Below, in pieces: positions 1 to 64,000 of a DNA stretch of 64,000 nt (its first letter is position 1; every line of letters begins with the position of its first letter). Source of the DNA: Bacteriovorax sp. BSW11_IV (lineage in GTDB: Bacteria; Bdellovibrionota; Bacteriovoracia; Bacteriovoracales; Bacteriovoracaceae). The position numbers were made by a program, and so were the translations under genes. The notes under the pieces are model-generated. The model had not been told where the DNA came from and did no database searches. It saw only the letters and a list, made by a program, of their open reading frames with translations. Where the stretch lies: NCBI RefSeq assembly GCF_000447755.1, contig NZ_AUNE01000004.1:1-64000 (forward strand), in the 5' to 3' direction.

Positions 1-2
1 AA

Positions 3-776
3 GTAAACGAAGTTCCAATGAAATCCCTAGTTGATGCTGCTAGTGCAACAGCAGTAAATATTTCTAATAGTAAAATGTATAAATCAGGTCGCTATACATA
101 CCTTAGATATTCTCCACTTTCAGTTGAGATGAATGTTTGTAAAGATGAAAGATATGCTGAGCAAAACGCTGTAGGACGTTGTTCAGGTTTCCTTGTTGCC
201 CCAGACATTCTCGTAACGGCCGGTCACTGCGTACGTGGACTTGATTGCTTAACAAGCTCTTGGGTATTCGGTTTCAATTCAGAAGAAGCTTCTGACAATG
301 TTGTTCCAAGTGAAAATGTCTATCAATGTGCTGAAGTTTTAACTTCGGTTCTTGATGGAGTTCAGAAGAAAGATTTCGCAGTTATTAGACTTGCAAGAAA
401 AGTTGAAGGTGTAACACCACTTTCATATAGAAAAGAAGGTAAAGTAGAAGATGAGGCGTCAATGACAATCATTGGAAACCCTTCTGGTCTTCCAACTAAA
501 GTTACTAAAAACGTACAAGTAAGAAACAACTCACCAGTTAATTACTTTGTAACAAATGCTGATACTTTTGGAGGAAACTCTGGTTCGGCAGTTATCAATG
601 ATGAGACAGGTTTAGTTGAAGGTATCCTTGTTAGAGGAGCAAAAGACTATGCTATGGACTACGCCGCTGGTTGTAACAGAGTAAATATCTGTGAAGACGT
701 TGATGGTTCAAATGGTTGTTTTGGAGAGAGTATCTCTAGAATCTCATCTGTAGAATTAGAAAAATATATCAAATAA
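3..776 (+). CDS. Trypsin-like (S1 family) serine protease, 5' truncated by window edge
   Basis: Chymotrypsin-fold protease, probably exported and acting on peptide bonds outside the cytoplasm. Counting from the first Met (base 18), the catalytic triad is visible as H70 in TAGHC, D119 in KKDFAVIRL and S188 in GGNSGS. Several Cys residues suggest disulfides. The reading frame is open to the window edge upstream of that Met (V-N-E-V-P-M), and no signal peptide follows it, so the true start and the export signal lie outside the window. A strong terminator follows, so it ends its transcript. Family assignment is secure; the substrate is unknown. In a predatory bacterium such an enzyme would fit prey digestion, which is inference. 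Confidence 0.85.
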   Translation, partial: VNEVPMKSLVDAASATAVNISNSKMYKSGRYTYLRYSPLSVEMNVCKDERYAEQNAVGRCSGFLVAPDILVTAGHCVRGLDCLTSSWVFGFNSEEASDNVVPSENVYQCAEVLTSVLDGVQKKDFAVIRLARKVEGVTPLSYRKEGKVEDEASMTIIGNPSGLPTKVTKNVQVRNNSPVNYFVTNADTFGGNSGSAVINDETGLVEGILVRGAKDYAMDYAAGCNRVNICEDVDGSNGCFGESISRISSVELEKYIK

Positions 777-821
777 TCAATTCTCTTTCACACGGAGAAA
801 CTTGACATCACAACACCAAAA

Positions 822-852
822 AAGACCCCTCGGATGAGGGGTCTTTTTTTTT
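822..852 (+). terminator. Intrinsic terminator of the S1 protease gene
   Basis: A perfect 10-bp stem (AAGACCCCTC with GAGGGGTCTT) closes a GGAT loop and is followed by a run of eight to nine T. This is a textbook Rho-independent terminator. Confidence 0.92.
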
Positions 853-856
853 CTGC

Positions 857-886
857 ATCTTCGGTTAAAATATTAAAAACGGAGAT
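857..886 (+). promoter_or_regulatory. Leader hairpin holding the SD of the pilin-like gene
   Basis: ATCTTCG (857-863) can pair along 7 bp, with one G-U, with CGGAGAT (880-886). The 3' arm contains the GGAG SD of the gene starting at 890. The 16-nt loop is AT-rich. The stem is short, so it is weak on its own; it is listed because the same geometry recurs elsewhere in the window. Confidence 0.3.
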
Positions 887-889
887 ATT

Positions 890-1678
890 ATGAAAAAGAC
901 TGGATTTTCACTCATCGAAGTCATGATGGTTCTTGCCATTATGGGTGTTGCAGCAGTTGGCTTTATGACTTTCATGAGAAATCAAAATAAAACGCAGAAA
1001 ACAATTATTTCCTCAGGGGAAATAAATATCTTAGTCAATGAAGTACGTGGTCATTTGGCCAAGGAAGAAATTTGCGTAAAATCATTTAAGGGTTTTAGGA
1101 TTACAAAAGATAAGCCTGTGCCCGTTGAGAAGATTCTAAAGTTCAATGATGAAGTGATGTACGAAATTGGAAAAATCTATGGCGATGCAAATGTCACTTT
1201 ATCTTCGATGTCACTTGTTGATTTTGATACGGACTCTAAAGATGGTTTAAGTGGTAGATTAAAATTGAAACTTGCTTTAGAGAGAAACGCAGAAGTCTAC
1301 GGCAATAAGACTATCAATAGAACAATTAATCTTGATGTCATGTTAGATGAGGGTGAGTTATTAGTGGATTGTTACCCTGCAGGTATGCAAAGAGCAATTG
1401 ATAATTCATCAAAGATTAAAGAGCTTCAACAAATGCAAGAGGCCGTAATGCAATTGATGGAGAAGTCTCAAAAAGGTGATAGTGGAGTTATTCCAAAAAA
1501 AGAAGAATCTAGATCCAATCAAAAAGAAGTGGAAAGTAGTGATAGACCCGCTCAAAAAGAAGAGTACAGAGAAGCTATTCCGCAATTACCTGATAATTTA
1601 CAAATCACAGAAGAACAAATGCAGCAAGGTCTAGAGCTGTTAAAGCAAATGATGGAGAAAATGCAGCAGGGAGAATAG
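890..1678 (+). CDS. Type IV pilin-like / pseudopilin protein
   Basis: The N-terminus MKKTGFSLIEVMMVLAIMG is a class III prepilin signal: a short basic leader, the G-F cleavage site, Glu at mature position 5 and a hydrophobic helix. It should be processed by a prepilin peptidase and join a type IV pilus or type II secretion pseudopilus. After a globular region with a few Cys comes a long charged, Gln-rich tail (residues about 180-262) likely to be helical and solvent exposed, which ordinary pilins lack. It stands alone, not in a pil/gsp operon, so its partner machine is unknown. The start is supported by GGAG five bases upstream. Confidence 0.8.
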   Translation: MKKTGFSLIEVMMVLAIMGVAAVGFMTFMRNQNKTQKTIISSGEINILVNEVRGHLAKEEICVKSFKGFRITKDKPVPVEKILKFNDEVMYEIGKIYGDANVTLSSMSLVDFDTDSKDGLSGRLKLKLALERNAEVYGNKTINRTINLDVMLDEGELLVDCYPAGMQRAIDNSSKIKELQQMQEAVMQLMEKSQKGDSGVIPKKEESRSNQKEVESSDRPAQKEEYREAIPQLPDNLQITEEQMQQGLELLKQMMEKMQQGE

Positions 1679-1687
1679 TCCCTGCTG
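1664..1687. terminator. Stem-loop between convergent genes
   Basis: CAGCAGGGA (1664-1672) and TCCCTGCTG (1679-1687) are perfectly complementary over 9 bp with a 6-nt loop that contains the pilin stop codon. The T-content downstream is weak on the plus strand. It is probably a shared terminator for the pilin-like gene and the convergent secreted-protein gene. Confidence 0.55.
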
Positions 1688-1694
1688 ATAATTA

Positions 1695-2156
1695 TTATTC
1701 AACAACTGAGCAATTAAGTGAAACGTTAGCGTTTAATTTTTTACCGCTTCTATAAATGAACTCTTTTGCAAAATTAATCTCAGTTGTATTACCTTCATTG
1801 AATCTGTGAGTAACACTAACTCCATTCACAACAATAGAGATTCCTTTTACATGCCAACTTTTATCTTGATGATTGTAGCTATTTAGAGGAACAAAAGTTA
1901 GATCCATCATTGCTCTTGTGTTGTTAACATCGCTTGATGGTGCAAGAGTAATACTACTTTTGTTATTTCGGTTAAGATCAACTGAGATAAGCTCACCATT
2001 AACAGTGATCGCCTCATCTTTTTCTAGAGTTGCAAAAGTTTTCTCCTGAATAAAACCAATATTCTTTGTTGTGTAAGTTGTAAAACATGAAAGTTGGTTT
2101 GAAGCATAAGATTGTATGCAAAGTAGAATTGCACTGACTGCTAAAAGTAGTTTCAT
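1695..2156 (-). CDS. Secreted protein of unknown function (153 aa)
   Basis: The N-terminal hydrophobic stretch MKLLLAVSAILLCIQSYASNQ is a Sec signal peptide with a probable SPaseI site after YAS, so the mature protein should be periplasmic or secreted. The rest is predicted beta-rich with two Cys (one near the mature N-terminus, one near the C-terminus) that could form a disulfide. I do not recognise a domain. A good SD (CGGAGG) precedes the ATG and sits in an inverted repeat. It is transcribed alone, convergent with the pilin-like gene. Confidence 0.7.
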   Translation of the reverse strand: MKLLLAVSAILLCIQSYASNQLSCFTTYTTKNIGFIQEKTFATLEKDEAITVNGELISVDLNRNNKSSITLAPSSDVNNTRAMMDLTFVPLNSYNHQDKSWHVKGISIVVNGVSVTHRFNEGNTTEINFAKEFIYRSGKKLNANVSLNCSVVE

Positions 2157-2159
2157 AAA

Positions 2160-2200
2160 TCCTCCGTTGGTTATGACAATTGATCTTATCCAATCGAGGA
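2160..2200 (-). promoter_or_regulatory. Leader hairpin holding the SD of the 153-aa secreted protein gene
   Basis: On the minus strand TCCTCGATTGG (2200-2190) faces CCAACGGAGGA (2170-2160). They form 5 bp, a 2x2 internal mismatch and 4 bp, around a 19-nt loop. The GGAGG SD lies in the 3' arm and the ATG follows three bases later. Imperfect stem; moderate support. Confidence 0.35.
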
Positions 2201-2254
2201 ATATTGGGTAGTAGGGCGGTAAGTTATATAAGACGTGTTTAGATTCTAGACAAA

Positions 2255-2569
2255 TTACTTTGAATTCTTATCTTCTTTCAGGTACTTAGGAATTAGGTCG
2301 ATATCAAATTTCTTGGCCAACTGAACTATCATTGGGATTGTTAGGGGGGCCAGAGGCAGTACGGCAAGCGTTCCTAGGCCCAGAGTTTTGAGAAAAGAGC
2401 GAAACTGGGCATTGGCAAGTTTCATATCGTCTTTACTTGCCTCACCCTGAGTGTAGCGCAAGTAAGTGCGAAGCATTTGCTTATTTTCCTTCGTCTCATG
2501 CTGAAGGGCACGCTTGATTAATTGTAGAGTTTCGCGAATTTTTGATTCGATTTTTTCTTTTAAGCTCAT
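2255..2569 (-). CDS. Small LETM1-like hydrophobic protein
   Basis: I chose the ATG at 2569 (MSLKEKIESK) over a start twelve codons upstream because it overlaps the stop of the preceding gene as ATGA, indicating translational coupling. The 104-residue product has an amphipathic, charged N-terminal half and a segment resembling the LETM1 signature (FRSFLKTLGLGTLAVLPLAP, then LTIPMIVQLAKKF). The LETM1 family is associated with membrane ion homeostasis in mitochondria; bacterial homologues are poorly characterised. The similarity is by eye and the function is open. Confidence 0.6.
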   Translation of the reverse strand: MSLKEKIESKIRETLQLIKRALQHETKENKQMLRTYLRYTQGEASKDDMKLANAQFRSFLKTLGLGTLAVLPLAPLTIPMIVQLAKKFDIDLIPKYLKEDKNSK

Positions 2570-2856
2570 TGCTTTAAGTCTGAACCAGGTAAACAAACGG
2601 CACATCCAAGACCTTCTGTGATATCGTGGCTTTTGATTTCCTCATCGATCATCTCTCGCAGATCATCAATGGATTCACTACTTGCACCTAGAGTGGTGGC
2701 CAGTGTTTCTGGGCATGAAGGCGCGTCTATCTTTATATCAAGACCCATTGACTCCATTTTTTCGGCGTAGTCATAGGCCTTATCAATGTCAGCAATGTCA
2801 CATGAAAAGAGCACTTCGCCAGAATGAATTTCAATGACTTTTACAGCTTTTGCCAT
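2566..2856 (-). CDS. Conserved-looking small cytoplasmic protein (96 aa), unknown
   Basis: A soluble acidic protein with no signal peptide. It begins with a short beta-rich segment (KVIEIHSGEVLFSCDIADID) followed by helices, and ends in a GCAVCLPGSDLKQ tail. That CxxC pair, with Cys earlier in the chain, could bind metal or be redox active. I do not recognise the family. It is translationally coupled to the LETM1-like gene downstream, so the two products probably act together. A GGGG element about nine bases upstream may act as SD. Confidence 0.6.
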   Translation of the reverse strand: MAKAVKVIEIHSGEVLFSCDIADIDKAYDYAEKMESMGLDIKIDAPSCPETLATTLGASSESIDDLREMIDEEIKSHDITEGLGCAVCLPGSDLKQ

Positions 2857-2945
2857 GTAGAGTTACCCCATTTTTATTTTGCACACCTATCTAGTATAAT
2901 GTTATTAATACAATGTGCTAACTAATGAGACAAGGGCCAGCGCTC

Positions 2946-3293
2946 ATGAAAAAAATTTATTTTATTGAACGAGATCGCTTTTTAAGAGAATTCTACGAAG
3001 GCTTTGGAAAGAAGTATGGAGTAGAGTGCTACACTGATGATAGTGGGATCGAGTCAACGTATATCATCAAAGATATGGCCCCAGATGTAATCTCACTTGA
3101 CGTAAAAACGGCCATTGAAGTTGGTCTAGATGAAATGATGAACGTATTAAATGAAGAAGTCATTTCGCAGATTCCTGTTGTGCTCATTCAAAATCCAGAC
3201 GAAGATCTGCCTGAGGTTCTAGCGAAAAGAGCTAAAAAGGTACTTGTTCGACCATTGGCCATTGAACGTTTGATTGATGACTTATTGGAGTAG
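2946..3293 (+). CDS. Stand-alone response-regulator receiver domain
   Basis: About 115 residues, one CheY-like receiver and nothing else. The acidic pocket is E-R-D near residues 7-9, the probable phospho-acceptor Asp is in DVISLDVKT, and the switch region ends VLVRPLAIERL, where the usual Lys-Pro is Arg-Pro. The K to R change could alter phosphorylation signalling. I use the ATG at 2946 because the upstream ATG would add an atypical MRQGPAL extension before the first beta strand. No kinase is adjacent. A TATAAT at 2895-2900 is a possible -10 element. Confidence 0.7.
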   Translation: MKKIYFIERDRFLREFYEGFGKKYGVECYTDDSGIESTYIIKDMAPDVISLDVKTAIEVGLDEMMNVLNEEVISQIPVVLIQNPDEDLPEVLAKRAKKVLVRPLAIERLIDDLLE

Positions 3294-3299
3294 GGCGAA

Positions 3300-3395
3300 G
3301 TGGATAAGGAAATTCTTTTTATTATTGGTGGCGTTGCTCTTACTTTGATTATTTTCGGAGCAACGATTTACATGAAAATGACGGGTTCATTTTAG
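3300..3395 (+). CDS. 31-residue single-span membrane protein
   Basis: A GTG start at 3300, with GGAG (3287-3290) nine bases upstream, opens a frame of 31 codons ending TAG. The product is a short polar head (MDKEI), about 20 hydrophobic residues (LFIIGGVALTLIIFGATIYM) and a KMTGSF tail, so a small inner-membrane protein. It starts five bases after the receiver stop codon, implying co-transcription and perhaps a shared role. Its last four bases overlap the end of the convergent gene. No family is recognised; the support is the SD, the spacing and the clean transmembrane segment. Confidence 0.5.
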   Translation: MDKEILFIIGGVALTLIIFGATIYMKMTGSF

Positions 3396-3811
3396 CGAGG
3401 AAGTATAATCTTCCAAATTTCATCTGTATTTTGATCAGAGACAATTAGTGTCTCTTTTTTTATTTCCCATTTTGGCTGAATAAGTTTTACTTTCGCCATT
3501 GTAAAATACTTGTATGGAAAATCTCCAAGAAACTTATCACTTTTCTCATCCCAGACAACAGCTCTTTTAATTGTGATGGGTACGTAGGTGCCTGCAGTTC
3601 CTGAATTATAGACTAGAAGTTTGATATTTCCACGATAAGAGATCGTCTCTTCATACTCGGGAACTCCGCCATTACTTTCGATCTGATAAAATGTATCGCT
3701 ATTCTTTTTACTGACGAGGAGAAAAAAACCTTCTCTCTCAACAACTTTCCAGTCGTTGGCCATTGAGGAAAAAGAGAAAATAAGAGTTAATAAACATACT
3801 AATGATTTCAT
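3392..3811 (-). CDS. Secreted protein of unknown function (139 aa)
   Basis: A signal peptide (MKSLVCLLTLIFSFSSMAND) with an A-N-D cleavage region targets it to the periplasm or beyond. The mature part is about 120 residues of predicted beta strands with many aromatic residues and no Cys. I recognise no domain. Its ATG overlaps the stop of the SleB-like gene (ATGA, 3808-3811), so the two are translated together and may cooperate in the envelope. Confidence 0.7.
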   Translation of the reverse strand: MKSLVCLLTLIFSFSSMANDWKVVEREGFFLLVSKKNSDTFYQIESNGGVPEYEETISYRGNIKLLVYNSGTAGTYVPITIKRAVVWDEKSDKFLGDFPYKYFTMAKVKLIQPKWEIKKETLIVSDQNTDEIWKIILPR

Positions 3812-5190
3812 CTTTGTACCTTCCTAATGTCATCAGCTTTCTTTCTAAAAGAAGATAACTTAAAACTCCATGCTACGTCTTTGTAAAAATTGTGTCTTTT
3901 TCTTTTTGCAGAAACTTTCACATCATTAATTTGAATATTCATAGGTCTTCTACCATGAGACCAAGTCGCGGTTGTTACATATTCACGGTGATAGTGATAA
4001 ACGTTATCAATATCACTAGGGGGTTTGTAGCTAGAGTTTTTAAATTTAATGAAAGCTTCTACTGAAGTACGAGTGTACTTACATTTCGAAGAACAAGAAA
4101 GTGCTGTTTTCCAATTGTGGTCATTGTTGTTGTACATAGAAAATTGCCAAGGTTGAAGGGCCGCATCCAAATCAGTTGCAGTCTCATGACCGTATTTTCT
4201 TGCGTAGTCTCTTCTGTTGCGGACAACTTTCATCACGGCGACCATTTCTTCAAGGGGAGGAGTCAAAATACCCGCTTCACCAAATGCTGTTAGAGTAAGT
4301 GCCGCAAATTCCTGTTCTTTAGGATTAAGTTTTAAGAAAAGATTTGTAAAAATTGAACTGCGGTTAATTAATGTCCCGTCTCGTCTTTTGTTGCCAGCGA
4401 TGACAACATCTTTGATTGATTGAAGACATTTTCCTAGTTCTTCTTTGTCTTGGTATGAAACATCTCTTGCTAGGACCTTGCAGTGAGGGAGCCAGTCTTT
4501 TTCATCCAATACCTCAACCTCTTTCCCAACAAGATCAGTTATATCTTCTTTGTTACATTGCTCAAGAAAGGAAGTAAGAGTACTTGGGTCTAGAATATCA
4601 TGCATTTTTTCAAGTCTACGCGGTGTTTGCTTGATCACATAATATCTGATTCCTCGACTATCATACATAGGCTTTTTATAACTGACGTAAGCGCCACCTT
4701 GATCATCCTCAGTTGAAATTTGATATTCACCTGAACGAATCTTGTCCCAGATTTGATCTTCATTTTCTTTTTCAAATTTGTTTAAACCTACAAGGTGTGA
4801 TGTATTTGTAAAAAACTTTTTGAAATCTCTTTGATTTGGAGCAATTGATTTTCCTTGCTGGTCGTAGAGATTGATTACTCGAGCTTGAGGGTCTTTGTGG
4901 TAATAAATCCATCCGATGCGTCCGAAGTTTGGACCAGAAGTGATTTTTATTTTTAATCCAACACCTTTACTTTTATTGGCATCAACTTCTAAAATTTCGG
5001 CCTCTACACCTTTAGTGAGAAATCCTATTACATAGCTTTTACCACTAAAGTAGCTTTGAGAGCGCAAAGTTACGTTCTTCTTGATAACAAGTTTAGTTGG
5101 AATCTGAAGTGCCTCGGCCGCAAAGGTCGAGAAAATTATAAAAAATAGGATTAAATACTTTTTAAACACGATAGCTCTCTTTTCGAACAA
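3808..5190 (-). CDS. Secreted SH3-like plus cell-wall hydrolase (SleB-type) protein
   Basis: An export signal at residues 1-29 (hydrophobic KKYLILFFIIFSTFAAEALQ) is followed by a bacterial SH3-like segment (about 35-100) and an unassigned middle. The C-terminal region around 290-430 resembles the SleB/CwlJ hydrolase family: LTLTAFGEAG with the conserved Glu, then VVRNRRD and WQFSMYN. Such proteins cleave peptidoglycan; here probably periplasmic wall remodelling. The start is uncertain: TTG at 5190 has GGAG four bases upstream, but GTG at 5169 would also leave a complete signal peptide. The stop overlaps the next gene's ATG. Confidence 0.75.
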   Translation of the reverse strand: MFEKRAIVFKKYLILFFIIFSTFAAEALQIPTKLVIKKNVTLRSQSYFSGKSYVIGFLTKGVEAEILEVDANKSKGVGLKIKITSGPNFGRIGWIYYHKDPQARVINLYDQQGKSIAPNQRDFKKFFTNTSHLVGLNKFEKENEDQIWDKIRSGEYQISTEDDQGGAYVSYKKPMYDSRGIRYYVIKQTPRRLEKMHDILDPSTLTSFLEQCNKEDITDLVGKEVEVLDEKDWLPHCKVLARDVSYQDKEELGKCLQSIKDVVIAGNKRRDGTLINRSSIFTNLFLKLNPKEQEFAALTLTAFGEAGILTPPLEEMVAVMKVVRNRRDYARKYGHETATDLDAALQPWQFSMYNNNDHNWKTALSCSSKCKYTRTSVEAFIKFKNSSYKPPSDIDNVYHYHREYVTTATWSHGRRPMNIQINDVKVSAKRKRHNFYKDVAWSFKLSSFRKKADDIRKVQR

Positions 5191-5206
5191 ATTTCTCCAG
5201 AGAGCT
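5173..5206 (-). promoter_or_regulatory. Hairpin around the start region of the SleB-like gene
   Basis: AGCTCTCT and AGAGAGCT form a perfect 8-bp inverted repeat with an 18-nt loop. The loop contains a GGAG SD and the TTG at 5190; the 3' arm ends three bases before the alternative GTG at 5169. Depending on which start is used the structure either displays or hides the initiation site. Confidence 0.35.
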
Positions 5207-5239
5207 TATCGGTTAAATGATCAAAATCTAAAGGGATTG

Positions 5240-6559
5240 TTACAATTCACTAGGCCTTTCATCCTCTGGTCCAAGGATGAAATTCTGTAGGCCTAAAGGG
5301 TTGAAAATAAAGGCCGGAACACGAATTCGATAGAAGATCCCTGTTTCGTGATTCACTGTACTCATTACGTTGGTTTTGCTCGCAATCTGGGCGTGAGCAT
5401 CTCCACGGTCGTAGGGAATAAAGAGATCATAATGCTCTTGTTTATCTAGGAAGTAGTTAATGATGTACTTTCTAAGATTGTCCATATCATCTTTTTCATA
5501 GCTACTAACAAGAAAGCTATTCTCGTATGAGCGAGAAATAATCTTTCCTTTGAGTGGGTCTTCAAGTTGATCTTTTTTGTTAAAGACGATGATGCGATCT
5601 TTGGCCCCAAGGTTCAATTCATCAAGAACTGAATTTGTTACTTCAAGATGTTTTTTGAAGTGCGGATCAGAGATGTCGCAGACAATGACAAGAAGGTCAG
5701 CCTCTAGAGCAGATTCAAGTGTTGTTTTGAAACCATCAATTAACGTATTGGGTAAGTTTGAAATGAAACCTACTGTATCGATAAGGATCATTGGTGGTTT
5801 AGTGTCAGGGTTTAACATACGATATGTTGAATCCAGTGTCGCAAAAAGCTTATTCTCTTCAAGAACATTAACTCGACACAGGCGATTCATCACTGAAGAT
5901 TTTCCTGCGTTTGTATAGCCAACAAGTGCAGCCGTTACAGCTTTGTTTTGTCTTCTTTTTCTTTGTTGCTCGCGCGATTTTTGCATTTCAACGAGTTCTT
6001 TTTTAAAGAACTCAATACGCTCACGAATGATTCTTCTATCGAGCTCGATCTGCTGTTCACCCTCTCCACCACGCACACCGATACCACCTCTTTGACGACC
6101 AAGGTGACTCCAAAAACCTGAAAGTCTTGGGAGAATGTATTGAAGACGTGCGATTTCAATTTGAATTCTTGCTTCATTGGTTCTGGCGTGTTCTGAGAAA
6201 ATTTCTAGAATAATGTGACAACGATCTACTACAGATAGCCCTGAAATCTTCTTAATATTTCTTATTTGGCTTGCCGTTAACTCGCAGTCAAAGACAAGAA
6301 GTGTCGAGCCTTCTTCTTTAGCCGCTTCGGCAATTTCTTCAATTTTTCCTGAGCCTAGAATTGTTGCTGGATCAACGGTCTTCTTGTTTTGGATATAAGA
6401 CTCACCAGCTTCAATCCCCAGTGTTCTTAGAAGTTCTCTTAACTCTGTTAGAGATCTTTCTGTTTCATTAATTGTTGCGTGTTCTTTAAAACTTGGACAC
6501 ACGAGAGAAACAAGAGACGCCTTAGCTTCTCTTGAAATAAAAAATTCATTATCAAGCAT
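5240..6559 (-). CDS. hflX: HflX ribosome-associated GTPase
   Basis: 439 residues, a normal HflX length. The N-terminal HflX domain includes the glycine-rich GGIGVRGGEGEQQIELDRR (158-176) and the coiled linker. The G domain shows G1 GYTNAGKSS (214-222), G3 DTVGF (261-265) and G4 NKKD. HflX binds the 50S subunit and splits stalled or hibernating ribosomes, for example after heat stress. The start overlaps the end of panC by 8 bp, so it is the last gene of a coaBC-panC-hflX unit. That coupling with pantothenate genes is probably just shared transcription. Confidence 0.95.
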   Translation of the reverse strand: MLDNEFFISREAKASLVSLVCPSFKEHATINETERSLTELRELLRTLGIEAGESYIQNKKTVDPATILGSGKIEEIAEAAKEEGSTLLVFDCELTASQIRNIKKISGLSVVDRCHIILEIFSEHARTNEARIQIEIARLQYILPRLSGFWSHLGRQRGGIGVRGGEGEQQIELDRRIIRERIEFFKKELVEMQKSREQQRKRRQNKAVTAALVGYTNAGKSSVMNRLCRVNVLEENKLFATLDSTYRMLNPDTKPPMILIDTVGFISNLPNTLIDGFKTTLESALEADLLVIVCDISDPHFKKHLEVTNSVLDELNLGAKDRIIVFNKKDQLEDPLKGKIISRSYENSFLVSSYEKDDMDNLRKYIINYFLDKQEHYDLFIPYDRGDAHAQIASKTNVMSTVNHETGIFYRIRVPAFIFNPLGLQNFILGPEDERPSEL

Positions 6560-7421
6560 AAATTATATCTACTAATAGGTTATCGATTAATCGAGTTTGG
6601 TTAATTTTATATGCACCAGCAACAACAACTTTATTTGTTTCTGGTCCAACTTCTTTTAAATTATTTGCGTCTAAAACTTCAAGATAGTCCCATCTTGAAT
6701 TTTTTTGCTCTTGTTCAAGAATGAGATTGATGGCAGCAAAGGCATCAGTGAATGAGCCTTTTTGTAGTTCTGTTTTAATCTTATTTAAAGTTTTGTTCAA
6801 ATGTAAGGCCAATATCTTTTCATCATCACTGAGATATTGATTTCTAGATGATAGAGCAAGTCCTTCAGCACTTCTTGCAATATCACAAGTTATAATCTCC
6901 AGGTCGAGATCAAGATTCTTTGCCATGGTTTTTATGACTAGTACTTGTTGATAATCTTTTTGGCCAAAATAGGCCTTTGTGGGTTTAGTTAATGAAAAGA
7001 GTTTGTAAACTACAGTGGCCACTCCTTGAAAGTGACCTGGTCTTTTCGCTCCACAAAGAACATCAGTGATTTCTGTTACATTTATAAATGTATGAAAATT
7101 ATCGCCGTAAACTTCTGCAGTTGATGAAGGGGCAAAGATATAGACTGGCCTTTCAATTTTTTCTAAGCTCATCATTTCTTTGATTTTTTCAACATCCTGC
7201 TCAAGAGTTCTTGGGTATTTGTCGAAATCTTCATTTGGACCAAATTGCGTTGGGTTTACAAAGATTGTAATCACGGCGCAGTCATTTTCTTTTAGAGCTT
7301 TATTCAAAAGTCCAAGATGCCCAGAATGTAGATTTCCCATTGTTGGAACAAGCCCAACAGAGCCGTTGATCGTTTTTCTTAGATTTGAAAACTCTGATCT
7401 CGATTTAATTAATTGTATCAT
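6552..7421 (-). CDS. panC: Pantothenate synthetase (PanC)
   Basis: Joins pantoate and beta-alanine with ATP to give pantothenate, in the cytoplasm. The family signatures are all present: PTMGNLHSGHLGL (HxGH nucleotide-binding motif), FVNPTQFGPNEDFDKYPRT, GAKRPGHFQGVATVV, YFGQKDYQQ and LALSSRNQYLS (KMSKS-like). 289 residues is the usual length. It overlaps coaBC by 4 bp upstream and hflX by 8 bp downstream. With panB and the KARI-like gene nearby, the route from ketoisovalerate to pantothenate is nearly complete; no panD for beta-alanine is seen here. Confidence 0.96.
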   Translation of the reverse strand: MIQLIKSRSEFSNLRKTINGSVGLVPTMGNLHSGHLGLLNKALKENDCAVITIFVNPTQFGPNEDFDKYPRTLEQDVEKIKEMMSLEKIERPVYIFAPSSTAEVYGDNFHTFINVTEITDVLCGAKRPGHFQGVATVVYKLFSLTKPTKAYFGQKDYQQVLVIKTMAKNLDLDLEIITCDIARSAEGLALSSRNQYLSDDEKILALHLNKTLNKIKTELQKGSFTDAFAAINLILEQEQKNSRWDYLEVLDANNLKEVGPETNKVVVAGAYKINQTRLIDNLLVDIIYA

Positions 7422-8656
7422 TTTTTTAAACTCTCAATGAGATAGTCGGCGAGTTGATCTTTAGACAATTCACCTTGGAAGCTAATTCCATGCTCGTTGT
7501 AAAACGAATAAGTCGCACCATCTGTTGCGAAACCTTTTTGAGTTTGTCCTTTGAAGCCACCATGAACATGGGTGCCAATAAGAAGGTCTACTGGTTTTCT
7601 GCGCCATTTCTCTTGTAATATTTCTTCAGTAAGATTTGTTTCTGCTGCAAAGCCAATGATCTTCATTCCAGAATCTCGGTATTCACCGATAATTTCTTTA
7701 AGTACATCTGGGGCCTTGGAGTAGATAAGACCGTTATCAGTACTATTTTCTTTTTTGATTTTAGAATCTTGATAATCAAATTCAAAATCACAAAGTGCGG
7801 CCGATGATATATAGGCAACAGCGCCTTCTGTTTCTCTCATCGCGTGGGTAAGCATCTCTTTAGTTGTAGTCAGGCGAATAAGCTTATAGCGTGAATGGCA
7901 CTTCAAATACTCTAATTCTTTTGTGGCGTGAACTCCAGCAAGGACAATGACTTCGAAGCCATTCATAAGAGCTTTCTTTGCTAGGATGAAACCAGTTTTT
8001 CCTGAAGATGAGTTCGTGAGAAATCTTACGGGATCTAGAGGAGCGAGTGTTGCTCCTGTCGTGATGACAACTTTTTCATTTCTCTTTTGCTCAAGATTAA
8101 AGATATCAAAAGTTTCTACAATCTTTTCGACATCAGGTAGTTTTCCCGCTCCAACATCGCCACAGGCAAGCATTCCTTCTTCTGGTGGATAGATGAATGT
8201 ATTTTGTAACGATTGAAGTCTTTGAACTAAATCAATATTGGCCTGAGTAATGGGATGTTCATACATGAGAGTATTCATGGCCGGAAATAAAACAATAGGT
8301 TTAGTTTCAGGAAATGCTAAGAACACTGACGTAAGTAAATCATTTGCTCTTCCCATGGCCAGTGAAGAGAGTGTGTTTGCACTAAGTGGGCATACTAAAA
8401 ATCGGTCGGCCCATTTTGATAATTCAATGTGAAGTACAGTTCCCTTATCATCAGTATTTTTTGGATAATCAAAATCGCTATCGAAATTATAAACTTTCTC
8501 AACTCCAAGGTAGGAGAAAATATTTGGACGAACAAATTCATTTGCTCCTTTAGTAAGAACAACACGAACTTGATGGCCTTTTTTCACAAGAGCGCGCGCT
8601 AAATCGATAGACTTATAAGCACTAATTGATCCGCAAATACCAAGAAGAATCTTCAT
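7418..8656 (-). CDS. coaBC: Bifunctional phosphopantothenoylcysteine decarboxylase / phosphopantothenate-cysteine ligase
   Basis: CoaBC carries out two successive CoA-pathway steps: ligation of cysteine to 4'-phosphopantothenate, then FMN-dependent decarboxylation. The N-terminal CoaC flavoprotein half (1-180) shows GICGSISAYKS, HIELSKWADRFLVCPLSANTL and FPAMNTLMYEHP. The C-terminal CoaB half begins VVITTGATLAPLDPVRFLTN with the conserved NSSSGK. 412 residues matches the family. It is the first gene of the coaBC-panC-hflX unit; a plus-strand gene separates it from the coaX-panB group. Confidence 0.95.
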   Translation of the reverse strand: MKILLGICGSISAYKSIDLARALVKKGHQVRVVLTKGANEFVRPNIFSYLGVEKVYNFDSDFDYPKNTDDKGTVLHIELSKWADRFLVCPLSANTLSSLAMGRANDLLTSVFLAFPETKPIVLFPAMNTLMYEHPITQANIDLVQRLQSLQNTFIYPPEEGMLACGDVGAGKLPDVEKIVETFDIFNLEQKRNEKVVITTGATLAPLDPVRFLTNSSSGKTGFILAKKALMNGFEVIVLAGVHATKELEYLKCHSRYKLIRLTTTKEMLTHAMRETEGAVAYISSAALCDFEFDYQDSKIKKENSTDNGLIYSKAPDVLKEIIGEYRDSGMKIIGFAAETNLTEEILQEKWRRKPVDLLIGTHVHGGFKGQTQKGFATDGATYSFYNEHGISFQGELSKDQLADYLIESLKK

Positions 8657-8811
8657 AAACTAAATTCCAATAAACACCTGAAAATAGGGCATGAAGCACT
8701 ATAGGACAGCGTAAATAAGTTGGCAAAATAATGTCATTTTTACAAAAAGTCTTCTTTAAAATTTCAGCTAGTTATAAAATGGGGTTATGCGAAATTTTGA
8801 AGGAGTTGATC

Positions 8812-9036
8812 ATGAATCTTAAAAGATTCTCTATTGTGAGTGACCGAGACGTTCAGGCCCTAGAAGATACGAATGAAGTGATACTGCTAAATCTTGATCA
8901 TATCGTCTCAATGAAGCCCATCAATATTGTTGTCGATGGCGATGTTCGCGAAGGTTTTTGGATTAGAATGAGCAACGGGAAGAAGTACCGTGCACTTGAT
9001 ATCCCTAAAGAATTAAAAACGATGTTAAAAAGCTAA
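8812..9036 (+). CDS. Small cytoplasmic protein (74 aa), unknown
   Basis: The ATG at 8812 has a strong SD (AAGGAG) eight bases upstream and is preferred over a longer frame beginning at 8731. The product begins MNLKRFSIVSDRDVQALEDT, is predicted mostly beta and lacks Cys, signal peptide or membrane segments. I recognise no family. It sits on the opposite strand between coaBC and coaX and its 3' end overlaps the coaX end by 12 bp, so it splits the pantothenate cluster into two transcription units. Confidence 0.6.
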   Translation: MNLKRFSIVSDRDVQALEDTNEVILLNLDHIVSMKPINIVVDGDVREGFWIRMSNGKKYRALDIPKELKTMLKS

Positions 9037-9720
9037 GATATTTTTAGCTATGAGGTACAGAGATTTATGAATTAAATCTCTGTCCACGATTGCATTTTCT
9101 TCACCTGTGAGCAGAACTTTTACATGCTCTCCTTGGCCACCAGTGATTAAGAGATTATCTGGTTTAAGCTGATCAATTATATATTTGAGAGAAGATTTTA
9201 GTTGAAGTGTTACGGCCTTTAAAATGGCCTCTTCTGTATTTTTTGGAAGATTATCTAAGTCTAGGTCGTCGTTGGCATTTGGTGTTTTCAAATGTGGAAG
9301 TAAGCTTCCTTTTTGATATGAGTCCAGGGATGTTTTTAATCCTGGAAAGATGTAACCACCTTTGTGACCATCATCTGTAACAAGATCCACTGTAATAAAA
9401 GTTCCAGCATCAATTACAAGCGTATTGCCTTCGAACTTTTTAAAAGCGTAATAGCAAACTGCAAGGCGATCTTCTCCTAGTGTTTGAGAATAATCAACAG
9501 GCATATCAAGAAATTGCTTATCTTTAAAAAGTTGGCGAATAGAAATGGCGTTAAATCTTTCAATTCTTTCTTTGGCACCAACAGAAGAGCTTATATAGAA
9601 TGTATTGTCTTCAGATTCTTCAAAGGCCTCAAGAGGCATTACGTGAACCAATGAGTCTTCTTGAAAAAGACCGTAGTGTGGATTTGAATTTCCGTTATCA
9701 ATTGTAACTATTGTTCTCAT
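9025..9720 (-). CDS. coaX: Type III pantothenate kinase
   Basis: Phosphorylates pantothenate with ATP, the first committed CoA step. The ASKHA fold is recognisable by DNGNSN at the N-terminus (phosphate 1), GEDRLAVCYYAF (family GxDR motif) and DAGTFITVDLV followed by GGYIFPGL. At 231 residues it is slightly shorter than typical 250-residue CoaX. Its ATG overlaps the panB stop (9717-9720), so the two are coupled. No CoaA or CoaW homologue is seen in this window. Confidence 0.9.
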   Translation of the reverse strand: MRTIVTIDNGNSNPHYGLFQEDSLVHVMPLEAFEESEDNTFYISSSVGAKERIERFNAISIRQLFKDKQFLDMPVDYSQTLGEDRLAVCYYAFKKFEGNTLVIDAGTFITVDLVTDDGHKGGYIFPGLKTSLDSYQKGSLLPHLKTPNANDDLDLDNLPKNTEEAILKAVTLQLKSSLKYIIDQLKPDNLLITGGQGEHVKVLLTGEENAIVDRDLIHKSLYLIAKNILAF

Positions 9721-10526
9721 TGAAGGGGAAGTGGTGGCTGATTTTCAACAAAGGGCGCTTTGTTGCAGCTTAAATATTCATTGATATATTTTTTCTTCAA
9801 ATCATACATATGAGCAATTGGTGTACAAAATTTAGGTGGTCTGTCTGGGCCTAAGTGAAGTAGGTCATTGATCACAAGAACTTGTCCATCAGTTAATTCA
9901 CCTGATCCAATTCCAATTGTTGGAATTGTCAGCATATCAGTAATCTTCGTTGCAAGATCACTTGTTACACATTCTAGAACTATTGAAAAAGCTCCTGCAT
10001 CTTGAAGTGCGCGCGCCTCTGCAATAAGTTTTTTTGCAGATGCATCCGATTTCCCATGAGTGTAGTAACCACCTAATTCAAATACTGATTGCGGTGTTAA
10101 ACCGAGGTGGCCCATTACGGGAATGCCTGTTTGAGCAAGTCTACTAACGATCTCTAGCTGATGAGGAAAGGCCCCTTCAAGCTTAAGTGCATCAGCCTTT
10201 GTGTATTGGAATAACTCGATTGCATTTTTTAAACCAGACTCTAGTGTTGAATAAGTTCCAAAGGGAAGGTCAACAACAATGAATTTCTCTGGGGCACCTC
10301 TTCTTACGGCTGCACCAAAGACTTTCATTTCATCTAGTGTAACTTCTACAGTTGTATCGTATCCAAGAACAACATTTCCTAAGCTATCTCCAACAAGAAG
10401 CATATCAACTTCTGTTTCGCTGAGCATGCGCGCAGTTTGATAGTCATAGCAAGTAAGCATTTGCAATGGCATGCAGTCTTTTTTAATCTTATTCTTTTTA
10501 ATTTTTAGAGTAGTTAGTTTCTTCAT
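9717..10526 (-). CDS. panB: Ketopantoate hydroxymethyltransferase (PanB)
   Basis: Transfers a hydroxymethyl group from 5,10-methylene-THF to alpha-ketoisovalerate, giving ketopantoate. Signatures: MLTCYDYQTARMLSE, VGDSLGNVVLGYDTT with the metal-binding Asp, VVDLPFGTY, KLEGA and GHLGLTPQS, then PTIGIGSG. 269 residues is typical. It lies 2 bp after the reductoisomerase-like gene and overlaps coaX by 4 bp, which places all three in one transcript and points to ketopantoate as the substrate of the upstream reductase. Confidence 0.96.
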   Translation of the reverse strand: MKKLTTLKIKKNKIKKDCMPLQMLTCYDYQTARMLSETEVDMLLVGDSLGNVVLGYDTTVEVTLDEMKVFGAAVRRGAPEKFIVVDLPFGTYSTLESGLKNAIELFQYTKADALKLEGAFPHQLEIVSRLAQTGIPVMGHLGLTPQSVFELGGYYTHGKSDASAKKLIAEARALQDAGAFSIVLECVTSDLATKITDMLTIPTIGIGSGELTDGQVLVINDLLHLGPDRPPKFCTPIAHMYDLKKKYINEYLSCNKAPFVENQPPLPLQ

Positions 10527-10528
10527 TC

Positions 10529-11464
10529 TTAAGGTATGAGTTCATCTTTTAAGCGTTCGAAAACTTCTTGTAGTTCTTCGTTTTGCCAAAGATTTAGAAC
10601 TTCCTCTCTTAGTTGTTGTTGGTTCGCTTTTTCACATTCTTCATAGAACACACCGGTATCTATGTCATGGAAAAGAGAATCTAATTTGGCCTGGTATTCT
10701 TTGTCAAAAAGAACTTTACTGGCCTTGGTTGAGCCAAATAACGCGTTGGGGCTAATTAATTTAAAAAACTCAACCGGTCCAAGTGATATTAGTGCGTTAG
10801 CAATGAGTTTTACTTCGAGCCAGCACTCCATAAACGCCATTTCCTGCGAGACACCATTTTTGCGTAATGTTTTGTAAGAATGTAAGGCCCCATAAGGAAG
10901 CATTGAACATAGGATTGTTTGTTCAGAAAAGAGATCGGCCTTAGTTTCTTCCGCAAATGTTGATTCATAAGGCCCGGCCGTAATTCCAATGGCCTTAGCG
11001 ATATGAAGAACAAGATTTAGTGAAGAGTCTTTATCTTTACAACCTTCAAGTGAATAAGCGCCACCTAGTTTGCCTTTTGTTTCATATTGAAATCGAACCT
11101 CGCTAGCGATGGCCTTGGGAGCGAGCATCGCCATATTAAATTGCGGATATTGATCTTTGAAGTTTCTGATATAGCTCCATCCGTGAGCAAAAATAAAATG
11201 CGTTCCATTAGAGAAAAACGCGATATTTTTTTCAATGATATTTTTTTGTTCATGATCTGGAGTGAGAACGATAATAGTTGGAATGTCTCTTAGCCATTCA
11301 CCAATAGGGAGAGCTTTAAGATTTAACTGATCTGCAATTGCAAAAGAAGAACTTCCTTCTCTTAGGGCAATTGTGACATTTAGACCAGAATCTCTTAGAT
11401 TTAATGCCCAAGCCTTTGCTTGAGAGCCAAGACCTATAATGGCAATTTTAGATGCATTTTCCAT
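10529..11464 (-). CDS. Ketol-acid reductoisomerase-like protein, probable ketopantoate reductase
   Basis: Clear homologue of class I KARI (IlvC). It has a Rossmann GLGSQAKAWALNLRDSG (11-27), FAHGW with H94, APK with K117, and the four metal-binding acids D177, E181 (ETKADLFSEQ), E213 and E217 (MECWLEVKLI). Divergent points are APKAIA in place of the usual APKGPG and TPDHE in place of LPDE. IlvC is known to reduce ketopantoate as a side reaction, and here the gene is 2 bp upstream of panB with no ilvBN or ilvD visible. I infer it supplies pantoate in place of PanE; an ordinary IlvC role is the alternative. Confidence 0.75.
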   Translation of the reverse strand: MENASKIAIIGLGSQAKAWALNLRDSGLNVTIALREGSSSFAIADQLNLKALPIGEWLRDIPTIIVLTPDHEQKNIIEKNIAFFSNGTHFIFAHGWSYIRNFKDQYPQFNMAMLAPKAIASEVRFQYETKGKLGGAYSLEGCKDKDSSLNLVLHIAKAIGITAGPYESTFAEETKADLFSEQTILCSMLPYGALHSYKTLRKNGVSQEMAFMECWLEVKLIANALISLGPVEFFKLISPNALFGSTKASKVLFDKEYQAKLDSLFHDIDTGVFYEECEKANQQQLREEVLNLWQNEELQEVFERLKDELIP

Positions 11465-11547
11465 AATTTTACCTATAAAAAGCGTCTGTTGTGTACTTCA
11501 TTTGGGGTTGCCGTTATTATTAAAGAGAGAACTACCATTGAGGGAAT

Positions 11548-12354
11548 ATGAATAGCAAAGGAAAAGTTTTTTTTCGTGATTCTTGGCAAGATGTCGATCA
11601 AGCATTTGGACCATTGGCCAATAGGGGATTTCTTTTTGGTGAATCACTTTTTACAACGACGAGAATTAGTCAAAATAAAATCTTTTTCCTTACTGATCAT
11701 CTCCAGCGTTTAAAAAATGGAGTCCTATTTCTCTATGGCGAAGAAGTTAATGTTAATTCATTACAAGATTTTGTGACCAAGGCCATTGCTCAAGTTATTA
11801 GCGATGATTCTTATTATTTACGCATTAGTTATTTACGAAAACTCAGTGGAGAAGGTGAGTTCTTCTTATTTCTTGTTCCATTTGTAAGTGATCCGAGAAG
11901 ACTGAGAGCTAGTAAAGCGATCTCTAGAAAAGGTGTGAGCTTAGTTCCAGAATATTTAAAGGCGGGAAATTATCTCGAGACAAATATTGAACTACAGTCG
12001 GCCGCCAAGAATAATTTTGATGAAGTTATATTTTATAGTACTGATGATATTTTATTAGAAGCGAGCACGAGTAATATTTTTCTAATTCAAGAAAATCAAA
12101 TACTCACTCCAAAAATTCAAAGTGGTATTTTGGAAGGGATTGCCAGAAAGCATCTAATAGAGTTCTTGAAGTCTCAAAACTATGTCGTCATTGAGAGATT
12201 ACTTACAGAAGATGATTTACTTGCAAGTGATGAAGTATGGCTTTCAAATTCATTGCGCTTTTTAAGATGTTTAGAAAGTTATGAAAGCAGAGAGTTTAAG
12301 GATGATCTGTATAACACTGTTCTTCCACAATTTTTAAAGTTTATTGGCCAGTAA
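11548..12354 (+). CDS. Class IV PLP-dependent aminotransferase/lyase
   Basis: Fold-type IV PLP enzyme (IlvE/Dat/PabC family), 268 residues. N-terminal NRGFLFGESLFTTTRI is the family's first motif. The probable Schiff-base Lys is in YLKAGNYLETNIELQ, and LLEASTSNIFLI holds the Glu and phosphate-binding Thr/Ser/Asn. The frame ends in a terminator hairpin. It could be a branched-chain aminotransferase (making ketoisovalerate for the adjacent pantothenate genes), D-amino acid transaminase or 4-amino-4-deoxychorismate lyase; sequence alone does not decide. It diverges from the KARI-like gene with an 83-bp gap. Confidence 0.8.
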   Translation: MNSKGKVFFRDSWQDVDQAFGPLANRGFLFGESLFTTTRISQNKIFFLTDHLQRLKNGVLFLYGEEVNVNSLQDFVTKAIAQVISDDSYYLRISYLRKLSGEGEFFLFLVPFVSDPRRLRASKAISRKGVSLVPEYLKAGNYLETNIELQSAAKNNFDEVIFYSTDDILLEASTSNIFLIQENQILTPKIQSGILEGIARKHLIEFLKSQNYVVIERLLTEDDLLASDEVWLSNSLRFLRCLESYESREFKDDLYNTVLPQFLKFIGQ

Positions 12355-12379
12355 GTCACAGTTTATTGGCATTTTTTTT
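12347..12379 (+). terminator. Intrinsic terminator of the aminotransferase gene
   Basis: GCCAGTAA (12347-12354, including the stop codon) pairs with TTATTGGC (12363-12370) through 8 bp with one G-U, and eight T follow directly. Confidence 0.7.
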
Positions 12380-12465
12380 ATAAAACAAAACTTTTTCTAT
12401 TGATTACACTTAAAAGTTAAGCTCTTAATTTTGCTAATATTTTTCCTAAATATACCGATTTGTAT

Positions 12466-12482
12466 CTTAAGGTTGCCTTAAG
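12466..12482. repeat. Inverted repeat upstream of the pseudo-receiver gene
   Basis: CTTAAGG and CCTTAAG flank a TTG centre. Just downstream TCTAGA and TCTAGGA form a second imperfect dyad. There is no T-run, so a protein-binding site is likelier than a terminator. No regulator can be assigned. Confidence 0.3.
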
Positions 12483-12529
12483 GGTCTAGAATATATCTAG
12501 GAACAAAAATGCAGTGATGGAGTTATGAG

Positions 12530-12880
12530 ATGTTAATCATAGGAGAGGATCAGGAAGTCGTAAACAAAGTGAGATTCTCATTGGCCAAATTAAACTTTAG
12601 TGCCATTCTTCTTGATTCCAAAGAAAAAGATATTTCAGAGCGAACAACGATGATAAAAATGTCTTCGTTTATTTTATTTATAGAAGATGAAGAGAATCAA
12701 AAAAATCCAAATGCAATTCGCGATTTGAAGATTCTTAATCCAACGGCGAGAATTTTTTTAATACAAAAGACAATTACATCAAAATTAGAAGATATTGTTG
12801 CACGCGGTGCAGATTATTTTTTTCCTACTAGTGAAAATGGGCTCGGCGAGATGGCCCAGATTATTAAAACACTTAGATGA
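12530..12880 (+). CDS. Degenerate receiver-like protein (116 aa)
   Basis: The pattern of alternating beta strands and helices (MLIIGEDQEV at the first strand, SSFILFIEDEEN at the third, ARIFLIQK at the fourth, GADYFFPTSENGL at the fifth) matches a CheY-like receiver. The third strand lacks a plain phospho-acceptor Asp followed by a loop, and the conserved Lys after the fourth strand is not obvious. It is probably a phosphorylation-independent pseudo-receiver. The upstream inverted repeats suggest regulated expression. Alternatively it is an unrelated alpha/beta protein. Confidence 0.5.
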   Translation: MLIIGEDQEVVNKVRFSLAKLNFSAILLDSKEKDISERTTMIKMSSFILFIEDEENQKNPNAIRDLKILNPTARIFLIQKTITSKLEDIVARGADYFFPTSENGLGEMAQIIKTLR

Positions 12881-12929
12881 TTTGCTAAAAATTGTGTTCA
12901 AATTGCGCAACAAATACTAAGCTTTCATC

Positions 12930-13166
12930 ATGAATAAAGCCTTTAAAGTTAAATGTCCAATCTGTGATACTCAGTTCTCATATTATTCGAGTGAGTACAG
13001 ACCTTTTTGTTCTGAAAAGTGCAAGATGATAGATCTTGGTCATTGGCTTAATCAGACTTACACCATTCCTGTTGCTCCTGCGACAAATCAAGTTGTTGAT
13101 GAATTCGAAGAAATGGATGAAGAAGGACAATTTTTCAGAGATCAAGATGACAATGAAAATAAATAA
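12930..13166 (+). CDS. yacG: YacG-type zinc-binding protein (DNA gyrase inhibitor family)
   Basis: Small zinc-ribbon with CPICDTQF near residue 10 and FCSEKCKMIDLGHWL about fifteen residues later, the exact YacG arrangement of four Cys followed by DLGxW. In E. coli YacG binds GyrB and inhibits gyrase. 78 residues, with an acidic tail typical of the family. No clear SD is seen. The phosphatase gene begins inside its 3' end in another frame. Confidence 0.85.
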   Translation: MNKAFKVKCPICDTQFSYYSSEYRPFCSEKCKMIDLGHWLNQTYTIPVAPATNQVVDEFEEMDEEGQFFRDQDDNENK

Positions 13167-14010
13167 TAAAGAATTGAAGAAGGCCGCACAATACGCTGCT
13201 AATGTTGCTGAACAAACTGGAAAAAGATTGTTGAGCTATCAAAAAAAACTACATCTTCTTACTGTTTCATCAAAAGAAGCGCAGGGCGTTTTTTCCGAGG
13301 CCGATGTTGAAGCAGAAATCTATATCTATAAAAAATTAAAATCTGCTTATCCCGATATTCCTATATTAGGTGAGGAAGCTGCCTTTGAAGAATTCAAAGG
13401 TGAAAAGCATAGTTATATTAATTATTCTAAAAAAGAATGGGCCTGGATTGTTGATCCCCTTGATGGGACAAATAATTTTTTAAATGGAATGGATTACTTC
13501 GCTGTTTGTATTTCATTATGCCATTTTGGTAAACCTGTCGTTGGTGTTGTTCATAGGCCAAATCCTTTTCAAACATTTTTGGCCTATGAAGGTGCTGGTT
13601 GCTGGACGATCGCACGCAATAAAAAATCTCAAAAAATTCATCAGGAAAAGTTGTCTAAAAAACTCAAGGAATCAATGCTCGTAACTGGTTTTATCACAGA
13701 GAAGGGGAAGCCACTACCAGCTGAATTTGAGTGTTTCAAAAGAATGATGGGAAACTCTCGCGGTATTCGCCGCATGGGAAGTGCTGCTCTTGATCTTTGT
13801 TATGTTGCCCAAGGTATCTTCGACGGCTTTTGGGAGAGGGGTCTTGCTCCTTGGGATATGGCCGCTGCTTCAATTATTTGTACAGAAGCAGGTGTTAGAG
13901 TAACCGACTATAAAGGACGGAAATTCTCTGCATTTGGTGAAACGATTCTCGCCGCAAGAAAACCAATCTATGGTCAAATGAAGTCTATAATCAACGCAGA
14001 AATAAAATAG
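13147..14010 (+). CDS. Inositol monophosphatase family protein (SuhB/CysQ-like)
   Basis: Mg-dependent phosphatase of the IMPase superfamily. Metal ligands are visible as GEEAAF (E76-E77), DPLDGTNNF (D103, D106) and the late PWDMAAASIICTEAG. Substrates in this family include inositol-1-phosphate, fructose-1,6-bisphosphate and PAP; the sequence does not settle which. Start chosen at ATG 13147 (a second ATG follows at 13153), because a longer frame from 13036 would run through the YacG gene with unrelated residues. It overlaps YacG by 20 bp. Confidence 0.88.
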   Translation: MTMKINNKELKKAAQYAANVAEQTGKRLLSYQKKLHLLTVSSKEAQGVFSEADVEAEIYIYKKLKSAYPDIPILGEEAAFEEFKGEKHSYINYSKKEWAWIVDPLDGTNNFLNGMDYFAVCISLCHFGKPVVGVVHRPNPFQTFLAYEGAGCWTIARNKKSQKIHQEKLSKKLKESMLVTGFITEKGKPLPAEFECFKRMMGNSRGIRRMGSAALDLCYVAQGIFDGFWERGLAPWDMAAASIICTEAGVRVTDYKGRKFSAFGETILAARKPIYGQMKSIINAEIK

Positions 14011-14027
14011 TTGAGTAAGATGCTTTA

Positions 14028-14057
14028 TTGACAAAAATTTTGCCCTATCCCTATAAT
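14028..14057 (+). promoter_or_regulatory. Sigma-70-type promoter for the coiled-coil membrane protein
   Basis: TTGACA (14028-14033) and TATAAT (14052-14057) are both perfect consensus, with an 18-bp spacer. A transcript would start near 14064 and give a leader of about 45 nt. Confidence 0.75.
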
Positions 14058-14108
14058 TTTACGTTATTATAATAGAAGTGTTTATTGTTATTTCCAAGGA
14101 CGGATTCA

Positions 14109-15161
14109 GTGGCAGAAATTTTAAAACGATTTGTAAGAGATATGATGGAAATTCAGGATGAGGCCTTGATCATTTCTCTATCAATACTCATTCTCGTTGC
14201 CGTAGTATTGATCATCTATTGGTTTTATAACAGAAGAAAGTTTCAAGAGTTACGTCATGAAATTCCAGCTCACGTTGTAAAAAATTATTTAGATTCAATT
14301 ATTCAAAATTCTAATTCATTAAAGTCATCTCTTTTTAGAGGCGGTGGTTTAGACATTTCTGAAGGGATACCTTCTGTTGTTCCATTAAGTGATCTACCAA
14401 GTTCATCTATTCATGTTGGTGGTGCAAGTACTGAAGAGCTTAATCAAAAGAATGCAAGAATCGCTCGTTTAACAGATGATCTTACTGCAAAAGATAGAAT
14501 GATTTTAGATCTAGAAAGAAGATTAGGTGATCTCGCAAGTGCTGGTGGAAGTGGTGAAGAAGTTAAAATCATGCAAGATGAAATTTCTAAGCTTCGTTCA
14601 ATGCTTGATCAAAAAGAAAACGAACTAGAAGATGCTAGGAGCAATGCAAGTTCAAGTGGTGATTCGAGTGAATTTACGAGTCAAATCGCTGATCTTTCAA
14701 ATGAAAGAGATCGTTTAAAAGAACAATTGCAAGAGTATTCAATAATTGAAGATGATCTAGCGAATGTTAAAAAGCTTCAGCAAGAAAACGAACAACTTAA
14801 GAAAGCTCTTGATGAATTAAAGGCCGGTGGTAGCGCTCCTGCTGTCGCAGTTGCAGAACCTGTTTCAGAGCCAGAAGTTGAAGCTGAACCTGAGCCCGAA
14901 ATGGAAGCCGCACCAGAGTCCGTTGCTGATGAAGCGATTCCAGATGAAGTTGCAGATAGTGACATTGATTTAGAAGCGGAAATGGCAAAGGCCATTAGTG
15001 ATTCTCAAGCTGCTCCAGCTGCTGAACCGGAAGAAAGTTTCGAAGAAGAAGCTGTTAGTGCAAGTAGCAATGATGAAGAGCCAGAAGTTCCATCTATGGA
15101 AGATGGAGATAAAAAGTCTGCAGAAGAATTGCTTTCAGAATTTGAAAAAATGCTAGGATAG
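14109..15161 (+). CDS. Membrane-anchored coiled-coil protein with acidic Ala/Glu/Pro tail
   Basis: The GTG at 14109 is chosen because AAGGA (14096-14100) lies eight bases before it; an in-frame ATG at 14085 lies before this SD. An N-terminal transmembrane helix (ALIISLSILILVAVVLIIYWFY, about residues 19-40) is followed by a cytoplasmic region, a long coiled coil (about 115-240) and a disordered tail rich in Ala, Glu and Pro. This layout suits a scaffold or cell-pole organiser. I do not recognise a family. It begins a likely unit with the HEAT protein and response regulator. Confidence 0.7.
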   Translation: MAEILKRFVRDMMEIQDEALIISLSILILVAVVLIIYWFYNRRKFQELRHEIPAHVVKNYLDSIIQNSNSLKSSLFRGGGLDISEGIPSVVPLSDLPSSSIHVGGASTEELNQKNARIARLTDDLTAKDRMILDLERRLGDLASAGGSGEEVKIMQDEISKLRSMLDQKENELEDARSNASSSGDSSEFTSQIADLSNERDRLKEQLQEYSIIEDDLANVKKLQQENEQLKKALDELKAGGSAPAVAVAEPVSEPEVEAEPEPEMEAAPESVADEAIPDEVADSDIDLEAEMAKAISDSQAAPAAEPEESFEEEAVSASSNDEEPEVPSMEDGDKKSAEELLSEFEKMLG

Positions 15162-15178
15162 CATTTATTGGAGTTTTC

Positions 15179-15934
15179 ATGATGAAAAGGTTTGTTGCTG
15201 CAACACTTGTTTGCATCAGTATTAATTCATTCGCGAGTATTCAGAAACCAACGTCAGAAGATGTGTTGTTAAAGAAGTTTTCGCAGACTTATAAAACAAA
15301 CCAAGATTATGATAATCTGAAAAAAGAAACATTAGCTCTTAAATCAAAAGCTGTTCCATCTTTGATAAAAGTTATGAAAGATGGAAATTACCCTGATAAA
15401 AATAGATGGATGGCGACTTTTCTCCTCGGTAAAATCATGGGGGATAAGTCTGCTCCATTCATTTCAAAGTTCACAAAGCACCCAAGTTGGGTAATGAGAA
15501 TGGCGAGTTTAAAAACTCTACTGGCCCTAAAACAAAAACAATATGTGTCTTCTTACCAAGAACTTCTTAAAGATAACTCGATGCTGGTAAGATCTCAGGC
15601 ATTAAGTAATATTCGTGAGCTAAAAATATCTGAAGCAGCTCCTCATGTTTGGGCGATGCTTTATGATAAGCGTAATTATCACTCAAATAGTAAAGATCAA
15701 AAACATAAGAGAATGGATATTATTAAAAACGTTGTTAAGACAGTGGGAGAGTTGCAATTTAAAAAAGCAACGAATCCTCTTCTGACTATGATTCAAAAAG
15801 ACAGATATAATGACATCTTTGAAGAATTAAATTATGCGCTTTCTCAGATTACAGGTGTGAAGCCAACTAAAAATGATAAAGAAGCAGTTCGTTTATTTTG
15901 GAAAAGCAAAGAAGTATCTTTTAAGACAATTTAA
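15179..15934 (+). CDS. Exported HEAT-repeat protein
   Basis: A signal peptide (MMKRFVAATLVCISINSFAS) precedes about 230 residues of helical repeats with HEAT/PBS-lyase character: AVPSLIKVMKDGNYPDKNRWMATF, then SWVMRMASLKTLLAL and LVRSQALSNIRELK. Such solenoids usually serve as protein-binding platforms, here in the periplasm. It is 17 bp after the coiled-coil gene and 2 bp before a response regulator gene, so the three are probably co-transcribed. The binding partner is unknown. Confidence 0.75.
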   Translation: MMKRFVAATLVCISINSFASIQKPTSEDVLLKKFSQTYKTNQDYDNLKKETLALKSKAVPSLIKVMKDGNYPDKNRWMATFLLGKIMGDKSAPFISKFTKHPSWVMRMASLKTLLALKQKQYVSSYQELLKDNSMLVRSQALSNIRELKISEAAPHVWAMLYDKRNYHSNSKDQKHKRMDIIKNVVKTVGELQFKKATNPLLTMIQKDRYNDIFEELNYALSQITGVKPTKNDKEAVRLFWKSKEVSFKTI

Positions 15935-15936
15935 TT

Positions 15937-16338
15937 ATGAAGAAAAAACTATCTATACCTGAAAATATTTCTGTTTTAGTTATTGAAGATTCACAAACTA
16001 TGGCAGATCAATTGTTAAATGCTTTAAAGAAATTAGGATTTCCTGATTCAATAACTCATACACTTGATTGTAAAACCACTTACGAAGCGCTTAATAGTAA
16101 GAAATTTCATTTGATTATTTCTGACTGGAATCTTCCGGATGGAACTGGATTTGAAATTTTAACTAAAGTTAAGGGTGGTGGAGCACATGCCAGTGCACCA
16201 TTTTTAATGGTAACTACTGAAAATGAAGTTTCAAATATGATTGATGCAATTAGTGCAGGAGCTACTGAATATCTCGTAAAGCCGTGGAATATAGACGAGC
16301 TCGAGAGTAAGCTCGCCTTTTGTTTGGAAAAAATTTAG
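15937..16338 (+). CDS. CheY-like single-domain response regulator
   Basis: A complete receiver domain: VLVIEDSQTM (acidic pair), LIISDWNLPDGTG with the phospho-acceptor Asp, LMVTTENEV with the switch Thr and EYLVKPW with the conserved Lys-Pro. There is no output domain, so it acts by protein-protein contact, as CheY does. No kinase is nearby. It starts 2 bp after the HEAT-protein gene, and its last 4 bp overlap the convergent lipoprotein gene. Confidence 0.9.
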   Translation: MKKKLSIPENISVLVIEDSQTMADQLLNALKKLGFPDSITHTLDCKTTYEALNSKKFHLIISDWNLPDGTGFEILTKVKGGGAHASAPFLMVTTENEVSNMIDAISAGATEYLVKPWNIDELESKLAFCLEKI

Positions 16339-16862
16339 AAGCTACTTTCTTCTTCTTTAGCTTTCTTTTCTTCGATCTCTTTTAGTTTTCTCTCAAGTGC
16401 AAGGACTCTTCCTACGCGATAGAGAATAGTTTTTTCTTGAAAGCCATCACTGCGAATAACTTTCCATCCTTGAAGAAAATCTTTTTCAATCATTTGTCTT
16501 TTGAAAACTGTTACTTTTGAAACTTCGCGAGATCCTTTGAAGCCTTTGACAACATTTACAATAAGTTTAAATTTTGCAGACTTTACAGAATCTCCTGATC
16601 CGAATGAATCTGAAAAATTTAGTTCTGTTGTGTTATCACGCCATCTTGTTTTGATTACACCCGTTTCCTGATTTTTAATTTCAAGATCATAATTGGCCAT
16701 AATCTTTATGACTGCCTGCCAAGTTTGGTTGTAATCAAAGGTGTAAACCTGTGAAGGAATTTCATACTCTTCGACAATATACTGAAATTGCTCATAGGAA
16801 GAGCAGCTTGTCAAAATTGTTAGGAAGAGGGCCATAATCACTTTTTTCATAATCTTTCGCAT
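16335..16862 (-). CDS. BamC-like lipoprotein
   Basis: The lipobox LTSC ends a short signal peptide, so the mature protein is lipidated at the Cys. The region YNQTWQAVIKIMANYDLEIKNQETGVIKTRW resembles the repeated helix-grip unit of BamC/NlpB, an accessory of the beta-barrel assembly machine. The C-terminus is a charged helix. At about 175 residues it is shorter than BamC, so only one such domain is present. The start is ATG 16862 (a TTG lies 6 bases upstream, another ATG 12 bases downstream). Assignment to the Bam complex is inference. Confidence 0.65.
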   Translation of the reverse strand: MRKIMKKVIMALFLTILTSCSSYEQFQYIVEEYEIPSQVYTFDYNQTWQAVIKIMANYDLEIKNQETGVIKTRWRDNTTELNFSDSFGSGDSVKSAKFKLIVNVVKGFKGSREVSKVTVFKRQMIEKDFLQGWKVIRSDGFQEKTILYRVGRVLALERKLKEIEEKKAKEEESSF

Positions 16863-16941
16863 GGTCAATTTCTTATAAAAATACTAACATACAGATATAA
16901 TTATATATGATTCCCTATCTCATTAAAAGCAGGCGCACAAT

Positions 16942-17934
16942 ATGGACAAAAATGGCGACATCCTAAAAAATGTTTTATTACTTGAGGCCCGTGCTCTTGA
17001 ACAGGCCGCTGGAAAAATTACAGAATCTGATGCCCTCCATGCGACAGAAATCTTTAAAGATCTTCTTGCCACCGGTTCCAATATTGTCTTCTGTGGGGTT
17101 GGGAAGTCTGGTGTTATCGCTCAAAAACTAGCTTCCACATTCACTTCGTTAGGTCTTCCTTCTTTTTTCCTTCACCCAACTGAGGCACTCCATGGAGATC
17201 TTGGGAGAGTGGGAAAGAATGATGCTATCGTCTTTCTTTCAAAATCGGGAACGACAGAAGAAATTATTAAGCTTCTTCCTTACTTAACTGTAGATCCAAA
17301 AAAGATGATCGCTTTAGTCGGAAATACAGCTTCTCCAATTGCTAAAAAATGTGGTCTTGTTCTTGATTGTAGTGTTGAGAGAGAGGCCTGTATTAATAAT
17401 CAAGCGCCAACAACAAGTTCAACACTGGCCTTGGCCATGGGAGATGCTCTTGCCGTTTTATTTGAGCATGTCACTGGTCTTACGAAAGAAGGTTTTGCAG
17501 AAAATCATCCCGGTGGATTATTAGGGAAGGCCCTTCGCATGAAGGTAAGAGATTTAATGTGGAACACGGATGAGTGTCCTTTGCTTAAGTCTTCAGACAC
17601 TTTGAAAGACGTGATTATTCAAATGACAAAAAATCCTGTCGGCGGTTGTGCTGTTGTTGATAGTGGGAAATTTGTAGGCATTGTTGTTGAAGGTGATATT
17701 CGAAGAACTCTTGCAAAAAATGGAGAGGGACTTGAAACAAAAGTTTCTGAAATCGTAAATAAAACTCCTGTTGCAATTGGGCCAGATGCTCTGGCCTATG
17801 ATGCTCTGAAGTTAATGGAAGAGCGTCAACATGAAATTAATCTACTTCCTGTTGTGGACAAAGGCGTATTCTGCGGATTTCTACGCCTACATGACTTAAT
17901 GAAAGAAGGATTTACGATCTCTCGCAAAAAATAA
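16942..17934 (+). CDS. kdsD: Arabinose-5-phosphate isomerase (KdsD/KpsF)
   Basis: Converts ribulose-5-phosphate to arabinose-5-phosphate, the first step to KDO for lipopolysaccharide. The SIS domain (about 30-170) has FCGVGKSGVIAQKLAST, PTEALHGDLGRV and LSKSGTTEEI, and ENHPGGLLGK links to two CBS domains (about 200-325). 330 residues is the standard length. Its 3' end overlaps the convergent lnt gene by 39 bp. Presence of this gene supports an LPS-bearing outer membrane. Confidence 0.94.
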   Translation: MDKNGDILKNVLLLEARALEQAAGKITESDALHATEIFKDLLATGSNIVFCGVGKSGVIAQKLASTFTSLGLPSFFLHPTEALHGDLGRVGKNDAIVFLSKSGTTEEIIKLLPYLTVDPKKMIALVGNTASPIAKKCGLVLDCSVEREACINNQAPTTSSTLALAMGDALAVLFEHVTGLTKEGFAENHPGGLLGKALRMKVRDLMWNTDECPLLKSSDTLKDVIIQMTKNPVGGCAVVDSGKFVGIVVEGDIRRTLAKNGEGLETKVSEIVNKTPVAIGPDALAYDALKLMEERQHEINLLPVVDKGVFCGFLRLHDLMKEGFTISRKK

Positions 17935-19497
17935 AAGAGAAAGAACAAGCCATAAAATACCATTGCCCCAAATTCCATATTGTTGAAATACTGTTGGGGC
18001 AAGATTCTTATCTACGACAATCGGTAAATCCAAAACTCCATCTGTGTGATAGGCCAATCTCTCACTTTCACTACCATCTTCATATAGTATTGAAGTAATA
18101 CCAGTGTTTGTCACACGCACGATGGGAACATTGAACTCAATGGCGCGCCAATGAGATAAGAACAAGTGCTGTAATGGTTCCGATGTATTTCCATACCAAG
18201 AATCATTTGTAATATTAATAATAAAATCTGGAATTTTTTTTGTGTTGTTTAAGTAGTCCCTAATGAAGCTTGAAAATAAAATTTCATAGCAAATGGCCGC
18301 TGAAAATGTTGCATTTTTTTTCGTTTCAAATAATGGATAGGTTGTTCCGGCCGCAAAGAATGAAATATTTTCAATATATTTTGCTAAGAACTCATTAAGT
18401 GGTCCAAATGGGAGTGATTCACCAAAAGGAATTAAAATTCTCTTATGATAAGCATCTTTCAATCTAGCATTTTCACTAAAGTGAAAGGCCGCATTGTGTT
18501 GAGTCTCAAAGAAAAAGTTATTTCTTTTGCCCGAAGTATCGTAACCGCCAATAAAAATTTCTGAGCCCATCTTCTGTGCAATCATTTGAAATGTGTATGG
18601 TGTTAGGGCCGGGTCATTTTTCATAAGACGTGAATCTAATATTCTTGGAAATGAAGTCTCTGGCCAAACAATTAGATCGGGTGTCACTTGCGCTTCACTA
18701 ATCGAGAGATTTCTATAAATCGTAATCACTTCACCTAGAGCTAGTTGAAGTCCATTTTCAGAGTGGATTTTTAGGTCATTACCAATATTTCCTTGTACAA
18801 GCCTCAGGTTGAGTTCATTTTGTCCTTCACTCTTTTGTAGAGGGACAACTACTCCAGCTAGTATTAGGGCGATTGAAACCCCAATTGATAAGACATCGGC
18901 TTTTTTTGTTTTTAAAGATCGCACTATTGTAAGAGCTAGAAACACACTGATGAATGAGTAGTAGGGGGCACCTAAAAATTTGGAAATACCTATATAGGGT
19001 GCAAACCATAGGAAAGGGTGGCCTGCGTGTGCTGGAAACTGTTGTGGGACAAAATACTCTAGCAAGACAAAGAGTGCTGTCAAAAGCACCATTGTAAAGC
19101 TTGTATTGAAGAGTTTTTTACGAGCGAAATATTTAATAACAATAAATGCAAATATGTGTGGGGTAATGATTAATGTGAATAAGGCCCCTAAGATATAATT
19201 CACAGGAAAAAATAATCCACCAAAAACTTTGAGAAGCTCTGGAATCCAATAATAGCCAAAGAGATTGTATCCAAGTGAGAAAAGCAGGAAGCTAACAATT
19301 TCATTTTTAAGTGAAATCTTTTTTGTCTCATTGTAATTTAATGAAAAATAATAAAAGAGCATGGCAAGGCCAAGAATACTTCCCAATGGGAATGAAGGAA
19401 GGCCTTTTATTGGAAATGCGCTCGCATATAGCAGCCCTCCAATAAAGGGGATCGACTTGTTTGCGAATGGGAAGTTTTTTATTTTTAATATTGTCAT
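17896..19497 (-). CDS. lnt: Apolipoprotein N-acyltransferase
   Basis: Adds the third acyl chain to the N-terminal Cys of lipoproteins, the last step of lipoprotein maturation, in the inner membrane. Several N-terminal membrane helices (to about 215) precede a nitrilase-like domain with the catalytic Glu in IVWPETSFPR, the Lys in YHKRILIPFGESLPFG and the Cys in AAICYEILFSS, followed by INITNDSWYG. 533 residues is a normal Lnt length. The many lipoproteins in this window are its expected substrates. Confidence 0.94.
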   Translation of the reverse strand: MTILKIKNFPFANKSIPFIGGLLYASAFPIKGLPSFPLGSILGLAMLFYYFSLNYNETKKISLKNEIVSFLLFSLGYNLFGYYWIPELLKVFGGLFFPVNYILGALFTLIITPHIFAFIVIKYFARKKLFNTSFTMVLLTALFVLLEYFVPQQFPAHAGHPFLWFAPYIGISKFLGAPYYSFISVFLALTIVRSLKTKKADVLSIGVSIALILAGVVVPLQKSEGQNELNLRLVQGNIGNDLKIHSENGLQLALGEVITIYRNLSISEAQVTPDLIVWPETSFPRILDSRLMKNDPALTPYTFQMIAQKMGSEIFIGGYDTSGKRNNFFFETQHNAAFHFSENARLKDAYHKRILIPFGESLPFGPLNEFLAKYIENISFFAAGTTYPLFETKKNATFSAAICYEILFSSFIRDYLNNTKKIPDFIINITNDSWYGNTSEPLQHLFLSHWRAIEFNVPIVRVTNTGITSILYEDGSESERLAYHTDGVLDLPIVVDKNLAPTVFQQYGIWGNGILWLVLSLLFFARDRKSFFH

Positions 19498-19560
19498 GAT
19501 TTCATTCTAAATGTGACTTAGGCATTTGCCAATTTCTCGGGTGCTAGTTATCATAATATT

Positions 19561-20232
19561 ATGCACATACAACACGAGAATAATGAACATCTAAATACAC
19601 ACAATCCTTTCAAGGTTCACTACGAGCAAGTGAAGCGCTGTCCTAAGTGCTCTTCAGTCTTCATCACTGAGCGTGAGTGTGAGGCCTGTGGATTTCAGTT
19701 TAACTATAATCCTCTTGGTGAACCATTAGGAGAAAAGAGTTTTTATTCAATTCGTGAGTCGTATTGGTCTCAACTTTCATCATTAGAAAGGTCTAATAGG
19801 GCCTTAGAAAGTAAAAAGGGTGAGAAGGCAAAGAGATATATCTCTAAGGTCATTCTAAGATATAATGATTTGTTAGATTTCTTCTACGATACAACAAATA
19901 AGGATCATGCCCACCATAATCTCTATTTTTACGAACTAAAAGACATAATCCTTGAGCTTATCAGTTACGATGTTCCAGAAAAAGAAATTTGGAGTTGTGT
20001 GACTAAGGCCGAAGGTGAGGGTCTTGAATTTGAATTAACTTTCTATCAGAGAATCTCTGAAGCGATTAGTGAAGGGAAGAGGGATCGCAACAAAACAAGA
20101 GTCTCATTGCAATCCCTGCTTTCGTATCGCTTGGGGGGAGCTGTAAAAATTATTAATGTATTCTTTTTTGCACTGACGGCCGTGGCCGTCATTAGTGGTG
20201 CTTTAGCAGTTTATAGATTTTTAAATCTCTAG
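19561..20232 (+). CDS. Zinc-ribbon protein with C-terminal membrane anchor
   Basis: An N-terminal zinc ribbon (CPKCSSVF, then CEACGFQF, about residues 32-55) is followed by about 130 mostly helical residues and a single C-terminal transmembrane segment (IINVFFFALTAVAVISGALAVY). The topology would leave most of the protein in the cytoplasm, tethered to the inner membrane. I do not know the family. It starts 63 bp from the divergent lnt start and abuts the convergent subtilisin gene. Confidence 0.6.
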   Translation: MHIQHENNEHLNTHNPFKVHYEQVKRCPKCSSVFITERECEACGFQFNYNPLGEPLGEKSFYSIRESYWSQLSSLERSNRALESKKGEKAKRYISKVILRYNDLLDFFYDTTNKDHAHHNLYFYELKDIILELISYDVPEKEIWSCVTKAEGEGLEFELTFYQRISEAISEGKRDRNKTRVSLQSLLSYRLGGAVKIINVFFFALTAVAVISGALAVYRFLNL

Positions 20233-21327
20233 TTACTTTACTCTGTAAATGATCTTACCTGGAGCAGGTGTTGTTGTCTTACTTGCTACTTTTCGATCGT
20301 CTACTTTAATCGTCGTCATTTCTGAAGCAAGTTGTTGTGCTTTAGTTGCATCAAGTCTTCCACCTGTGGCACATTTACCTTCCAGTGTGAATTCTTTCTT
20401 TGCAGACTTGTTGATAATATCAATGATTTGCTCAGAGCTTAGGTCTGGAAACTGAGACTTAATCATTGAAGCTACACCCGTTACAAATGCTGTTGCCTGA
20501 CTTGTACCCGTTAGGTAACCAGATCTATTGCTTGGAAGTGCAGATTTAATTTGGTATCCAGGAGCTGAAATATCAACAGCTCTTTTTCCATAATTTGATG
20601 AACTTAGTACTCTTAGATTTTGGTCATAAGCAGTTACTGTTATAATATTCTTTAGATCGTAGCTTGCTGGATAGTAAGCATTAGACTCTAAATCAATATT
20701 TGATTCTTCATTTCCTGCTGCTGCTACAACAAGGATACCTTTTGCTTCAGCTTTCTTTAAAATCTCAAGCTCTTCAGTATCTGGCTTAGGGCCACCACCT
20801 GAATAATTGATGATATCAACATTTTGCTCAACAGCGTATCTAAGAGCATCGATAGTTGACTTCAAGTTATCTTTTCCAGATGCGTTTCTATCGTAATATT
20901 TAAGAGCTAGAATCTTAACTTTTGGGAAGATGCTTTTGATGATACCTGATACGTGAGTACCGTGACCATGATCATCACTTGGACGCGAATTACTTACTCT
21001 ATTTTTAGAGAAGTCTACACCGTAGTTGGCCGGACCAACTTTTCCTGCAGGAACATAGAGATTGTCCTTTAAGAATGAATGGTAATAATCAATTCCAGTA
21101 TCGATTACAGCAACGACAACTTCTTTTTTCTCTGAGAAGTGTTTCCATGCTTCAGGAAGATTAATAGATGAGAGCTTGTTGTCTGGATCAATACCCCAGC
21201 TTGAATACTTTGATTTAAGTTGGTTTAAGTCTAGGTGAGAAGCGTCGACTGCAAGGCCGCTTGTCGATAACATAATCGAACCAGCGAGAATCAGTGTTTT
21301 AAAACATGTTAACTTCTTCAATAACAT
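20233..21327 (-). CDS. Secreted subtilisin-like (S8) serine protease
   Basis: Signal peptide (1-27), then a subtilase domain with the complete active site: D76 in VAVIDTGID, H122 in HGHGTHVSG, the oxyanion Asn in AAAGN (N206) and S276 in LTGTSQATAF. No long propeptide is present, only about 25 residues before the domain. 364 residues is compact for the family. It would act in the periplasm or outside the cell; prey-protein digestion is possible but inferred. A GGGGAG about six bases before the ATG is the SD. Confidence 0.92.
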   Translation of the reverse strand: MLLKKLTCFKTLILAGSIMLSTSGLAVDASHLDLNQLKSKYSSWGIDPDNKLSSINLPEAWKHFSEKKEVVVAVIDTGIDYYHSFLKDNLYVPAGKVGPANYGVDFSKNRVSNSRPSDDHGHGTHVSGIIKSIFPKVKILALKYYDRNASGKDNLKSTIDALRYAVEQNVDIINYSGGGPKPDTEELEILKKAEAKGILVVAAAGNEESNIDLESNAYYPASYDLKNIITVTAYDQNLRVLSSSNYGKRAVDISAPGYQIKSALPSNRSGYLTGTSQATAFVTGVASMIKSQFPDLSSEQIIDIINKSAKKEFTLEGKCATGGRLDATKAQQLASEMTTIKVDDRKVASKTTTPAPGKIIYRVK

Positions 21328-21381
21328 CTTAGGCTCCCCATAAGAATTAGACTGATCATAATTTCAACAACAATTTCTGTA

Positions 21382-21515
21382 CACCAAAAAGCTAGAAGCT
21401 TGGTGACACCTGTATTAAAGCAATTATGTGGCCAAAAAACAGTACGTGATTTCAAGGTCTTATGGCTTTTGTCTGAATAGTAGGCGAAAAAAGTATGGAG
21501 GGCCGCCTATTTTTT
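21382..21515 (+). ncRNA. Candidate intergenic small RNA
   Basis: The 296-bp gap between two divergent genes contains, on the plus strand, a hairpin (CACCAA 21382-21387 with TTGGTG 21400-21405) and about 80 bases later a terminator. There is no open frame with an SD to explain a terminator here. The 5' end and promoter were not found with confidence, so only the structured span is given. Confidence 0.25.
21479..21515 (+). terminator. Orphan intrinsic terminator in the intergenic region
   Basis: AGTAGGCG pairs with CGCCTATT (8 bp, one G-U) around a 17-nt loop, and six T (21510-21515) complete the signal on the plus strand. No annotated plus-strand gene lies upstream within this gap. Confidence 0.45.
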
Positions 21516-21623
21516 AGACAAAAATTGAGGCCCAATAAATTTCGCTCCTGTTAGAGAACTGGCACAAGATGTAATAATTTCTACTAGCAAGCAATTGACG
21601 GCACCCTTATATAAGATGAGGGC

Positions 21624-23093
21624 ATGAAATATCTCGTGAAAATTGTCCTTATTGGGTTTTTCTCTTTTACTGCTTCATTTGCAGCGACGCCGGGATGTTT
21701 CAAAAAACTAGACCATGCCTTCACTTTAGAAAGCTCTTTCACATTCAATGAACTTGAATACATGATCATGAATCGTGAGCCAGGTACTTATGGAATGGGT
21801 CCATTTGCAAAAGAGATTATCGATGGCATGGAAAAACTTGTTCGCAACACAAATTCACCAGATGATCTTTTAGGACTTCTTGATTCTCTAAATGATTTGG
21901 CCTTTAAAAAAAGAAATTACATTGCTAATGAAAGAGAGATGATTGATCTTGCATCTCAACATATTTATAAACTTATTGTTGAAACATCTCTACTTAATCG
22001 CATTTATGCACTACGCCCATCATTTACAGTTTCTCAGTCAGAGGCCTTTGTACAAGGATTTAACCTACTTGAAAAAAATGTTTATCAAATGCTTGAGGAT
22101 AATAGAGGTAATATCCATTCACGATTAAAATCAATTCGAATGCAAGTTGAAGTCATTTTTGATGAAACAAAAGCTGCTCAATTCTTAGACTATATTCTAA
22201 ATGAGTATTCTACTTACACTCCAAGTACAATTACGCCTGTTCTCGCTGAAATCTATATTTCACAAGTTTTCACTAATCTTAATCATTCGATGCAATACTT
22301 TAGCCCATTTTCTGTAAGACTTTTAGCTAATCTTAGTACTGATATGCGCGCGAAGCTCAACAAGACTCTCGGTGAGGAATACATTAAAGTACTTAAGTTA
22401 AGTGAAAAAGCGGATGCAGATGATAAGGCCGAACTTAAAAAGAAAAGAAGAAATCTAGAGTTCTTAAAAAGAGTTTTAAATAATGATGTCTTTCAAGAAC
22501 AATTTTCTAAGATTGAGTCGGGACTCTACACTCAGGCCATCGGGAAGAGAATTAATACTTACTTTAAAAATGCAAACTTTGATTTTAAATACGATTTTAA
22601 TAAAGTTTTAGAAATTGCTAATGATTTAAAATCATCGAGCATTACTGAATTGATGGAAGAAGGGGATTACTTCATTCTATACGGGAGCTTTCCCAACGGT
22701 AAGATGAATTTAAAAAAATCAGATATTGATCTTCACCCCTCAAAAGGATTACTGAAAAGAGAAAATGACACGTTTGAGCTATGGACTATTTTTGACAGAG
22801 ATCCTGAGTTAGAAACTTATTCAAACAAATTGAAATTCGATGAAATCGCTAAGAGAGCGATTGAGAGAACTTCTATTCTTGAACAAGTTGAAAATGATAT
22901 TGCGAAAACAATGCGTACTGAAATCGAGCGCAAAGGGAGTTTTCTTTCAATTATTGCAAACGATTCTGATTTCTTCGATATTGAAAAACTTGGAGTGTAT
23001 AATCCTGTTATTATCAAAATCTATAAAGATCAGGTAATAGTCAATATTGTCGATGGCCTAAATGGTCTGTTAGTAGAACTAAAAGTCCCTTAA
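21624..23093 (+). CDS. Exported protein with nucleotidyltransferase-like signature
   Basis: A signal peptide (MKYLVKIVLIGFFSFTASFAATPG) leads a 489-residue, mostly helical protein with no family I can name. In the C-terminal third, YGSFPNGKMNLKKSDIDL (353-370) matches the Pol-beta nucleotidyltransferase pattern: G-S, a Gly a few residues on, then D-x-D (D367, D369) after a short gap. A third acidic residue would be needed; candidates are in the following WTIFDRD. Such enzymes are normally cytoplasmic, so an exported one is odd. It may instead be a chance match in a structural protein. Confidence 0.6.
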   Translation: MKYLVKIVLIGFFSFTASFAATPGCFKKLDHAFTLESSFTFNELEYMIMNREPGTYGMGPFAKEIIDGMEKLVRNTNSPDDLLGLLDSLNDLAFKKRNYIANEREMIDLASQHIYKLIVETSLLNRIYALRPSFTVSQSEAFVQGFNLLEKNVYQMLEDNRGNIHSRLKSIRMQVEVIFDETKAAQFLDYILNEYSTYTPSTITPVLAEIYISQVFTNLNHSMQYFSPFSVRLLANLSTDMRAKLNKTLGEEYIKVLKLSEKADADDKAELKKKRRNLEFLKRVLNNDVFQEQFSKIESGLYTQAIGKRINTYFKNANFDFKYDFNKVLEIANDLKSSSITELMEEGDYFILYGSFPNGKMNLKKSDIDLHPSKGLLKRENDTFELWTIFDRDPELETYSNKLKFDEIAKRAIERTSILEQVENDIAKTMRTEIERKGSFLSIIANDSDFFDIEKLGVYNPVIIKIYKDQVIVNIVDGLNGLLVELKVP

Positions 23094-23182
23094 TTGACAC
23101 CTTCAAAAGTAATTCTGACACCGCTCTCCTAAAGTGACCCCGCTCATTTTATAAAACATCTTGAAATCACTAAAAGTTATTT

Positions 23183-23198
23183 TGGCACGATTCATGCT
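23183..23198 (+). promoter_or_regulatory. Sigma-54 promoter for the 65-aa lipoprotein
   Basis: TGGCAC (23183-23188), five bases, then ATGCT (23194-23198). The GG and GC doublets are separated by exactly 10 bp, as RpoN requires, with one mismatch from the -12 consensus TTGCW. Transcription would start near 23209, 28 bases before the ATG. An enhancer-binding protein site was not identified. Confidence 0.6.
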
Positions 23199-23236
23199 TT
23201 TAAAATTGTGTGAGACTTGCAATCAAGGAGGGAGCA

Positions 23237-23434
23237 ATGTCACAGATAACCTTCGGAAGTATTTTTGTCATGGCAATTTTACTGTTTATGACATCTTGTG
23301 CGACTTCAAGTAACCGCACACAAAGAGCTCCGGCATATAACAAAGATGCATTCTTTGAAAAAGAATTGAAAAGACTGCTTGTATTAACAGAAAATTTAAA
23401 TGAGACAGTAGTTGTTAAATCTTATGAAATGTAG
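23237..23434 (+). CDS. Small lipoprotein (65 aa)
   Basis: ATG 23237 is chosen because a near-perfect SD (AAGGAGGGAG) stands directly upstream. The product has a hydrophobic signal ending in the lipobox MTSC and a mature part of about 45 polar residues, helical near KELKRLLVLTENLNE. It resembles small outer-membrane lipoproteins but matches no family I know. It is preceded by a good sigma-54 promoter, so its expression is probably tied to a specific stress or life-cycle signal. Confidence 0.7.
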   Translation: MSQITFGSIFVMAILLFMTSCATSSNRTQRAPAYNKDAFFEKELKRLLVLTENLNETVVVKSYEM

Positions 23435-23453
23435 ATAAGAGAGAGTTGGCCGA

Positions 23454-23825
23454 TTAGCCAACTCTTTTGAATCTTTGTTCTTCTCTTTCGCGCTCTTCTG
23501 CGTGAGTGATACAAAGGTCGGCCCAAGGTTGATTATCAAGTCTTTTGGCCGCAATTTCTTCATCACATTCTTCGCAGTGACCGTAAGTACCATCTTCGAT
23601 TCTCTCAAGCGCTAGCTCGATTGCACGAAGTTTTGTTAATTCACGTGTTCTCATATTAAATGAAACTTGCTGATTGATGACATTGTTGGCAAGGTCAGCC
23701 TCATCAGCTAGATCATCTGTTGAAACAGTGAGATCTTCATTCTTTCTAAGGATGCCACCATTAAGAATTTCACTTCTAAGGTGCAAAAGCTTGTCCTTAT
23801 ACTTTTCTAATTTCGCCTTATCCAT
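23454..23825 (-). CDS. DksA/TraR-family zinc-finger protein
   Basis: RNA-polymerase-binding regulator of the DksA family: an N-terminal helix, a coiled-coil tip with acidic residues (DDLADEADLANN, 37-48), then the C-terminal zinc finger C84, C87 and C105 with LCITH, where the fourth Cys of canonical DksA is His108. At 123 residues it is shorter than E. coli DksA (151). DksA proteins act with ppGpp in the stringent response. A strong SD (AAGGAGG) precedes the ATG. Whether this is the main DksA or a paralogue cannot be told here. Confidence 0.85.
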   Translation of the reverse strand: MDKAKLEKYKDKLLHLRSEILNGGILRKNEDLTVSTDDLADEADLANNVINQQVSFNMRTRELTKLRAIELALERIEDGTYGHCEECDEEIAAKRLDNQPWADLCITHAEEREREEQRFKRVG

Positions 23826-23906
23826 ACAATCCTCCTTGAAGTGCTATTCCAATAACGCTTTTGCGCATGGGTAGGGCATACATTAAATTTTAACCATGCC
23901 CTGCAT

Positions 23907-23950
23907 TTTTTTGATATAAGGGCAAAATCGTCCTTTTTCATATCAAAAAA
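23907..23950. repeat. Long AT-rich inverted repeat upstream of the DksA-like gene
   Basis: TTTTTTGATAT (23907-23917) and ATATCAAAAAA (23940-23950) are exact complements, and an inner AAGG/CCTT adds four more pairs. Neither strand ends in a T-run after the stem, so it is not a classic terminator. It may be an operator or mRNA structure between the ankyrin-lipoprotein and DksA-like genes. Confidence 0.4.
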
Positions 23951-24094
23951 TAGCTCTTCTTTTGCTTATAAACCTCTTCTTCGGCAAAAAGAAGTATCCT
24001 CTATTATCGGTGAAATTCGCCTTCGACTTAAATTTTTTATGGTTTCAACGTAAAAATCAGAGCTTAGGATTATGAATATTAACTCTTTCTCTAG

Positions 24095-24775
24095 TTATTC
24101 TGTGGCAAGAAGGATTTTCTTCATCTTATCATCTTCATTTTTAGTGGCGTATTCATAGGGTCCCAGACCACTTTGATCGGATAAACTTTTGTCAGCACCA
24201 TTTCTTAAAAGGAATCTCACGATATCGTAACGACGAGCTTCTACGGCCATAATAAGTGCTGTTCTACCAGATTGATCTTGAACATTAATATCAACACCTT
24301 TTGAGAGCATATACTTTAACGTTTCCGCAGTTGCTTTTTTGGCCGATTTTAAAAAGCCTTTGTCTGTCGGAGCAAGATCGACGTGAAGATAGCGAGGGAT
24401 AGTTAGAAATGATGGGCCATTGTTTCTTTGTGGTTTTATTGAGGCCGGGCTTCTGTTGCTCGATACTGTAATTGGTCCTTTAGGAGTATTATCTGGCTCA
24501 ACCGCAGGTGCCTTGGCCACTGTCTCCATAGGTTTGGCAGCGGCTTGAGCGACGGCCTTATTTTCTTCAATGATTGATTCTAAATCTGATTTTTCAAGAG
24601 AAGAAACGGAAGTATCTTTTAATTCTTCAATTTTCTTTTCAGAAATTAAAAGTGATTCAAGTTCTTGGGCCTCTTGTGAATTGCCAAGTTGAGCAACACG
24701 ATCTTTATGCTCTTGTTCAATGGATGAGCAAGAGGCAAGTATGAAGATTAATGTTAAGATTAGTGTTTGTTTCAC
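24095..24775 (-). CDS. Ankyrin-repeat lipoprotein
   Basis: The signal peptide ends in lipobox LASC, so the protein is lipid-anchored. After a low-complexity Glu/Ala/Pro stretch come two ankyrin repeats near the C-terminus (DVNVQDQSGRTALIMAVEARR, then YDIVRFLLRNGADKSLSDQSG), protein-binding modules. I choose GTG 24775 as the start: it has GAGGG eight bases upstream, while the ATG seven codons earlier lies inside the loop of a hairpin. It follows mltG on the same strand. The partner of the ankyrin domain is unknown. Confidence 0.75.
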   Translation of the reverse strand: MKQTLILTLIFILASCSSIEQEHKDRVAQLGNSQEAQELESLLISEKKIEELKDTSVSSLEKSDLESIIEENKAVAQAAAKPMETVAKAPAVEPDNTPKGPITVSSNRSPASIKPQRNNGPSFLTIPRYLHVDLAPTDKGFLKSAKKATAETLKYMLSKGVDINVQDQSGRTALIMAVEARRYDIVRFLLRNGADKSLSDQSGLGPYEYATKNEDDKMKKILLATE

Positions 24776-24779
24776 GAAT

Positions 24780-24822
24780 AAAACCCTCGTTTCCATTATT
24801 TTATCGGAAGTCCGAGGGTTTT
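24780..24822 (-). terminator. Terminator of mltG whose 3' arm is the SD of the next gene
   Basis: AAAACCCTCG and CGAGGGTTTT are perfect 10-bp complements around a 23-nt loop. On the minus strand the 3' arm supplies GAGGG, followed by the U-rich TTTTATTC and the GTG start at 24775. It looks like an intrinsic terminator downstream of mltG that also contains the ribosome-binding site of the ankyrin lipoprotein. Confidence 0.6.
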
Positions 24823-24852
24823 ACTTAAGTATTTTGTTTATGATTAATGAAA

Positions 24853-25887
24853 TTAGTTGTTTAGATCACGCCAAGAGCGGCCTTCACGATTTTGTCTCAT
24901 TTTTTGCCAAGTATTTACGGCCTTAGCATGGTCTTTATAAGTTTTTGAGAAAATGTGAGTTCCATCATTCTTACTTACAAAATAAAGATAAGAGTGCTGC
25001 TCAGGATTGAGAACAGCATTTATAGATTCAATTCCTGGATTTGAAATGGGACCAGCAGGTAGGGCCGGAATTTTATAAGTATTGTAAGGAGTTAATTCAA
25101 GAAGGTCTCTTTTTCTAAGATTCCCATTAAAGTTCTCATAGATACCATAAATTGTTGTGGGGTCTGATTGTAATCTCATTTTCTTTTTCAGACGATTTAA
25201 GAACACTCCAGCAATGATAGGTCTTTCAAATGCAGCTCCAGTTTCTTTTTCAACCAGAGAAGCAAGGGTAATCACTTCTGATTTAGAAAGTGATGATTTA
25301 GAAAAATCAATTTCAGAAATTTTCTTATTAAACTCAGAGACCATAGATTGAATAACTAATTTTGCAGGCATCTTTTCATTGAAGTGATATGTTTCAGGAT
25401 AAAGGTACCCTTCTACTCTTTGTCCTTCAATTCCAAGAGACTTTGCAAATTCTTCATCTTTAGCAAGTGTGATAAACTCATTTGCTGATTCGATGACACC
25501 TTTTTCTTCTAATAATTTTGCAATTTCAAAAAGGTTTTTTCCTTCTGGAATAGTGATTTGAGTTGCGATTGCTTTACCATTAACAAGAGTATCAAATACA
25601 TCAAGCATATTTGAATCGCTCTTAATCATAAAACGTCCGGCCTTAAATTTTGTCATAAGGTCGTTGATTTTCGCATAACGATAGAAAAGCTTTGAACTAG
25701 AAATTAGGTCTTCTTTTTTTAATCGGTAGTTAATACTTGAGAATGCTTCTCCAGACTTAACTTCGAATACAATGTCTGGTCCACTGTATTTCCACCAATT
25801 GATTTGATCGTAAACTCTAATTCCGGCCAACAGGATGGCAAGACCGGGTGCCAAGACTAAAAGGATAAATAAATGTTTCTTACTCAT
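24853..25887 (-). CDS. mltG: Endolytic murein transglycosylase MltG
   Basis: YceG-family inner-membrane enzyme that cuts nascent glycan strands and sets their length. An N-terminal transmembrane helix (about 5-25) precedes a LysM-like part (VFEVKSGEAFSSINYRLKKE) and the catalytic domain: VEGYLYPETYHF, then LASLVEKETG with the catalytic Glu, AGVFLNRLKKKMRLQSDPTTIYG and PYNTY with LPAGPISNPG. 344 residues is typical. Confidence 0.95.
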   Translation of the reverse strand: MSKKHLFILLVLAPGLAILLAGIRVYDQINWWKYSGPDIVFEVKSGEAFSSINYRLKKEDLISSSKLFYRYAKINDLMTKFKAGRFMIKSDSNMLDVFDTLVNGKAIATQITIPEGKNLFEIAKLLEEKGVIESANEFITLAKDEEFAKSLGIEGQRVEGYLYPETYHFNEKMPAKLVIQSMVSEFNKKISEIDFSKSSLSKSEVITLASLVEKETGAAFERPIIAGVFLNRLKKKMRLQSDPTTIYGIYENFNGNLRKRDLLELTPYNTYKIPALPAGPISNPGIESINAVLNPEQHSYLYFVSKNDGTHIFSKTYKDHAKAVNTWQKMRQNREGRSWRDLNN

Positions 25888-25935
25888 AGCTTATAGAATA
25901 ATTGAGGGGCGAAATATGGGCAAGTATTTTGAGGG

Positions 25936-26502
25936 CTACTTTTCGCTCATATAACGAGAAACGCGCTGCTGAAAACGTAAAATTTTACAACGGTCCCAGT
26001 AGCCATTCTTAATTGCATAAGGAAGATCAGAGTTCATCATGGCCAGAACTTCTAGGTTTGTTGCTCGGCATTCATTTGTACCTACAACAAAATGCGCACT
26101 CTCATGAATTATAATTTGAGCGACAATTTCGATAGGTTGCTTTAATGCTCTGAGACACAAGTATACATTGTTACCAATATGGCCAAAAGCATAGGCCATC
26201 GTATTCTCATCACAAAAACGCAGTTTATCGTGAGGAAGTTCAATAATCATATTGGCCTTGGCCAATCGACTGTGTAGGCGTTTAAAAATGGCATTGTCAG
26301 CAATGAAGCCTGCGGACCATGTATTTTGCTCAATGGTCTTTTTGAGAATATCCAAGGCCAGAGCTTGAGCTTCTCGTGCCCCTTGAAGATCAAGAGTTTT
26401 GGGAGCATCTTGTAAAAGCTTGAGTGCCTTCTTTTCAGACACGAAATCAACAGCGAAGCTTTGACTTGAGAGTAATAAAAAGAAGATTAGTAAAATTCTC
26501 AT
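25936..26502 (-). CDS. Secreted HExxH putative metallopeptidase
   Basis: The start at 26502 (MRILLIFFLLLSSQSFAVD) gives a clean signal peptide; a longer frame from 26619 would prepend 39 unlikely residues. The 188-residue protein has a zincin motif, HESAH (133-137) in AQIIIHESAHFVVGTNE, with Glu and Cys residues soon after that could be further ligands, plus four to five Cys overall. It is probably a small periplasmic or secreted zinc peptidase. No named family is assigned. No strong SD is present. Confidence 0.6.
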   Translation of the reverse strand: MRILLIFFLLLSSQSFAVDFVSEKKALKLLQDAPKTLDLQGAREAQALALDILKKTIEQNTWSAGFIADNAIFKRLHSRLAKANMIIELPHDKLRFCDENTMAYAFGHIGNNVYLCLRALKQPIEIVAQIIIHESAHFVVGTNECRATNLEVLAMMNSDLPYAIKNGYWDRCKILRFQQRVSRYMSEK

Positions 26503-26608
26503 CAACAAATTATATGTTAAAAAAAAAGAGTGATGAGTTTTATTGTAAAAAAGTAACGGCCTGCCAGTTTTTATACATTTTCTAAGAAATGATTTAGTGA
26601 AAAATTCA

Positions 26609-27436
26609 TTACTTACCAATTAAGAGCGAATTTAAACGGCGATAGTCTTCTCTTAAATCAACAGGTAAATGCTCTACAAGTTCATCAATATATGTTTTTT
26701 GAAGCTCCGAATTTTTCAAGCAGCTATTAATTTTCTCTATAACGGCTTTACTTGCTTTAGAGCAAAGAGCATAGGCCTTGATGGCCCCTGATTTTTCATT
26801 TTCTTCTAAATATAAATATGCAAATTGGCCTCTTTGCTCGGCCGGCAAACTTTGGATATGGTATAAAAAGCTAATGGGATACTCAAAGAAGTAATCGAAT
26901 CTTTTTTGAAGAAGCATTTTGTAGAAGCCCATTGGTGAAACAGAGTTTCTTTTTAAAACGTTCTTTCCATGATCTCTTAAAAGAGAATTTACTTCTATTC
27001 CGTAAGTTCCTTGTTCAACCATTCCACCAAGAAGTTTTTTGTCTTGAAGTAGTGATTTTAATGAAACGCGATTATTAATAGCTTTGAATCTTCCTAAATC
27101 ACTTTTTCTGACAACTATGAATGCATTCGGAATTGTAAAAACGAGCTTGGAGGCGAGACGACCTTTTTGTTCCGCTGGATCTGTTCCTAGGGCCGGAAGG
27201 CAATACATGGTCAAATTGCTATCAAGATTTTTAAAAATTCTGGGTAAGCTACTGGAGCCAAGATTTGTGTGCTTAAAGTCCTTGAGACATTTTTGAAGTT
27301 GTTTTGAAACAATGTCACCAAAGCCGCTACGATCACTTTGATAAATAGGAGCATAGTCAAAAGTCATCCATGTGACTAAGTTATCGCTGGCCTGAATATT
27401 GAAAGCAAGAATGCTTAGAATAATCTTAAGTAACAT
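26609..27436 (-). CDS. Periplasmic solute-binding-like protein
   Basis: A signal peptide (MLLKIILSILAFNIQASD) is followed by about 255 residues with the pattern of family 3 periplasmic binding proteins: VTWMTFDYAPIYQSD at the start, VFTIPNAFIVVRKSDLGRF, and a hinge around GGMVEQGTYGIEV. There is no ABC permease or ATPase gene next to it. It may therefore be an orphan binding protein or a sensor-type relative. The gene precedes the HExxH gene on the same strand. Confidence 0.65.
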   Translation of the reverse strand: MLLKIILSILAFNIQASDNLVTWMTFDYAPIYQSDRSGFGDIVSKQLQKCLKDFKHTNLGSSSLPRIFKNLDSNLTMYCLPALGTDPAEQKGRLASKLVFTIPNAFIVVRKSDLGRFKAINNRVSLKSLLQDKKLLGGMVEQGTYGIEVNSLLRDHGKNVLKRNSVSPMGFYKMLLQKRFDYFFEYPISFLYHIQSLPAEQRGQFAYLYLEENEKSGAIKAYALCSKASKAVIEKINSCLKNSELQKTYIDELVEHLPVDLREDYRRLNSLLIGK

Positions 27437-27541
27437 GGCTAAAGCATACTACCTAACAATCGAAAACCAAAATCAAAAAAGATTAATGGAATTTTGTCAT
27501 TTATAAAAGATATAACGATTTAAATACTTCTTGTTTTGCTT

Positions 27542-28006
27542 TTACGCGATTTCATTTTTGATAAAATCTTCAAGAATAATTGATGCTGCTAGCGCATCAA
27601 TTTCTCTCATATCGACTTTGAAATTGTAGCGAGGAGAGTTTTTCATACGCTCTGCTGCTTCGTAGGAAGTAAGTGTTTCATCTTGAAGATACAGTTCTAC
27701 ACCATCTAAAGTTTTTAAAAATTCTTCACTAAATTTTTTTACTTTTTCAGTCATATCGCTTTCGTTTCCGTCTGTATAAAGAGGAAGACCGAGAACGATG
27801 ACTTCTACTAACTCATCATCAATAATAGACTTTATGTCGCAGATTATTTGATCGTCGCTCTTATAAATAATCTTTCCAAAGGGCATTGGGTAGGGGTCTC
27901 TACCTGGCGTGAAAATACCTAGTCCTGTTACTTTCGTTCCATAATCAACGGCAAGAATTGTTTTGTTCAAAAACTTTGTATAATTTGGGAAATTTTCAAA
28001 ATTCAT
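27542..28006 (-). CDS. ruvX: YqgF/RuvX-type Holliday junction resolvase-like nuclease
   Basis: RNase H-fold protein of 154 residues. Signatures are ILAVDYGTKVTGLGI (first Asp), VIVLGLPLYTDGNESDMTEKVKKF (GxPxxxDG), LQDETLTSYEAAERM (Glu) and EIDALAASIILEDFI (last Asp). In E. coli YqgF is essential and processes pre-16S rRNA 5' ends; a Holliday junction role is predicted from the fold. It starts 8 bp after the upstream barrel-protein gene. Confidence 0.9.
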   Translation of the reverse strand: MNFENFPNYTKFLNKTILAVDYGTKVTGLGIFTPGRDPYPMPFGKIIYKSDDQIICDIKSIIDDELVEVIVLGLPLYTDGNESDMTEKVKKFSEEFLKTLDGVELYLQDETLTSYEAAERMKNSPRYNFKVDMREIDALAASIILEDFIKNEIA

Positions 28007-28014
28007 ATTATCTT

Positions 28015-28968
28015 CTAGTAAAAGCGCAGCCCGACACCAAGACCAATTCTAGTAGAACTTAATTCATCAGTATCTCTAGTTAAAGAGTGATTTTTAACAA
28101 ATATATTATAGCTTAGTCTAGAAGAAGAAATGTAAGTAAGTGTTCCAATCGTTTTGTAACCTTTATACCCATCTCTCCCATCACTTGAACTTGAAAGCAC
28201 ACCATAAGACCCACTTATCTTGGCGATGATATTATGCTTACCAAAATTTTTATACATACTTAGTCCACCAGTGACAAAAGTCATCGTATTGGAGACAAAT
28301 CCAAATTCTCCCACGTCTACTTTGGTAGGATCTGAAGTGCTGAACTTCTCATAATCAAGACCGTAGTAGTAATTGAATGTACGAGTTCTGCCTATTCCAA
28401 TTTCATGATAAAGTGTCGCACCAATCTCAAGAGGAACGTCAATATTTTCAGAACTAACACCCGTAACTGTAGAAGTCGTCAATTTTGATCCGTATATACT
28501 GGCCGATAAAGAATCTTTGTTAGCAAGTTGGTAGCGAACCATTAGACCTAGTGTTCCTGGTGAGTTTTGATCGAAATCGATTGTAGCACCATTGCTTAAC
28601 TTTTCTTGGAAGGCCCCTTTTGAAACAGTATAGAAGGCCAAAAGATTAAACTTTCGTGAAAAGAAGTCTGTAGGCTCGAGGGGTTGTGAGTAGTTCCATG
28701 AAATGAACGGTGACGAAGGAGGCTCTACATAAATGCGGTCACCAGTTTTTGGACCTTGCGTCTTTATGTGTTTATTCCATCTTTTAAGTTCTTCGGCATA
28801 ATCAATGGCCGGTTTGTATTTGGCGATGTAGAGGTCGTTGTATTTCTTTGCCACTTCAAGCCAAGTTGTGTCTTCTTCTATAGCGATAATTTTTGGCGTA
28901 GGTTCTATGTCGAACGCCCATGCTGACAAGTGGCACAATATACTTAGGATTAAAATTAAACTTTTCAA
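28015..28968 (-). CDS. Outer-membrane beta-barrel protein with LysM-like N-terminus
   Basis: A signal peptide (MKSLILILSILCHLSAWAF) is followed by a short LysM-like segment (ALEEDTTWLEVAKKY-type start, GDRIYVEPP end) and then about 210 residues of alternating amphipathic strands ending in an aromatic residue (GVGLRFY), the usual C-terminal barrel signal. This suggests an outer-membrane barrel tethered to peptidoglycan. The start is TTG at 28968 with AAGGGG upstream. Function is unknown. It is co-directional with ruvX. Confidence 0.65.
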   Translation of the reverse strand: MKSLILILSILCHLSAWAFDIEPTPKIIAIEEDTTWLEVAKKYNDLYIAKYKPAIDYAEELKRWNKHIKTQGPKTGDRIYVEPPSSPFISWNYSQPLEPTDFFSRKFNLLAFYTVSKGAFQEKLSNGATIDFDQNSPGTLGLMVRYQLANKDSLSASIYGSKLTTSTVTGVSSENIDVPLEIGATLYHEIGIGRTRTFNYYYGLDYEKFSTSDPTKVDVGEFGFVSNTMTFVTGGLSMYKNFGKHNIIAKISGSYGVLSSSSDGRDGYKGYKTIGTLTYISSSRLSYNIFVKNHSLTRDTDELSSTRIGLGVGLRFY

Positions 28969-28969
28969 G

Positions 28970-29019
28970 AATTCCCCTTCATGACGCTATATGAATATTT
29001 TATTTATTCTTGAGGAATT
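28970..29019 (-). promoter_or_regulatory. Possible SD-pairing hairpin upstream of the beta-barrel gene
   Basis: AATTCCTC (29019-29012 on the minus strand) can pair with GGGGAATT (28977-28970) over 8 bp with one G-U, covering the GGGG of the SD. The loop is 34 nt and the sequence simple, so this is the weakest of the set. Confidence 0.2.
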
Positions 29020-29087
29020 TCGCACATTAAGGCCAAATTTTCCCCATTTTTTTGCTCAAGTATTTGATTCTAGGACTTTCGCCTTTC

Positions 29088-29117
29088 TTGACATTTTTTA
29101 CTAAATAGCGATACTAG
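29088..29117 (+). promoter_or_regulatory. Probable rho promoter
   Basis: A consensus -35 TTGACA (29088-29093) is followed after 17-18 bp by ATACTA/TACTAG, a weak -10. Transcription from here would give a leader of about 125 nt before rho. Rho genes are commonly autoregulated in the leader, but no specific attenuator was seen. Confidence 0.4.
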
Positions 29118-29250
29118 AAATGTTCACTATTCGTGGAAATCACTCTTAAGCTTCCTTCCAAAAAAATTCAGGAAATTAGTTTTTTACATGACCGCCACGA
29201 TTCTATTTGTTTACCAAAAATAATTTACATATTACCAGGAGAAGTTGTTA

Positions 29251-30498
29251 ATGCATCTCAATGATTTAAGAGAACAGGACATTAAGGAACTCAACCAAAA
29301 AGCGGAAGAATTACAAATCGAAAACGCCAGTGGGATGAAGAGACACGAACTTATATTCGCTCTTTTGAAAACTTCGGCTAAAAATAAAGAAGACATTTTT
29401 GGAAATGGTGTTCTTGAAATCCTACCAGATGGTTTTGGTTTCCTTAGATCTCCAGGTTACAACTACCTTCCAGGTGCCGATGATATTTACGTTTCTCCGT
29501 CACAGATCAGAAGATTTGGTCTAAGAAAAGGGGACTCTGTTGAAGGTCAAATCCGCCCACCAAAAGAAGGTGAGAGATACTTCGCCCTTCTAAAAGTAAA
29601 TACAATCAACGGACAAACTCCTGAAGCACACAAAAAGACAGTTCTTTTTGATAACTTAACTCCACTTTACCCTGAAAGAAAAATCAATCTTGAATCTCAT
29701 CCAACGAACTATTCGACAAGAATGATCGATATGTTTGTTCCTCAAGGTTTTGGACAAAGATGTCTAATCGTTGCACCTCCAAAGGCAGGTAAGACAGTTC
29801 TTCTTCAAGAAGTGGCAAACTCAATCACAGCAAATCACCCAGATGCAAAACTGATTGTTCTTCTTATCGATGAGAGACCTGAAGAGGTTACAGATATGAA
29901 GAGAAACGTTCAGGCCGAAGTTGTTTCATCTACATTTGATGAGCCAGCGAGCCGTCACGTTCAAGTTGCAGAAATGGTTCTTGAAAAAGCTAAGCGTTTA
30001 ACTGAAGCTGGGGACGATGTAATTATTCTTCTAGACTCAATTACTCGTCTTGCTCGTGCATATAACACAGTTGTTCCACCGTCTGGTAAAATCCTTTCGG
30101 GTGGGGTTGACTCAAATGCTCTACACAGACCAAAAAGATTCTTTGGTGCTGCTAGAAATATTGAAAATGGTGGATCTCTTACAATTATCGCTACGGCGCT
30201 TATTGATACAGGTTCAAGAATGGATGAGGTTATCTTTGAAGAATTCAAAGGTACAGGTAACTCTGAAATTCAACTTGATAGAAAACTTCTAGAGAAGAGA
30301 ATTTTCCCAGCTCTAGATATTAATAAGTCTTCTACACGTAAGGAAGACCTACTTATGGATCAGCTAGACCTTCAAAGAACTTATGTTCTAAGAAAAGTTC
30401 TACATCCAATGAGTACTGTAGATGCAATGGAATTCATGCTTGCTCGTATTACGAAGTCGAAGACAAATGCAGAATTCATGGAAAGCATGAACAGCTAG
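29251..30498 (+). CDS. rho: Transcription termination factor Rho
   Basis: Hexameric RNA helicase that ends Rho-dependent transcripts. Start at ATG 29251, with AGGAG (29237-29241) upstream, rather than the TTG six bases earlier. The N-terminal Rho domain and cold-shock-like RNA-binding domain ([17 protein letters not shown]) are followed by the ATPase: Walker A PPKAGKT, Walker [17 protein letters not shown], and the Q-loop/R-loop region [11 protein letters not shown] and [21 protein letters not shown]. 415 residues is standard. First gene of a translation/cell-wall run. Confidence 0.97.
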
Positions 30499-30519
30499 AA
30501 CAAAAAAAAGTTTGAAATT

Positions 30520-30547
30520 AAGGGCCAACCATCATGTTGGCCCTTTT
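30520..30547 (+). terminator. Terminator between rho and prfA
   Basis: AAGGGCCAAC pairs perfectly with GTTGGCCCTT (10 bp) around CATCAT. Only four T follow, so read-through into prfA is likely. Confidence 0.7.
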
Positions 30548-30567
30548 GCGTTATAAGGAAATGAGAA

Positions 30568-31635
30568 ATGTTTCACAAATTAGATGCCGTTGTTGATCGC
30601 TACGAAGAATTAACGGAAAAACTTGCTGATCCAAGCATTTATGATCGTCAGGATGAGTTCAAGAAAATCTCTTCTGAAAGAGCAAATCTTGAGGATGTCG
30701 TTATTGCTTACAAAGAATACAAGCAAGTAATGGAAGACATCGAAGAGGCGAAAAATATTCTGAAAAATGAAAAAGACGAAGATATGCGAGAAATGGCAAA
30801 AGAAGTTCTTGCAGAAAACGAAGGAAAAGTTGAGGGAATGGAAGCTGAGATTAAGATTCTTCTTCTTCCAAGAGATCCGCTCGATGATAAAAACGTTATC
30901 GTGGAAATTCGTGCAGGTGCCGGTGGTGACGAGGCCTCTATTTTCGTTGGTGATGTTTGGAGAATGTACCAATATTACATTAAAGAAAATGGTTGGAAGC
31001 AAGAGCTTATTTCAATCTCTGAAGGTGACGAAGGGATTAAAGAAGTTATTTTCTCTGTTACAGGTGAGAAAGTTTATTCAAAATTAAAATACGAATCAGG
31101 TGTTCATAGAGTTCAGCGTGTACCAAAGACTGAAACTCAAGGACGTGTTCACACTTCTACGATTACAGTTGCTGTGATGCCAGAAGCAGATGAACTTGAT
31201 TTCAAACTTGATCTTAATGAAGTTCGTATTGACGTTTACCGCTCATCAGGTGCGGGGGGACAGTCTGTAAACACGACAGACTCAGCTGTTCGCGTAACTC
31301 ACATTCCTACAAACACAGTTGTTGCTTGTCAGGATGAAAGATCACAGCTTAAAAACAAAGATAAGGCCCTAAAGATTCTTGCTGCAAAAATTTACGATGA
31401 GATGATCCGTGAAAAACACGCAAAAGAAGCTGCTGAGAGAAAAGGACTTGTTGGAACAGGGGATCGTTCTGAGCGTATTAGAACATACAACTATCCACAA
31501 GGTCGTTTATCTGATCACAGAATCGGTCTAACTCTTTACTCTCTAGATCGCATTATTGAAGGTGATCTTGCTCCAGTTATTGATGCTCTTATTGCCCATA
31601 ACCAAGCAGAGCTACTAAAAGGACAAGACGATTGA
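30568..31635 (+). CDS. prfA: Peptide chain release factor 1
   Basis: Recognises UAA and UAG stop codons and triggers release. The anticodon-like PKT (186-188) in RVPKTETQGR identifies RF1 rather than RF2, and GAGGQ (GGQ at 230-232) is the peptidyl-transferase centre motif methylated by PrmC, encoded next. 355 residues is typical. ATG 30568 has AAGGAAATGAG before it. The TGA stop overlaps the prmC start. Confidence 0.97.
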   Translation: MFHKLDAVVDRYEELTEKLADPSIYDRQDEFKKISSERANLEDVVIAYKEYKQVMEDIEEAKNILKNEKDEDMREMAKEVLAENEGKVEGMEAEIKILLLPRDPLDDKNVIVEIRAGAGGDEASIFVGDVWRMYQYYIKENGWKQELISISEGDEGIKEVIFSVTGEKVYSKLKYESGVHRVQRVPKTETQGRVHTSTITVAVMPEADELDFKLDLNEVRIDVYRSSGAGGQSVNTTDSAVRVTHIPTNTVVACQDERSQLKNKDKALKILAAKIYDEMIREKHAKEAAERKGLVGTGDRSERIRTYNYPQGRLSDHRIGLTLYSLDRIIEGDLAPVIDALIAHNQAELLKGQDD

Positions 31636-32543
31636 TGAGTTCATTTTCTTTTGGAGAATTTGCAGAGAAGTACTTTAAAGATCACAAAGACGATCTTCAA
31701 AAGCACTATCCCGGCATTGCTCCAAGAAGATTAAAACAGGAACTCGAGCATTTTTGCTTAGAGTTTCAAATCAATATTGAAGATCTTTTTGAGAGTCGTT
31801 ATGTGCCGACTCTCAATTCTCCAATTCAGCGTTTTTTTGATCTACTTGCTAAGGGGACACCCCTCGAGTACATAAGGGAAAAGGCCTATTTTTATCGCTC
31901 TGAATTTACAGTCAACCCCGACGTTCTAATTCCAAGAAGTGAAACTGAAATTCTTGTAGAACTTGGTGTTCAAGAATTAAAAGACTGGCAAAAGAAGACA
32001 GATGAGAATTTAAGACTTTGTGATATCGGAACAGGAAGTGGCGCCATTGTGTTGTCGCTCTTACAAGAAGTCGATAGACCAATTGATGCGATCGCTACTG
32101 ATATTTCACGCAAGGCTCTAAAAGTTGCGAAGAGAAATTTCTTCAACTTAAGATATAAGATTCAAAAGAAATCATCAGTTCATTTTATTGAAACTGATAG
32201 ACTAAAAGACATAACAGAAAAGTTTCATGTGATTGTCAGCAATCCTCCTTACATTATGAAAAATAATGATAGAGAACTTGTTCACGATCAAGTTGATCTT
32301 TTTGAACCCCATGTAGCTCTGTATTTGAATGACGAAACTTATTTTTCTTGGTTTAATTCGTTATTTAAGTCAGTCTATGAAGCTCTTCTTGAAGATGGTG
32401 TATTCATCATGGAAGGGCACGAAGATCACCTCCAAAAGCTTGGGGATTTAGCGCGTGAAAATGGTCTTTCACACGTTGAAATCATTCAAGACTACACAGA
32501 GAGGGATCGCTTTTTAATTGCGAGGAAAAAATGGATAAAATGA
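31635..32543 (+). CDS. prmC: Release factor glutamine methyltransferase (PrmC/HemK)
   Basis: Methylates the Gln of the GGQ motif of release factors, using S-adenosylmethionine. The ATG at 31635 overlaps the prfA stop (TGATG), the classic prfA-prmC coupling. The N-terminal helical domain is followed by the MTase fold with DIGTGSGAIVLSL (SAM site) and VSNPPYIM (NPPY catalytic motif). VLIPRSETEILVE is also characteristic. 302 residues is slightly longer than E. coli PrmC. It overlaps murA by 13 bp. Confidence 0.95.
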   Translation: MSSFSFGEFAEKYFKDHKDDLQKHYPGIAPRRLKQELEHFCLEFQINIEDLFESRYVPTLNSPIQRFFDLLAKGTPLEYIREKAYFYRSEFTVNPDVLIPRSETEILVELGVQELKDWQKKTDENLRLCDIGTGSGAIVLSLLQEVDRPIDAIATDISRKALKVAKRNFFNLRYKIQKKSSVHFIETDRLKDITEKFHVIVSNPPYIMKNNDRELVHDQVDLFEPHVALYLNDETYFSWFNSLFKSVYEALLEDGVFIMEGHEDHLQKLGDLARENGLSHVEIIQDYTERDRFLIARKKWIK

Positions 32544-33781
32544 TTATAAAAGGCCCTGCTAAACTTAATGGTGAAGTTTCTATTTCGCGTGCGAAAAATG
32601 CATACCTTCCTATTCTTGCGGCCGTACTTCTTTCTGATAAAAAAATTACGCTTAAAAATTTACCTGAACTTCGTGACATTAAAACGATGATTAAACTTCT
32701 TCAAAATCTAGGTGTAGAAGTTGAAAAAGAGGGGAACCTGACTCATTTTAACCCAGGTACTCTTTCATCTCATGAAGCGACTTATGATCTTGTTAAAACA
32801 ATGAGGGCATCCATCTTTACATTAGGACCACTATTAACAAGGCTTAAAAAAGCAAAAGTTTCTCTTCCTGGTGGTTGTGCTATCGGAACGAGACCTATTG
32901 ATATTCACCTAACAAACCTTGAAAAAATGGGTGCGAAAATTAATCTTGAGGCCGGATATGTTGAAGCAGACTGTCCTCAGCTTAAAGGAACGACTTTAAG
33001 ACTTTCTTTTCCATCTGTTGGTGCCACTGAAAACCTTATGATGGCCGCTGTTTTTGCTGAAGGTGAGACTGTCATTGAAAATGCTGCAAGAGAGCCTGAA
33101 ATTGATGATCTCGCAAATTTTCTTAATGCCATGGGTGCTAAAGTTTCTGGAATTGGATCTTCGACAATTAAAATTGAAGGAGTAAAAGAGCTTCATGAAG
33201 TTGAGTACGAGGCCATTGGTGATCGTATTGAAGCGGCCACTTATGTTATGGCAGGGCTTATCACGAATTCTGAAATTACAGTAAAAGATTTCAACCCCCA
33301 TCATATCGATTTCGTACTTGAAGTCTTAAAAGATATGGGTGCAAAACTTGAAGTAGGTGAAAACTTTGTTAAAACTTATCCAAGTAAATTAAAGCACGCA
33401 AAAATTGAAACGGCTCCATATCCAGGTTTTCCAACGGATGCTCAAGCACAAATGTTGGCGCTTATGACTATTGCTGAAGGAACTTCGGTTGTAGCTGAGC
33501 ATATTTTTGAAAACAGATTTATGCACGTTCCAGAGTTAAACCGTCTTGGTGCTAAAGTTGATCTTGAAGGAAACGTGGCCTTCGTTGAAGGTGGGCATGC
33601 TCTTAAAGCTGCTCCTGTAATGTGTACAGATCTTCGCGCTTCAGCAGCTTTGATTTTGGCCGCTTTAAGTGCATCAGGAGATACACTTATTGATCGTGTT
33701 TATCACTTGGATAGAGGATACGAAAAACTTGATGAGAAGCTTTCTAAGCTTGGGGCAAGCGTTAAGCGCGTAAACGAATAG
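32531..33781 (+). CDS. murA: UDP-N-acetylglucosamine 1-carboxyvinyltransferase (MurA)
   Basis: First committed step of peptidoglycan synthesis: enolpyruvyl transfer from PEP to UDP-GlcNAc. The catalytic Cys is C116 in LPGGCAIGTRPID, the residue fosfomycin alkylates. K22 and N23 are present in SISRAKNAYLPI, where the family usually has SGAKNAALPI, so a Gly is Arg here. PTDAQAQ is also intact. 416 residues is normal. GAGG precedes the ATG, inside prmC. Confidence 0.95.
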   Translation: MDKMIIKGPAKLNGEVSISRAKNAYLPILAAVLLSDKKITLKNLPELRDIKTMIKLLQNLGVEVEKEGNLTHFNPGTLSSHEATYDLVKTMRASIFTLGPLLTRLKKAKVSLPGGCAIGTRPIDIHLTNLEKMGAKINLEAGYVEADCPQLKGTTLRLSFPSVGATENLMMAAVFAEGETVIENAAREPEIDDLANFLNAMGAKVSGIGSSTIKIEGVKELHEVEYEAIGDRIEAATYVMAGLITNSEITVKDFNPHHIDFVLEVLKDMGAKLEVGENFVKTYPSKLKHAKIETAPYPGFPTDAQAQMLALMTIAEGTSVVAEHIFENRFMHVPELNRLGAKVDLEGNVAFVEGGHALKAAPVMCTDLRASAALILAALSASGDTLIDRVYHLDRGYEKLDEKLSKLGASVKRVNE

Positions 33782-33790
33782 GAGTTTATT

Positions 33791-34135
33791 ATGGAAGATT
33801 GTCTATTTTGCAAAATTCATAAAGGTGAAATCCCATCGACAAGAGTGTATGAAGATGAAAATGTCATCGCTTTTAGAGATCTTTACCCACAAGCAAAAGA
33901 GCACATTCTTTTTATCCATAAAAGACACACTAAGAACGTAAACGAGCTAGTGGCAACTGATCCCTCTGAGCTTTCAGATGTATTTCTTGCCATTAAAAAG
34001 TATACAGAAGACTCGAAACTTACTGAAACAGGGTTTCGAGTTGTCACAAACTTTGGCCCAGATGGTGGTCAAACTGTATTTCACACGCATTTTCACCTAC
34101 TAGGTGGTCAGAAACTCAAGGGCTTTGGAGCTTGA
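33791..34135 (+). CDS. HIT-family (HinT-like) nucleotide hydrolase
   Basis: Histidine-triad purine nucleoside phosphoramidase family, 114 residues. The triad HTHFHLL (in VFHTHFHLLGGQ) near the C-terminus contains the nucleophilic His, and CLFCKIHKGEIPS at the N-terminus is typical of HinT. AGGAG precedes the ATG. It is 9 bp after murA, completing the rho-prfA-prmC-murA-HIT run. The physiological substrate of bacterial HinT is not fixed; aminoacyl-adenylate turnover is one proposal for the family. Confidence 0.93.
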   Translation: MEDCLFCKIHKGEIPSTRVYEDENVIAFRDLYPQAKEHILFIHKRHTKNVNELVATDPSELSDVFLAIKKYTEDSKLTETGFRVVTNFGPDGGQTVFHTHFHLLGGQKLKGFGA

Positions 34136-34188
34136 AGAGCTCTTTCACTTTTGAAATATTTGCTCCATAAATTCATAAAATAATCTAG

Positions 34189-34229
34189 ACCTCCAGTTTT
34201 TAAGTGTACAAGCTTTGAAACTTGGAGGT
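34189..34229 (+). terminator. Terminator-like hairpin containing the SD of the next lipoprotein
   Basis: ACCTCCAGTTT (34189-34199) pairs with AAACTTGGAGGT (34218-34229): 7 bp, one bulged T, then 4 bp, around an 18-nt loop. The 3' arm holds the GGAGG SD, followed by TTT and ATG at 34233. It can end the HIT transcript or hide the lipoprotein ribosome-binding site. Confidence 0.55.
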
Positions 34230-34232
34230 TTT

Positions 34233-35396
34233 ATGATTTTAGCAATTTTTCTTTCTGTTTTAATTTTTACTTCTTGTTCTCAGGGGAATTCATCTCCAGA
34301 ACTTTTACCGGCACCACTTAATTATTCGCAAACCAAAGAAGAAGTGAGTGCTGTTACAAAAGTTAAAACAATAGAGAGCTTAAGAAGTATTGATTATAAA
34401 CAGTCCTCAAAAAAAATGTTCAATCCCTACTTTCTCGTAATTCCGATGAGAATTAAGTTTTTTAATGAAAGAGGAGATTATTCTTCAGTAGAAAGCCTCG
34501 AAAAATATAAAAATAAAGTTTATCCATTATCAAATGAAGAAGAAGAGCTTGTAAATTTTGATAAAATTATTAAGTTAAATTTTAAATTATTTGATGAAAA
34601 TTTCTTCTTAGTCAAATTGGTCGGCGGGAAGTTTGAGATCATCTCTAAGCTTAATTTAGAACCTTTAAATGTCTCAGATAATGAATATCGTTTGAGGATT
34701 ATGAATAAGGAGAAAGGACTTTATTTTATTTATTCACCTTCAGTTTATGTAAATGATTTTAGTAAAGCTCTTCCTGATTTTTTGATTGATATAGAATCGA
34801 GTGAATTTTACGATTTAGATGCTGCTTTGAAAGTAAAAGGTGAAACTATTCTAAAAAGTCTTCTACCTTTGAGCTCTAACCTTGCACAGAAAGAAAAGAT
34901 TATTTTATGTAACAATAGTGTTTTGCGCTTTAATGTCTCAGGAAATGTCTTTTATCAAGAGCCGGTTGTTTTAGATGAAATTTTTGAAGCTCCAAAAAAA
35001 GATAGTTTTGGAAATGTAAAATATATTGATAGACATCCTTATAAACGTAGAGAAATTTCTGAAGAAAAAAAGAGAATGCTTAATATCACTGATATAATTA
35101 AAGGGATTGTAATAGATAGAGAAGACAAGCAAAGTATTTCTTTGAACATTTCTCAAATTAGTAATAACGAAATTAAGATTTATTCATTGGATTTAGTAAA
35201 TTGCCCTGTAGTTGAAATAGCAATCAATTCAAAAATTAATGAGAGGACAATTGAAACAGGAGTTTTTGAATTTCGTGGTGAGCCTGCGAATGGACCATTT
35301 GCTGCTGTTGGAGGAGATATCTTGTGGACAAAAAAAGCAAATGTTAGTTTAGTAGATCGCTTAGAAATTTTTACTCAACAAGTTGAAATTCTTTAA
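34233..35396 (+). CDS. Large lipoprotein of unknown function (387 aa)
   Basis: ATG 34233 is preferred to the TTG at 34215, which lies upstream of the GGAGG SD. The signal peptide MILAIFLSVLIFTSC ends in a lipobox, so Cys15 is lipidated. The mature protein is Lys/Ile/Asn-rich, predicted mixed alpha/beta, with two Cys near LCNNSV and NCPVVE. I recognise no domain. It ends close to a convergent gene, and its leader hairpin suggests translational or read-through control. Confidence 0.7.
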   Translation: MILAIFLSVLIFTSCSQGNSSPELLPAPLNYSQTKEEVSAVTKVKTIESLRSIDYKQSSKKMFNPYFLVIPMRIKFFNERGDYSSVESLEKYKNKVYPLSNEEEELVNFDKIIKLNFKLFDENFFLVKLVGGKFEIISKLNLEPLNVSDNEYRLRIMNKEKGLYFIYSPSVYVNDFSKALPDFLIDIESSEFYDLDAALKVKGETILKSLLPLSSNLAQKEKIILCNNSVLRFNVSGNVFYQEPVVLDEIFEAPKKDSFGNVKYIDRHPYKRREISEEKKRMLNITDIIKGIVIDREDKQSISLNISQISNNEIKIYSLDLVNCPVVEIAINSKINERTIETGVFEFRGEPANGPFAAVGGDILWTKKANVSLVDRLEIFTQQVEIL

Positions 35397-35400
35397 ACGA

Positions 35401-35422
35401 GGGCCTTCTAAAAAGAAAGCCC
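35401..35422. terminator. Possible stem-loop between convergent genes
   Basis: GGGC and GCCC plus TTCT and AGAA form an 8-bp stem with one mismatch around AAAA. The T-tract is poor on both strands, so termination efficiency is doubtful. Confidence 0.3.
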
Positions 35423-36157
35423 ATCAAATAGTGATTTAAGAACAGCTTTTTGAATACGAGAAATTTCGTAAACCTTGGCCATGATAAGAACTGGGCTTTT
35501 CTTGATCATACAAGCAAGAACCAGTTCGCCTTTTTCTTGATTAAATTCAGCGATAGTAAATTCTTGGCCAAATTCTTTTTCATAGTGACCCATGACTTTA
35601 TCTTCGAATTCTCCACCTGTGAAAGGGTGGGGAAGTTTCTTGCCTTCAATTCTCGCTTTAATAAGCTTATTTTTTTCAGTTTCTTTTTTTGCAAGCTCAA
35701 TGTCATTGAAAATGATTTTAAGTTCTTTTGCACCTAAATTTGATTTTAGGATAAACCATAGTTCTTCAAAAAAAGTTGTTCTATCGTTTGGCCATAGTTT
35801 GTTTAGGTGAGTGATAACTGTGAAAAGCTCTTCTAAAAGAGTGATATTGTTTTGAAGAGTCCAGTTTGAATTCATTTTTTTGAAGATAGATTCCATTGAA
35901 TCGTTATCAAGCTTTTCAAACTTCTCGCTAGCTAAATTTACTTCAGCACTAGAGCGAATAGGGAAGAACTTCGCTTGCTCAGAAATGATTTCTTTAACTT
36001 CATCATTTTCGTAAAGAGAATCTTCATAGATAAGGGCCTGAACTTCTAGGTCCGATAACTCACCAAGATCGATAATTTTAGTTTCAACGTTTTCAGTGTT
36101 AAATGTTCTGTAAATAAATTGATTGTCAGATTTGATGTGAGCTACTGAAAATTCCAT
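35408..36157 (-). CDS. Cytoplasmic protein of unknown function (249 aa)
   Basis: No signal peptide or membrane segment. The protein is acidic and mainly helical, with a middle region rich in Glu/Lys (KKETEKNKLIKARIEGKKLPHPFTGGEFEDK). I cannot place it in a family. ATG 36157 has AGAGGAAAAA directly upstream, a good SD. It stands alone between a convergent lipoprotein gene and a divergent secreted-protein gene. Confidence 0.6.
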   Translation of the reverse strand: MEFSVAHIKSDNQFIYRTFNTENVETKIIDLGELSDLEVQALIYEDSLYENDEVKEIISEQAKFFPIRSSAEVNLASEKFEKLDNDSMESIFKKMNSNWTLQNNITLLEELFTVITHLNKLWPNDRTTFFEELWFILKSNLGAKELKIIFNDIELAKKETEKNKLIKARIEGKKLPHPFTGGEFEDKVMGHYEKEFGQEFTIAEFNQEKGELVLACMIKKSPVLIMAKVYEISRIQKAVLKSLFDGLSF

Positions 36158-36301
36158 TTTTTCCTCTATAGTTGCGTCTAATACTCGGCCATCAGTCTAT
36201 CCTAATTGTTCTTTGATGTGAACAATTGATGTGATGCATACAGGGGCTAGGTATGCTTTTCTCACATAGACCCCGACAAAAAGGGGCCTTACAATAGACT
36301 T

Positions 36302-36940
36302 ATGACTAAGTGCACACTTCTTCTCTTAATTATTCTGGCGGTTTTTCCTGCGTTTTCGCAAGATGAAGTCGTTTTTAGGGCCCTCTTCGTAGGCGATTCC
36401 CTTCAAAAAGGGAAAGATGTCACTGTAGAGAAAAACTACCACTATCTGACAAATTCTGCGCTTTACCAATTCGATATTGATGGGGATGGTAAGGTTGAAG
36501 GGATCTCTTTCGCCTATCGCGATGGTGAGCATTGGGTAGAAGTTTATAATTTAAAAAAACACAAAATCTTCGAATTTAAATTTCAATCTTTTGGTGCAAG
36601 AGCACAAGTTCATAAAATGAAACTGGTAGAAGTGGACAGTAAAAATCGTGCCATTGTGATGTATTTTTTTGAAGGCATTTCTAAGCATGTTGAAACAACG
36701 GGAAGCGGACGACTTTATGTTCTAAATATTCCGGATAGTGATTTAACAAAGCTCTCAGTGCACAAGGGTGTTCCTTATTGGATTGAAAGAAAAGACCACC
36801 TTGGTCGCTATTATCGCAGAAACTATGAAGTTGGAGCGTATGATATCGATGGCAGTGGTCAGAAAGAAATTATCGCGAAGTCGGGAACGATTTCTTATAT
36901 TATGAAATACTATCCCAATAAAGGATGGAAAAATCTCTAA
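36302..36940 (+). CDS. Secreted FG-GAP/EF-hand-like repeat protein
   Basis: A signal peptide (MTKCTLLLLIILAVFPAFSQ) is followed by a beta-rich protein with two calcium-loop-like elements, FDIDGDGKVEGISF near residue 60 and YDIDGSGQKEIIAK near 180. These are the D-x-D-G-D/S-G loops found in FG-GAP/VCBS beta-propeller repeats. Calcium binding and extracellular protein contacts are plausible. With only two loops it is a short representative. The SD is poor. Confidence 0.65.
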   Translation: MTKCTLLLLIILAVFPAFSQDEVVFRALFVGDSLQKGKDVTVEKNYHYLTNSALYQFDIDGDGKVEGISFAYRDGEHWVEVYNLKKHKIFEFKFQSFGARAQVHKMKLVEVDSKNRAIVMYFFEGISKHVETTGSGRLYVLNIPDSDLTKLSVHKGVPYWIERKDHLGRYYRRNYEVGAYDIDGSGQKEIIAKSGTISYIMKYYPNKGWKNL

Positions 36941-36945
36941 GACTT

Positions 36946-37353
36946 CTATGAAGCTTTTGGAAGATCCCAGTGATCATCATCTGAATCACTTTTTTCTTCT
37001 TCTTTTTTCGCTTCAGCAATATCTTGATTTTTAACTTTTGTTCCAAACATAAGTCCGAACCAAAAAGCAAAAGGTAGGATTGCAATTAGAAAAAACAAAA
37101 GTGTACCTTTACCAGTACTCATCGTATCAGTTTGTTCACTTTCTTTGACAGGAAGACCTGTAGGGGATTGTGTTGAATTGATCTCTCTACTATTTGCTTT
37201 TGTGAAGTCATAGCCTTTAACGTTCTCTTTAGGAGCATCGTATTCTTCTACTGTAATAGTCTTTACTGGATCAACCGCAGGCTCGCGCCCCCAGCTGCTA
37301 TTCATGGCCGTGATGATAATTAAACAAACAAGTAATATGAGATTCTTTTGCAT
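36946..37353 (-). CDS. Membrane protein with periplasmic N-terminal domain (135 aa)
   Basis: An N-terminal signal (MQKNLILLVCLIIITAMNSSWG), a polar 60-residue stretch, one transmembrane helix (LLFFLIAILPFAFWFGLMFG, about 85-104) and a charged cytoplasmic tail ending DDDHWDLPKAS. It looks like a type I membrane protein. I do not recognise it. Its SD is part of an inverted repeat just upstream. Confidence 0.6.
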   Translation of the reverse strand: MQKNLILLVCLIIITAMNSSWGREPAVDPVKTITVEEYDAPKENVKGYDFTKANSREINSTQSPTGLPVKESEQTDTMSTGKGTLLFFLIAILPFAFWFGLMFGTKVKNQDIAEAKKEEEKSDSDDDHWDLPKAS

Positions 37354-37357
37354 TGAT

Positions 37358-37398
37358 AACCCCGCTAATTACTATCTTATCGTGAATTGAGCGAGGTT
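37358..37398 (-). promoter_or_regulatory. Leader hairpin holding the SD of the 135-aa membrane protein gene
   Basis: In the minus-strand RNA AACCUCGCU (37398-37390) pairs with AGCGGGGUU (37366-37358) over 9 bp, one of them G-U, with a 23-nt loop. The GGGG SD is in the 3' arm, six bases from the ATG. Confidence 0.4.
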
Positions 37399-37422
37399 TT
37401 TTAGGGGGAAAAAATGTGGCAC

Positions 37423-38262
37423 CTAATAAATACGAAGTTTCATATCGTGATCAATACCAATTAGTTGACCAGGACGCATTGGTATCCAGATGTTTTCACC
37501 TGATAAGGGTTCACTCGAAAAAATGAGATGGTTCACATATCCCGATTTCGTTACGGCTTCACACTCTGGAGCGAAGCTAGGACAAGTGTCTCGTTCTGGA
37601 CATCTGGTTTTATAAGTAGAGTAGTGAAGATTCTTACCACCATGATGTGCGATCATCGTTTCACCATTAGTGAGAATAAAAGTCAGGTATGTTTCAGTAT
37701 TACCAGCATTATCAATTTGTGAGTAAGGGCCGATGATCTTTACAAGTTCAGCGATGGACTCTTGAAGTGATTTTGCGACAATATCTATGTTGAAGCTTTT
37801 TTCGAAGAGATTAATTTTACCCTCAAGATGAGAGAGCAGAAAATAGAAGATAACTTCGCTATCAGTATTTCCTAAAATAAAGCGTCTTAGATTAGGATTA
37901 ATCATTGAGACAATTTTGTCTCTAAAATTGGCGAAGTCTTTAACATTTCCATTATGTGCAAAGACCCATGGCCCAAATTGAAAAGGGTGGGTGTTTAAAA
38001 TATTCACTTGTCCCAGAGTTGCATTACGGATGTGGGCGAGAACCGTTTGTGATGAAACGATTCCTGACACGCGCTGGAAGATGGAATCATCCATCGCAGT
38101 TTTTTCAGACTTTATAAGATGTGGAGAGCCTCCAATATAATAGGCGACACCCCATCCGTCAGGGTGAGCATTACTTTGAAGTCCAAGTGCATTTTCCGCA
38201 TGGACGAGGGATGTATGGACTTGGCTTTGGATAACTGAGCGAAACCCGAAAATTCTACACAT
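37423..38262 (-). CDS. Class II glutamine amidotransferase (YafJ-like)
   Basis: N-terminal-nucleophile amidohydrolase: Cys2 is exposed after Met removal (MCRIFGFRS), and the family pattern is clear in NALGLQSNAHPDGWGVAYY, LAHIRNATLG and FAHNGNVKDF. It has only the glutaminase domain (279 residues), as in E. coli YafJ, so its ammonia acceptor or amide substrate is unknown. Its SD, AGGGG, is the 3' arm of the terminator of the tetR gene upstream, with the U-tract forming the spacer. Confidence 0.9.
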   Translation of the reverse strand: MCRIFGFRSVIQSQVHTSLVHAENALGLQSNAHPDGWGVAYYIGGSPHLIKSEKTAMDDSIFQRVSGIVSSQTVLAHIRNATLGQVNILNTHPFQFGPWVFAHNGNVKDFANFRDKIVSMINPNLRRFILGNTDSEVIFYFLLSHLEGKINLFEKSFNIDIVAKSLQESIAELVKIIGPYSQIDNAGNTETYLTFILTNGETMIAHHGGKNLHYSTYKTRCPERDTCPSFAPECEAVTKSGYVNHLIFSSEPLSGENIWIPMRPGQLIGIDHDMKLRIY

Positions 38263-38265
38263 ATT

Positions 38266-38291
38266 AAAAACCCCTAGTGTTCTAGGGGTAT
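38266..38291 (-). terminator. Terminator of the tetR gene fused to the SD of the amidotransferase
   Basis: ACCCCTAG and CTAGGGGT form a perfect 8-bp stem with a 4-nt loop. On the minus strand a TTTTT tract follows, and after eight bases from GGGG comes the ATG of the amidotransferase. Terminator, SD and spacer therefore share the same bases. Confidence 0.75.
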
Positions 38292-38333
38292 TTTAACATC
38301 AAATAAAAGAAGATTTTAGTCAGAAGAAAGTTC

Positions 38334-38957
38334 TTATAACCATTTTTCAGGGTGCTGGTGCATGAAGCTTACGATGGCCTCAACCGCCAGGATAACGCTC
38401 TTTTTACGCCCCTCTGGAGTTAGGTCTTTTCTCATTGAACACTTCATCTGAATAAATTTTGTGTTTAAGAGAACCACAGTATGAACGATTTGATTAAAAA
38501 TTGAGTGAGCGGCCCATAATTTTGCCTCTTCAGGGACTTTTTCACCAAACTCTCTATCCATAACTTTTATTAACGCCTCCATGCCTGGAGGGCCAAATTT
38601 TCTTGGTTCGTCTGGACTATAGAGGTCGTCAGAAATATCAATCTCGTCACTTAGAAAGATTTTGAATGTATTGAGAAGGCCTTCACCGTTTACGATGAAA
38701 AGATCGTACATATATGAACAGGCCTCAACAGTATTTGAGAATTGTTCTAAATCCACCTCTAGAGAACTGTCGAGGTCACACTTACAAGAAATAAAAAGCT
38801 CGTGATAGAGATTGTGTTTATTCTGAAAATGATAATTAACGGCAGCAATATTTACGTTGGCCTCTGCAGCGATATCGCGAATCGATGTGGCCGCAAACCC
38901 TTTTTTTGCAAAAAGGGCATTGGCAACGTCTAATATTTTTCTCTTTGTTTCGTTCAT
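38334..38957 (-). CDS. TetR-family repressor of the RND efflux operon
   Basis: The N-terminal helix-turn-helix (MNETKRKILDVANALFAKKG, then TSIRDIAAEANVNIAAVNYHFQNK, residues 1-45) is typical TetR; the C-terminal ligand domain is about 150 residues. It lies 10 bp downstream of the RND gene on the same strand, so it is the last gene of the efflux operon. It likely represses that operon through the repeated AAAC-n-TTTGTTT site upstream of the TolC-like gene. Ligand unknown. Confidence 0.88.
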   Translation of the reverse strand: MNETKRKILDVANALFAKKGFAATSIRDIAAEANVNIAAVNYHFQNKHNLYHELFISCKCDLDSSLEVDLEQFSNTVEACSYMYDLFIVNGEGLLNTFKIFLSDEIDISDDLYSPDEPRKFGPPGMEALIKVMDREFGEKVPEEAKLWAAHSIFNQIVHTVVLLNTKFIQMKCSMRKDLTPEGRKKSVILAVEAIVSFMHQHPEKWL

Positions 38958-38966
38958 TTCATCCTC

Positions 38967-41900
38967 TTATGAAATTACATTTTCATTAAGTAGATTTGAA
39001 TCACCTGAAGAAGATGTATTCTCATTATGAGTATCTTCATCGCGATTCAGGAATTTTCCTACTAATGATAAGAAATCTTCAAGGATTGCATAGGCACATG
39101 GAATAAAAATCAATGTAAGTACTGTACCGGCCGTCAAACCCCATGCCATAGCAAGAGTCATCGGAACTAGCATAGCATCTGTACCACCAATACCATATGC
39201 TGTTGGGATTAGACCAGAGATAGTTGTAAGTGAAGTTACAAGAACCGCTCTGAGTCTCATTCCCGAAGCTTTTACCAAAATTTCATGTAAAGAAAGCTTA
39301 CCTTCTTTTCTCATGTCATCAATAAAACTAATGAGAACGATACCACTGTTAACGATAATACCTGCAAGACCAATGATACCAATAAGTGCTAGGAACGAAA
39401 TTGGTCTTGATCTGTCGGCATAACCAGAAAGAACTGGTAAATAAAATGCAATTGAAAAGCCTAGAAGTCCCAGAGGAATCGTCATCATAATAATGAGCGG
39501 TCTTAAGTAACTTCTAAATAGGAATACTAGGATCGCAAAGATACCAATGGCCGCAAGGACTGAAGCGTTGGCAAGTGATTCCATCGATTCTTTTGTACTT
39601 TCAGCAGCTCCACCAAATTCAAGGGCAACGCCTGGAATTTCTTTTTTATACTTTGTGTACAGTTCAGCGAGTTGTTTATTGGCCACGACTGAAGTGATTT
39701 TAGTATCATCAACAGAACCTAAAAGAGTTTTAGATCTTTTGAAGTCAAAGCGCTTAATTTGTGGAGAACCTTTTCTTGTTTCAAAGTGTGCAATTGTTCC
39801 AAGTGGGACAAGGTTGCCAAGATTATCCATGATTTTTACATTTTCAAGATCTGTTGCACTTGTTCTTTGACCTTCGTTAAGTCTTACAAATAGGTCGATA
39901 TCTTTATTGTTTAAAGTAACAGTTGAAGCAATTTTTCCTGACACTGCAGTTCTTACAGTTTCTCCTATACTGTTAACATTTAGTCCTAGTTGATCGGCCT
40001 TAGCGTAATCGATATCAATATAGATTTCGTCATCACCGATAACATCGTCAACCTTAAGGTCTAGAATCCCAGGTGTTTTCGAAAGATCTGCTGAAATCTT
40101 AGCAATCATACTATCGAGATCTTTTACGTTATTTGATCTGAATGTTGCAGAAATATCTTCCCCAACAGGAGGTCCGTTAATTTGAGCTTCATAAGAAACT
40201 TCTTTTACGTAATCTGCTTTAATTTCATTTCTTAAACGAGAAAGAATTTCTGTGTGTGAAAGATTGAATTTTGCTTCATCATCAACATAGATGAAGATAA
40301 TCCCAACGTTGTTACCATCTTCAGCTTTTGGATCAGTTAGTTGAACTTTCGACTCACCAGCACGAGCAACAATGTGCTCAGCTCTATCCCCAAGAACTTT
40401 TTTGATATCGTTAGAAAGTTTTCCTGCAGCTTCAAGAGTCTTCTCAACTCTAGTACCATTTTCCATTTTGAAGCGTGCAACATAAATTTCTGTCTGATCA
40501 GCTGGGAAGAGAACGAATTTGTTGGCAACTCCAATCATAAAAAATGACATCAAAATAAGACCAGAGAATATCGTTGCAACGAAATATCTTCTTCTTACAC
40601 AGAAATCCATAAAGGCTTCAAATTTCTTCTCAAATTTTGAGAACCAGTCATCTTTTTTGATTTCTTTTCCTTTTTTCTTGTTTACTTTAGCAATTGAATC
40701 TCCCGCCCATACAAGTCTCATTGGTAGAAATAGGAATGATTCAACAAGTGAGATTAGCAGTGAAATACAAACGATAATGGGGATGAATTTGATAAATTGT
40801 CCCATTACCCCTTTTGTTACAAGCATTGGCATGAATGCCGCAATTGTCGTAAAAGCAGTTGCAGTAATTGGAAGCCACAGCTGACCAACAGAGTTCGTGG
40901 CAGCTTCAATTGAGCTGTAGCCCTCTTGCTTTAGCCTCGTAAAGTTCTCTGCAATAACTACAGAGTTATCTACTAGCATCCCTAGGGCAATTACAAGGGC
41001 AAGGATAGTAATTGAATTTAGGTTCATTCCAAAGGCCGGCATCATCCCTAAAGTGGCCATAACGGCCAGAGGAAGAGAGAAAGAGGCCATAAGACCAATA
41101 CGTCCTGGAAGGAATAAGAATAGAAATACGATTACTAGAACTAGACCAGAGATTGCGTTATTTGCTAATACTTCAAGTTTGTTCTTAACTTTTAGGGCCT
41201 CGTTTTGGAAAACTGCGAACTTCGCCTTTCCATCATAGATGTGTTCAAATTCTTTTAGTTTGTCTTCTACATCATGAACGAGAGCAATCGTATCAGCACC
41301 AGCTTTTTTAGATACAGTTAAAAGAGTAGCTTCTTCACCGTTATAACGATCTTTTACTTTAATCTCTTCTTCTGAGTCTGAAACTTGTGCAATGTCTTTT
41401 AAATAAATGGTTTGACCAGAAAAGTTTGAGCGGATCAGTACTTTTCCAAGTTCTTCTGCACTTCTAACCTTTGCTTCAAGACGGATGAGTTCTTGTTTCT
41501 CTGTGTCTTTAAGGTTACCACCAGGGATGTTTACGTTACGAGCACCAATCTTTGCCATAACTTCTGAAATCCCAATGTGTTCACGAAGCATTTTATCGTT
41601 GTCTAGAATGATCTGAAATCTTCTTTGGGCAAAACCTGATAGGATAACACTTTTTACTTTTTTGTTATCTTCTAGAGCTTCTTTTAGTGCATCAGCGATC
41701 TTATCTCTTTGTCTGTCTTCATTTGAACCAGTAATGGCAATTTGGAAAACAGGAAATTCTTCAGATTTAATTTCTGTGAATTTGGGAGGGTCAATAAGAT
41801 CATTTGGAAGACCAGTCGTTCTATCGATGGCCTTTTGGATATCACTCATTACTTCGTCAACACTGTCGACATTGTCCATGTCTACACGAATGAAAATTGA

Positions 41901-42170
41901 ACTTAATCCTGCCTGACTTACTGAACGTACATCTTTTATACCAGAGACTGTACGAATTTCGTCTTCAATGGGTTTTGTAATTTTTGTTTCGATATCATCT
42001 GCTGAAGCACCTTGATAAACAGTGATAACAGTAGACATCGCGAGGTTAACATTTGGAAAACTTTCCGCATTCATTTTCTTAAGTCCCATTACCCCGTAAA
42101 TACAAAGGAAAAGGGAAAGAACGATCGTTAGCTTTGAGTTTTCGATGAAAAATTTTGCTATTCTTTTCAT
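38967..42170 (-). CDS. RND-superfamily efflux permease
   Basis: A 1067-residue AcrB/MMPL-type transporter: first helix at 10-30, two large periplasmic loops, and helix pairs at about 335-500 and 865-1040. TM4 carries the proton-relay Asp, D401 in LGMLVDNSVVIAENF (the AcrB pair is D-D; here D-N). It would expel compounds using the proton gradient, with the TolC-like partner. No periplasmic adaptor gene is in the operon. Substrate not predictable. Confidence 0.93.
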   Translation of the reverse strand: MKRIAKFFIENSKLTIVLSLFLCIYGVMGLKKMNAESFPNVNLAMSTVITVYQGASADDIETKITKPIEDEIRTVSGIKDVRSVSQAGLSSIFIRVDMDNVDSVDEVMSDIQKAIDRTTGLPNDLIDPPKFTEIKSEEFPVFQIAITGSNEDRQRDKIADALKEALEDNKKVKSVILSGFAQRRFQIILDNDKMLREHIGISEVMAKIGARNVNIPGGNLKDTEKQELIRLEAKVRSAEELGKVLIRSNFSGQTIYLKDIAQVSDSEEEIKVKDRYNGEEATLLTVSKKAGADTIALVHDVEDKLKEFEHIYDGKAKFAVFQNEALKVKNKLEVLANNAISGLVLVIVFLFLFLPGRIGLMASFSLPLAVMATLGMMPAFGMNLNSITILALVIALGMLVDNSVVIAENFTRLKQEGYSSIEAATNSVGQLWLPITATAFTTIAAFMPMLVTKGVMGQFIKFIPIIVCISLLISLVESFLFLPMRLVWAGDSIAKVNKKKGKEIKKDDWFSKFEKKFEAFMDFCVRRRYFVATIFSGLILMSFFMIGVANKFVLFPADQTEIYVARFKMENGTRVEKTLEAAGKLSNDIKKVLGDRAEHIVARAGESKVQLTDPKAEDGNNVGIIFIYVDDEAKFNLSHTEILSRLRNEIKADYVKEVSYEAQINGPPVGEDISATFRSNNVKDLDSMIAKISADLSKTPGILDLKVDDVIGDDEIYIDIDYAKADQLGLNVNSIGETVRTAVSGKIASTVTLNNKDIDLFVRLNEGQRTSATDLENVKIMDNLGNLVPLGTIAHFETRKGSPQIKRFDFKRSKTLLGSVDDTKITSVVANKQLAELYTKYKKEIPGVALEFGGAAESTKESMESLANASVLAAIGIFAILVFLFRSYLRPLIIMMTIPLGLLGFSIAFYLPVLSGYADRSRPISFLALIGIIGLAGIIVNSGIVLISFIDDMRKEGKLSLHEILVKASGMRLRAVLVTSLTTISGLIPTAYGIGGTDAMLVPMTLAMAWGLTAGTVLTLIFIPCAYAILEDFLSLVGKFLNRDEDTHNENTSSSGDSNLLNENVIS

Positions 42171-42186
42171 TCGGTTGTCCTATTTT

Positions 42187-43632
42187 TTATAGATTATTTA
42201 GCGCACAAGGCGTTTCTGTATAAACAGATAAATAATCTAGTAGAGTTGCAATAACGTTATACTTAGTTTGGATTTCACTTAAATTACTCTGTAAATAAGC
42301 ATCTTGATCATTGATAAGCTCTCTTACAGAAATTCTCGCTTGATTAAATTTCTTTTTAGTAACACTTAAACTGTGTTCAAGCTTTTGTGAGTTAATCTGC
42401 TGCTCTTTTACAATCTCTTGTAGGAAAGCAATATTTTTTACTACCTGAGTATGATAAGCAGTAAGTTTTGCATTCACTTCATCTTGCTTTGCCATGAATC
42501 TTTTCTTTTCAACTAAATGTTGAATTTCTTCAGTAGTACTCTTTTTGCTATCGAGAGGAATATTGATTGTCAGTCCAACAGCAACACTATTTCCGCCTTC
42601 ATTTTTAAGTTCATCTACTGAATTAGAAAAATTGAACTCTTTACCAATCTTTTTGTACTCAGTATTAAGTTTTACATCGATATTGTTATAACGATCAGTC
42701 ACTTTTTCTTGCGATTCATATTGCAGTTTAAGATTGTTTAAAATCTCATCGTAACGAGTGTTCTCTAGAGGGATTGAAGGATAAGATTCAATCTTTGCTG
42801 TACAAGCAAGAACATTTAGAACAGTCATATTTAGGTTATAAGGAGCAAGTTGGATATCATCATTAGCAATTTCCGGAAGAAGTTGCTTTAAAGATTGAAC
42901 AAGAGATTCTTTTTCAAATTTAAGAGCGATGATATTTGCTTTTCTTGCAGCGACTTGAGACTCATAACGAGCAACTTCACCAGAGTCAGCGATATTGTTT
43001 TTGAATCTTCTTCTTGCTTCTTCTGCTTGAGTTTTTGAAGAATTGAGAAGCTCTTCAGAAAGTCTTAGAGACTCTTGATTGGCCACTAGTTTCCAATATA
43101 GCTTTCTTAACTCTTGATAAAATGCTTTCGTTTGAATGTCTTTTTCAATGTCACCAGTTTGACGGCCATATTCTAGGGCCTCAATTTGGTTACGAGTTAG
43201 TCCACCTAAGAAGTCTTTAAAAAGATCCATTTGAAATTGAACAGCGATACCAGTAGTTGTTCCATTTTGAACAAAGTTATTCGAGAACTGTTCACTATAT
43301 CCTTTAACTCCAAAGTTCATCCCTAGAGTTGTTGGTCTAGTGATTCCTACTGAAGCGGATTTAACGGGAGAGGTGACAGGTGAAAACGTAGAAAACGGCT
43401 TTTCAGATGTCTTCATATAATTCGCTTCACCTGTCACTTGATATGAGAATTTGTCCAATACTGAGGATTCTTGTAATTTGAGAGAGAGAAAGTTTGCCTC
43501 AATATTTTGGACAGTGGGAGAGTTCTTTGTAAGTTGTTTTTTTAAAAACGATTCATCGATTTTCGTTGTTTTCGCGTGAGCAGCGAGACCAAATGTCATC
43601 GTAGTCGCTAGCAATGCAAGTTGATGTTTCAT
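42187..43632 (-). CDS. TolC-like outer-membrane efflux protein
   Basis: Start ATG 43632, with GGGGA upstream; a TTG fifteen bases earlier is less likely. The signal peptide (MKHQLALLATTMTFGLAAHAK) precedes the outer-membrane efflux fold: long coiled helical segments (LRKLYWKLVANQESLRLSEELL, then RRRFKNNIADSGEVARYESQVAARK), repeated twice. 481 residues is usual. It is the first gene of the operon, 16 bp before the RND gene, and forms the outer-membrane channel. Confidence 0.88.
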   Translation of the reverse strand: MKHQLALLATTMTFGLAAHAKTTKIDESFLKKQLTKNSPTVQNIEANFLSLKLQESSVLDKFSYQVTGEANYMKTSEKPFSTFSPVTSPVKSASVGITRPTTLGMNFGVKGYSEQFSNNFVQNGTTTGIAVQFQMDLFKDFLGGLTRNQIEALEYGRQTGDIEKDIQTKAFYQELRKLYWKLVANQESLRLSEELLNSSKTQAEEARRRFKNNIADSGEVARYESQVAARKANIIALKFEKESLVQSLKQLLPEIANDDIQLAPYNLNMTVLNVLACTAKIESYPSIPLENTRYDEILNNLKLQYESQEKVTDRYNNIDVKLNTEYKKIGKEFNFSNSVDELKNEGGNSVAVGLTINIPLDSKKSTTEEIQHLVEKKRFMAKQDEVNAKLTAYHTQVVKNIAFLQEIVKEQQINSQKLEHSLSVTKKKFNQARISVRELINDQDAYLQSNLSEIQTKYNVIATLLDYLSVYTETPCALNNL

Positions 43633-43669
43633 GGATTGAGTCCCCAAAATATGATCTGTAGTGTTAATT

Positions 43670-43700
43670 AAACGTTTGTTTTAAATCAAACATTTGTTTG
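43670..43700 (-). promoter_or_regulatory. Probable TetR operator upstream of the efflux operon
   Basis: AAACGTTTGTTT (43670-43681) and AAACATTTGTTT (43688-43699) are near-identical boxes 18 bp apart, each with dyad symmetry (AAACGTTT; CAAACA-TT-TGTTTG). They sit 38-68 bases before the first start codon, where a promoter would be. That is consistent with the operon's own TetR binding there. Confidence 0.6.
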
Positions 43701-43784
43701 AAAATAGGCCTAAATACGGCCTTTTTCAACTTAAATTCCAGTTATTTGGGATCTAAAAGTTAAAATGTAAGTATTATTAATGGT

Positions 43785-45773
43785 TTACGATCTTAACGTT
43801 AAGTCGTCCAGCTCCTCATAGAGCTCAAGAACTTTTGTTTCAATGAGTTGTTGGCGATCACCAAGTGCCGCAAAGTCTTGTCCTCGCTTCTCATCCATGA
43901 TCGAAAAGTCGAAATTTGCGATATTCTTCTCCACATTGGCCAGCTCTCTTTCAAGGATGTCGATTTCCATCGGAATGATCTTTAGACGCTCTTTTTCTTT
44001 ATTTGAGAGCTTTTCCTTGGTCTGTTGAGTCGGTTCTGTTTGGACATTCTCAACTTGTACTTCAACTGAAGCTGAGTTTATTTCTTCATTCTGAGCACTT
44101 TCATCAATGATGTGGTCCATGGCGACGGCCTCAAGGTAAGGTTCAACCTGCTCATAGCCAGCTTCGAAAACTTCAATGGTTTTTTTATCAAGCAACCATA
44201 TCTTATTGGTGACATTTGAAAGAAAAGAGCGGTCGTGACTGATGATAATAAGAGAGCCGCCAAATTCACTTAGTTTTGTTTCAAGAATGTTTAGTGTTTC
44301 AAGGTCAAGGTCGTTGGTAGGCTCATCGAAGATCCAAACATCGGCATCTTTCATGAGGTTGATGGCCATTTGAAGACGATTTCTTTCTCCTCCAGAGAAT
44401 GTTTTAAGGGGTCTGTGGATTTCTTCTTTGTTGAAAAGAAAACTTTCAAAATAAGCATTCACGTGCATCTTCTTATCACCTGGCAAGAAGACAGTATCGA
44501 TACCATCACCAAGAATTTCCCAAGGTGTTTTCTCTGGATTTAACTCATCTCTATTTTGAGAGAAGTATTGGATTCGAAGATTATCAGCTCTTTTAATTTT
44601 ACCAGCGAGTGGTTCAAATTCACCGCGCAGAAGGTGAAGAAGAGTTGATTTACCAACTCCATTTCTTCCGATAAGTCCGATCTTATCTCCTTTGCATACA
44701 TTTAACGTTACATTAGAGAAAAGTTCTTTATTTTTATAGCCGTAAGCAATTGTTTCGGCATCCATAAGAATTTTTGTTTTTCGATTTGAACTATTGATTG
44801 AAAGTTGAACTTCTTTTTTTGTTCTATCTTTGAGATCGCTGATTGATTTTCTAAGATCGTGGAAATTTTCCACACGCTTTTTACTTCTTGTTCCGCGCGC
44901 CTTAATCCCTTGGCGCATCCAATCAGTTTCTCTTCTTAGTGAGTTTGATAACCTTTGAAGTTGCGCCTTTCGCACTTGTTCCGATTCAACGAGGTAGGCC
45001 AGATAATCTTCATAGCTTCCTTTGAAGGACTCAACTTTTCCTCTGTTAATATGAAAAATCTTTGAACAAAGTTTGGAAAGTAGGTATCTATCGTGAGAAA
45101 TCACAAGGAAAGTTTTTTGTGAGTTCATCATCTCTTCTTCAAAGACTTTAATTGTTTCAAGGTCAAGGTGGTTTGTCGGCTCATCCCACAGAACGAGATT
45201 GTACGGTGTCGAAAGTCCAAGACTGAGAAGAATTTTCTTTTGCTCTCCACCACTAAGGTCGCGTACAAATTTGTCATGATCATTGAGACCAAAGTAACGA
45301 AGATAAGATTCATAGTTTTGAATGAGTTGCCATCCCCCTAAGTGTTCGTACTTTTCGAGAAGGTCTTTTTGAGAATTAATAAGCGATGGATTATTGTCAC
45401 CGCCAGTGATCTTAGCATTTACCTTTTCAAGCTCATCATGAATTTTTTTGATGTCAGGATAGAAGTCAAAAATAAATTCTTTGATCGAAGGATTTGTATT
45501 TTCTTGGAATTGAATTTCTTGAGGAACAAGAAATACCGAGAATGCCTTTTCTAAATCGCCCTCACCCTTGGCCTTGTCGAATTGAAATGGGGGAGTTGAA
45601 ATATCGGGTTTAACTGTCTCCGTGAGAACTTTAAAAAGTGAGGACTTTCCTTTCCCGTTCAGACCTAGCAGACCAATTCTATCTTTAAATGCAATCGAAA
45701 GAGTTGCATCTTGAAAAAGAGTTTTTCCAGCAAATGAAAGATTTAGGTGCTTTAGGGTACAAAGTAAGCTCAA
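43785..45773 (-). CDS. uup: ABC-F ATPase, Uup-type
   Basis: Two ABC domains in one chain without membrane segments. ABC1 has GLNGKGKSS and DLSGGEQKKILLSLGL with DEPTNHLDLET; ABC2 has GRNGVGKST, FSGGERNRLQMAINL and DEPTNDLDLET. The inter-domain linker contains the arginine-rich ARGTRSKKRVENFH, and a C-terminal coiled coil (about 590-660) is the Uup hallmark. ABC-F proteins act on ribosomes; Uup also binds DNA branches in E. coli. Starts at TTG 45773 with GGAG upstream. Confidence 0.9.
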   Translation of the reverse strand: MSLLCTLKHLNLSFAGKTLFQDATLSIAFKDRIGLLGLNGKGKSSLFKVLTETVKPDISTPPFQFDKAKGEGDLEKAFSVFLVPQEIQFQENTNPSIKEFIFDFYPDIKKIHDELEKVNAKITGGDNNPSLINSQKDLLEKYEHLGGWQLIQNYESYLRYFGLNDHDKFVRDLSGGEQKKILLSLGLSTPYNLVLWDEPTNHLDLETIKVFEEEMMNSQKTFLVISHDRYLLSKLCSKIFHINRGKVESFKGSYEDYLAYLVESEQVRKAQLQRLSNSLRRETDWMRQGIKARGTRSKKRVENFHDLRKSISDLKDRTKKEVQLSINSSNRKTKILMDAETIAYGYKNKELFSNVTLNVCKGDKIGLIGRNGVGKSTLLHLLRGEFEPLAGKIKRADNLRIQYFSQNRDELNPEKTPWEILGDGIDTVFLPGDKKMHVNAYFESFLFNKEEIHRPLKTFSGGERNRLQMAINLMKDADVWIFDEPTNDLDLETLNILETKLSEFGGSLIIISHDRSFLSNVTNKIWLLDKKTIEVFEAGYEQVEPYLEAVAMDHIIDESAQNEEINSASVEVQVENVQTEPTQQTKEKLSNKEKERLKIIPMEIDILERELANVEKNIANFDFSIMDEKRGQDFAALGDRQQLIETKVLELYEELDDLTLRS

Positions 45774-45864
45774 TTCTTAACTCCATCAGGTTCGGGGGCA
45801 AATATTTCCCTATTGTCCCAAATCATTATGCGATTAGTTATAATGAAAATTGTTGAGTGAGTTG

Positions 45865-45890
45865 AAAGACTAACATAGTAGGAGGTCTTT
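45865..45890 (+). promoter_or_regulatory. SD-displaying stem-loop before the AUA-started gene
   Basis: AAAGAC (45865-45870) and GTCTTT (45885-45890) enclose a 14-nt loop carrying most of the AGGAGG SD (45880-45885). The presumed AUA start follows directly. The stem is only 6 bp. Confidence 0.3.
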
Positions 45891-46601
45891 ATAAACTTTC
45901 CCGCAGCGGCTTACCAAACATTCAAACGACTAAAGGACAATCCGGTCTTTGGTCTTATTTATAGCACAACTATTAAGAAGTTAAAGTCAGAAGATAATCC
46001 TATTGCGAGAGCTAAAAGGCTTCATCGCGAAATCAATCGTTTTAATGAAGAAGTTCTAGCTCATCCAATCGTAGAAAATAATATCTCTTGTAAAAGAGGC
46101 TGTGCGGCCTGTTGTCATAGTCAGGTCAGTATAACTAGTGATGAGGCCGAACTTTTGGCCTCAATTATTATAGAAGGTCATGATATTGATTTAAAAAGAC
46201 TCTATATCCAAAGCGAAGCGCAAAACGATGATGTAAAATGGTTTAAAACTCCATACGACATTAGGCGTTGTGTCTTTTTAAATAATAAAAATGAATGTTC
46301 TATCTATGAAAATAGACCTGCTGTTTGTCGCACCAATATGGTTATGTCTGATCCTTCAGATTGCGCAACAATGGATGGTAAGCAAAGACCTATTCGATTA
46401 ATCAATACAGATAAGGCCAACATGGCCATAATGGCCGGTTACACAGTCGCTCGTACAGGTGGAACGCTACCATATTTATTGTGGAAAACTCTTCATCGCT
46501 TCAAAGGGCCTCGCTCACCACAGGGTGAATCAGCGATGGGTGAGGTGCGTCACCGCTTGAAGCAGGCGCAAAATACCGTTTCCAAAATCTTTTCAATGTA
46601 A
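45891..46601 (+). CDS. YkgJ-type Cys-rich metal-binding protein, apparent ATA start
   Basis: The product carries the YkgJ/zinc- or iron-chelating pattern CKRGCAACCH near residue 65, with later Cys in RRCVFLNNKNECSIYENRPAVCRTNM, so a metal cluster is likely. No in-frame ATG, GTG or TTG exists between the upstream stop (45879-45881) and base 46155; starting at the TTG there would delete the first Cys motif. A perfect AGGAGG at 45880-45885 lies five bases before ATA at 45891. I therefore take ATA as the start (236 aa); a sequencing error is the alternative. Confidence 0.75.
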   Translation: MNFPAAAYQTFKRLKDNPVFGLIYSTTIKKLKSEDNPIARAKRLHREINRFNEEVLAHPIVENNISCKRGCAACCHSQVSITSDEAELLASIIIEGHDIDLKRLYIQSEAQNDDVKWFKTPYDIRRCVFLNNKNECSIYENRPAVCRTNMVMSDPSDCATMDGKQRPIRLINTDKANMAIMAGYTVARTGGTLPYLLWKTLHRFKGPRSPQGESAMGEVRHRLKQAQNTVSKIFSM

Positions 46602-46613
46602 TAAACAAAGTGC

Positions 46614-47282
46614 ATGAAAACAATTGAATGCCCCTTGTGTAAATCACAAAGGACCACACTTTATTTAGATCTGTCTCATCACAAAAATGGCCGAAAATAT
46701 TACGAGTGTAGCGAATGCTCTCTTGTCTGTGCAGATGATTCATCTTGGTTAAATGCGCAGGAAGAAAAAGAGAGATATGAAAATCATATTAATGATCCAC
46801 TAGACAATGCCTATCGAAACTTTTTGGATAAACTTTTAATTCCTTTAACTCCACACTTATCGCAAGGTGCACAAGGTCTCGATTTTGGTTGTGGCCCTGG
46901 CCCAACAATTAGCAAGATGATGGGCGAGCGTGGTTATAATATGAATAACTACGATCCATTCTTTCATGACGATAAAAGTGTACTCGAAAAAAAGTATGAC
47001 TTTATTACGTGTACAGAAGTTTTAGAACATATGTTTAGACCTATGATTGAATTAAAGCTTCTTCGTTCACTTATTACTGAAAAAGGTGTTCTTGGTCTTA
47101 TGACTGAGTTCCTTCCTGTGAAAGAAAAATTTTCTTCTTGGTATTATAAAAATGATCCAACTCATGTGAGTTTTTATTCGCACAAAACGTTTCAATGGAT
47201 TGCTACTGAACTTAATTGTGAAGTTCAGTTTGAAGGCAACTCTGTAGCAATTTTATATAATTTTAAAAATGAAGAGGATTAG
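46614..47282 (+). CDS. SAM-dependent methyltransferase with N-terminal zinc ribbon
   Basis: The N-terminus has two CxxC pairs (CPLCKSQ, CSECSLVC, residues 6-40). Then comes a class I methyltransferase core with LDFGCGPGPTISKMM as SAM site and FITCTEVLEHMFRP as acidic strand; DPTHVSFYSHKTF is typical of methyltransf_23-like enzymes. The substrate cannot be read from sequence. 12 bp after the YkgJ-type gene and 3 bp before the ArsC-like gene, it belongs to a four-gene run. Confidence 0.8.
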   Translation: MKTIECPLCKSQRTTLYLDLSHHKNGRKYYECSECSLVCADDSSWLNAQEEKERYENHINDPLDNAYRNFLDKLLIPLTPHLSQGAQGLDFGCGPGPTISKMMGERGYNMNNYDPFFHDDKSVLEKKYDFITCTEVLEHMFRPMIELKLLRSLITEKGVLGLMTEFLPVKEKFSSWYYKNDPTHVSFYSHKTFQWIATELNCEVQFEGNSVAILYNFKNEED

Positions 47283-47285
47283 AAT

Positions 47286-47621
47286 ATGTATACAATGTAT
47301 GGAATAAAAAACTGTGACACTGTAAAAAAGGCCATGAAAGAACTAGAGAGTAAGAATATTGCTTTTGATTTTTTTGATTTTAAAAAAGAAGTTCCTTCAA
47401 AAGAAAAAATCCTTGAATGGAAAAAAGCAATGGGTGAGTGGCCGGTTAATACAAAAGGTCGCACTTATAAAATTATTAAAGACGATTTTGAAGCTGCTAC
47501 AGATGCAGGAAAGATTACTCTTATTACAGAAAATCTTTCAGCAGTTAAAAGACCTATCCTCGAAAAGAAGGGGAAGGTTGTTTGTTTCGGATTTGATAAA
47601 ACTGTTTACGGTGAGCTTTAA
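47286..47621 (+). CDS. ArsC/Spx-family thioredoxin-fold protein (YffB-like)
   Basis: 111 residues with MYTMYGIKNCDTVKKAMKELE, a single Cys followed by D-T-x-K-K, as in YffB and related ArsC-like reductases. Mid-chain NTKGRTYK and late LSAVKRPILEKKGKVVCFGF, with the cis-Pro region VKRP, match too. It is probably a glutathione-dependent reductase or a redox-binding protein rather than an arsenate reductase, since no ars genes are near. Six bp before the DTW gene. Confidence 0.85.
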   Translation: MYTMYGIKNCDTVKKAMKELESKNIAFDFFDFKKEVPSKEKILEWKKAMGEWPVNTKGRTYKIIKDDFEAATDAGKITLITENLSAVKRPILEKKGKVVCFGFDKTVYGEL

Positions 47622-47627
47622 GAGATC

Positions 47628-48395
47628 ATGAATAAAGAAGAATACTTAAAGCGCAAAAAAGCACAACAAAAAGAATTCGAAGAGCTTCCAAGAAGAAGTA
47701 AATGTTTTAGTTGTTACAGACCACTTAATGCTTGTCTGTGCAACCATATCAGCTCATTTGATACGAAAGCGAAGTTTGTCCTGCTAATGCATATTAAAGA
47801 AGCAAGAAGGGAGAAATTAGGAACTGGAAGAATTACTGCTGCCACACTAACAAATAGTGAAGTTATTGTTGGTGTTGATTTTACAGAAGATACTCGAGTG
47901 AATGAGCTTCTTTGTGATCCTCGTTATTACCCAGTAGTCCTTTATCCTGGAGACGAAGCGTATAATGTCTCTGTCGATCCAATTGAGAAGTTTCCTTTGC
48001 CTCCTGAAAAAGAGCTTTTGATCTTTGTTATTGATGGTACATGGCCATGTGCAAAGAAGATGATGAAGGAAAGTTCTAATATAAGACATCTTCCAAGAAT
48101 CATGTTCTCTCCAAATAAGAAAAGTAATTTTCTAATTAAGCACCAACCCGATGAGTTGTGCCTTTCTACTCTAGAGTCGATTCACTTTCTATTGCAGGAA
48201 ATGGATAAGGTTGGTCTTGAGAATCTTGAGGGCAAAGAAGACAGGCTTCTTGGCTCATTTGGCGCACACGTCGAATTCCAGCTCAAGTGTAGCTCTGATC
48301 CCACAATTCCAAGTAATCGAGGCCGAAAGAGAATCAACAGGCCCGAAGAGATGAAAATCATCCCAAAACGTCACCGTAAGTTCGTTATTGACTAG
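47628..48395 (+). CDS. DTW-domain tRNA-uridine aminocarboxypropyltransferase
   Basis: The N-terminal zinc cluster RSKCFSCYRPLNACLCNHI and the motif IDGTWPCAKKM define the DTW family, which in E. coli TapT makes acp3U at tRNA position 47 using SAM. SPNKKSNFLIKHQPDELCLSTLESI is the second conserved block. 255 residues is typical, with a basic C-terminal tail (NRGRKRINRPEE) suited to RNA. It is the last gene of the YkgJ-methyltransferase-ArsC run. Confidence 0.88.
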   Translation: MNKEEYLKRKKAQQKEFEELPRRSKCFSCYRPLNACLCNHISSFDTKAKFVLLMHIKEARREKLGTGRITAATLTNSEVIVGVDFTEDTRVNELLCDPRYYPVVLYPGDEAYNVSVDPIEKFPLPPEKELLIFVIDGTWPCAKKMMKESSNIRHLPRIMFSPNKKSNFLIKHQPDELCLSTLESIHFLLQEMDKVGLENLEGKEDRLLGSFGAHVEFQLKCSSDPTIPSNRGRKRINRPEEMKIIPKRHRKFVID

Positions 48396-48443
48396 AATGC
48401 CAACTTTTTAACTCAGGTATGTCCGAGAGTTCCTTATACTCAA

Positions 48444-48460
48444 CCCCTCGAAATGAGGGG
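48444..48460. repeat. GC-rich hairpin after the DTW gene
   Basis: CCCCTC and GAGGGG form a perfect 6-bp stem around GAAAT, with ACT/AGT pairing further out. No T-run follows on either strand. It lies between the DTW gene and a large envelope gene and could be a Rho-assisted end or a leader element. Confidence 0.3.
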
Positions 48461-48544
48461 AAAGTAGGGCATATCTACCTGATTCTATAAGCTAAAGCGA
48501 AGTTGTATCATAAGATAAATGTAATGATTTCAAGGGAATCTTTT

Positions 48545-50776
48545 ATGAAAAAGATAATTAGTGCACTCGCTTTATTTTCACTGCTGAATATTCAAATAAC
48601 CTTCCAGACAAATGTTTTGAAGGTTGAGCTTTCACAGGCCGTTGCGGCCGAACAGCAGAAGTCTACGACGAATACAAAACAGAAAAGTGAGCAGATGGAT
48701 ACTGAAAAGGGTGGGGACTTTATGAACATCATTACGATGATGCTTATGGGTTACATTCTTTCTCGACAAGTTATAATGTGTAAGCCTGTTCCAACTGATG
48801 TTATGGTTGCGGCCGGAGCTGGAATAGTCTACGTAGGTGGAGAAATTTATTCTCTTAATGCCTACAAGAAAATGAAAGATGAAAAAATTGATTATGTCGT
48901 TACTGAAGATGGCTCAGCTAATGAAGATCAAATTGAATATTTGAACAAACAAAAAGAATCTTATCAAGATGTTATTAAAACAGCTAAAACAAAAAAGATG
49001 ATTCAATTAGCCGCTACAGTTGGATTAGGTGCCGCTGCAGTCATGGCATATATGATTGATACAAAAGAAAAAATTGCAGCTACGACATGTGCTATGTGTG
49101 GAGCAAATGCTGGTATTGAAGGAAAAAGAGTTATTCTTGTTTCAACGCCTACTCAACCGTCAGCAGCAGTAAAGACGGAAGTCACTGCTCTTGATACTGC
49201 ATCAACGGCAGCATGCACGGCTGCTAATGCAGAAGCACTAGGAACTTTATCTACTCAACTTTCTGCATGTGTGGAAAAACAAACTTTCGCCGCCTTAAAT
49301 ACAATGGCATGTGCTCCATTGACTGTCGGATCAAATAAGTTATTTAATCCAAATAGTATTGAATCGAAATTATTAGCAAATAATTTTACAGAAACTTTTT
49401 TTCAAGACGTTTTAATTTCATTAAAAGACTCAGGTCTAGATCATGAAATTGCATCTGACTATTTAGATCAGTATCACTCATTAAATCTTCTTGCAAAAAT
49501 ATCACCTTTTAAATTGAATCAACCTAACAATAATGATTCAAATATCGATTCTTATTTCAAAGCTAGGGATTATGATCGTTTTTTGGAAGGTGAAGTTTCG
49601 AGTTTATCGATAGATGACTATAAGAAATATCAGAATAATTTAAATGAACTTGATCTTCCTAAAAAAGATTTGAATTCATTTTTAAGTTTCGCTGCTCAAA
49701 AAGGAATGGATTTAATCTTTCCTGAAGCAAATGCAAGTATTATGGGCTTCGGACCTGTTGCAATGGGTGTTGTCGCAGCATTGTTTATGCCACTTAATTC
49801 AATGACTGATGTCCACATGGCCCATCCTTTCACCAGAGCGATTATTTATGGTGTTCTTACAGGTATGGCCTATATGTCTACGAGATCAATTGATAATGTT
49901 ATTTCTAAAGCAGAAGGCAATATCGAGAAGATTGATGGAATCATTAAAAAGTTAATGTACTACGGAACTGAAAAGAAATTAGATGGTTCTTATAAAATGT
50001 TGAGTAATGGTTCATTTAAACCATTCGACAAAGGCCGTGCAATAAACATTTCTGATGGTAATTCAAAAATGTCATGTGTTGTAGAAGGTTCTAAACCAGG
50101 AGTATGTGGTTCACTTGGTAGTGCAATTAGAAATTCTTCAACATTCTCTTCATTACCTTCTAATTTTGCTACAACTGTTGGAACCTTAGGTGATGTTGCA
50201 GATGGTGTTCAAGGAAGTGCGACAATAGGATCAGGAACTTTAAGTTCAATGGATGCACTTGGTAGTCAAAGTAATGCCATTGGTAAATTAATGAAGGATC
50301 AAAAGAAAAAACTTTCAGATTTGATGAATAAAAATGGTAAAAAGGGACCAAATCTAGATGCAATGGCATCAAAGCTTCAAGCTAAAATGAAAAAAGCTGT
50401 TGAAGACGGTCTCAAAAAGAAAGGAATGACACCTGAAGGATTCCTTGCAAGTGCTGGTATTGCTGCACCTATTGAGGCGCAAAAAGAAAAGGCAGAAGAA
50501 GTGGCGGCAGTTAATACTGAGGCCCTAAAAAATGCAGGGCTAGTTGATTCAAAGGCCAATACAAATTCAGGAATGAACGACTTTAAATTTACTGATCTGG
50601 ATTCAGAGGAAAGTAATGGTATGGACGCAACTGATGATGCTGTTGCCGCATTAAATGAATCTCGTGAGAGTCAGGATGATATTATTAAAAACAAAGATGT
50701 CTCAATTTTTAAAGTAATTAGTACACGCTATTTGAAATCGGGTTATCCAAGACTTTTAGACGAAATTAAGAAATAA
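48545..50776 (+). CDS. Large exported Ala-rich membrane protein of unknown function (743 aa)
   Basis: ATG 48545 is chosen for its AAGGGA SD; in-frame starts upstream add nothing recognisable. A signal peptide (MKKIISALALFSLLNIQITF) is followed by hydrophobic segments (GDFMNIITMMLMGYILSRQV; MIQLAATVGLGAAAVMAYM; GFGPVAMGVVAALFMPL with AIIYGVLTGMAYM). Cys pairs, including CAMC and one in KMSCVVEGSKPGVC, suggest disulfides. The C-terminal 200 residues are low-complexity and charged. No family is recognised. Monocistronic, with its own terminator. Confidence 0.7.
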   Translation: MKKIISALALFSLLNIQITFQTNVLKVELSQAVAAEQQKSTTNTKQKSEQMDTEKGGDFMNIITMMLMGYILSRQVIMCKPVPTDVMVAAGAGIVYVGGEIYSLNAYKKMKDEKIDYVVTEDGSANEDQIEYLNKQKESYQDVIKTAKTKKMIQLAATVGLGAAAVMAYMIDTKEKIAATTCAMCGANAGIEGKRVILVSTPTQPSAAVKTEVTALDTASTAACTAANAEALGTLSTQLSACVEKQTFAALNTMACAPLTVGSNKLFNPNSIESKLLANNFTETFFQDVLISLKDSGLDHEIASDYLDQYHSLNLLAKISPFKLNQPNNNDSNIDSYFKARDYDRFLEGEVSSLSIDDYKKYQNNLNELDLPKKDLNSFLSFAAQKGMDLIFPEANASIMGFGPVAMGVVAALFMPLNSMTDVHMAHPFTRAIIYGVLTGMAYMSTRSIDNVISKAEGNIEKIDGIIKKLMYYGTEKKLDGSYKMLSNGSFKPFDKGRAINISDGNSKMSCVVEGSKPGVCGSLGSAIRNSSTFSSLPSNFATTVGTLGDVADGVQGSATIGSGTLSSMDALGSQSNAIGKLMKDQKKKLSDLMNKNGKKGPNLDAMASKLQAKMKKAVEDGLKKKGMTPEGFLASAGIAAPIEAQKEKAEEVAAVNTEALKNAGLVDSKANTNSGMNDFKFTDLDSEESNGMDATDDAVAALNESRESQDDIIKNKDVSIFKVISTRYLKSGYPRLLDEIKK

Positions 50777-50777
50777 A

Positions 50778-50804
50778 AAAAGGGAGCTTCTAGCTCCCTT
50801 TTTT
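50778..50804. terminator. Bidirectional terminator
   Basis: GGGAGC and GCTCCC enclose TTCTA, with A-runs on the left and T-runs on the right, so it works in both directions for the convergent genes on each side. Confidence 0.9.
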
Positions 50805-51153
50805 ATTTTGTTTTAACTTGTCTTAATCTACTACTCAAATCAGCATTGGCCCCTTTATTATCTGGACAGTTTGTAGGTTCGTAAGAAAAACCACCTGAGT
50901 CATGAAAATAAGTGTGTTTTTTATGTCCTTGATAATACCATTCGTTATGATGCCAGATCGAAACGATTAAACCTTTTTGTTCGATTTTCTCTAGTCGATA
51001 AATATTATTCCCAAGACTTGAGATATTTCTATATTTTTCGTTCAACTCTTTAATACATGAGTTTTCTTGATAACCAATTTTAGGGATATCTTGACTAGTA
51101 CAAGCAACTAAGAAAAAAAGAATAAATAAAGTTGGAATGATTATATGATTCAT
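50803..51153 (-). CDS. Small lipoprotein (116 aa), unknown
   Basis: ATG 51153, with AGGG six bases upstream, is preferred over the GTG two codons earlier. The signal peptide MNHIIIPTLFILFFLVAC ends in a lipobox. The mature part has two further Cys (NSCIKE, TNCPDN) and an aromatic and His-rich centre (IWHHNEWYYQGHKKHTYFHD) that could bind metal. No family is recognised. Its SD lies within a strong inverted repeat. Confidence 0.65.
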   Translation of the reverse strand: MNHIIIPTLFILFFLVACTSQDIPKIGYQENSCIKELNEKYRNISSLGNNIYRLEKIEQKGLIVSIWHHNEWYYQGHKKHTYFHDSGGFSYEPTNCPDNKGANADLSSRLRQVKTK

Positions 51154-51154
51154 G

Positions 51155-51192
51155 AACACCCTTTTGCGATTGATGATATCGGAAAGGGTGTT
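51155..51192 (-). promoter_or_regulatory. Leader hairpin holding the SD of the 116-aa lipoprotein gene
   Basis: AACACCCTTT and AAAGGGTGTT are perfect 10-bp complements with an 18-nt loop. On the minus strand the 3' arm contains AGGG and ends two bases before the ATG at 51153. There is no U-tract after the stem, which argues for translational control rather than termination. Confidence 0.55.
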
Positions 51193-51229
51193 ATGAAACT
51201 TGAAGGCATTTTAAATTAAAATATGGTTT

Positions 51230-52570
51230 CTACCAACTTTCAGAAACATCGGATTGTTCATTTAAGATATGATAGGCCCATGCCGCTAGAGAAGTCGCAA
51301 CAACTGTTTTCCAAGACATGATTTTAGTCACCAATTGAAAACACTTTGATCTGTTAACATTTTTTACAGTCATTTCTTTTATATTAATTTTGGAATAGGG
51401 TTCCCAGTTGTTATCTATTTGTTGAAAAAGATCCTGAAAATTTTTAAAGTTTGTTAAAAGAGAACCGATTTGTTCTTGGATTTCCTTAACGGCCTTAGCT
51501 CTCTTTTCTTCATTTTTTATAGATGAAGCGACATAAAGAGAAATCTTTAATTTATCAATTTGAGCACCATAACCGCCAACGGCCCACTGTACTTTGAAAA
51601 AGTTTGTCTTGTTTATTTCTTTTTCGTGCTTAAGAATTTTTGCATTTTCAAGCATTAGTGAATAAGTGAAATTAAAGTAGTCGATGACTCTATCTGTGTA
51701 CCACATCTTTTCCATAGTATTAAGTTCGCTCATCGCAAGTTCGACTTCTTTATTTATATCGATGGCGATGATTTCATCTGGACTGAAACTTTCTGGGAAC
51801 TTCTTTAGTGCTTGGTATCCAACTTCTAAATGTCGCATTTTATAATCGAGTTTCTGTGAAAATTTTAACGATTCATTTGTGAATACGCTCTGTGTTTGCG
51901 CCGTAGATTCTAGGGTTGATTGCCACTTCTTTCTGAATTGTTTTCTGTAAACCATACGGCTATAGAGGGCCTTGTATTTATCAATTGGATTATACTTTCC
52001 TACTGGCCATAAAAGTGTACTGGCCGTTTTAATCTTGTCCGAGATTGCTCTAGAGATAAACGCGACAAATTTACAAAGAGGGACGGGGCTTATGTTATGG
52101 TCAATGATCTCACCAATGGCAGAAACGATAATATAAACGAGTCCATATCTTCTACCACCTGCGACCTCTGACCAAACCATATCAGAGAGAATATGACCAA
52201 GTTCAGGAATGAAGGTGATGATTCGCTCCATGATTTCACGAAATTTCCCATGATTATCGACCTGAAGCTCTGAAATATCACACTCACAATATTCGCGTAC
52301 TGTTTCTTCATAGGCCTTGATATGAGACTTTACAACCATCGCCAATGTCGTTTCTGGTAAATAGTATTTAGTCTGCCCAATTTCTATTTTAACAAGATTT
52401 AGCGCCTTTACGTCACTATCTGAATAAGATTTATCGACTGATAAATTTTGAAAAAGTTCCCTGTATGACTCTTGTAATTCCTCTTTGTGATGATCGTGAT
52501 CATGATCATCATGGGCAAGAGATAGCGTAGAAGCAAGTGCTAGTATTAAGGCAAAAATTATTGATTTCAT
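51230..52570 (-). CDS. Secreted protein with His/Asp-rich N-terminus (446 aa)
   Basis: The signal peptide (MKSIIFALILALASTLSLAH) exposes a mature N-terminus HDDHDHDHHKEE, a likely metal-binding strand like those of zinc-uptake proteins. The rest is a long, mostly helical, charged protein with a few Cys (YCECD) and a hydrophobic stretch near the C-terminus (TVVATSLAAWAYHIL). I recognise no family. It precedes the 116-aa lipoprotein gene on the same strand; the two may form a unit. Confidence 0.65.
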   Translation of the reverse strand: MKSIIFALILALASTLSLAHDDHDHDHHKEELQESYRELFQNLSVDKSYSDSDVKALNLVKIEIGQTKYYLPETTLAMVVKSHIKAYEETVREYCECDISELQVDNHGKFREIMERIITFIPELGHILSDMVWSEVAGGRRYGLVYIIVSAIGEIIDHNISPVPLCKFVAFISRAISDKIKTASTLLWPVGKYNPIDKYKALYSRMVYRKQFRKKWQSTLESTAQTQSVFTNESLKFSQKLDYKMRHLEVGYQALKKFPESFSPDEIIAIDINKEVELAMSELNTMEKMWYTDRVIDYFNFTYSLMLENAKILKHEKEINKTNFFKVQWAVGGYGAQIDKLKISLYVASSIKNEEKRAKAVKEIQEQIGSLLTNFKNFQDLFQQIDNNWEPYSKINIKEMTVKNVNRSKCFQLVTKIMSWKTVVATSLAAWAYHILNEQSDVSESW

Positions 52571-52687
52571 GGGCCTATTTTTGCTCTGATCGAGGAGAAT
52601 TACAAAGCAATTAGACAGTGATTATAAAAATTATAGGAGCTGTACAAAAGTTTGGTTAATGAAACTTCTTGGTAGTATCCTCCCAAA

Positions 52688-53464
52688 ATGAGAAAAATTA
52701 TTATCCTATTACTTTTAATATCTATAAAGGGCTTCGCACTGTCTTTGAATACTGAAATGACTGTGGAGCTTGATTCAACCTTAACCCGTGAAGAAGGGCA
52801 CCAACTCAATTCTGCTGAAAATGAATTGAGTATTTCGATTGAAAAGAAATTTCTAGAAATATTTAGTCTAGGGCCAAAAGTGATTTTTTCATCAGAAATG
52901 GGAAAGGGAAGCGAGCCCATCTCAAGACTACACTCATTAGGACCTATGGCCAGTGTTGGGTCATCTTTTTTCAACGATAAGCTAGTGGTTGGACTAAGTT
53001 ACTCTTATCAATTTATTCAAGATAACTACCTTCAAAATAAGTATTCCCTAAAAGGGGAGCATCAAACTGAAGCAAGCATTCTCTATATATTTAATCCACT
53101 GTTTTCTACTGAGATTTATGGAGAGTTTGTTAAATTTGCAGGTGGAATTCCACTTTATAGTGCGACTTCTGATTATGATTATATTTATGGAATCAATCTA
53201 AAATTTGATTTCGAAAATTTTAATATGGGACAGGCCTTCGAAAGAAATGTTTCGGCCCAGCTGAATGAATTTCATAAGAGATCAAATAAAGTCTATGATC
53301 GTTGGCATTTTATTTCTTACGTCGGGACGAGTGTTTATGGCATTGATGCAGAAGTCTCTGCAATACTTTACCCACTTCGAAACAACTATTACAAAACATT
53401 CGCAAAAGATACATTTAAAGTTTTTGATATTGGTTTAAATATTTCAAAGAAATTGGAGTTCTAA
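52688..53464 (+). CDS. Probable outer-membrane beta-barrel protein (258 aa)
   Basis: A signal peptide (MRKIIILLLLISIKGFAL) is followed by about 240 residues of alternating strands (VVGLSYSYQFIQ, TEASILYIFNP, FSTEIYGEFVKFAG) ending in Phe after KKLEF, the C-terminal signature recognised by BamA. A barrel of 10-12 strands is plausible. The TAA overlaps the ATG of the next lipoprotein gene (TAATG), so the pair is translationally coupled and may form one outer-membrane complex. Function unknown. Confidence 0.65.
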   Translation: MRKIIILLLLISIKGFALSLNTEMTVELDSTLTREEGHQLNSAENELSISIEKKFLEIFSLGPKVIFSSEMGKGSEPISRLHSLGPMASVGSSFFNDKLVVGLSYSYQFIQDNYLQNKYSLKGEHQTEASILYIFNPLFSTEIYGEFVKFAGGIPLYSATSDYDYIYGINLKFDFENFNMGQAFERNVSAQLNEFHKRSNKVYDRWHFISYVGTSVYGIDAEVSAILYPLRNNYYKTFAKDTFKVFDIGLNISKKLEF

Positions 53465-54465
53465 TGAAGAAGATATTGTTATTATCAATGGTTCTGTTGA
53501 TTTCTTGTGGCCGTAAACAAGACGATCCTCAAGTAGCAAAAGATAAAGAAAACCTTGCCCAAATTAGTGGGACAGTTAATTACAATAAAAATGGGTACCG
53601 CAATATTTACTTGAATCAAAAAATTCAGGATGTAAGTGTCGTTGTTGAAGAAGATGCTTATGAGAAGAGTATTGTTGTTGAAATAAAGCCAACCTGCTCA
53701 GAAGAAGTTATGAGATTTATGGGCCTAGTTCCTAATGGTCCTTTCAGTACGAAACTAGAACTTGTTAAAGGCACTGCTGATATAAACGTTGCACTGAAGT
53801 GTGTTAATGAAGACTGCTCGCGCTTTGTTGTAAATGTAGTAGAAGATAAAGAAGGTGAGCAAGGACAGTACCCGATTCTGGTTGAGAAAAAAGAAGAGCT
53901 TTATCTTCAGAGTTGGACACCAAAAGGACAGGGCGTAAGTACTCGTCAGGAATTTGATAATGTTGATCTGTGTAAAGTGGTCGAAGCTAAAAACAAAAAG
54001 ACAATTGGTCTCTTTGTGGATTTTGATGATGTTGATGACCAATTAGGCTTCATTGATAGCTTCTTTAAAGATTCACAAAGTAAAAAAGCTTCAGAAGTTC
54101 TTGTGAGTAAATGTGAGAATGAACTTAAAGGTACATTTGTAAAAGAATCTATGGGAACAGTTTATTTTAATATGATGAGCTCTCGTCGTATGAATTTAAA
54201 TACTTTCCAATTTGAATACGATAACTTCTCTTACGGTCAATGTGTAGTTGAAAGCAATATTACGTATACTGAACTTTCTGTGTATGCAGAAGGTCAAACG
54301 AGAGAAAGCGCTCTTAAAAATGCTCAGCTACAATGTGTAAATGTTTTAAGAGGTTATGTAGACGATCACTATGAGCGCGAAGTTCATAAAGTGGCAAAGT
54401 CTAATAAGTGGCTTGCTAAATTAAAGTGTCATGAGCTAAAAGGGGAAGAACACTTTAGCTTATAA
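53464..54465 (+). CDS. Lipoprotein coupled to the barrel protein (333 aa)
   Basis: Signal peptide MKKILLLSMVLLISC with lipobox ISC, then about 315 residues with eight or so Cys (for instance KPTCSEE, ALKCVNEDCSRF, DLCKVV, KCENEL) that could form several disulfides. No domain is recognised. ATG 53464 overlaps the preceding stop by one base, and TTGGAG upstream is a good SD. Confidence 0.65.
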   Translation: MKKILLLSMVLLISCGRKQDDPQVAKDKENLAQISGTVNYNKNGYRNIYLNQKIQDVSVVVEEDAYEKSIVVEIKPTCSEEVMRFMGLVPNGPFSTKLELVKGTADINVALKCVNEDCSRFVVNVVEDKEGEQGQYPILVEKKEELYLQSWTPKGQGVSTRQEFDNVDLCKVVEAKNKKTIGLFVDFDDVDDQLGFIDSFFKDSQSKKASEVLVSKCENELKGTFVKESMGTVYFNMMSSRRMNLNTFQFEYDNFSYGQCVVESNITYTELSVYAEGQTRESALKNAQLQCVNVLRGYVDDHYEREVHKVAKSNKWLAKLKCHELKGEEHFSL

Positions 54466-54470
54466 AAAAT

Positions 54471-55265
54471 ATGACAATATACTTAATCTATATGGTCCTA
54501 GGTATTTTCGCTGGGACACTTTCTGGACTTTTTGGAATTGGTGGTGGGATTGTAATTGTTCCCACCCTGGTTTTTTGTTTTAAGGCAATGAACTTTCCTG
54601 ACAGCATGATCATGCACATGGCATTAGGGACTTCCTTGGCCACAATTTTCTTTACGGCACTCAACTCAGTTTATGCCCACCATAAAAAGAATAACGTTTC
54701 ATGGAACCTCGTTTTAAAGCTTGGAATTGGAATTGTTATTGGAACTGCGAGTGGGGGATTTCTTTCTCACATATTGTCAGCAAAAACATTGGCCATTATT
54801 TTTGCTTGTTATATTAGTTTCGTTTCAATGAAAATGTGGTTCGGATTAAATAGTGAAGGCGTAAGAAGAAGTGTTCCACTTCTCGTGTATAATTGTGTCG
54901 GTTTTATAATTGGTTTTAAGTCTGCATTACTAGGAATTGGTGGTGGTACTATAAGCATTCCTTTTCTAACTTATTCGGGTGAGCCGATGAAGAAGGCCGT
55001 AGGAGTATCAGCTGCCCTTGGACTGCCAATTGCATTTGTCGGTGCCATCACTTATGCAATGAATGGGCAAAGCGTGGCAGGACTTCCAGAACATAGTTTT
55101 GGTTTTATCTATGTGCCAGCACTTGTTGGAATCGTTTTAACGAGCTCTATTTTTGCAAGATTTGGAGCAGCTCTTTCTCATAAGCTGCCCCAAGATAAGA
55201 TGAGAAAAGGATTCGCACTGTTTTTAATGGTTGTTGCCATTAAAACTATTATTTCTTTTTTATAA
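54471..55265 (+). CDS. TauE/SafE (TSUP)-family membrane transporter
   Basis: About eight hydrophobic helices and the two internal repeats of the TSUP family, each with a GIGGG motif: LSGLFGIGGGIVIVPTLV and SALLGIGGGTISIPFLT. The family exports sulfite, sulfoacetate or related anions, or takes up organosulfur compounds. Without a sulfur-metabolism neighbour the substrate is open. 264 residues is standard. Its 3' end overlaps the convergent acetyltransferase gene by 6 bp. Confidence 0.88.
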   Translation: MTIYLIYMVLGIFAGTLSGLFGIGGGIVIVPTLVFCFKAMNFPDSMIMHMALGTSLATIFFTALNSVYAHHKKNNVSWNLVLKLGIGIVIGTASGGFLSHILSAKTLAIIFACYISFVSMKMWFGLNSEGVRRSVPLLVYNCVGFIIGFKSALLGIGGGTISIPFLTYSGEPMKKAVGVSAALGLPIAFVGAITYAMNGQSVAGLPEHSFGFIYVPALVGIVLTSSIFARFGAALSHKLPQDKMRKGFALFLMVVAIKTIISFL

Positions 55266-55775
55266 TTTATATTCGTAAAGATGAAACCCTTCTTCATAGT
55301 AGGGTTTCATGAGTCCATCCTTGTATTGAAGAATATCTTTTTTCTTCTCGAATTTTTTTGTAAAACCGTATTTCTCATAGGCCTTAATGGCCCATTTTGC
55401 ATCTGGATGGGCAATCAGAATCATAGAGTCTTGCCCTTTTTTCTCAGACATAAATTTGGCAAAATCCATTAAACGTTTGCCATGTCCTTTACCAACATGA
55501 GAAGCATCTAGGTAGATGTAGCCTAGGTATGTTTGCTTTCCAAAATACTGCATGGAAATAGTTCCGACGTCATTTTTTTTATCATCTGTTCCTATATAGA
55601 AATCTCTCATTTCATAGTTCTTCTTCATCCATTTCTGATCTACACAGTGTTCTGGCATATCTTTAGGATCGACAATTGGTCTGTACCATTCGGCCGACGA
55701 ATTGATAAAGCGAGCAATCTTTTTCATATCTTCGAAATTCGCTCTTTGAATAGTAAATGTTTTAGCAGGTTTCAT
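55260..55775 (-). CDS. GNAT-family N-acetyltransferase
   Basis: 171 residues with the acetyl-CoA site in YIYLDASHVGKGHGKRLMDFAKFM (Q/R-x-x-G-x-G/A-like V-G-K-G-H-G-K-R) and the following AIKAYEKYGFTKKFEKK, the usual GNAT strand-helix end. It may acetylate a small amine or protein. It overlaps the M20 peptidase gene by 14 bp, so the two are co-transcribed. Confidence 0.85.
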   Translation of the reverse strand: MKPAKTFTIQRANFEDMKKIARFINSSAEWYRPIVDPKDMPEHCVDQKWMKKNYEMRDFYIGTDDKKNDVGTISMQYFGKQTYLGYIYLDASHVGKGHGKRLMDFAKFMSEKKGQDSMILIAHPDAKWAIKAYEKYGFTKKFEKKKDILQYKDGLMKPYYEEGFHLYEYKL

Positions 55776-56967
55776 GTAAGACTCCTTGATTAATTTTTTT
55801 GATCAATTGATAAAGAGTGTCTCCACGAGTTTTAATACTCGTTAGTTCAATATATTCATTTTCTGTGTGCATTCCTGCACCAATTGGGCCTAGTCCATCG
55901 AGGATAACTTTTCCCTTAGAACTGAAGTAATTCGCATCAGCAGCGCCACCGACAACCCTTTCTTTGATCGATATTTTCTCATTTTCTTTAATGAGCTCTT
56001 TGTAGACTTCAAATAGCTTTCGACTCTGAATACTTTTTGCAAGAGGTGGGCAGTCATCAACAATTTCGTAAGTAACATTTGAGAATTGTGTTTGATTTTT
56101 ATTATGAACATTTCTACTTTCTAATATATCTGAAATTTTAGCACTCACTTCCTCGCGACTATCAAAACACGGGAAGCGAACATCAAGTTGTGCATAGGCC
56201 TTGTCACTTACGATATTATGTTTTTCTCCACCTTCAATTTTTCCAACATTGACTGTGATGTCCTTATCGTAATTTGTAAGTTCATGGATCTTTGCCATTT
56301 GGATTGCAAGTTCTGCACAAGCATTCACTCCATGGGCGTGATGTCGTCCTGCATGGGCAGATTGACCTTCAAATGTTATATCGTACCAACGATTTCCTTT
56401 TCGTGAACTTATGATGTCACCGTTTTCTAGAGCAGGCTCAAGACCTAAAATAACATCTGAGTCTTTTGCATAATGTTCAAATATTTCTTGAAAACCAGGA
56501 GAGCCCATCTCTTCATTTGGTGAGCAAATGAAGCGTATTCCGTAGTTTGAAAGATCTTCATTCTTTTCGGCCAAACGAGACAGAGCATATATTCCGACAG
56601 TGACACCACCCTTATTATCGATGATACCCGAACCAAATATTTTATTGTCAGATGAACTGACGATAGGATTCTTCGATAAGGGATAGACTGTGTCTGCGTG
56701 ACAGATAAGAGTAATATATTTTTCTCTTTTATTTTTTGATTGAGCTACAAGTAGGTGTCCACTTCTTGAATGATTGTCAGGATTGGGGATTAAATTTGTT
56801 TCGAGGTTGAGTTCAGTTAATTTATCTTTCAAAATTTTTTGAACTTGATTCACTCCACAAATATTATCTGTTTCAGAACTTATCGATGTTAATTTTTTTA
56901 GAAAACGATTCCAATATTGGATAAAATCCTCCTCGGTGATTAACACGTTAAAAAACAATTGACCCAT
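55762..56967 (-). CDS. M20-family zinc peptidase (carboxypeptidase G2-like)
   Basis: Dinuclear zinc hydrolase: LICHADTVYPL (first ligand and catalytic Asp), GSGIIDNKGGV (bridging Asp), CSPNEEMGSPGF (catalytic Glu pair), a dimerisation lid starting RKGNRWYDITFEGQSAHAG, and the late His in IGAGMHTENEY. It cleaves C-terminal or N-acyl amino acids. About 400 residues is typical. ATG 56967 is used; a TTG lies two codons earlier and no strong SD is seen. No signal peptide, so cytoplasmic. Confidence 0.9.
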   Translation of the reverse strand: MGQLFFNVLITEEDFIQYWNRFLKKLTSISSETDNICGVNQVQKILKDKLTELNLETNLIPNPDNHSRSGHLLVAQSKNKREKYITLICHADTVYPLSKNPIVSSSDNKIFGSGIIDNKGGVTVGIYALSRLAEKNEDLSNYGIRFICSPNEEMGSPGFQEIFEHYAKDSDVILGLEPALENGDIISSRKGNRWYDITFEGQSAHAGRHHAHGVNACAELAIQMAKIHELTNYDKDITVNVGKIEGGEKHNIVSDKAYAQLDVRFPCFDSREEVSAKISDILESRNVHNKNQTQFSNVTYEIVDDCPPLAKSIQSRKLFEVYKELIKENEKISIKERVVGGAADANYFSSKGKVILDGLGPIGAGMHTENEYIELTSIKTRGDTLYQLIKKINQGVLHETC

Positions 56968-57062
56968 AAACAACTGCTTTAACTGTCAATTCGTATAAAC
57001 CTAATTAATTTTTTGATTGTGGGGAGTTAATCTGTTATAAATAGGGAACTAGAGGAGGTACA

Positions 57063-58022
57063 ATGAATAACTTAAATGATATTAATTGGAACCACTTATT
57101 TTGTTTTTACGAAGTTGCAAAAGCTCAATCCCTCAAAAAGGGAGCTGCTTATTTGCAAACTGCGCCTTCAACTTTAAGTGAAAAATTAAAAAAATTAGAA
57201 CAGACATTGAACAAAAAACTCTTCATCAGAAGCTCTAGTGGTTTAAAGCTTACGATGGATGGAGAATTTCTATTTGATCAAATCAGCACCATTTTTGAAA
57301 ATGGTAGAAAAGTTATTGAAAGTCTATCTGGTGATATCGTCGGTGGCTATCCTGTTCAAGTCGGTATTGAAGAGACATTTTCGACTGAAATCGCTGCAGA
57401 ATTTGCTTCTCAATATTGGGATTTATTCGCTCCATTTGGAACTGTAAATACATTGAGACAAGCAGATCATGAAGTTCTTATCGAGAACCTTGTGCAAGAT
57501 AAAATTGATTTTGGTCTCTCACTTAGAGTTCCTAAGAGAAAGAATATTGAGTATGCAGAAGTTGATTCATTTGAAATTGTTTTTTGTTGTTCTGATGAGC
57601 TGTACGATAAATTTAAAAATGAACATGATATCCTTATCAATATCCCTTTTGCAGAAGCTCCATGGGATAAAAGTCTCAATGATTCAATATACGAACATTT
57701 GAGAAAAAATAATGTTCGGCCTCGAGAAAAAATTACAAGTGATCACCCAGAGTTTTTAAAGAAACTTTGTCAACGTGGTCGCTGTGTAATGTTTTTGCCT
57801 AAAAATCCATTAGAAGATTATGAAGGTTTAAAAACTTTTCAATTTGGACAACCTCTTAGAATTGCTTTATACGCACTATGGAAAAAAGATAGGGAAGGAT
57901 TGGTCTCTATAAAGAAGTTAAAAGAGCTTATTAATTCTAAGCTCTCGCAAGTTCCCGAACGATATGCTGATGTGGACTATCAGATTGAAGTTTCAGATAT
58001 TTCAGACGATTTACTTGTTTGA
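57063..58022 (+). CDS. LysR-family transcriptional regulator
   Basis: Winged helix-turn-helix at residues 8-70 (NHLFCFYEVAKAQSLKKGAAYL, STLSEKLKKLEQTLNKKLFIRSSSGLKLT) followed by a periplasmic-binding-like effector domain. ATG has AGAGGAGG upstream. It diverges from the M20 peptidase gene, the usual arrangement for a LysR regulator and its target, so it may control that operon. Overlaps the convergent LysR gene by 12 bp. Confidence 0.85.
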   Translation: MNNLNDINWNHLFCFYEVAKAQSLKKGAAYLQTAPSTLSEKLKKLEQTLNKKLFIRSSSGLKLTMDGEFLFDQISTIFENGRKVIESLSGDIVGGYPVQVGIEETFSTEIAAEFASQYWDLFAPFGTVNTLRQADHEVLIENLVQDKIDFGLSLRVPKRKNIEYAEVDSFEIVFCCSDELYDKFKNEHDILINIPFAEAPWDKSLNDSIYEHLRKNNVRPREKITSDHPEFLKKLCQRGRCVMFLPKNPLEDYEGLKTFQFGQPLRIALYALWKKDREGLVSIKKLKELINSKLSQVPERYADVDYQIEVSDISDDLLV

Positions 58023-58895
58023 TAATGATTGTTCGAGCTCCTCGAGAAAGAAGGCCACATTTGTGGATTTCTTTTTTGTGCTCGGATAGATTGCCCAGAT
58101 TGGAACTTCGGTTGTCATATAATTTGTTAATATCGGTACAAGCTTTTTACTATCGATATAAGATCGTACATAGACTTCTGGTAGTCTAACAATACCTGTG
58201 TTTTGAAGAGCTGCATTGAGAAGTGCTCTTGCATTATTAGAGGTGAAGTTTCCATTGATTTTAATTGAGTATTGTTTTGTCTTTTCTTTAAAAACCCATT
58301 GACCATTATTCCCAGCGAGGCAGTTATGGTCTTTAAGTTCATTTGGTGTTTTTGGCGTACCGTTCTTAGAGAGATATTTTTTCGTAGCACAAATATATTC
58401 TTTTCGCGTAGAGATTCTTTTAGCAATCATAGAGGAGTCAACGAGATGTCCTACACGAATGGCCATATCAAAATTTTCTTCAACAAGATTCACTATTTTT
58501 TCTGAGAACGAAAGTTCGATTTTTAACTTAGGATATTTTGCTAAAAGTGATGAGGCCACTGGAGTTAGATACTCTTCTGCGAAAGCACCTGCCGCAGTAA
58601 TGCGAAGTAGTCCTTGGGGATAATTGATCGATTCTTTTATATTATTTTTGGCATTTTCAATGGCCGATACGGCCTCTAAACAGGTTTCAAAAAACTTTTC
58701 ACCCTCTAAGGTTAGTTTGACTAGACGTGTTGATCTGTTCAGAAGTTTTTGACCAATCTCATTTTCGAGTTGTTGGATGGATTTACTCAGGTGGGCCTTG
58801 GACACGCCAAGCTCTTTTGCCGCCTTGGAGTAGCTTAAATATTGAGCAACTTTGACAAAGACATAGGTGTGGCCGAAGCCTTTTATTGTTTCCAT
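58011..58895 (-). CDS. LysR-family regulator divergent from frmA
   Basis: N-terminal HTH (TYVFVKVAQYLSYSKAAKELG, SKAHLSKSIQQLENEIGQKLLNRSTRLVKLT, residues 10-65) and a C-terminal effector domain. 294 residues. It diverges from frmA with an 82-bp gap, so it is the likely formaldehyde or carbonyl-responsive regulator of the frmA-frmB pair. It begins with METIKG; no strong SD is seen. Confidence 0.85.
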   Translation of the reverse strand: METIKGFGHTYVFVKVAQYLSYSKAAKELGVSKAHLSKSIQQLENEIGQKLLNRSTRLVKLTLEGEKFFETCLEAVSAIENAKNNIKESINYPQGLLRITAAGAFAEEYLTPVASSLLAKYPKLKIELSFSEKIVNLVEENFDMAIRVGHLVDSSMIAKRISTRKEYICATKKYLSKNGTPKTPNELKDHNCLAGNNGQWVFKEKTKQYSIKINGNFTSNNARALLNAALQNTGIVRLPEVYVRSYIDSKKLVPILTNYMTTEVPIWAIYPSTKKKSTNVAFFLEELEQSLSNK

Positions 58896-58913
58896 ATGTA
58901 AACACTATGTAAA
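58896..58913. repeat. Direct repeat near the divergent LysR/frmA start
   Basis: ATGTAAA occurs at 58896-58902 and again at 58907-58913, one helical turn apart, directly upstream of the LysR start. It may be part of a binding site for that regulator. Confidence 0.25.
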
Positions 58914-58962
58914 TTTAAGATTGTATTGTCAATAATGAGTTAGAATAAAGCATAAAAATTGA

Positions 58963-60098
<1,136 letters not shown>

Positions 60099-60099
<1 letters not shown>

Positions 60100-60929
60100 T
60101 GACGGTTAATAAATTAAAGTCGAATAAAACATTTGATGGGTACACAAATATCTATCAGCACCCTTCGAGTGTGACTAAAACAGATATGAAGTTTTCCACC
60201 TATGAGCCTTCTGGCAATATTGAAAACTGTATTATTTGGTTGTCAGGGCTAACTTGTAATGAAGAAAACTTTATTACAAAGGCCGGTGCACAGAAGTACC
60301 TTAGTGGTACTTCTACGATGATCATTTGCCCAGATACTTCTCCACGTGGATTAAATCTTCCACAGGAACATGATGCTTATGATTTCGGATCTGGTGCGGG
60401 TTTTTATGTAAATGCTACAACCGAAGGTTATAAAGATCATTATAAGATGTACGATTATATCGTGCATGAGCTTGTTGGGATTCTTAAAGATCAATTTAAA
60501 GTGAAAAATATCTCTATCATGGGCCATTCTATGGGTGGTCATGGGGCCTTGATTATGGGTCTACGTGAGAAAGATCTTTTCAAATCAGTGAGTGCATTTT
60601 CTCCCATCGTTAATCCTGTCAATTGTGCCTGGGGACAGAAGGCATTACTTGGTTACCTAGGTGATGATAAAAAGAGTTGGAGTCAGTACGATGCCTCAGA
60701 GCTTTTGAAATCAGGAGTAAAGCGAGCGGATACTATTTTGATCGATCAAGGTCTTAGTGATGAATTTTATCCTGCGCAGCTTTGTACAAAAAATATTGAA
60801 GAAGTATCTTCAAAAGTAGGTCAAAGTATCACTGTTAACTACCGTGAAGATTTCGATCATAGCTATTATTTCATTTCTAGTTTTATAGAAGAGCACATTG
60901 CTTTTCATATAAAGTCTCTCTCTCAATAG
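60099..60929 (+). CDS. frmB: S-formylglutathione hydrolase
   Basis: Serine hydrolase that converts S-formylglutathione to formate and glutathione, completing formaldehyde removal. Alpha/beta hydrolase with S144 in IMGHSMGGHGA, Asp in ILIDQGLSDEFY and His in DFDHSYYF. The N-terminal YLSGLTCNEENF-like block (IWLSGLTCNEENF) is diagnostic for the esterase D group. 276 residues. It overlaps frmA by one base. Confidence 0.96.
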
Positions 60930-60934
60930 CGACG

Positions 60935-60972
60935 ATATGAGCTTGATCATAACCTGATCAAGCTCATATTTA
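60935..60972 (+). terminator. Large stem-loop ending the frmA-frmB transcript
   Basis: ATATGAGCTTGATCA (60935-60949) and TGATCAAGCTCATAT (60955-60969) are perfect 15-bp complements around TAACC. Only three to four T follow, so the U-tract is weak, but stem length and position support a terminator. Confidence 0.7.
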
Positions 60973-61056
60973 GTAAATAATCTTAAATTTGTTTTTACTT
61001 TAGAATTCCCACATTTTTCGTCATAATAGTCTTATACATAAGTACAAGGATGAATT

Positions 61057-62697
61057 ATGGAAACAAAATATGAATGGGGATTAGAAAAAAATCAAGCAAA
61101 CTTTAGACCCTTAACGCCACTTGATTTTATTAAAAGAACAGCAAGTGTTTACCCCGATCGTATTTCTGTTATTCATGGTGAGCTTCGCCAAACATGGGCA
61201 CAGACTTATTCGAGATCTCTAAAATTAGCGAGCGCTCTACAAAAAAGAGGAATCGGTAAAGGTGATACTGTTGCCGTAATGTTGCCAAATACTCCTGCAA
61301 TGGTTGAAATGCACTTCGGTGTACCGCTGTCTGGGGCCGTATTAAATTGTCTAAATATTAGGCTAGACTCTGAATCTCTTGCCTTCATGCTTCAGCACGG
61401 AGAGGCCAAAATTATCTTTGTAGATTCAGAGTTTTCACAAGTGATCTTTGATGCTGTTAAAAGAATTGAAAATCCTCCTGTTGTAATTGATGTGCATGAT
61501 CTTCTCTTTACAGAAGAGGTTCGAGATATCGGTGAAAAAGAATATGAAGATTTCTTGTTGGAAGGTGATGACAATTTTCAAGGTCTCTGGCCTAAAGATG
61601 AGTGGGACTCACTTTGTTTAAATTATACTTCAGGTACAACGGGAAATCCCAAGGGTGTTGTCTATTCTCATAGAGGTGCCTATCTTGCTGCTCTTTCGAA
61701 TATTTTAGAATGGGATCTACCTCATCATCCCATTTATCTTTGGACTCTTCCCATGTTTCATTGCAACGGTTGGACCTTCCCTTGGGTAATTGCGGCAAGA
61801 GCTGGTGTTAATGTTTGTTTAAGAAAAGTTGTTGCGGAAGATATTTTTAAGCTAATGAAGGAGCATAAAGTCTCTCATTATTGTGGGGCCCCGATTGTAC
61901 ACAATATGCTTATCAATGCTGATGAAAATTTGAAAAATGGTCTAGACCATCGAGTTGAAGCTTTTGTTGCTGGTGCTGCTCCACCTGCTGCTATGATTGA
62001 GGGAATGGTGAATATGGGATTTGGTATAACTCATGTTTATGGACTGACTGAAGTCTATGGCCCGGCATCTGTTTGCGTGAAGCAAGAGAGCTGGCAAGAG
62101 AGTTCATTAGGCGAACAGGCAAAATTAAATGCCAGACAAGGAGTCACTTATCATTTGCAAAGTGATATTACAGTTCTTGATCCCAACACAATGAAAGAGG
62201 TCCCTCACGATGGTGAAACTATTGGTGAATTGTTCTTTAGAGGAAATATCACCATGAAAGGGTATATGAAAAACCCAAAGGCCACAGGTGAAGCATTTAA
62301 AGGTGGTTGGTTTCATACAGGAGATTTGGGCGTTATTTATCCTGATGGCTATGTGAAAATTAAAGATAGAAGTAAAGATATTATCATTTCCGGAGGAGAA
62401 AATATCTCAAGTATAGAAGTTGAAGATGTTCTCTATCAGCACCCGGCCGTTATGTTGGCCGCTGTTGTGGCAAAGCCTGATGGGAAATGGGGAGAAGTCG
62501 TTTGTGCTTTTATTGAATTAAAAAATAATACAAAAGTCACTGCTAAAGAAATTCAAGACCATTGTCGTAATATTTTACCAGGATTCAAAGTTCCTAAAGA
62601 AGTATACTTTGAAGTGCTGCCAAAGACTTCGACAGGGAAGATTCAGAAATTTGAACTAAGAAAAAAACTAAGTTCTGATAGCGCAATTGACGTGTAA
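61057..62697 (+). CDS. Fatty acyl-CoA synthetase (AMP-forming, AlkK-like)
   Basis: ANL-superfamily ligase, 546 residues. Core motifs are LNYTSGTTGNPKGVVYSHRGA (P-loop), VYGLTEVYGP, GWFHTGDLGVIYPDGYVKIKDRSKDII (adenylate and hinge) and GKIQKFELRKK (catalytic Lys), with GGENISSIEVED between. The closest general type is medium/long-chain acyl-CoA ligase, as used to activate fatty acids for beta-oxidation or membrane synthesis. AAGGATG precedes the ATG. Substrate chain length is not determined. Confidence 0.9.
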   Translation: METKYEWGLEKNQANFRPLTPLDFIKRTASVYPDRISVIHGELRQTWAQTYSRSLKLASALQKRGIGKGDTVAVMLPNTPAMVEMHFGVPLSGAVLNCLNIRLDSESLAFMLQHGEAKIIFVDSEFSQVIFDAVKRIENPPVVIDVHDLLFTEEVRDIGEKEYEDFLLEGDDNFQGLWPKDEWDSLCLNYTSGTTGNPKGVVYSHRGAYLAALSNILEWDLPHHPIYLWTLPMFHCNGWTFPWVIAARAGVNVCLRKVVAEDIFKLMKEHKVSHYCGAPIVHNMLINADENLKNGLDHRVEAFVAGAAPPAAMIEGMVNMGFGITHVYGLTEVYGPASVCVKQESWQESSLGEQAKLNARQGVTYHLQSDITVLDPNTMKEVPHDGETIGELFFRGNITMKGYMKNPKATGEAFKGGWFHTGDLGVIYPDGYVKIKDRSKDIIISGGENISSIEVEDVLYQHPAVMLAAVVAKPDGKWGEVVCAFIELKNNTKVTAKEIQDHCRNILPGFKVPKEVYFEVLPKTSTGKIQKFELRKKLSSDSAIDV

Positions 62698-62700
62698 AAA

Positions 62701-62724
62701 AAGGCCTCTTGCGAGGCCTTTTTT
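62701..62724. terminator. Bidirectional terminator between the acyl-CoA synthetase and metG genes
   Basis: AAGGCCTC and GAGGCCTT pair perfectly around TTGC, with A-runs before and T-runs after, serving both convergent genes. Confidence 0.9.
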
Positions 62725-64000
62725 ATTCTTCAACAGCTGGGAAGTAAACACCCTGTTCATTAATTTTGTGATTTTCGGGGAAGTCATTTTTCAACTCGTC
62801 AATAGAGTAGATCGACTCTGGAAGATTGAGAGAGTGGCGCAGCTTTTCCATCGTTTCTGGAACAAATGGTTGAAGCATAATGAGAAGGTTCTTTAAAATG
62901 TAAAAACATGAGTAAAGAGCATCACTTCTTTCTTCAATTGGAAAACGATCATCATGGGGCTTATATTGGTTGAATAAGCCATTGATGATTCTTGCATAGT
63001 TCTCTAGGGCCCCTAAGGCCTTAGGGTATTCAGCTTTTTCCATAAAACGAATATATGACTGAACCATTTTTTGTGTCTCAGCTTCTGTCTTTCCAATTAG
63101 TTTTCCTTTTGGAACAACACCATCAAACTTTGAATGGCACGCTGAGATTGGTTTTTCAAATGCAGCATTCATTGGACCAGCAAGGAATAGGTTTTTGTTT
63201 TTGAAAACTTCAAAATCAAAATTAGACGCTTTTTCAGAAAGACTTAAAGTAGATAAAAAGTAACGTAACTGATCTGGAGCATAGCCCATTTCATTTACAA
63301 GTTGATCACCCGTATAGAAGTTTCCTTTAGATTTACTCATTTTTTCACCATTAATTTGTAGGTGAAAATTACTGAAAACATCAGTTTGTTGTAGTTCGCC
63401 TTTAAGTGGTTGTCTCATTGGGTCTTCTTGGTAACCAAACCACATACTTCCTTGCATTAAGACGTAGAAAAAGACGTTATCAGTTCCTAGAAATTGATAA
63501 ACCTTTGCCTCTGGATCACACCAGAAATCTTTATAAAGCTCAGGCGATAGGCCTTTCTTTTTAAGCGCTACTTTTGAAAATGAAATTGGTGCAATTAGAG
63601 ATTCTGGCCATACGTAGAGAGTTTTTCCCTCCATACCAGGTTCAATATCTGTCGGAACAGGAATTCCCCAAGATACGTCACGGGTAATTGAACGGTGTGC
63701 CCAACCATCATTTAGAGTACATTCAATACCTTTTTTTGTTAGAAGCTCTAGCCCAACTTTTAAATCTGCTAGATTGTTGAATTGGACAAGAACTTGTCTT
63801 CCTGGTGCATAACGACTTTTATGTGCTGGAAGTGAATCTTTAATCTCTTTATAGTCTGGCTCTGATTTATTCGTGAATAAAACAGAAGGGTGAACTGTTC
63901 CAAGAACTTCTTGAAGAATAGACTTTCTCCAAGTCTTCTCTTTTGTCGAAAGCCACTCGATTAATTGATCAGTGACTTTCCACATATTCAAATACCAATG
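62723..64000 (-). CDS. metG: Methionyl-tRNA synthetase, 5' part outside the window
   Basis: Charges tRNA-Met with methionine. The visible part begins inside the Rossmann domain (in-frame codons H-W-Y-L-N continue to the window edge) and contains the DGWAHRSITRDVSWGIPVPTD block, WPESLIAPIS, FLGTDNVFFYVLM, the KMSKS loop in NGEKMSKSKGNFYTG, and the anticodon-binding helical domain (PEKASNFDFE-like LSEKASNFDFE onward). No C-terminal dimerisation domain is seen. The start codon is beyond base 64000, so length cannot be given. Confidence 0.95.
   Translation of the reverse strand, partial: HWYLNMWKVTDQLIEWLSTKEKTWRKSILQEVLGTVHPSVLFTNKSEPDYKEIKDSLPAHKSRYAPGRQVLVQFNNLADLKVGLELLTKKGIECTLNDGWAHRSITRDVSWGIPVPTDIEPGMEGKTLYVWPESLIAPISFSKVALKKKGLSPELYKDFWCDPEAKVYQFLGTDNVFFYVLMQGSMWFGYQEDPMRQPLKGELQQTDVFSNFHLQINGEKMSKSKGNFYTGDQLVNEMGYAPDQLRYFLSTLSLSEKASNFDFEVFKNKNLFLAGPMNAAFEKPISACHSKFDGVVPKGKLIGKTEAETQKMVQSYIRFMEKAEYPKALGALENYARIINGLFNQYKPHDDRFPIEERSDALYSCFYILKNLLIMLQPFVPETMEKLRHSLNLPESIYSIDELKNDFPENHKINEQGVYFPAVEE

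Follow-up and report, generated by a model that had tools for sequence, protein, structure and literature searches.

A conserved class of non-canonical start codons, represented by AUA behind a strong Shine-Dalgarno sequence, in a cysteine-cluster gene of Bacteriovorax

The 64,000-nucleotide stretch of DNA analyzed here (the window; contig NZ_AUNE01000004.1 of Bacteriovorax sp. BSW11_IV, positions 1–64,000) contains on its forward strand a gene for a 236-residue protein with a CxxCxxCC cysteine cluster (PF03692; positions 45891–46601). The gene begins with an ATA codon (45891–45893), which follows a perfect Shine-Dalgarno (SD) sequence, AGGAGG (45880–45885), extended by T 45886. The spacing of 5 nt and the SD duplex energy of −10.9 kcal/mol make this a strong and well-placed ribosome-binding site. 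Two in-frame TAG stops, at 45876–45878 and 45879–45881, lie just 5' of the start and bar any upstream canonical start. The first in-frame ATG, GTG or TTG is a TTG at codon 89 (46155–46157), which falls past the C67-x3-C-x2-CC motif, and the AUA is the sole possible in-frame start that precedes the motif. An earlier note on this DNA had described the stop at 45879–45881, the lack of a canonical codon before 46155 and the AGGAGG five bases before the ATA, and the sequence is as it claimed.

A predicted −10 element, TATAAT (45839–45844, forward strand), ends 46 nt 5' of the start codon. TATAAT-like elements were present 16–50 nt upstream of the start in all 21 orthologs that begin with AUH (AUA, AUU or AUC) or CUG. 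Therefore, the predicted transcripts have short leaders containing little beyond the SD; the predicted leader of the window gene is about 40 nt long. All reading frames opened by ATG, GTG or TTG codons in the leader close by position 45873, short of the ATA, and the upstream gene, an ABC-F ATPase (Uup-like; 43785–45773, reverse strand), is divergent. Thus, the start is explained neither by a frameshift out of the leader nor by coupling with the upstream gene, and the AUA gene is the first of its transcript. The earlier note also placed the SD partly in a hairpin loop. Such a hairpin can be drawn (6–7 bp, 45865–45871 with 45884–45890, the SD partly in a loop of 12–14 nt), but its fold is unremarkable against shuffled sequences (z −0.98; equaled by 34 of 200 shuffles), and we rejected it as an element of note. 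A 9-bp inverted repeat (TGAGGCCGAACTTTTGGCCTCA) at 46142–46163 lies within the coding region and overlaps the internal TTG. An Rfam search of the region returned nothing but one sub-threshold chance match.

Three forward-strand genes with ATG starts follow. A SAM-dependent methyltransferase (PF13489; 46614–47282) begins 12 nt downstream of the AUA gene. The next gene, an ArsC/Spx-related reductase (47286–47621), is likely part of the same operon and is present in 37 ortholog loci. The DTW-domain (TapT-like) gene behind it (47628–48395), likely of the operon too, was read from motifs with no NCBIfam match, and its relatives lie nearby in other loci. Together with the Uup-like ABC-F gene, these neighbors raise the possibility of a connection to RNA modification or translation.

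The cysteine-cluster protein matches the PF03692 profile with 42.1 bits, above the gathering cut-off of 23. It has no NCBIfam family match, including the equivalog defined for Escherichia coli YkgJ. Therefore, the label "YkgJ-type" given in the earlier note holds as a domain-level resemblance only. The window protein shares with the PF03692/YkgJ family the C-x3-C-x2-CC motif and later cysteines, whereas its subfamily has an N-terminal xxxPAIA helix that is absent from Bdellovibrio-type homologs, which have ATG starts. Eight cysteines (67, 71, 74, 75, 127, 136, 146 and 158) are invariant in 60 orthologs, which suggests the binding of a metal (Zn or Fe) or an Fe-S cluster. An AlphaFold2 model calculated from the 60-row alignment has a mean pLDDT of 93.0. 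Neither a PDB fold search with this confident model (E ≥ 4.7) nor a sequence search for solved relatives gave a match, and no function emerged from publications on YkgJ or the CxxCxxCC domain.

A search of genome contigs with the single protein yielded no confirmed relative, and an alignment-based search found 73 loci. From these we assembled 60 orthologs of the same family, many of them from MAGs, with duplicates removed, a readable 5' end and an alignment from residue 1. The codon homologous to ATA 45891 is ATG in 31 (in one of them, L050, shifted by a codon), ATT in eight, ATC in six, ATA in six, TTG in four, GTG in four and CTG in one. Starts against which IF3 discriminates (20 AUH and one CUG) are thus found in 21 of 60 orthologs, in many genera and over several clades, and the non-canonical start is conserved as a class. 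The remaining 39 have canonical starts; therefore, the gene can function without AUH. The comparison of start codons in related strains, proposed in the earlier note, gave the same codon within the genus: the same-genus ortholog, 58% identical, has ATA behind AGGAGG. Another Bacteriovorax, sp. DB6_IX (L033, a record not labeled as a MAG), reads AGGAGG-TGCTT-ATA-AAT-TTC-CC. This 61st sequence (L033:2996 onwards) was left out of the count because of an apparent frameshift shortly past the first dozen codons, which may mark either an assembly error or a pseudogene. Bdellovibrio-type homologs have canonical starts. As far as the search extended, the AUH trait appears confined to Bacteriovoracaceae-type genomes. 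On the tree of orthologs, the distribution of AUH requires at least seven changes, three of which are forced by well-supported branches. By parsimony, the root cost is 19 for ATG and 21 for each other codon, which does not settle whether the ancestral start was AUH or AUG. We dropped the idea of active selection against AUG inside AUH clades, since parsimony changes between AUH and AUG are about equal to or above those among AUH codons.

Conservation in codon phase begins exactly at the AUH column. In AUH orthologs, the positional entropy is flat upstream of the start (1.65, 1.68 and 1.70 by phase) and becomes codon-phased right downstream of it (0.81, 0.66 and 1.34). Within the start codon, the first base is nearly fixed, the second is invariantly T and the third is free. 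Residue 4 is proline in all 60 orthologs, among which each of the four CCN codons occurs, and residue 7 is alanine in 58. Where codon 1 encodes leucine or valine, it is always NTG (5 of 5 and 4 of 4); elsewhere in these genes, NTG accounts for only about 21% of leucine and 18% of valine codons. Such a restriction fits AUG and its near-cognates and does not fit an internal hydrophobic residue. The earlier note's reading of AUA as the start thus gained support from the comparison.

Other accounts of the 5' end fare poorly against these data. Gene finders would pick TTG 46155, the first canonical start, and the earlier note had named peptides beginning there as a possible outcome. However, initiation at this TTG or another internal canonical codon is extremely unlikely, and we rejected it: it would delete residues 1–88, which are conserved in the 60 orthologs (P4, A7, R40, H45, C67, C71, C74 and C75 among them), with P4, A7 and the four cysteines kept in nearly all, and the coding-phase entropy begins upstream, at the AUH. 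In the AlphaFold2 model, residues 1–60 form confident helices (blocks of pLDDT 91–98). Therefore, the stretch that an internal start would remove belongs to the fold. Initiation at an upstream canonical codon, in frame or through a frameshifted extension, draws on the in-frame ATG, GTG or TTG codons found upstream in nine of the 21 AUH/CUG orthologs, most of which lack an SD or fall beyond the transcript as predicted. It is nonetheless very unlikely, as in the other 12 the interval from the upstream stop to the AUH is free of canonical codons, the window's leader frames all end too early, the upstream sequence is not conserved, and the SD is spaced 4–7 nt from the AUH in all 21. The draft state of the genome, in 59 contigs, might favor a sequencing or assembly error with a true base giving ATG, as the earlier note had considered. 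This is close to inconceivable given the ATA of the same-genus ortholog, the ATA of strain DB6_IX, and 19 more AUH or CUG orthologs in independent assemblies, including a two-contig genome (ATC, L008). Judged by these comparisons, AUA 45891 is a real and conserved start, with sequencing error excluded.

It could also be supposed that AUA is a normal start in this lineage, owing to a special initiator tRNA or a changed genetic code, and a second AUH gene, encoding an Mpo1-like protein, does occur in the same genus. In 815 kb of the window genome, with 761 predicted genes, we looked for strong SDs followed by non-canonical codons and found only these two genes with convincing AUH starts and no canonical alternative, so that the layout goes beyond chance; several hundred SD-led starts are ATG, GTG or TTG. 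The adjacent genes are canonical as well: in the ortholog loci, the methyltransferase, ArsC/Spx-like, DTW-type and ABC-F genes have ATG, GTG or TTG as the start codon in every case in which it could be read. Since, in addition, the third base of the start varies among A, C and U and CUG is also seen, such a change of decoding is highly improbable. The Mpo1-like gene (PF06127; L232:16521–16958, G000 contig C19) has an ATC start behind AGGAG; the start is ATA in its same-genus ortholog (L241) and ATG, GTG or TTG in most of its other relatives.

The AUH starts are coupled to unusually strong SDs. The median SD energy is −10.2 kcal/mol for AUH orthologs and −6.5 kcal/mol for AUG orthologs (Mann-Whitney p 4.5e-5). 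Four neighboring genes in the same genomes have SD energies of −3.35 versus −5.05 kcal/mol, with no matching strengthening, and the difference is therefore not genome-wide. The link has few independent origins, and its three well-supported independent pairs are too few for significance in a phylogenetically paired test. Group-wide, SD accessibility did not differ significantly. Five orthologs with ATG starts (L014, L040, L042, L055 and L060) contain, just 5' of the SD, C/T-rich stretches complementary to it that could sequester it.

IF3 discriminates against AUU, AUC and AUA (PMC4611024). The infC gene starts with AUH behind GGAGG in the window genome and in many relatives; in the window genome (L191), GGAGGTGACTT is followed by ATT. 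These starts imply that IF3 discriminates against AUH in the Bacteriovoracaceae-type lineage, and since infC begins with AUU, AUC or AUA here, IF3 autoregulation probably exists in these genomes. For the same reason, it is plausible by analogy that the AUA gene is sensitive to IF3. Both genes have AUH behind a strong SD, which in infC of these genomes takes the form GGAGGT-N4/5-AUH. Unlike infC, the window gene encodes a cysteine-cluster protein, so that an effect of IF3 would be cross-regulation and not autoregulation, and its orthologs often switch to AUG, GUG or UUG. A second parallel is provided by ccpN (AUA) and cvfC1 (AUU) of staphylococci and Bacillus subtilis, which combine a conserved non-canonical start with a strong SD (PMC13009471). 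As is likely in the window, cvfC1 is the first gene of an operon, and it encodes a putative zinc finger (PMC13009471). The proteins and the phylum are unrelated, however, and the third base varies among the relatives of the window gene. In Staphylococcus aureus, AUU and AUA starts with extended SDs yield about 10% of AUG translation; cvfC1 and ccpN, with the same layout in Staphylococcus, give about 10% of the AUG control, with ccpN reaching 30% in rich medium (PMC13009471). Translation was measured there, whereas the window gene is known from sequence.

Based on these comparisons, a mechanism can be proposed. The strong SD would recruit the 30S subunit, and the initiator tRNA on this SD-led complex would start translation at AUA 45891 with an N-terminal fMet. 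The mismatch at the third base of the start codon would make the complex non-canonical and a target of IF3 proof-reading. IF3 would destabilize it, so that a small, IF3-dependent fraction of AUG-level output proceeds. Production of the cysteine-cluster protein, and perhaps of the proteins encoded further along the operon, would be kept down and would increase whenever the supply of IF3 falls behind that of 30S subunits, as with infC. We consider an AUA start with a strong SD and a throttled, IF3-dependent output to be the best explanation of the locus, and hold it with reasonable confidence. The position of the start, the lack of canonical alternatives, the conservation of the AUH class and its coupling to strong SDs are established at the level of sequence; the throttling and an IF3 sensitivity like that of infC, ccpN and cvfC1 are probable by analogy. 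It is almost as likely as not that the AUA is a real start acting as a fixed attenuator, with expression constitutively low and IF3 varying too little to regulate it. The tendency of AUG orthologs towards weaker SDs, several of them next to complementary C/T-rich stretches, fits selection for low output by any route, and S. aureus cvfC1 shows no medium dependence with its AUU (PMC13009471). Against a fixed attenuator stand the intrinsic dependence of AUH starts on IF3 (PMC4611024) and a separate clade of orthologs that uses another IF3-antagonized mode.

In that clade, which consists of four orthologs with GTG (L046, L048, L053 and L064) and one with ATG (L071), TATAAT ends 6–7 nt before the start and there is no SD. 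A leaderless mRNA is predicted for the cysteine-cluster gene of these five genomes, whereas the window gene has a leader and a perfect SD. Leaderless initiation is also antagonized by IF3 (PMC4611024; PMC9031893). We speculate, with considerable doubt, that IF3 controls the gene family-wide through two unrelated modes of initiation: most non-canonical clades would use AUH with a strong SD, and another clade a leaderless GUG or AUG mRNA. If so, the gene would be a conserved IF3-responsive gene outside infC, and a cysteine protein of the metal or Fe-S type, with its operon, would be tied to the condition of the initiation apparatus.

To our knowledge, conserved AUH start codons are found in very few bacterial genes. 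The cysteine-cluster gene would add a new protein family and a new phylum, with a codon that drifts among AUA, AUU, AUC and CUG, and its orthologs form a natural test set for uses of IF3 discrimination beyond infC. Finders limited to ATG, GTG and TTG are predicted to truncate these genes, with the loss of half of the putative metal-binding motif. The same finders would misplace the start of infC, which in the loci collected here (L170–L199) is commonly ATT, ATC or ATA behind GGAGGT.
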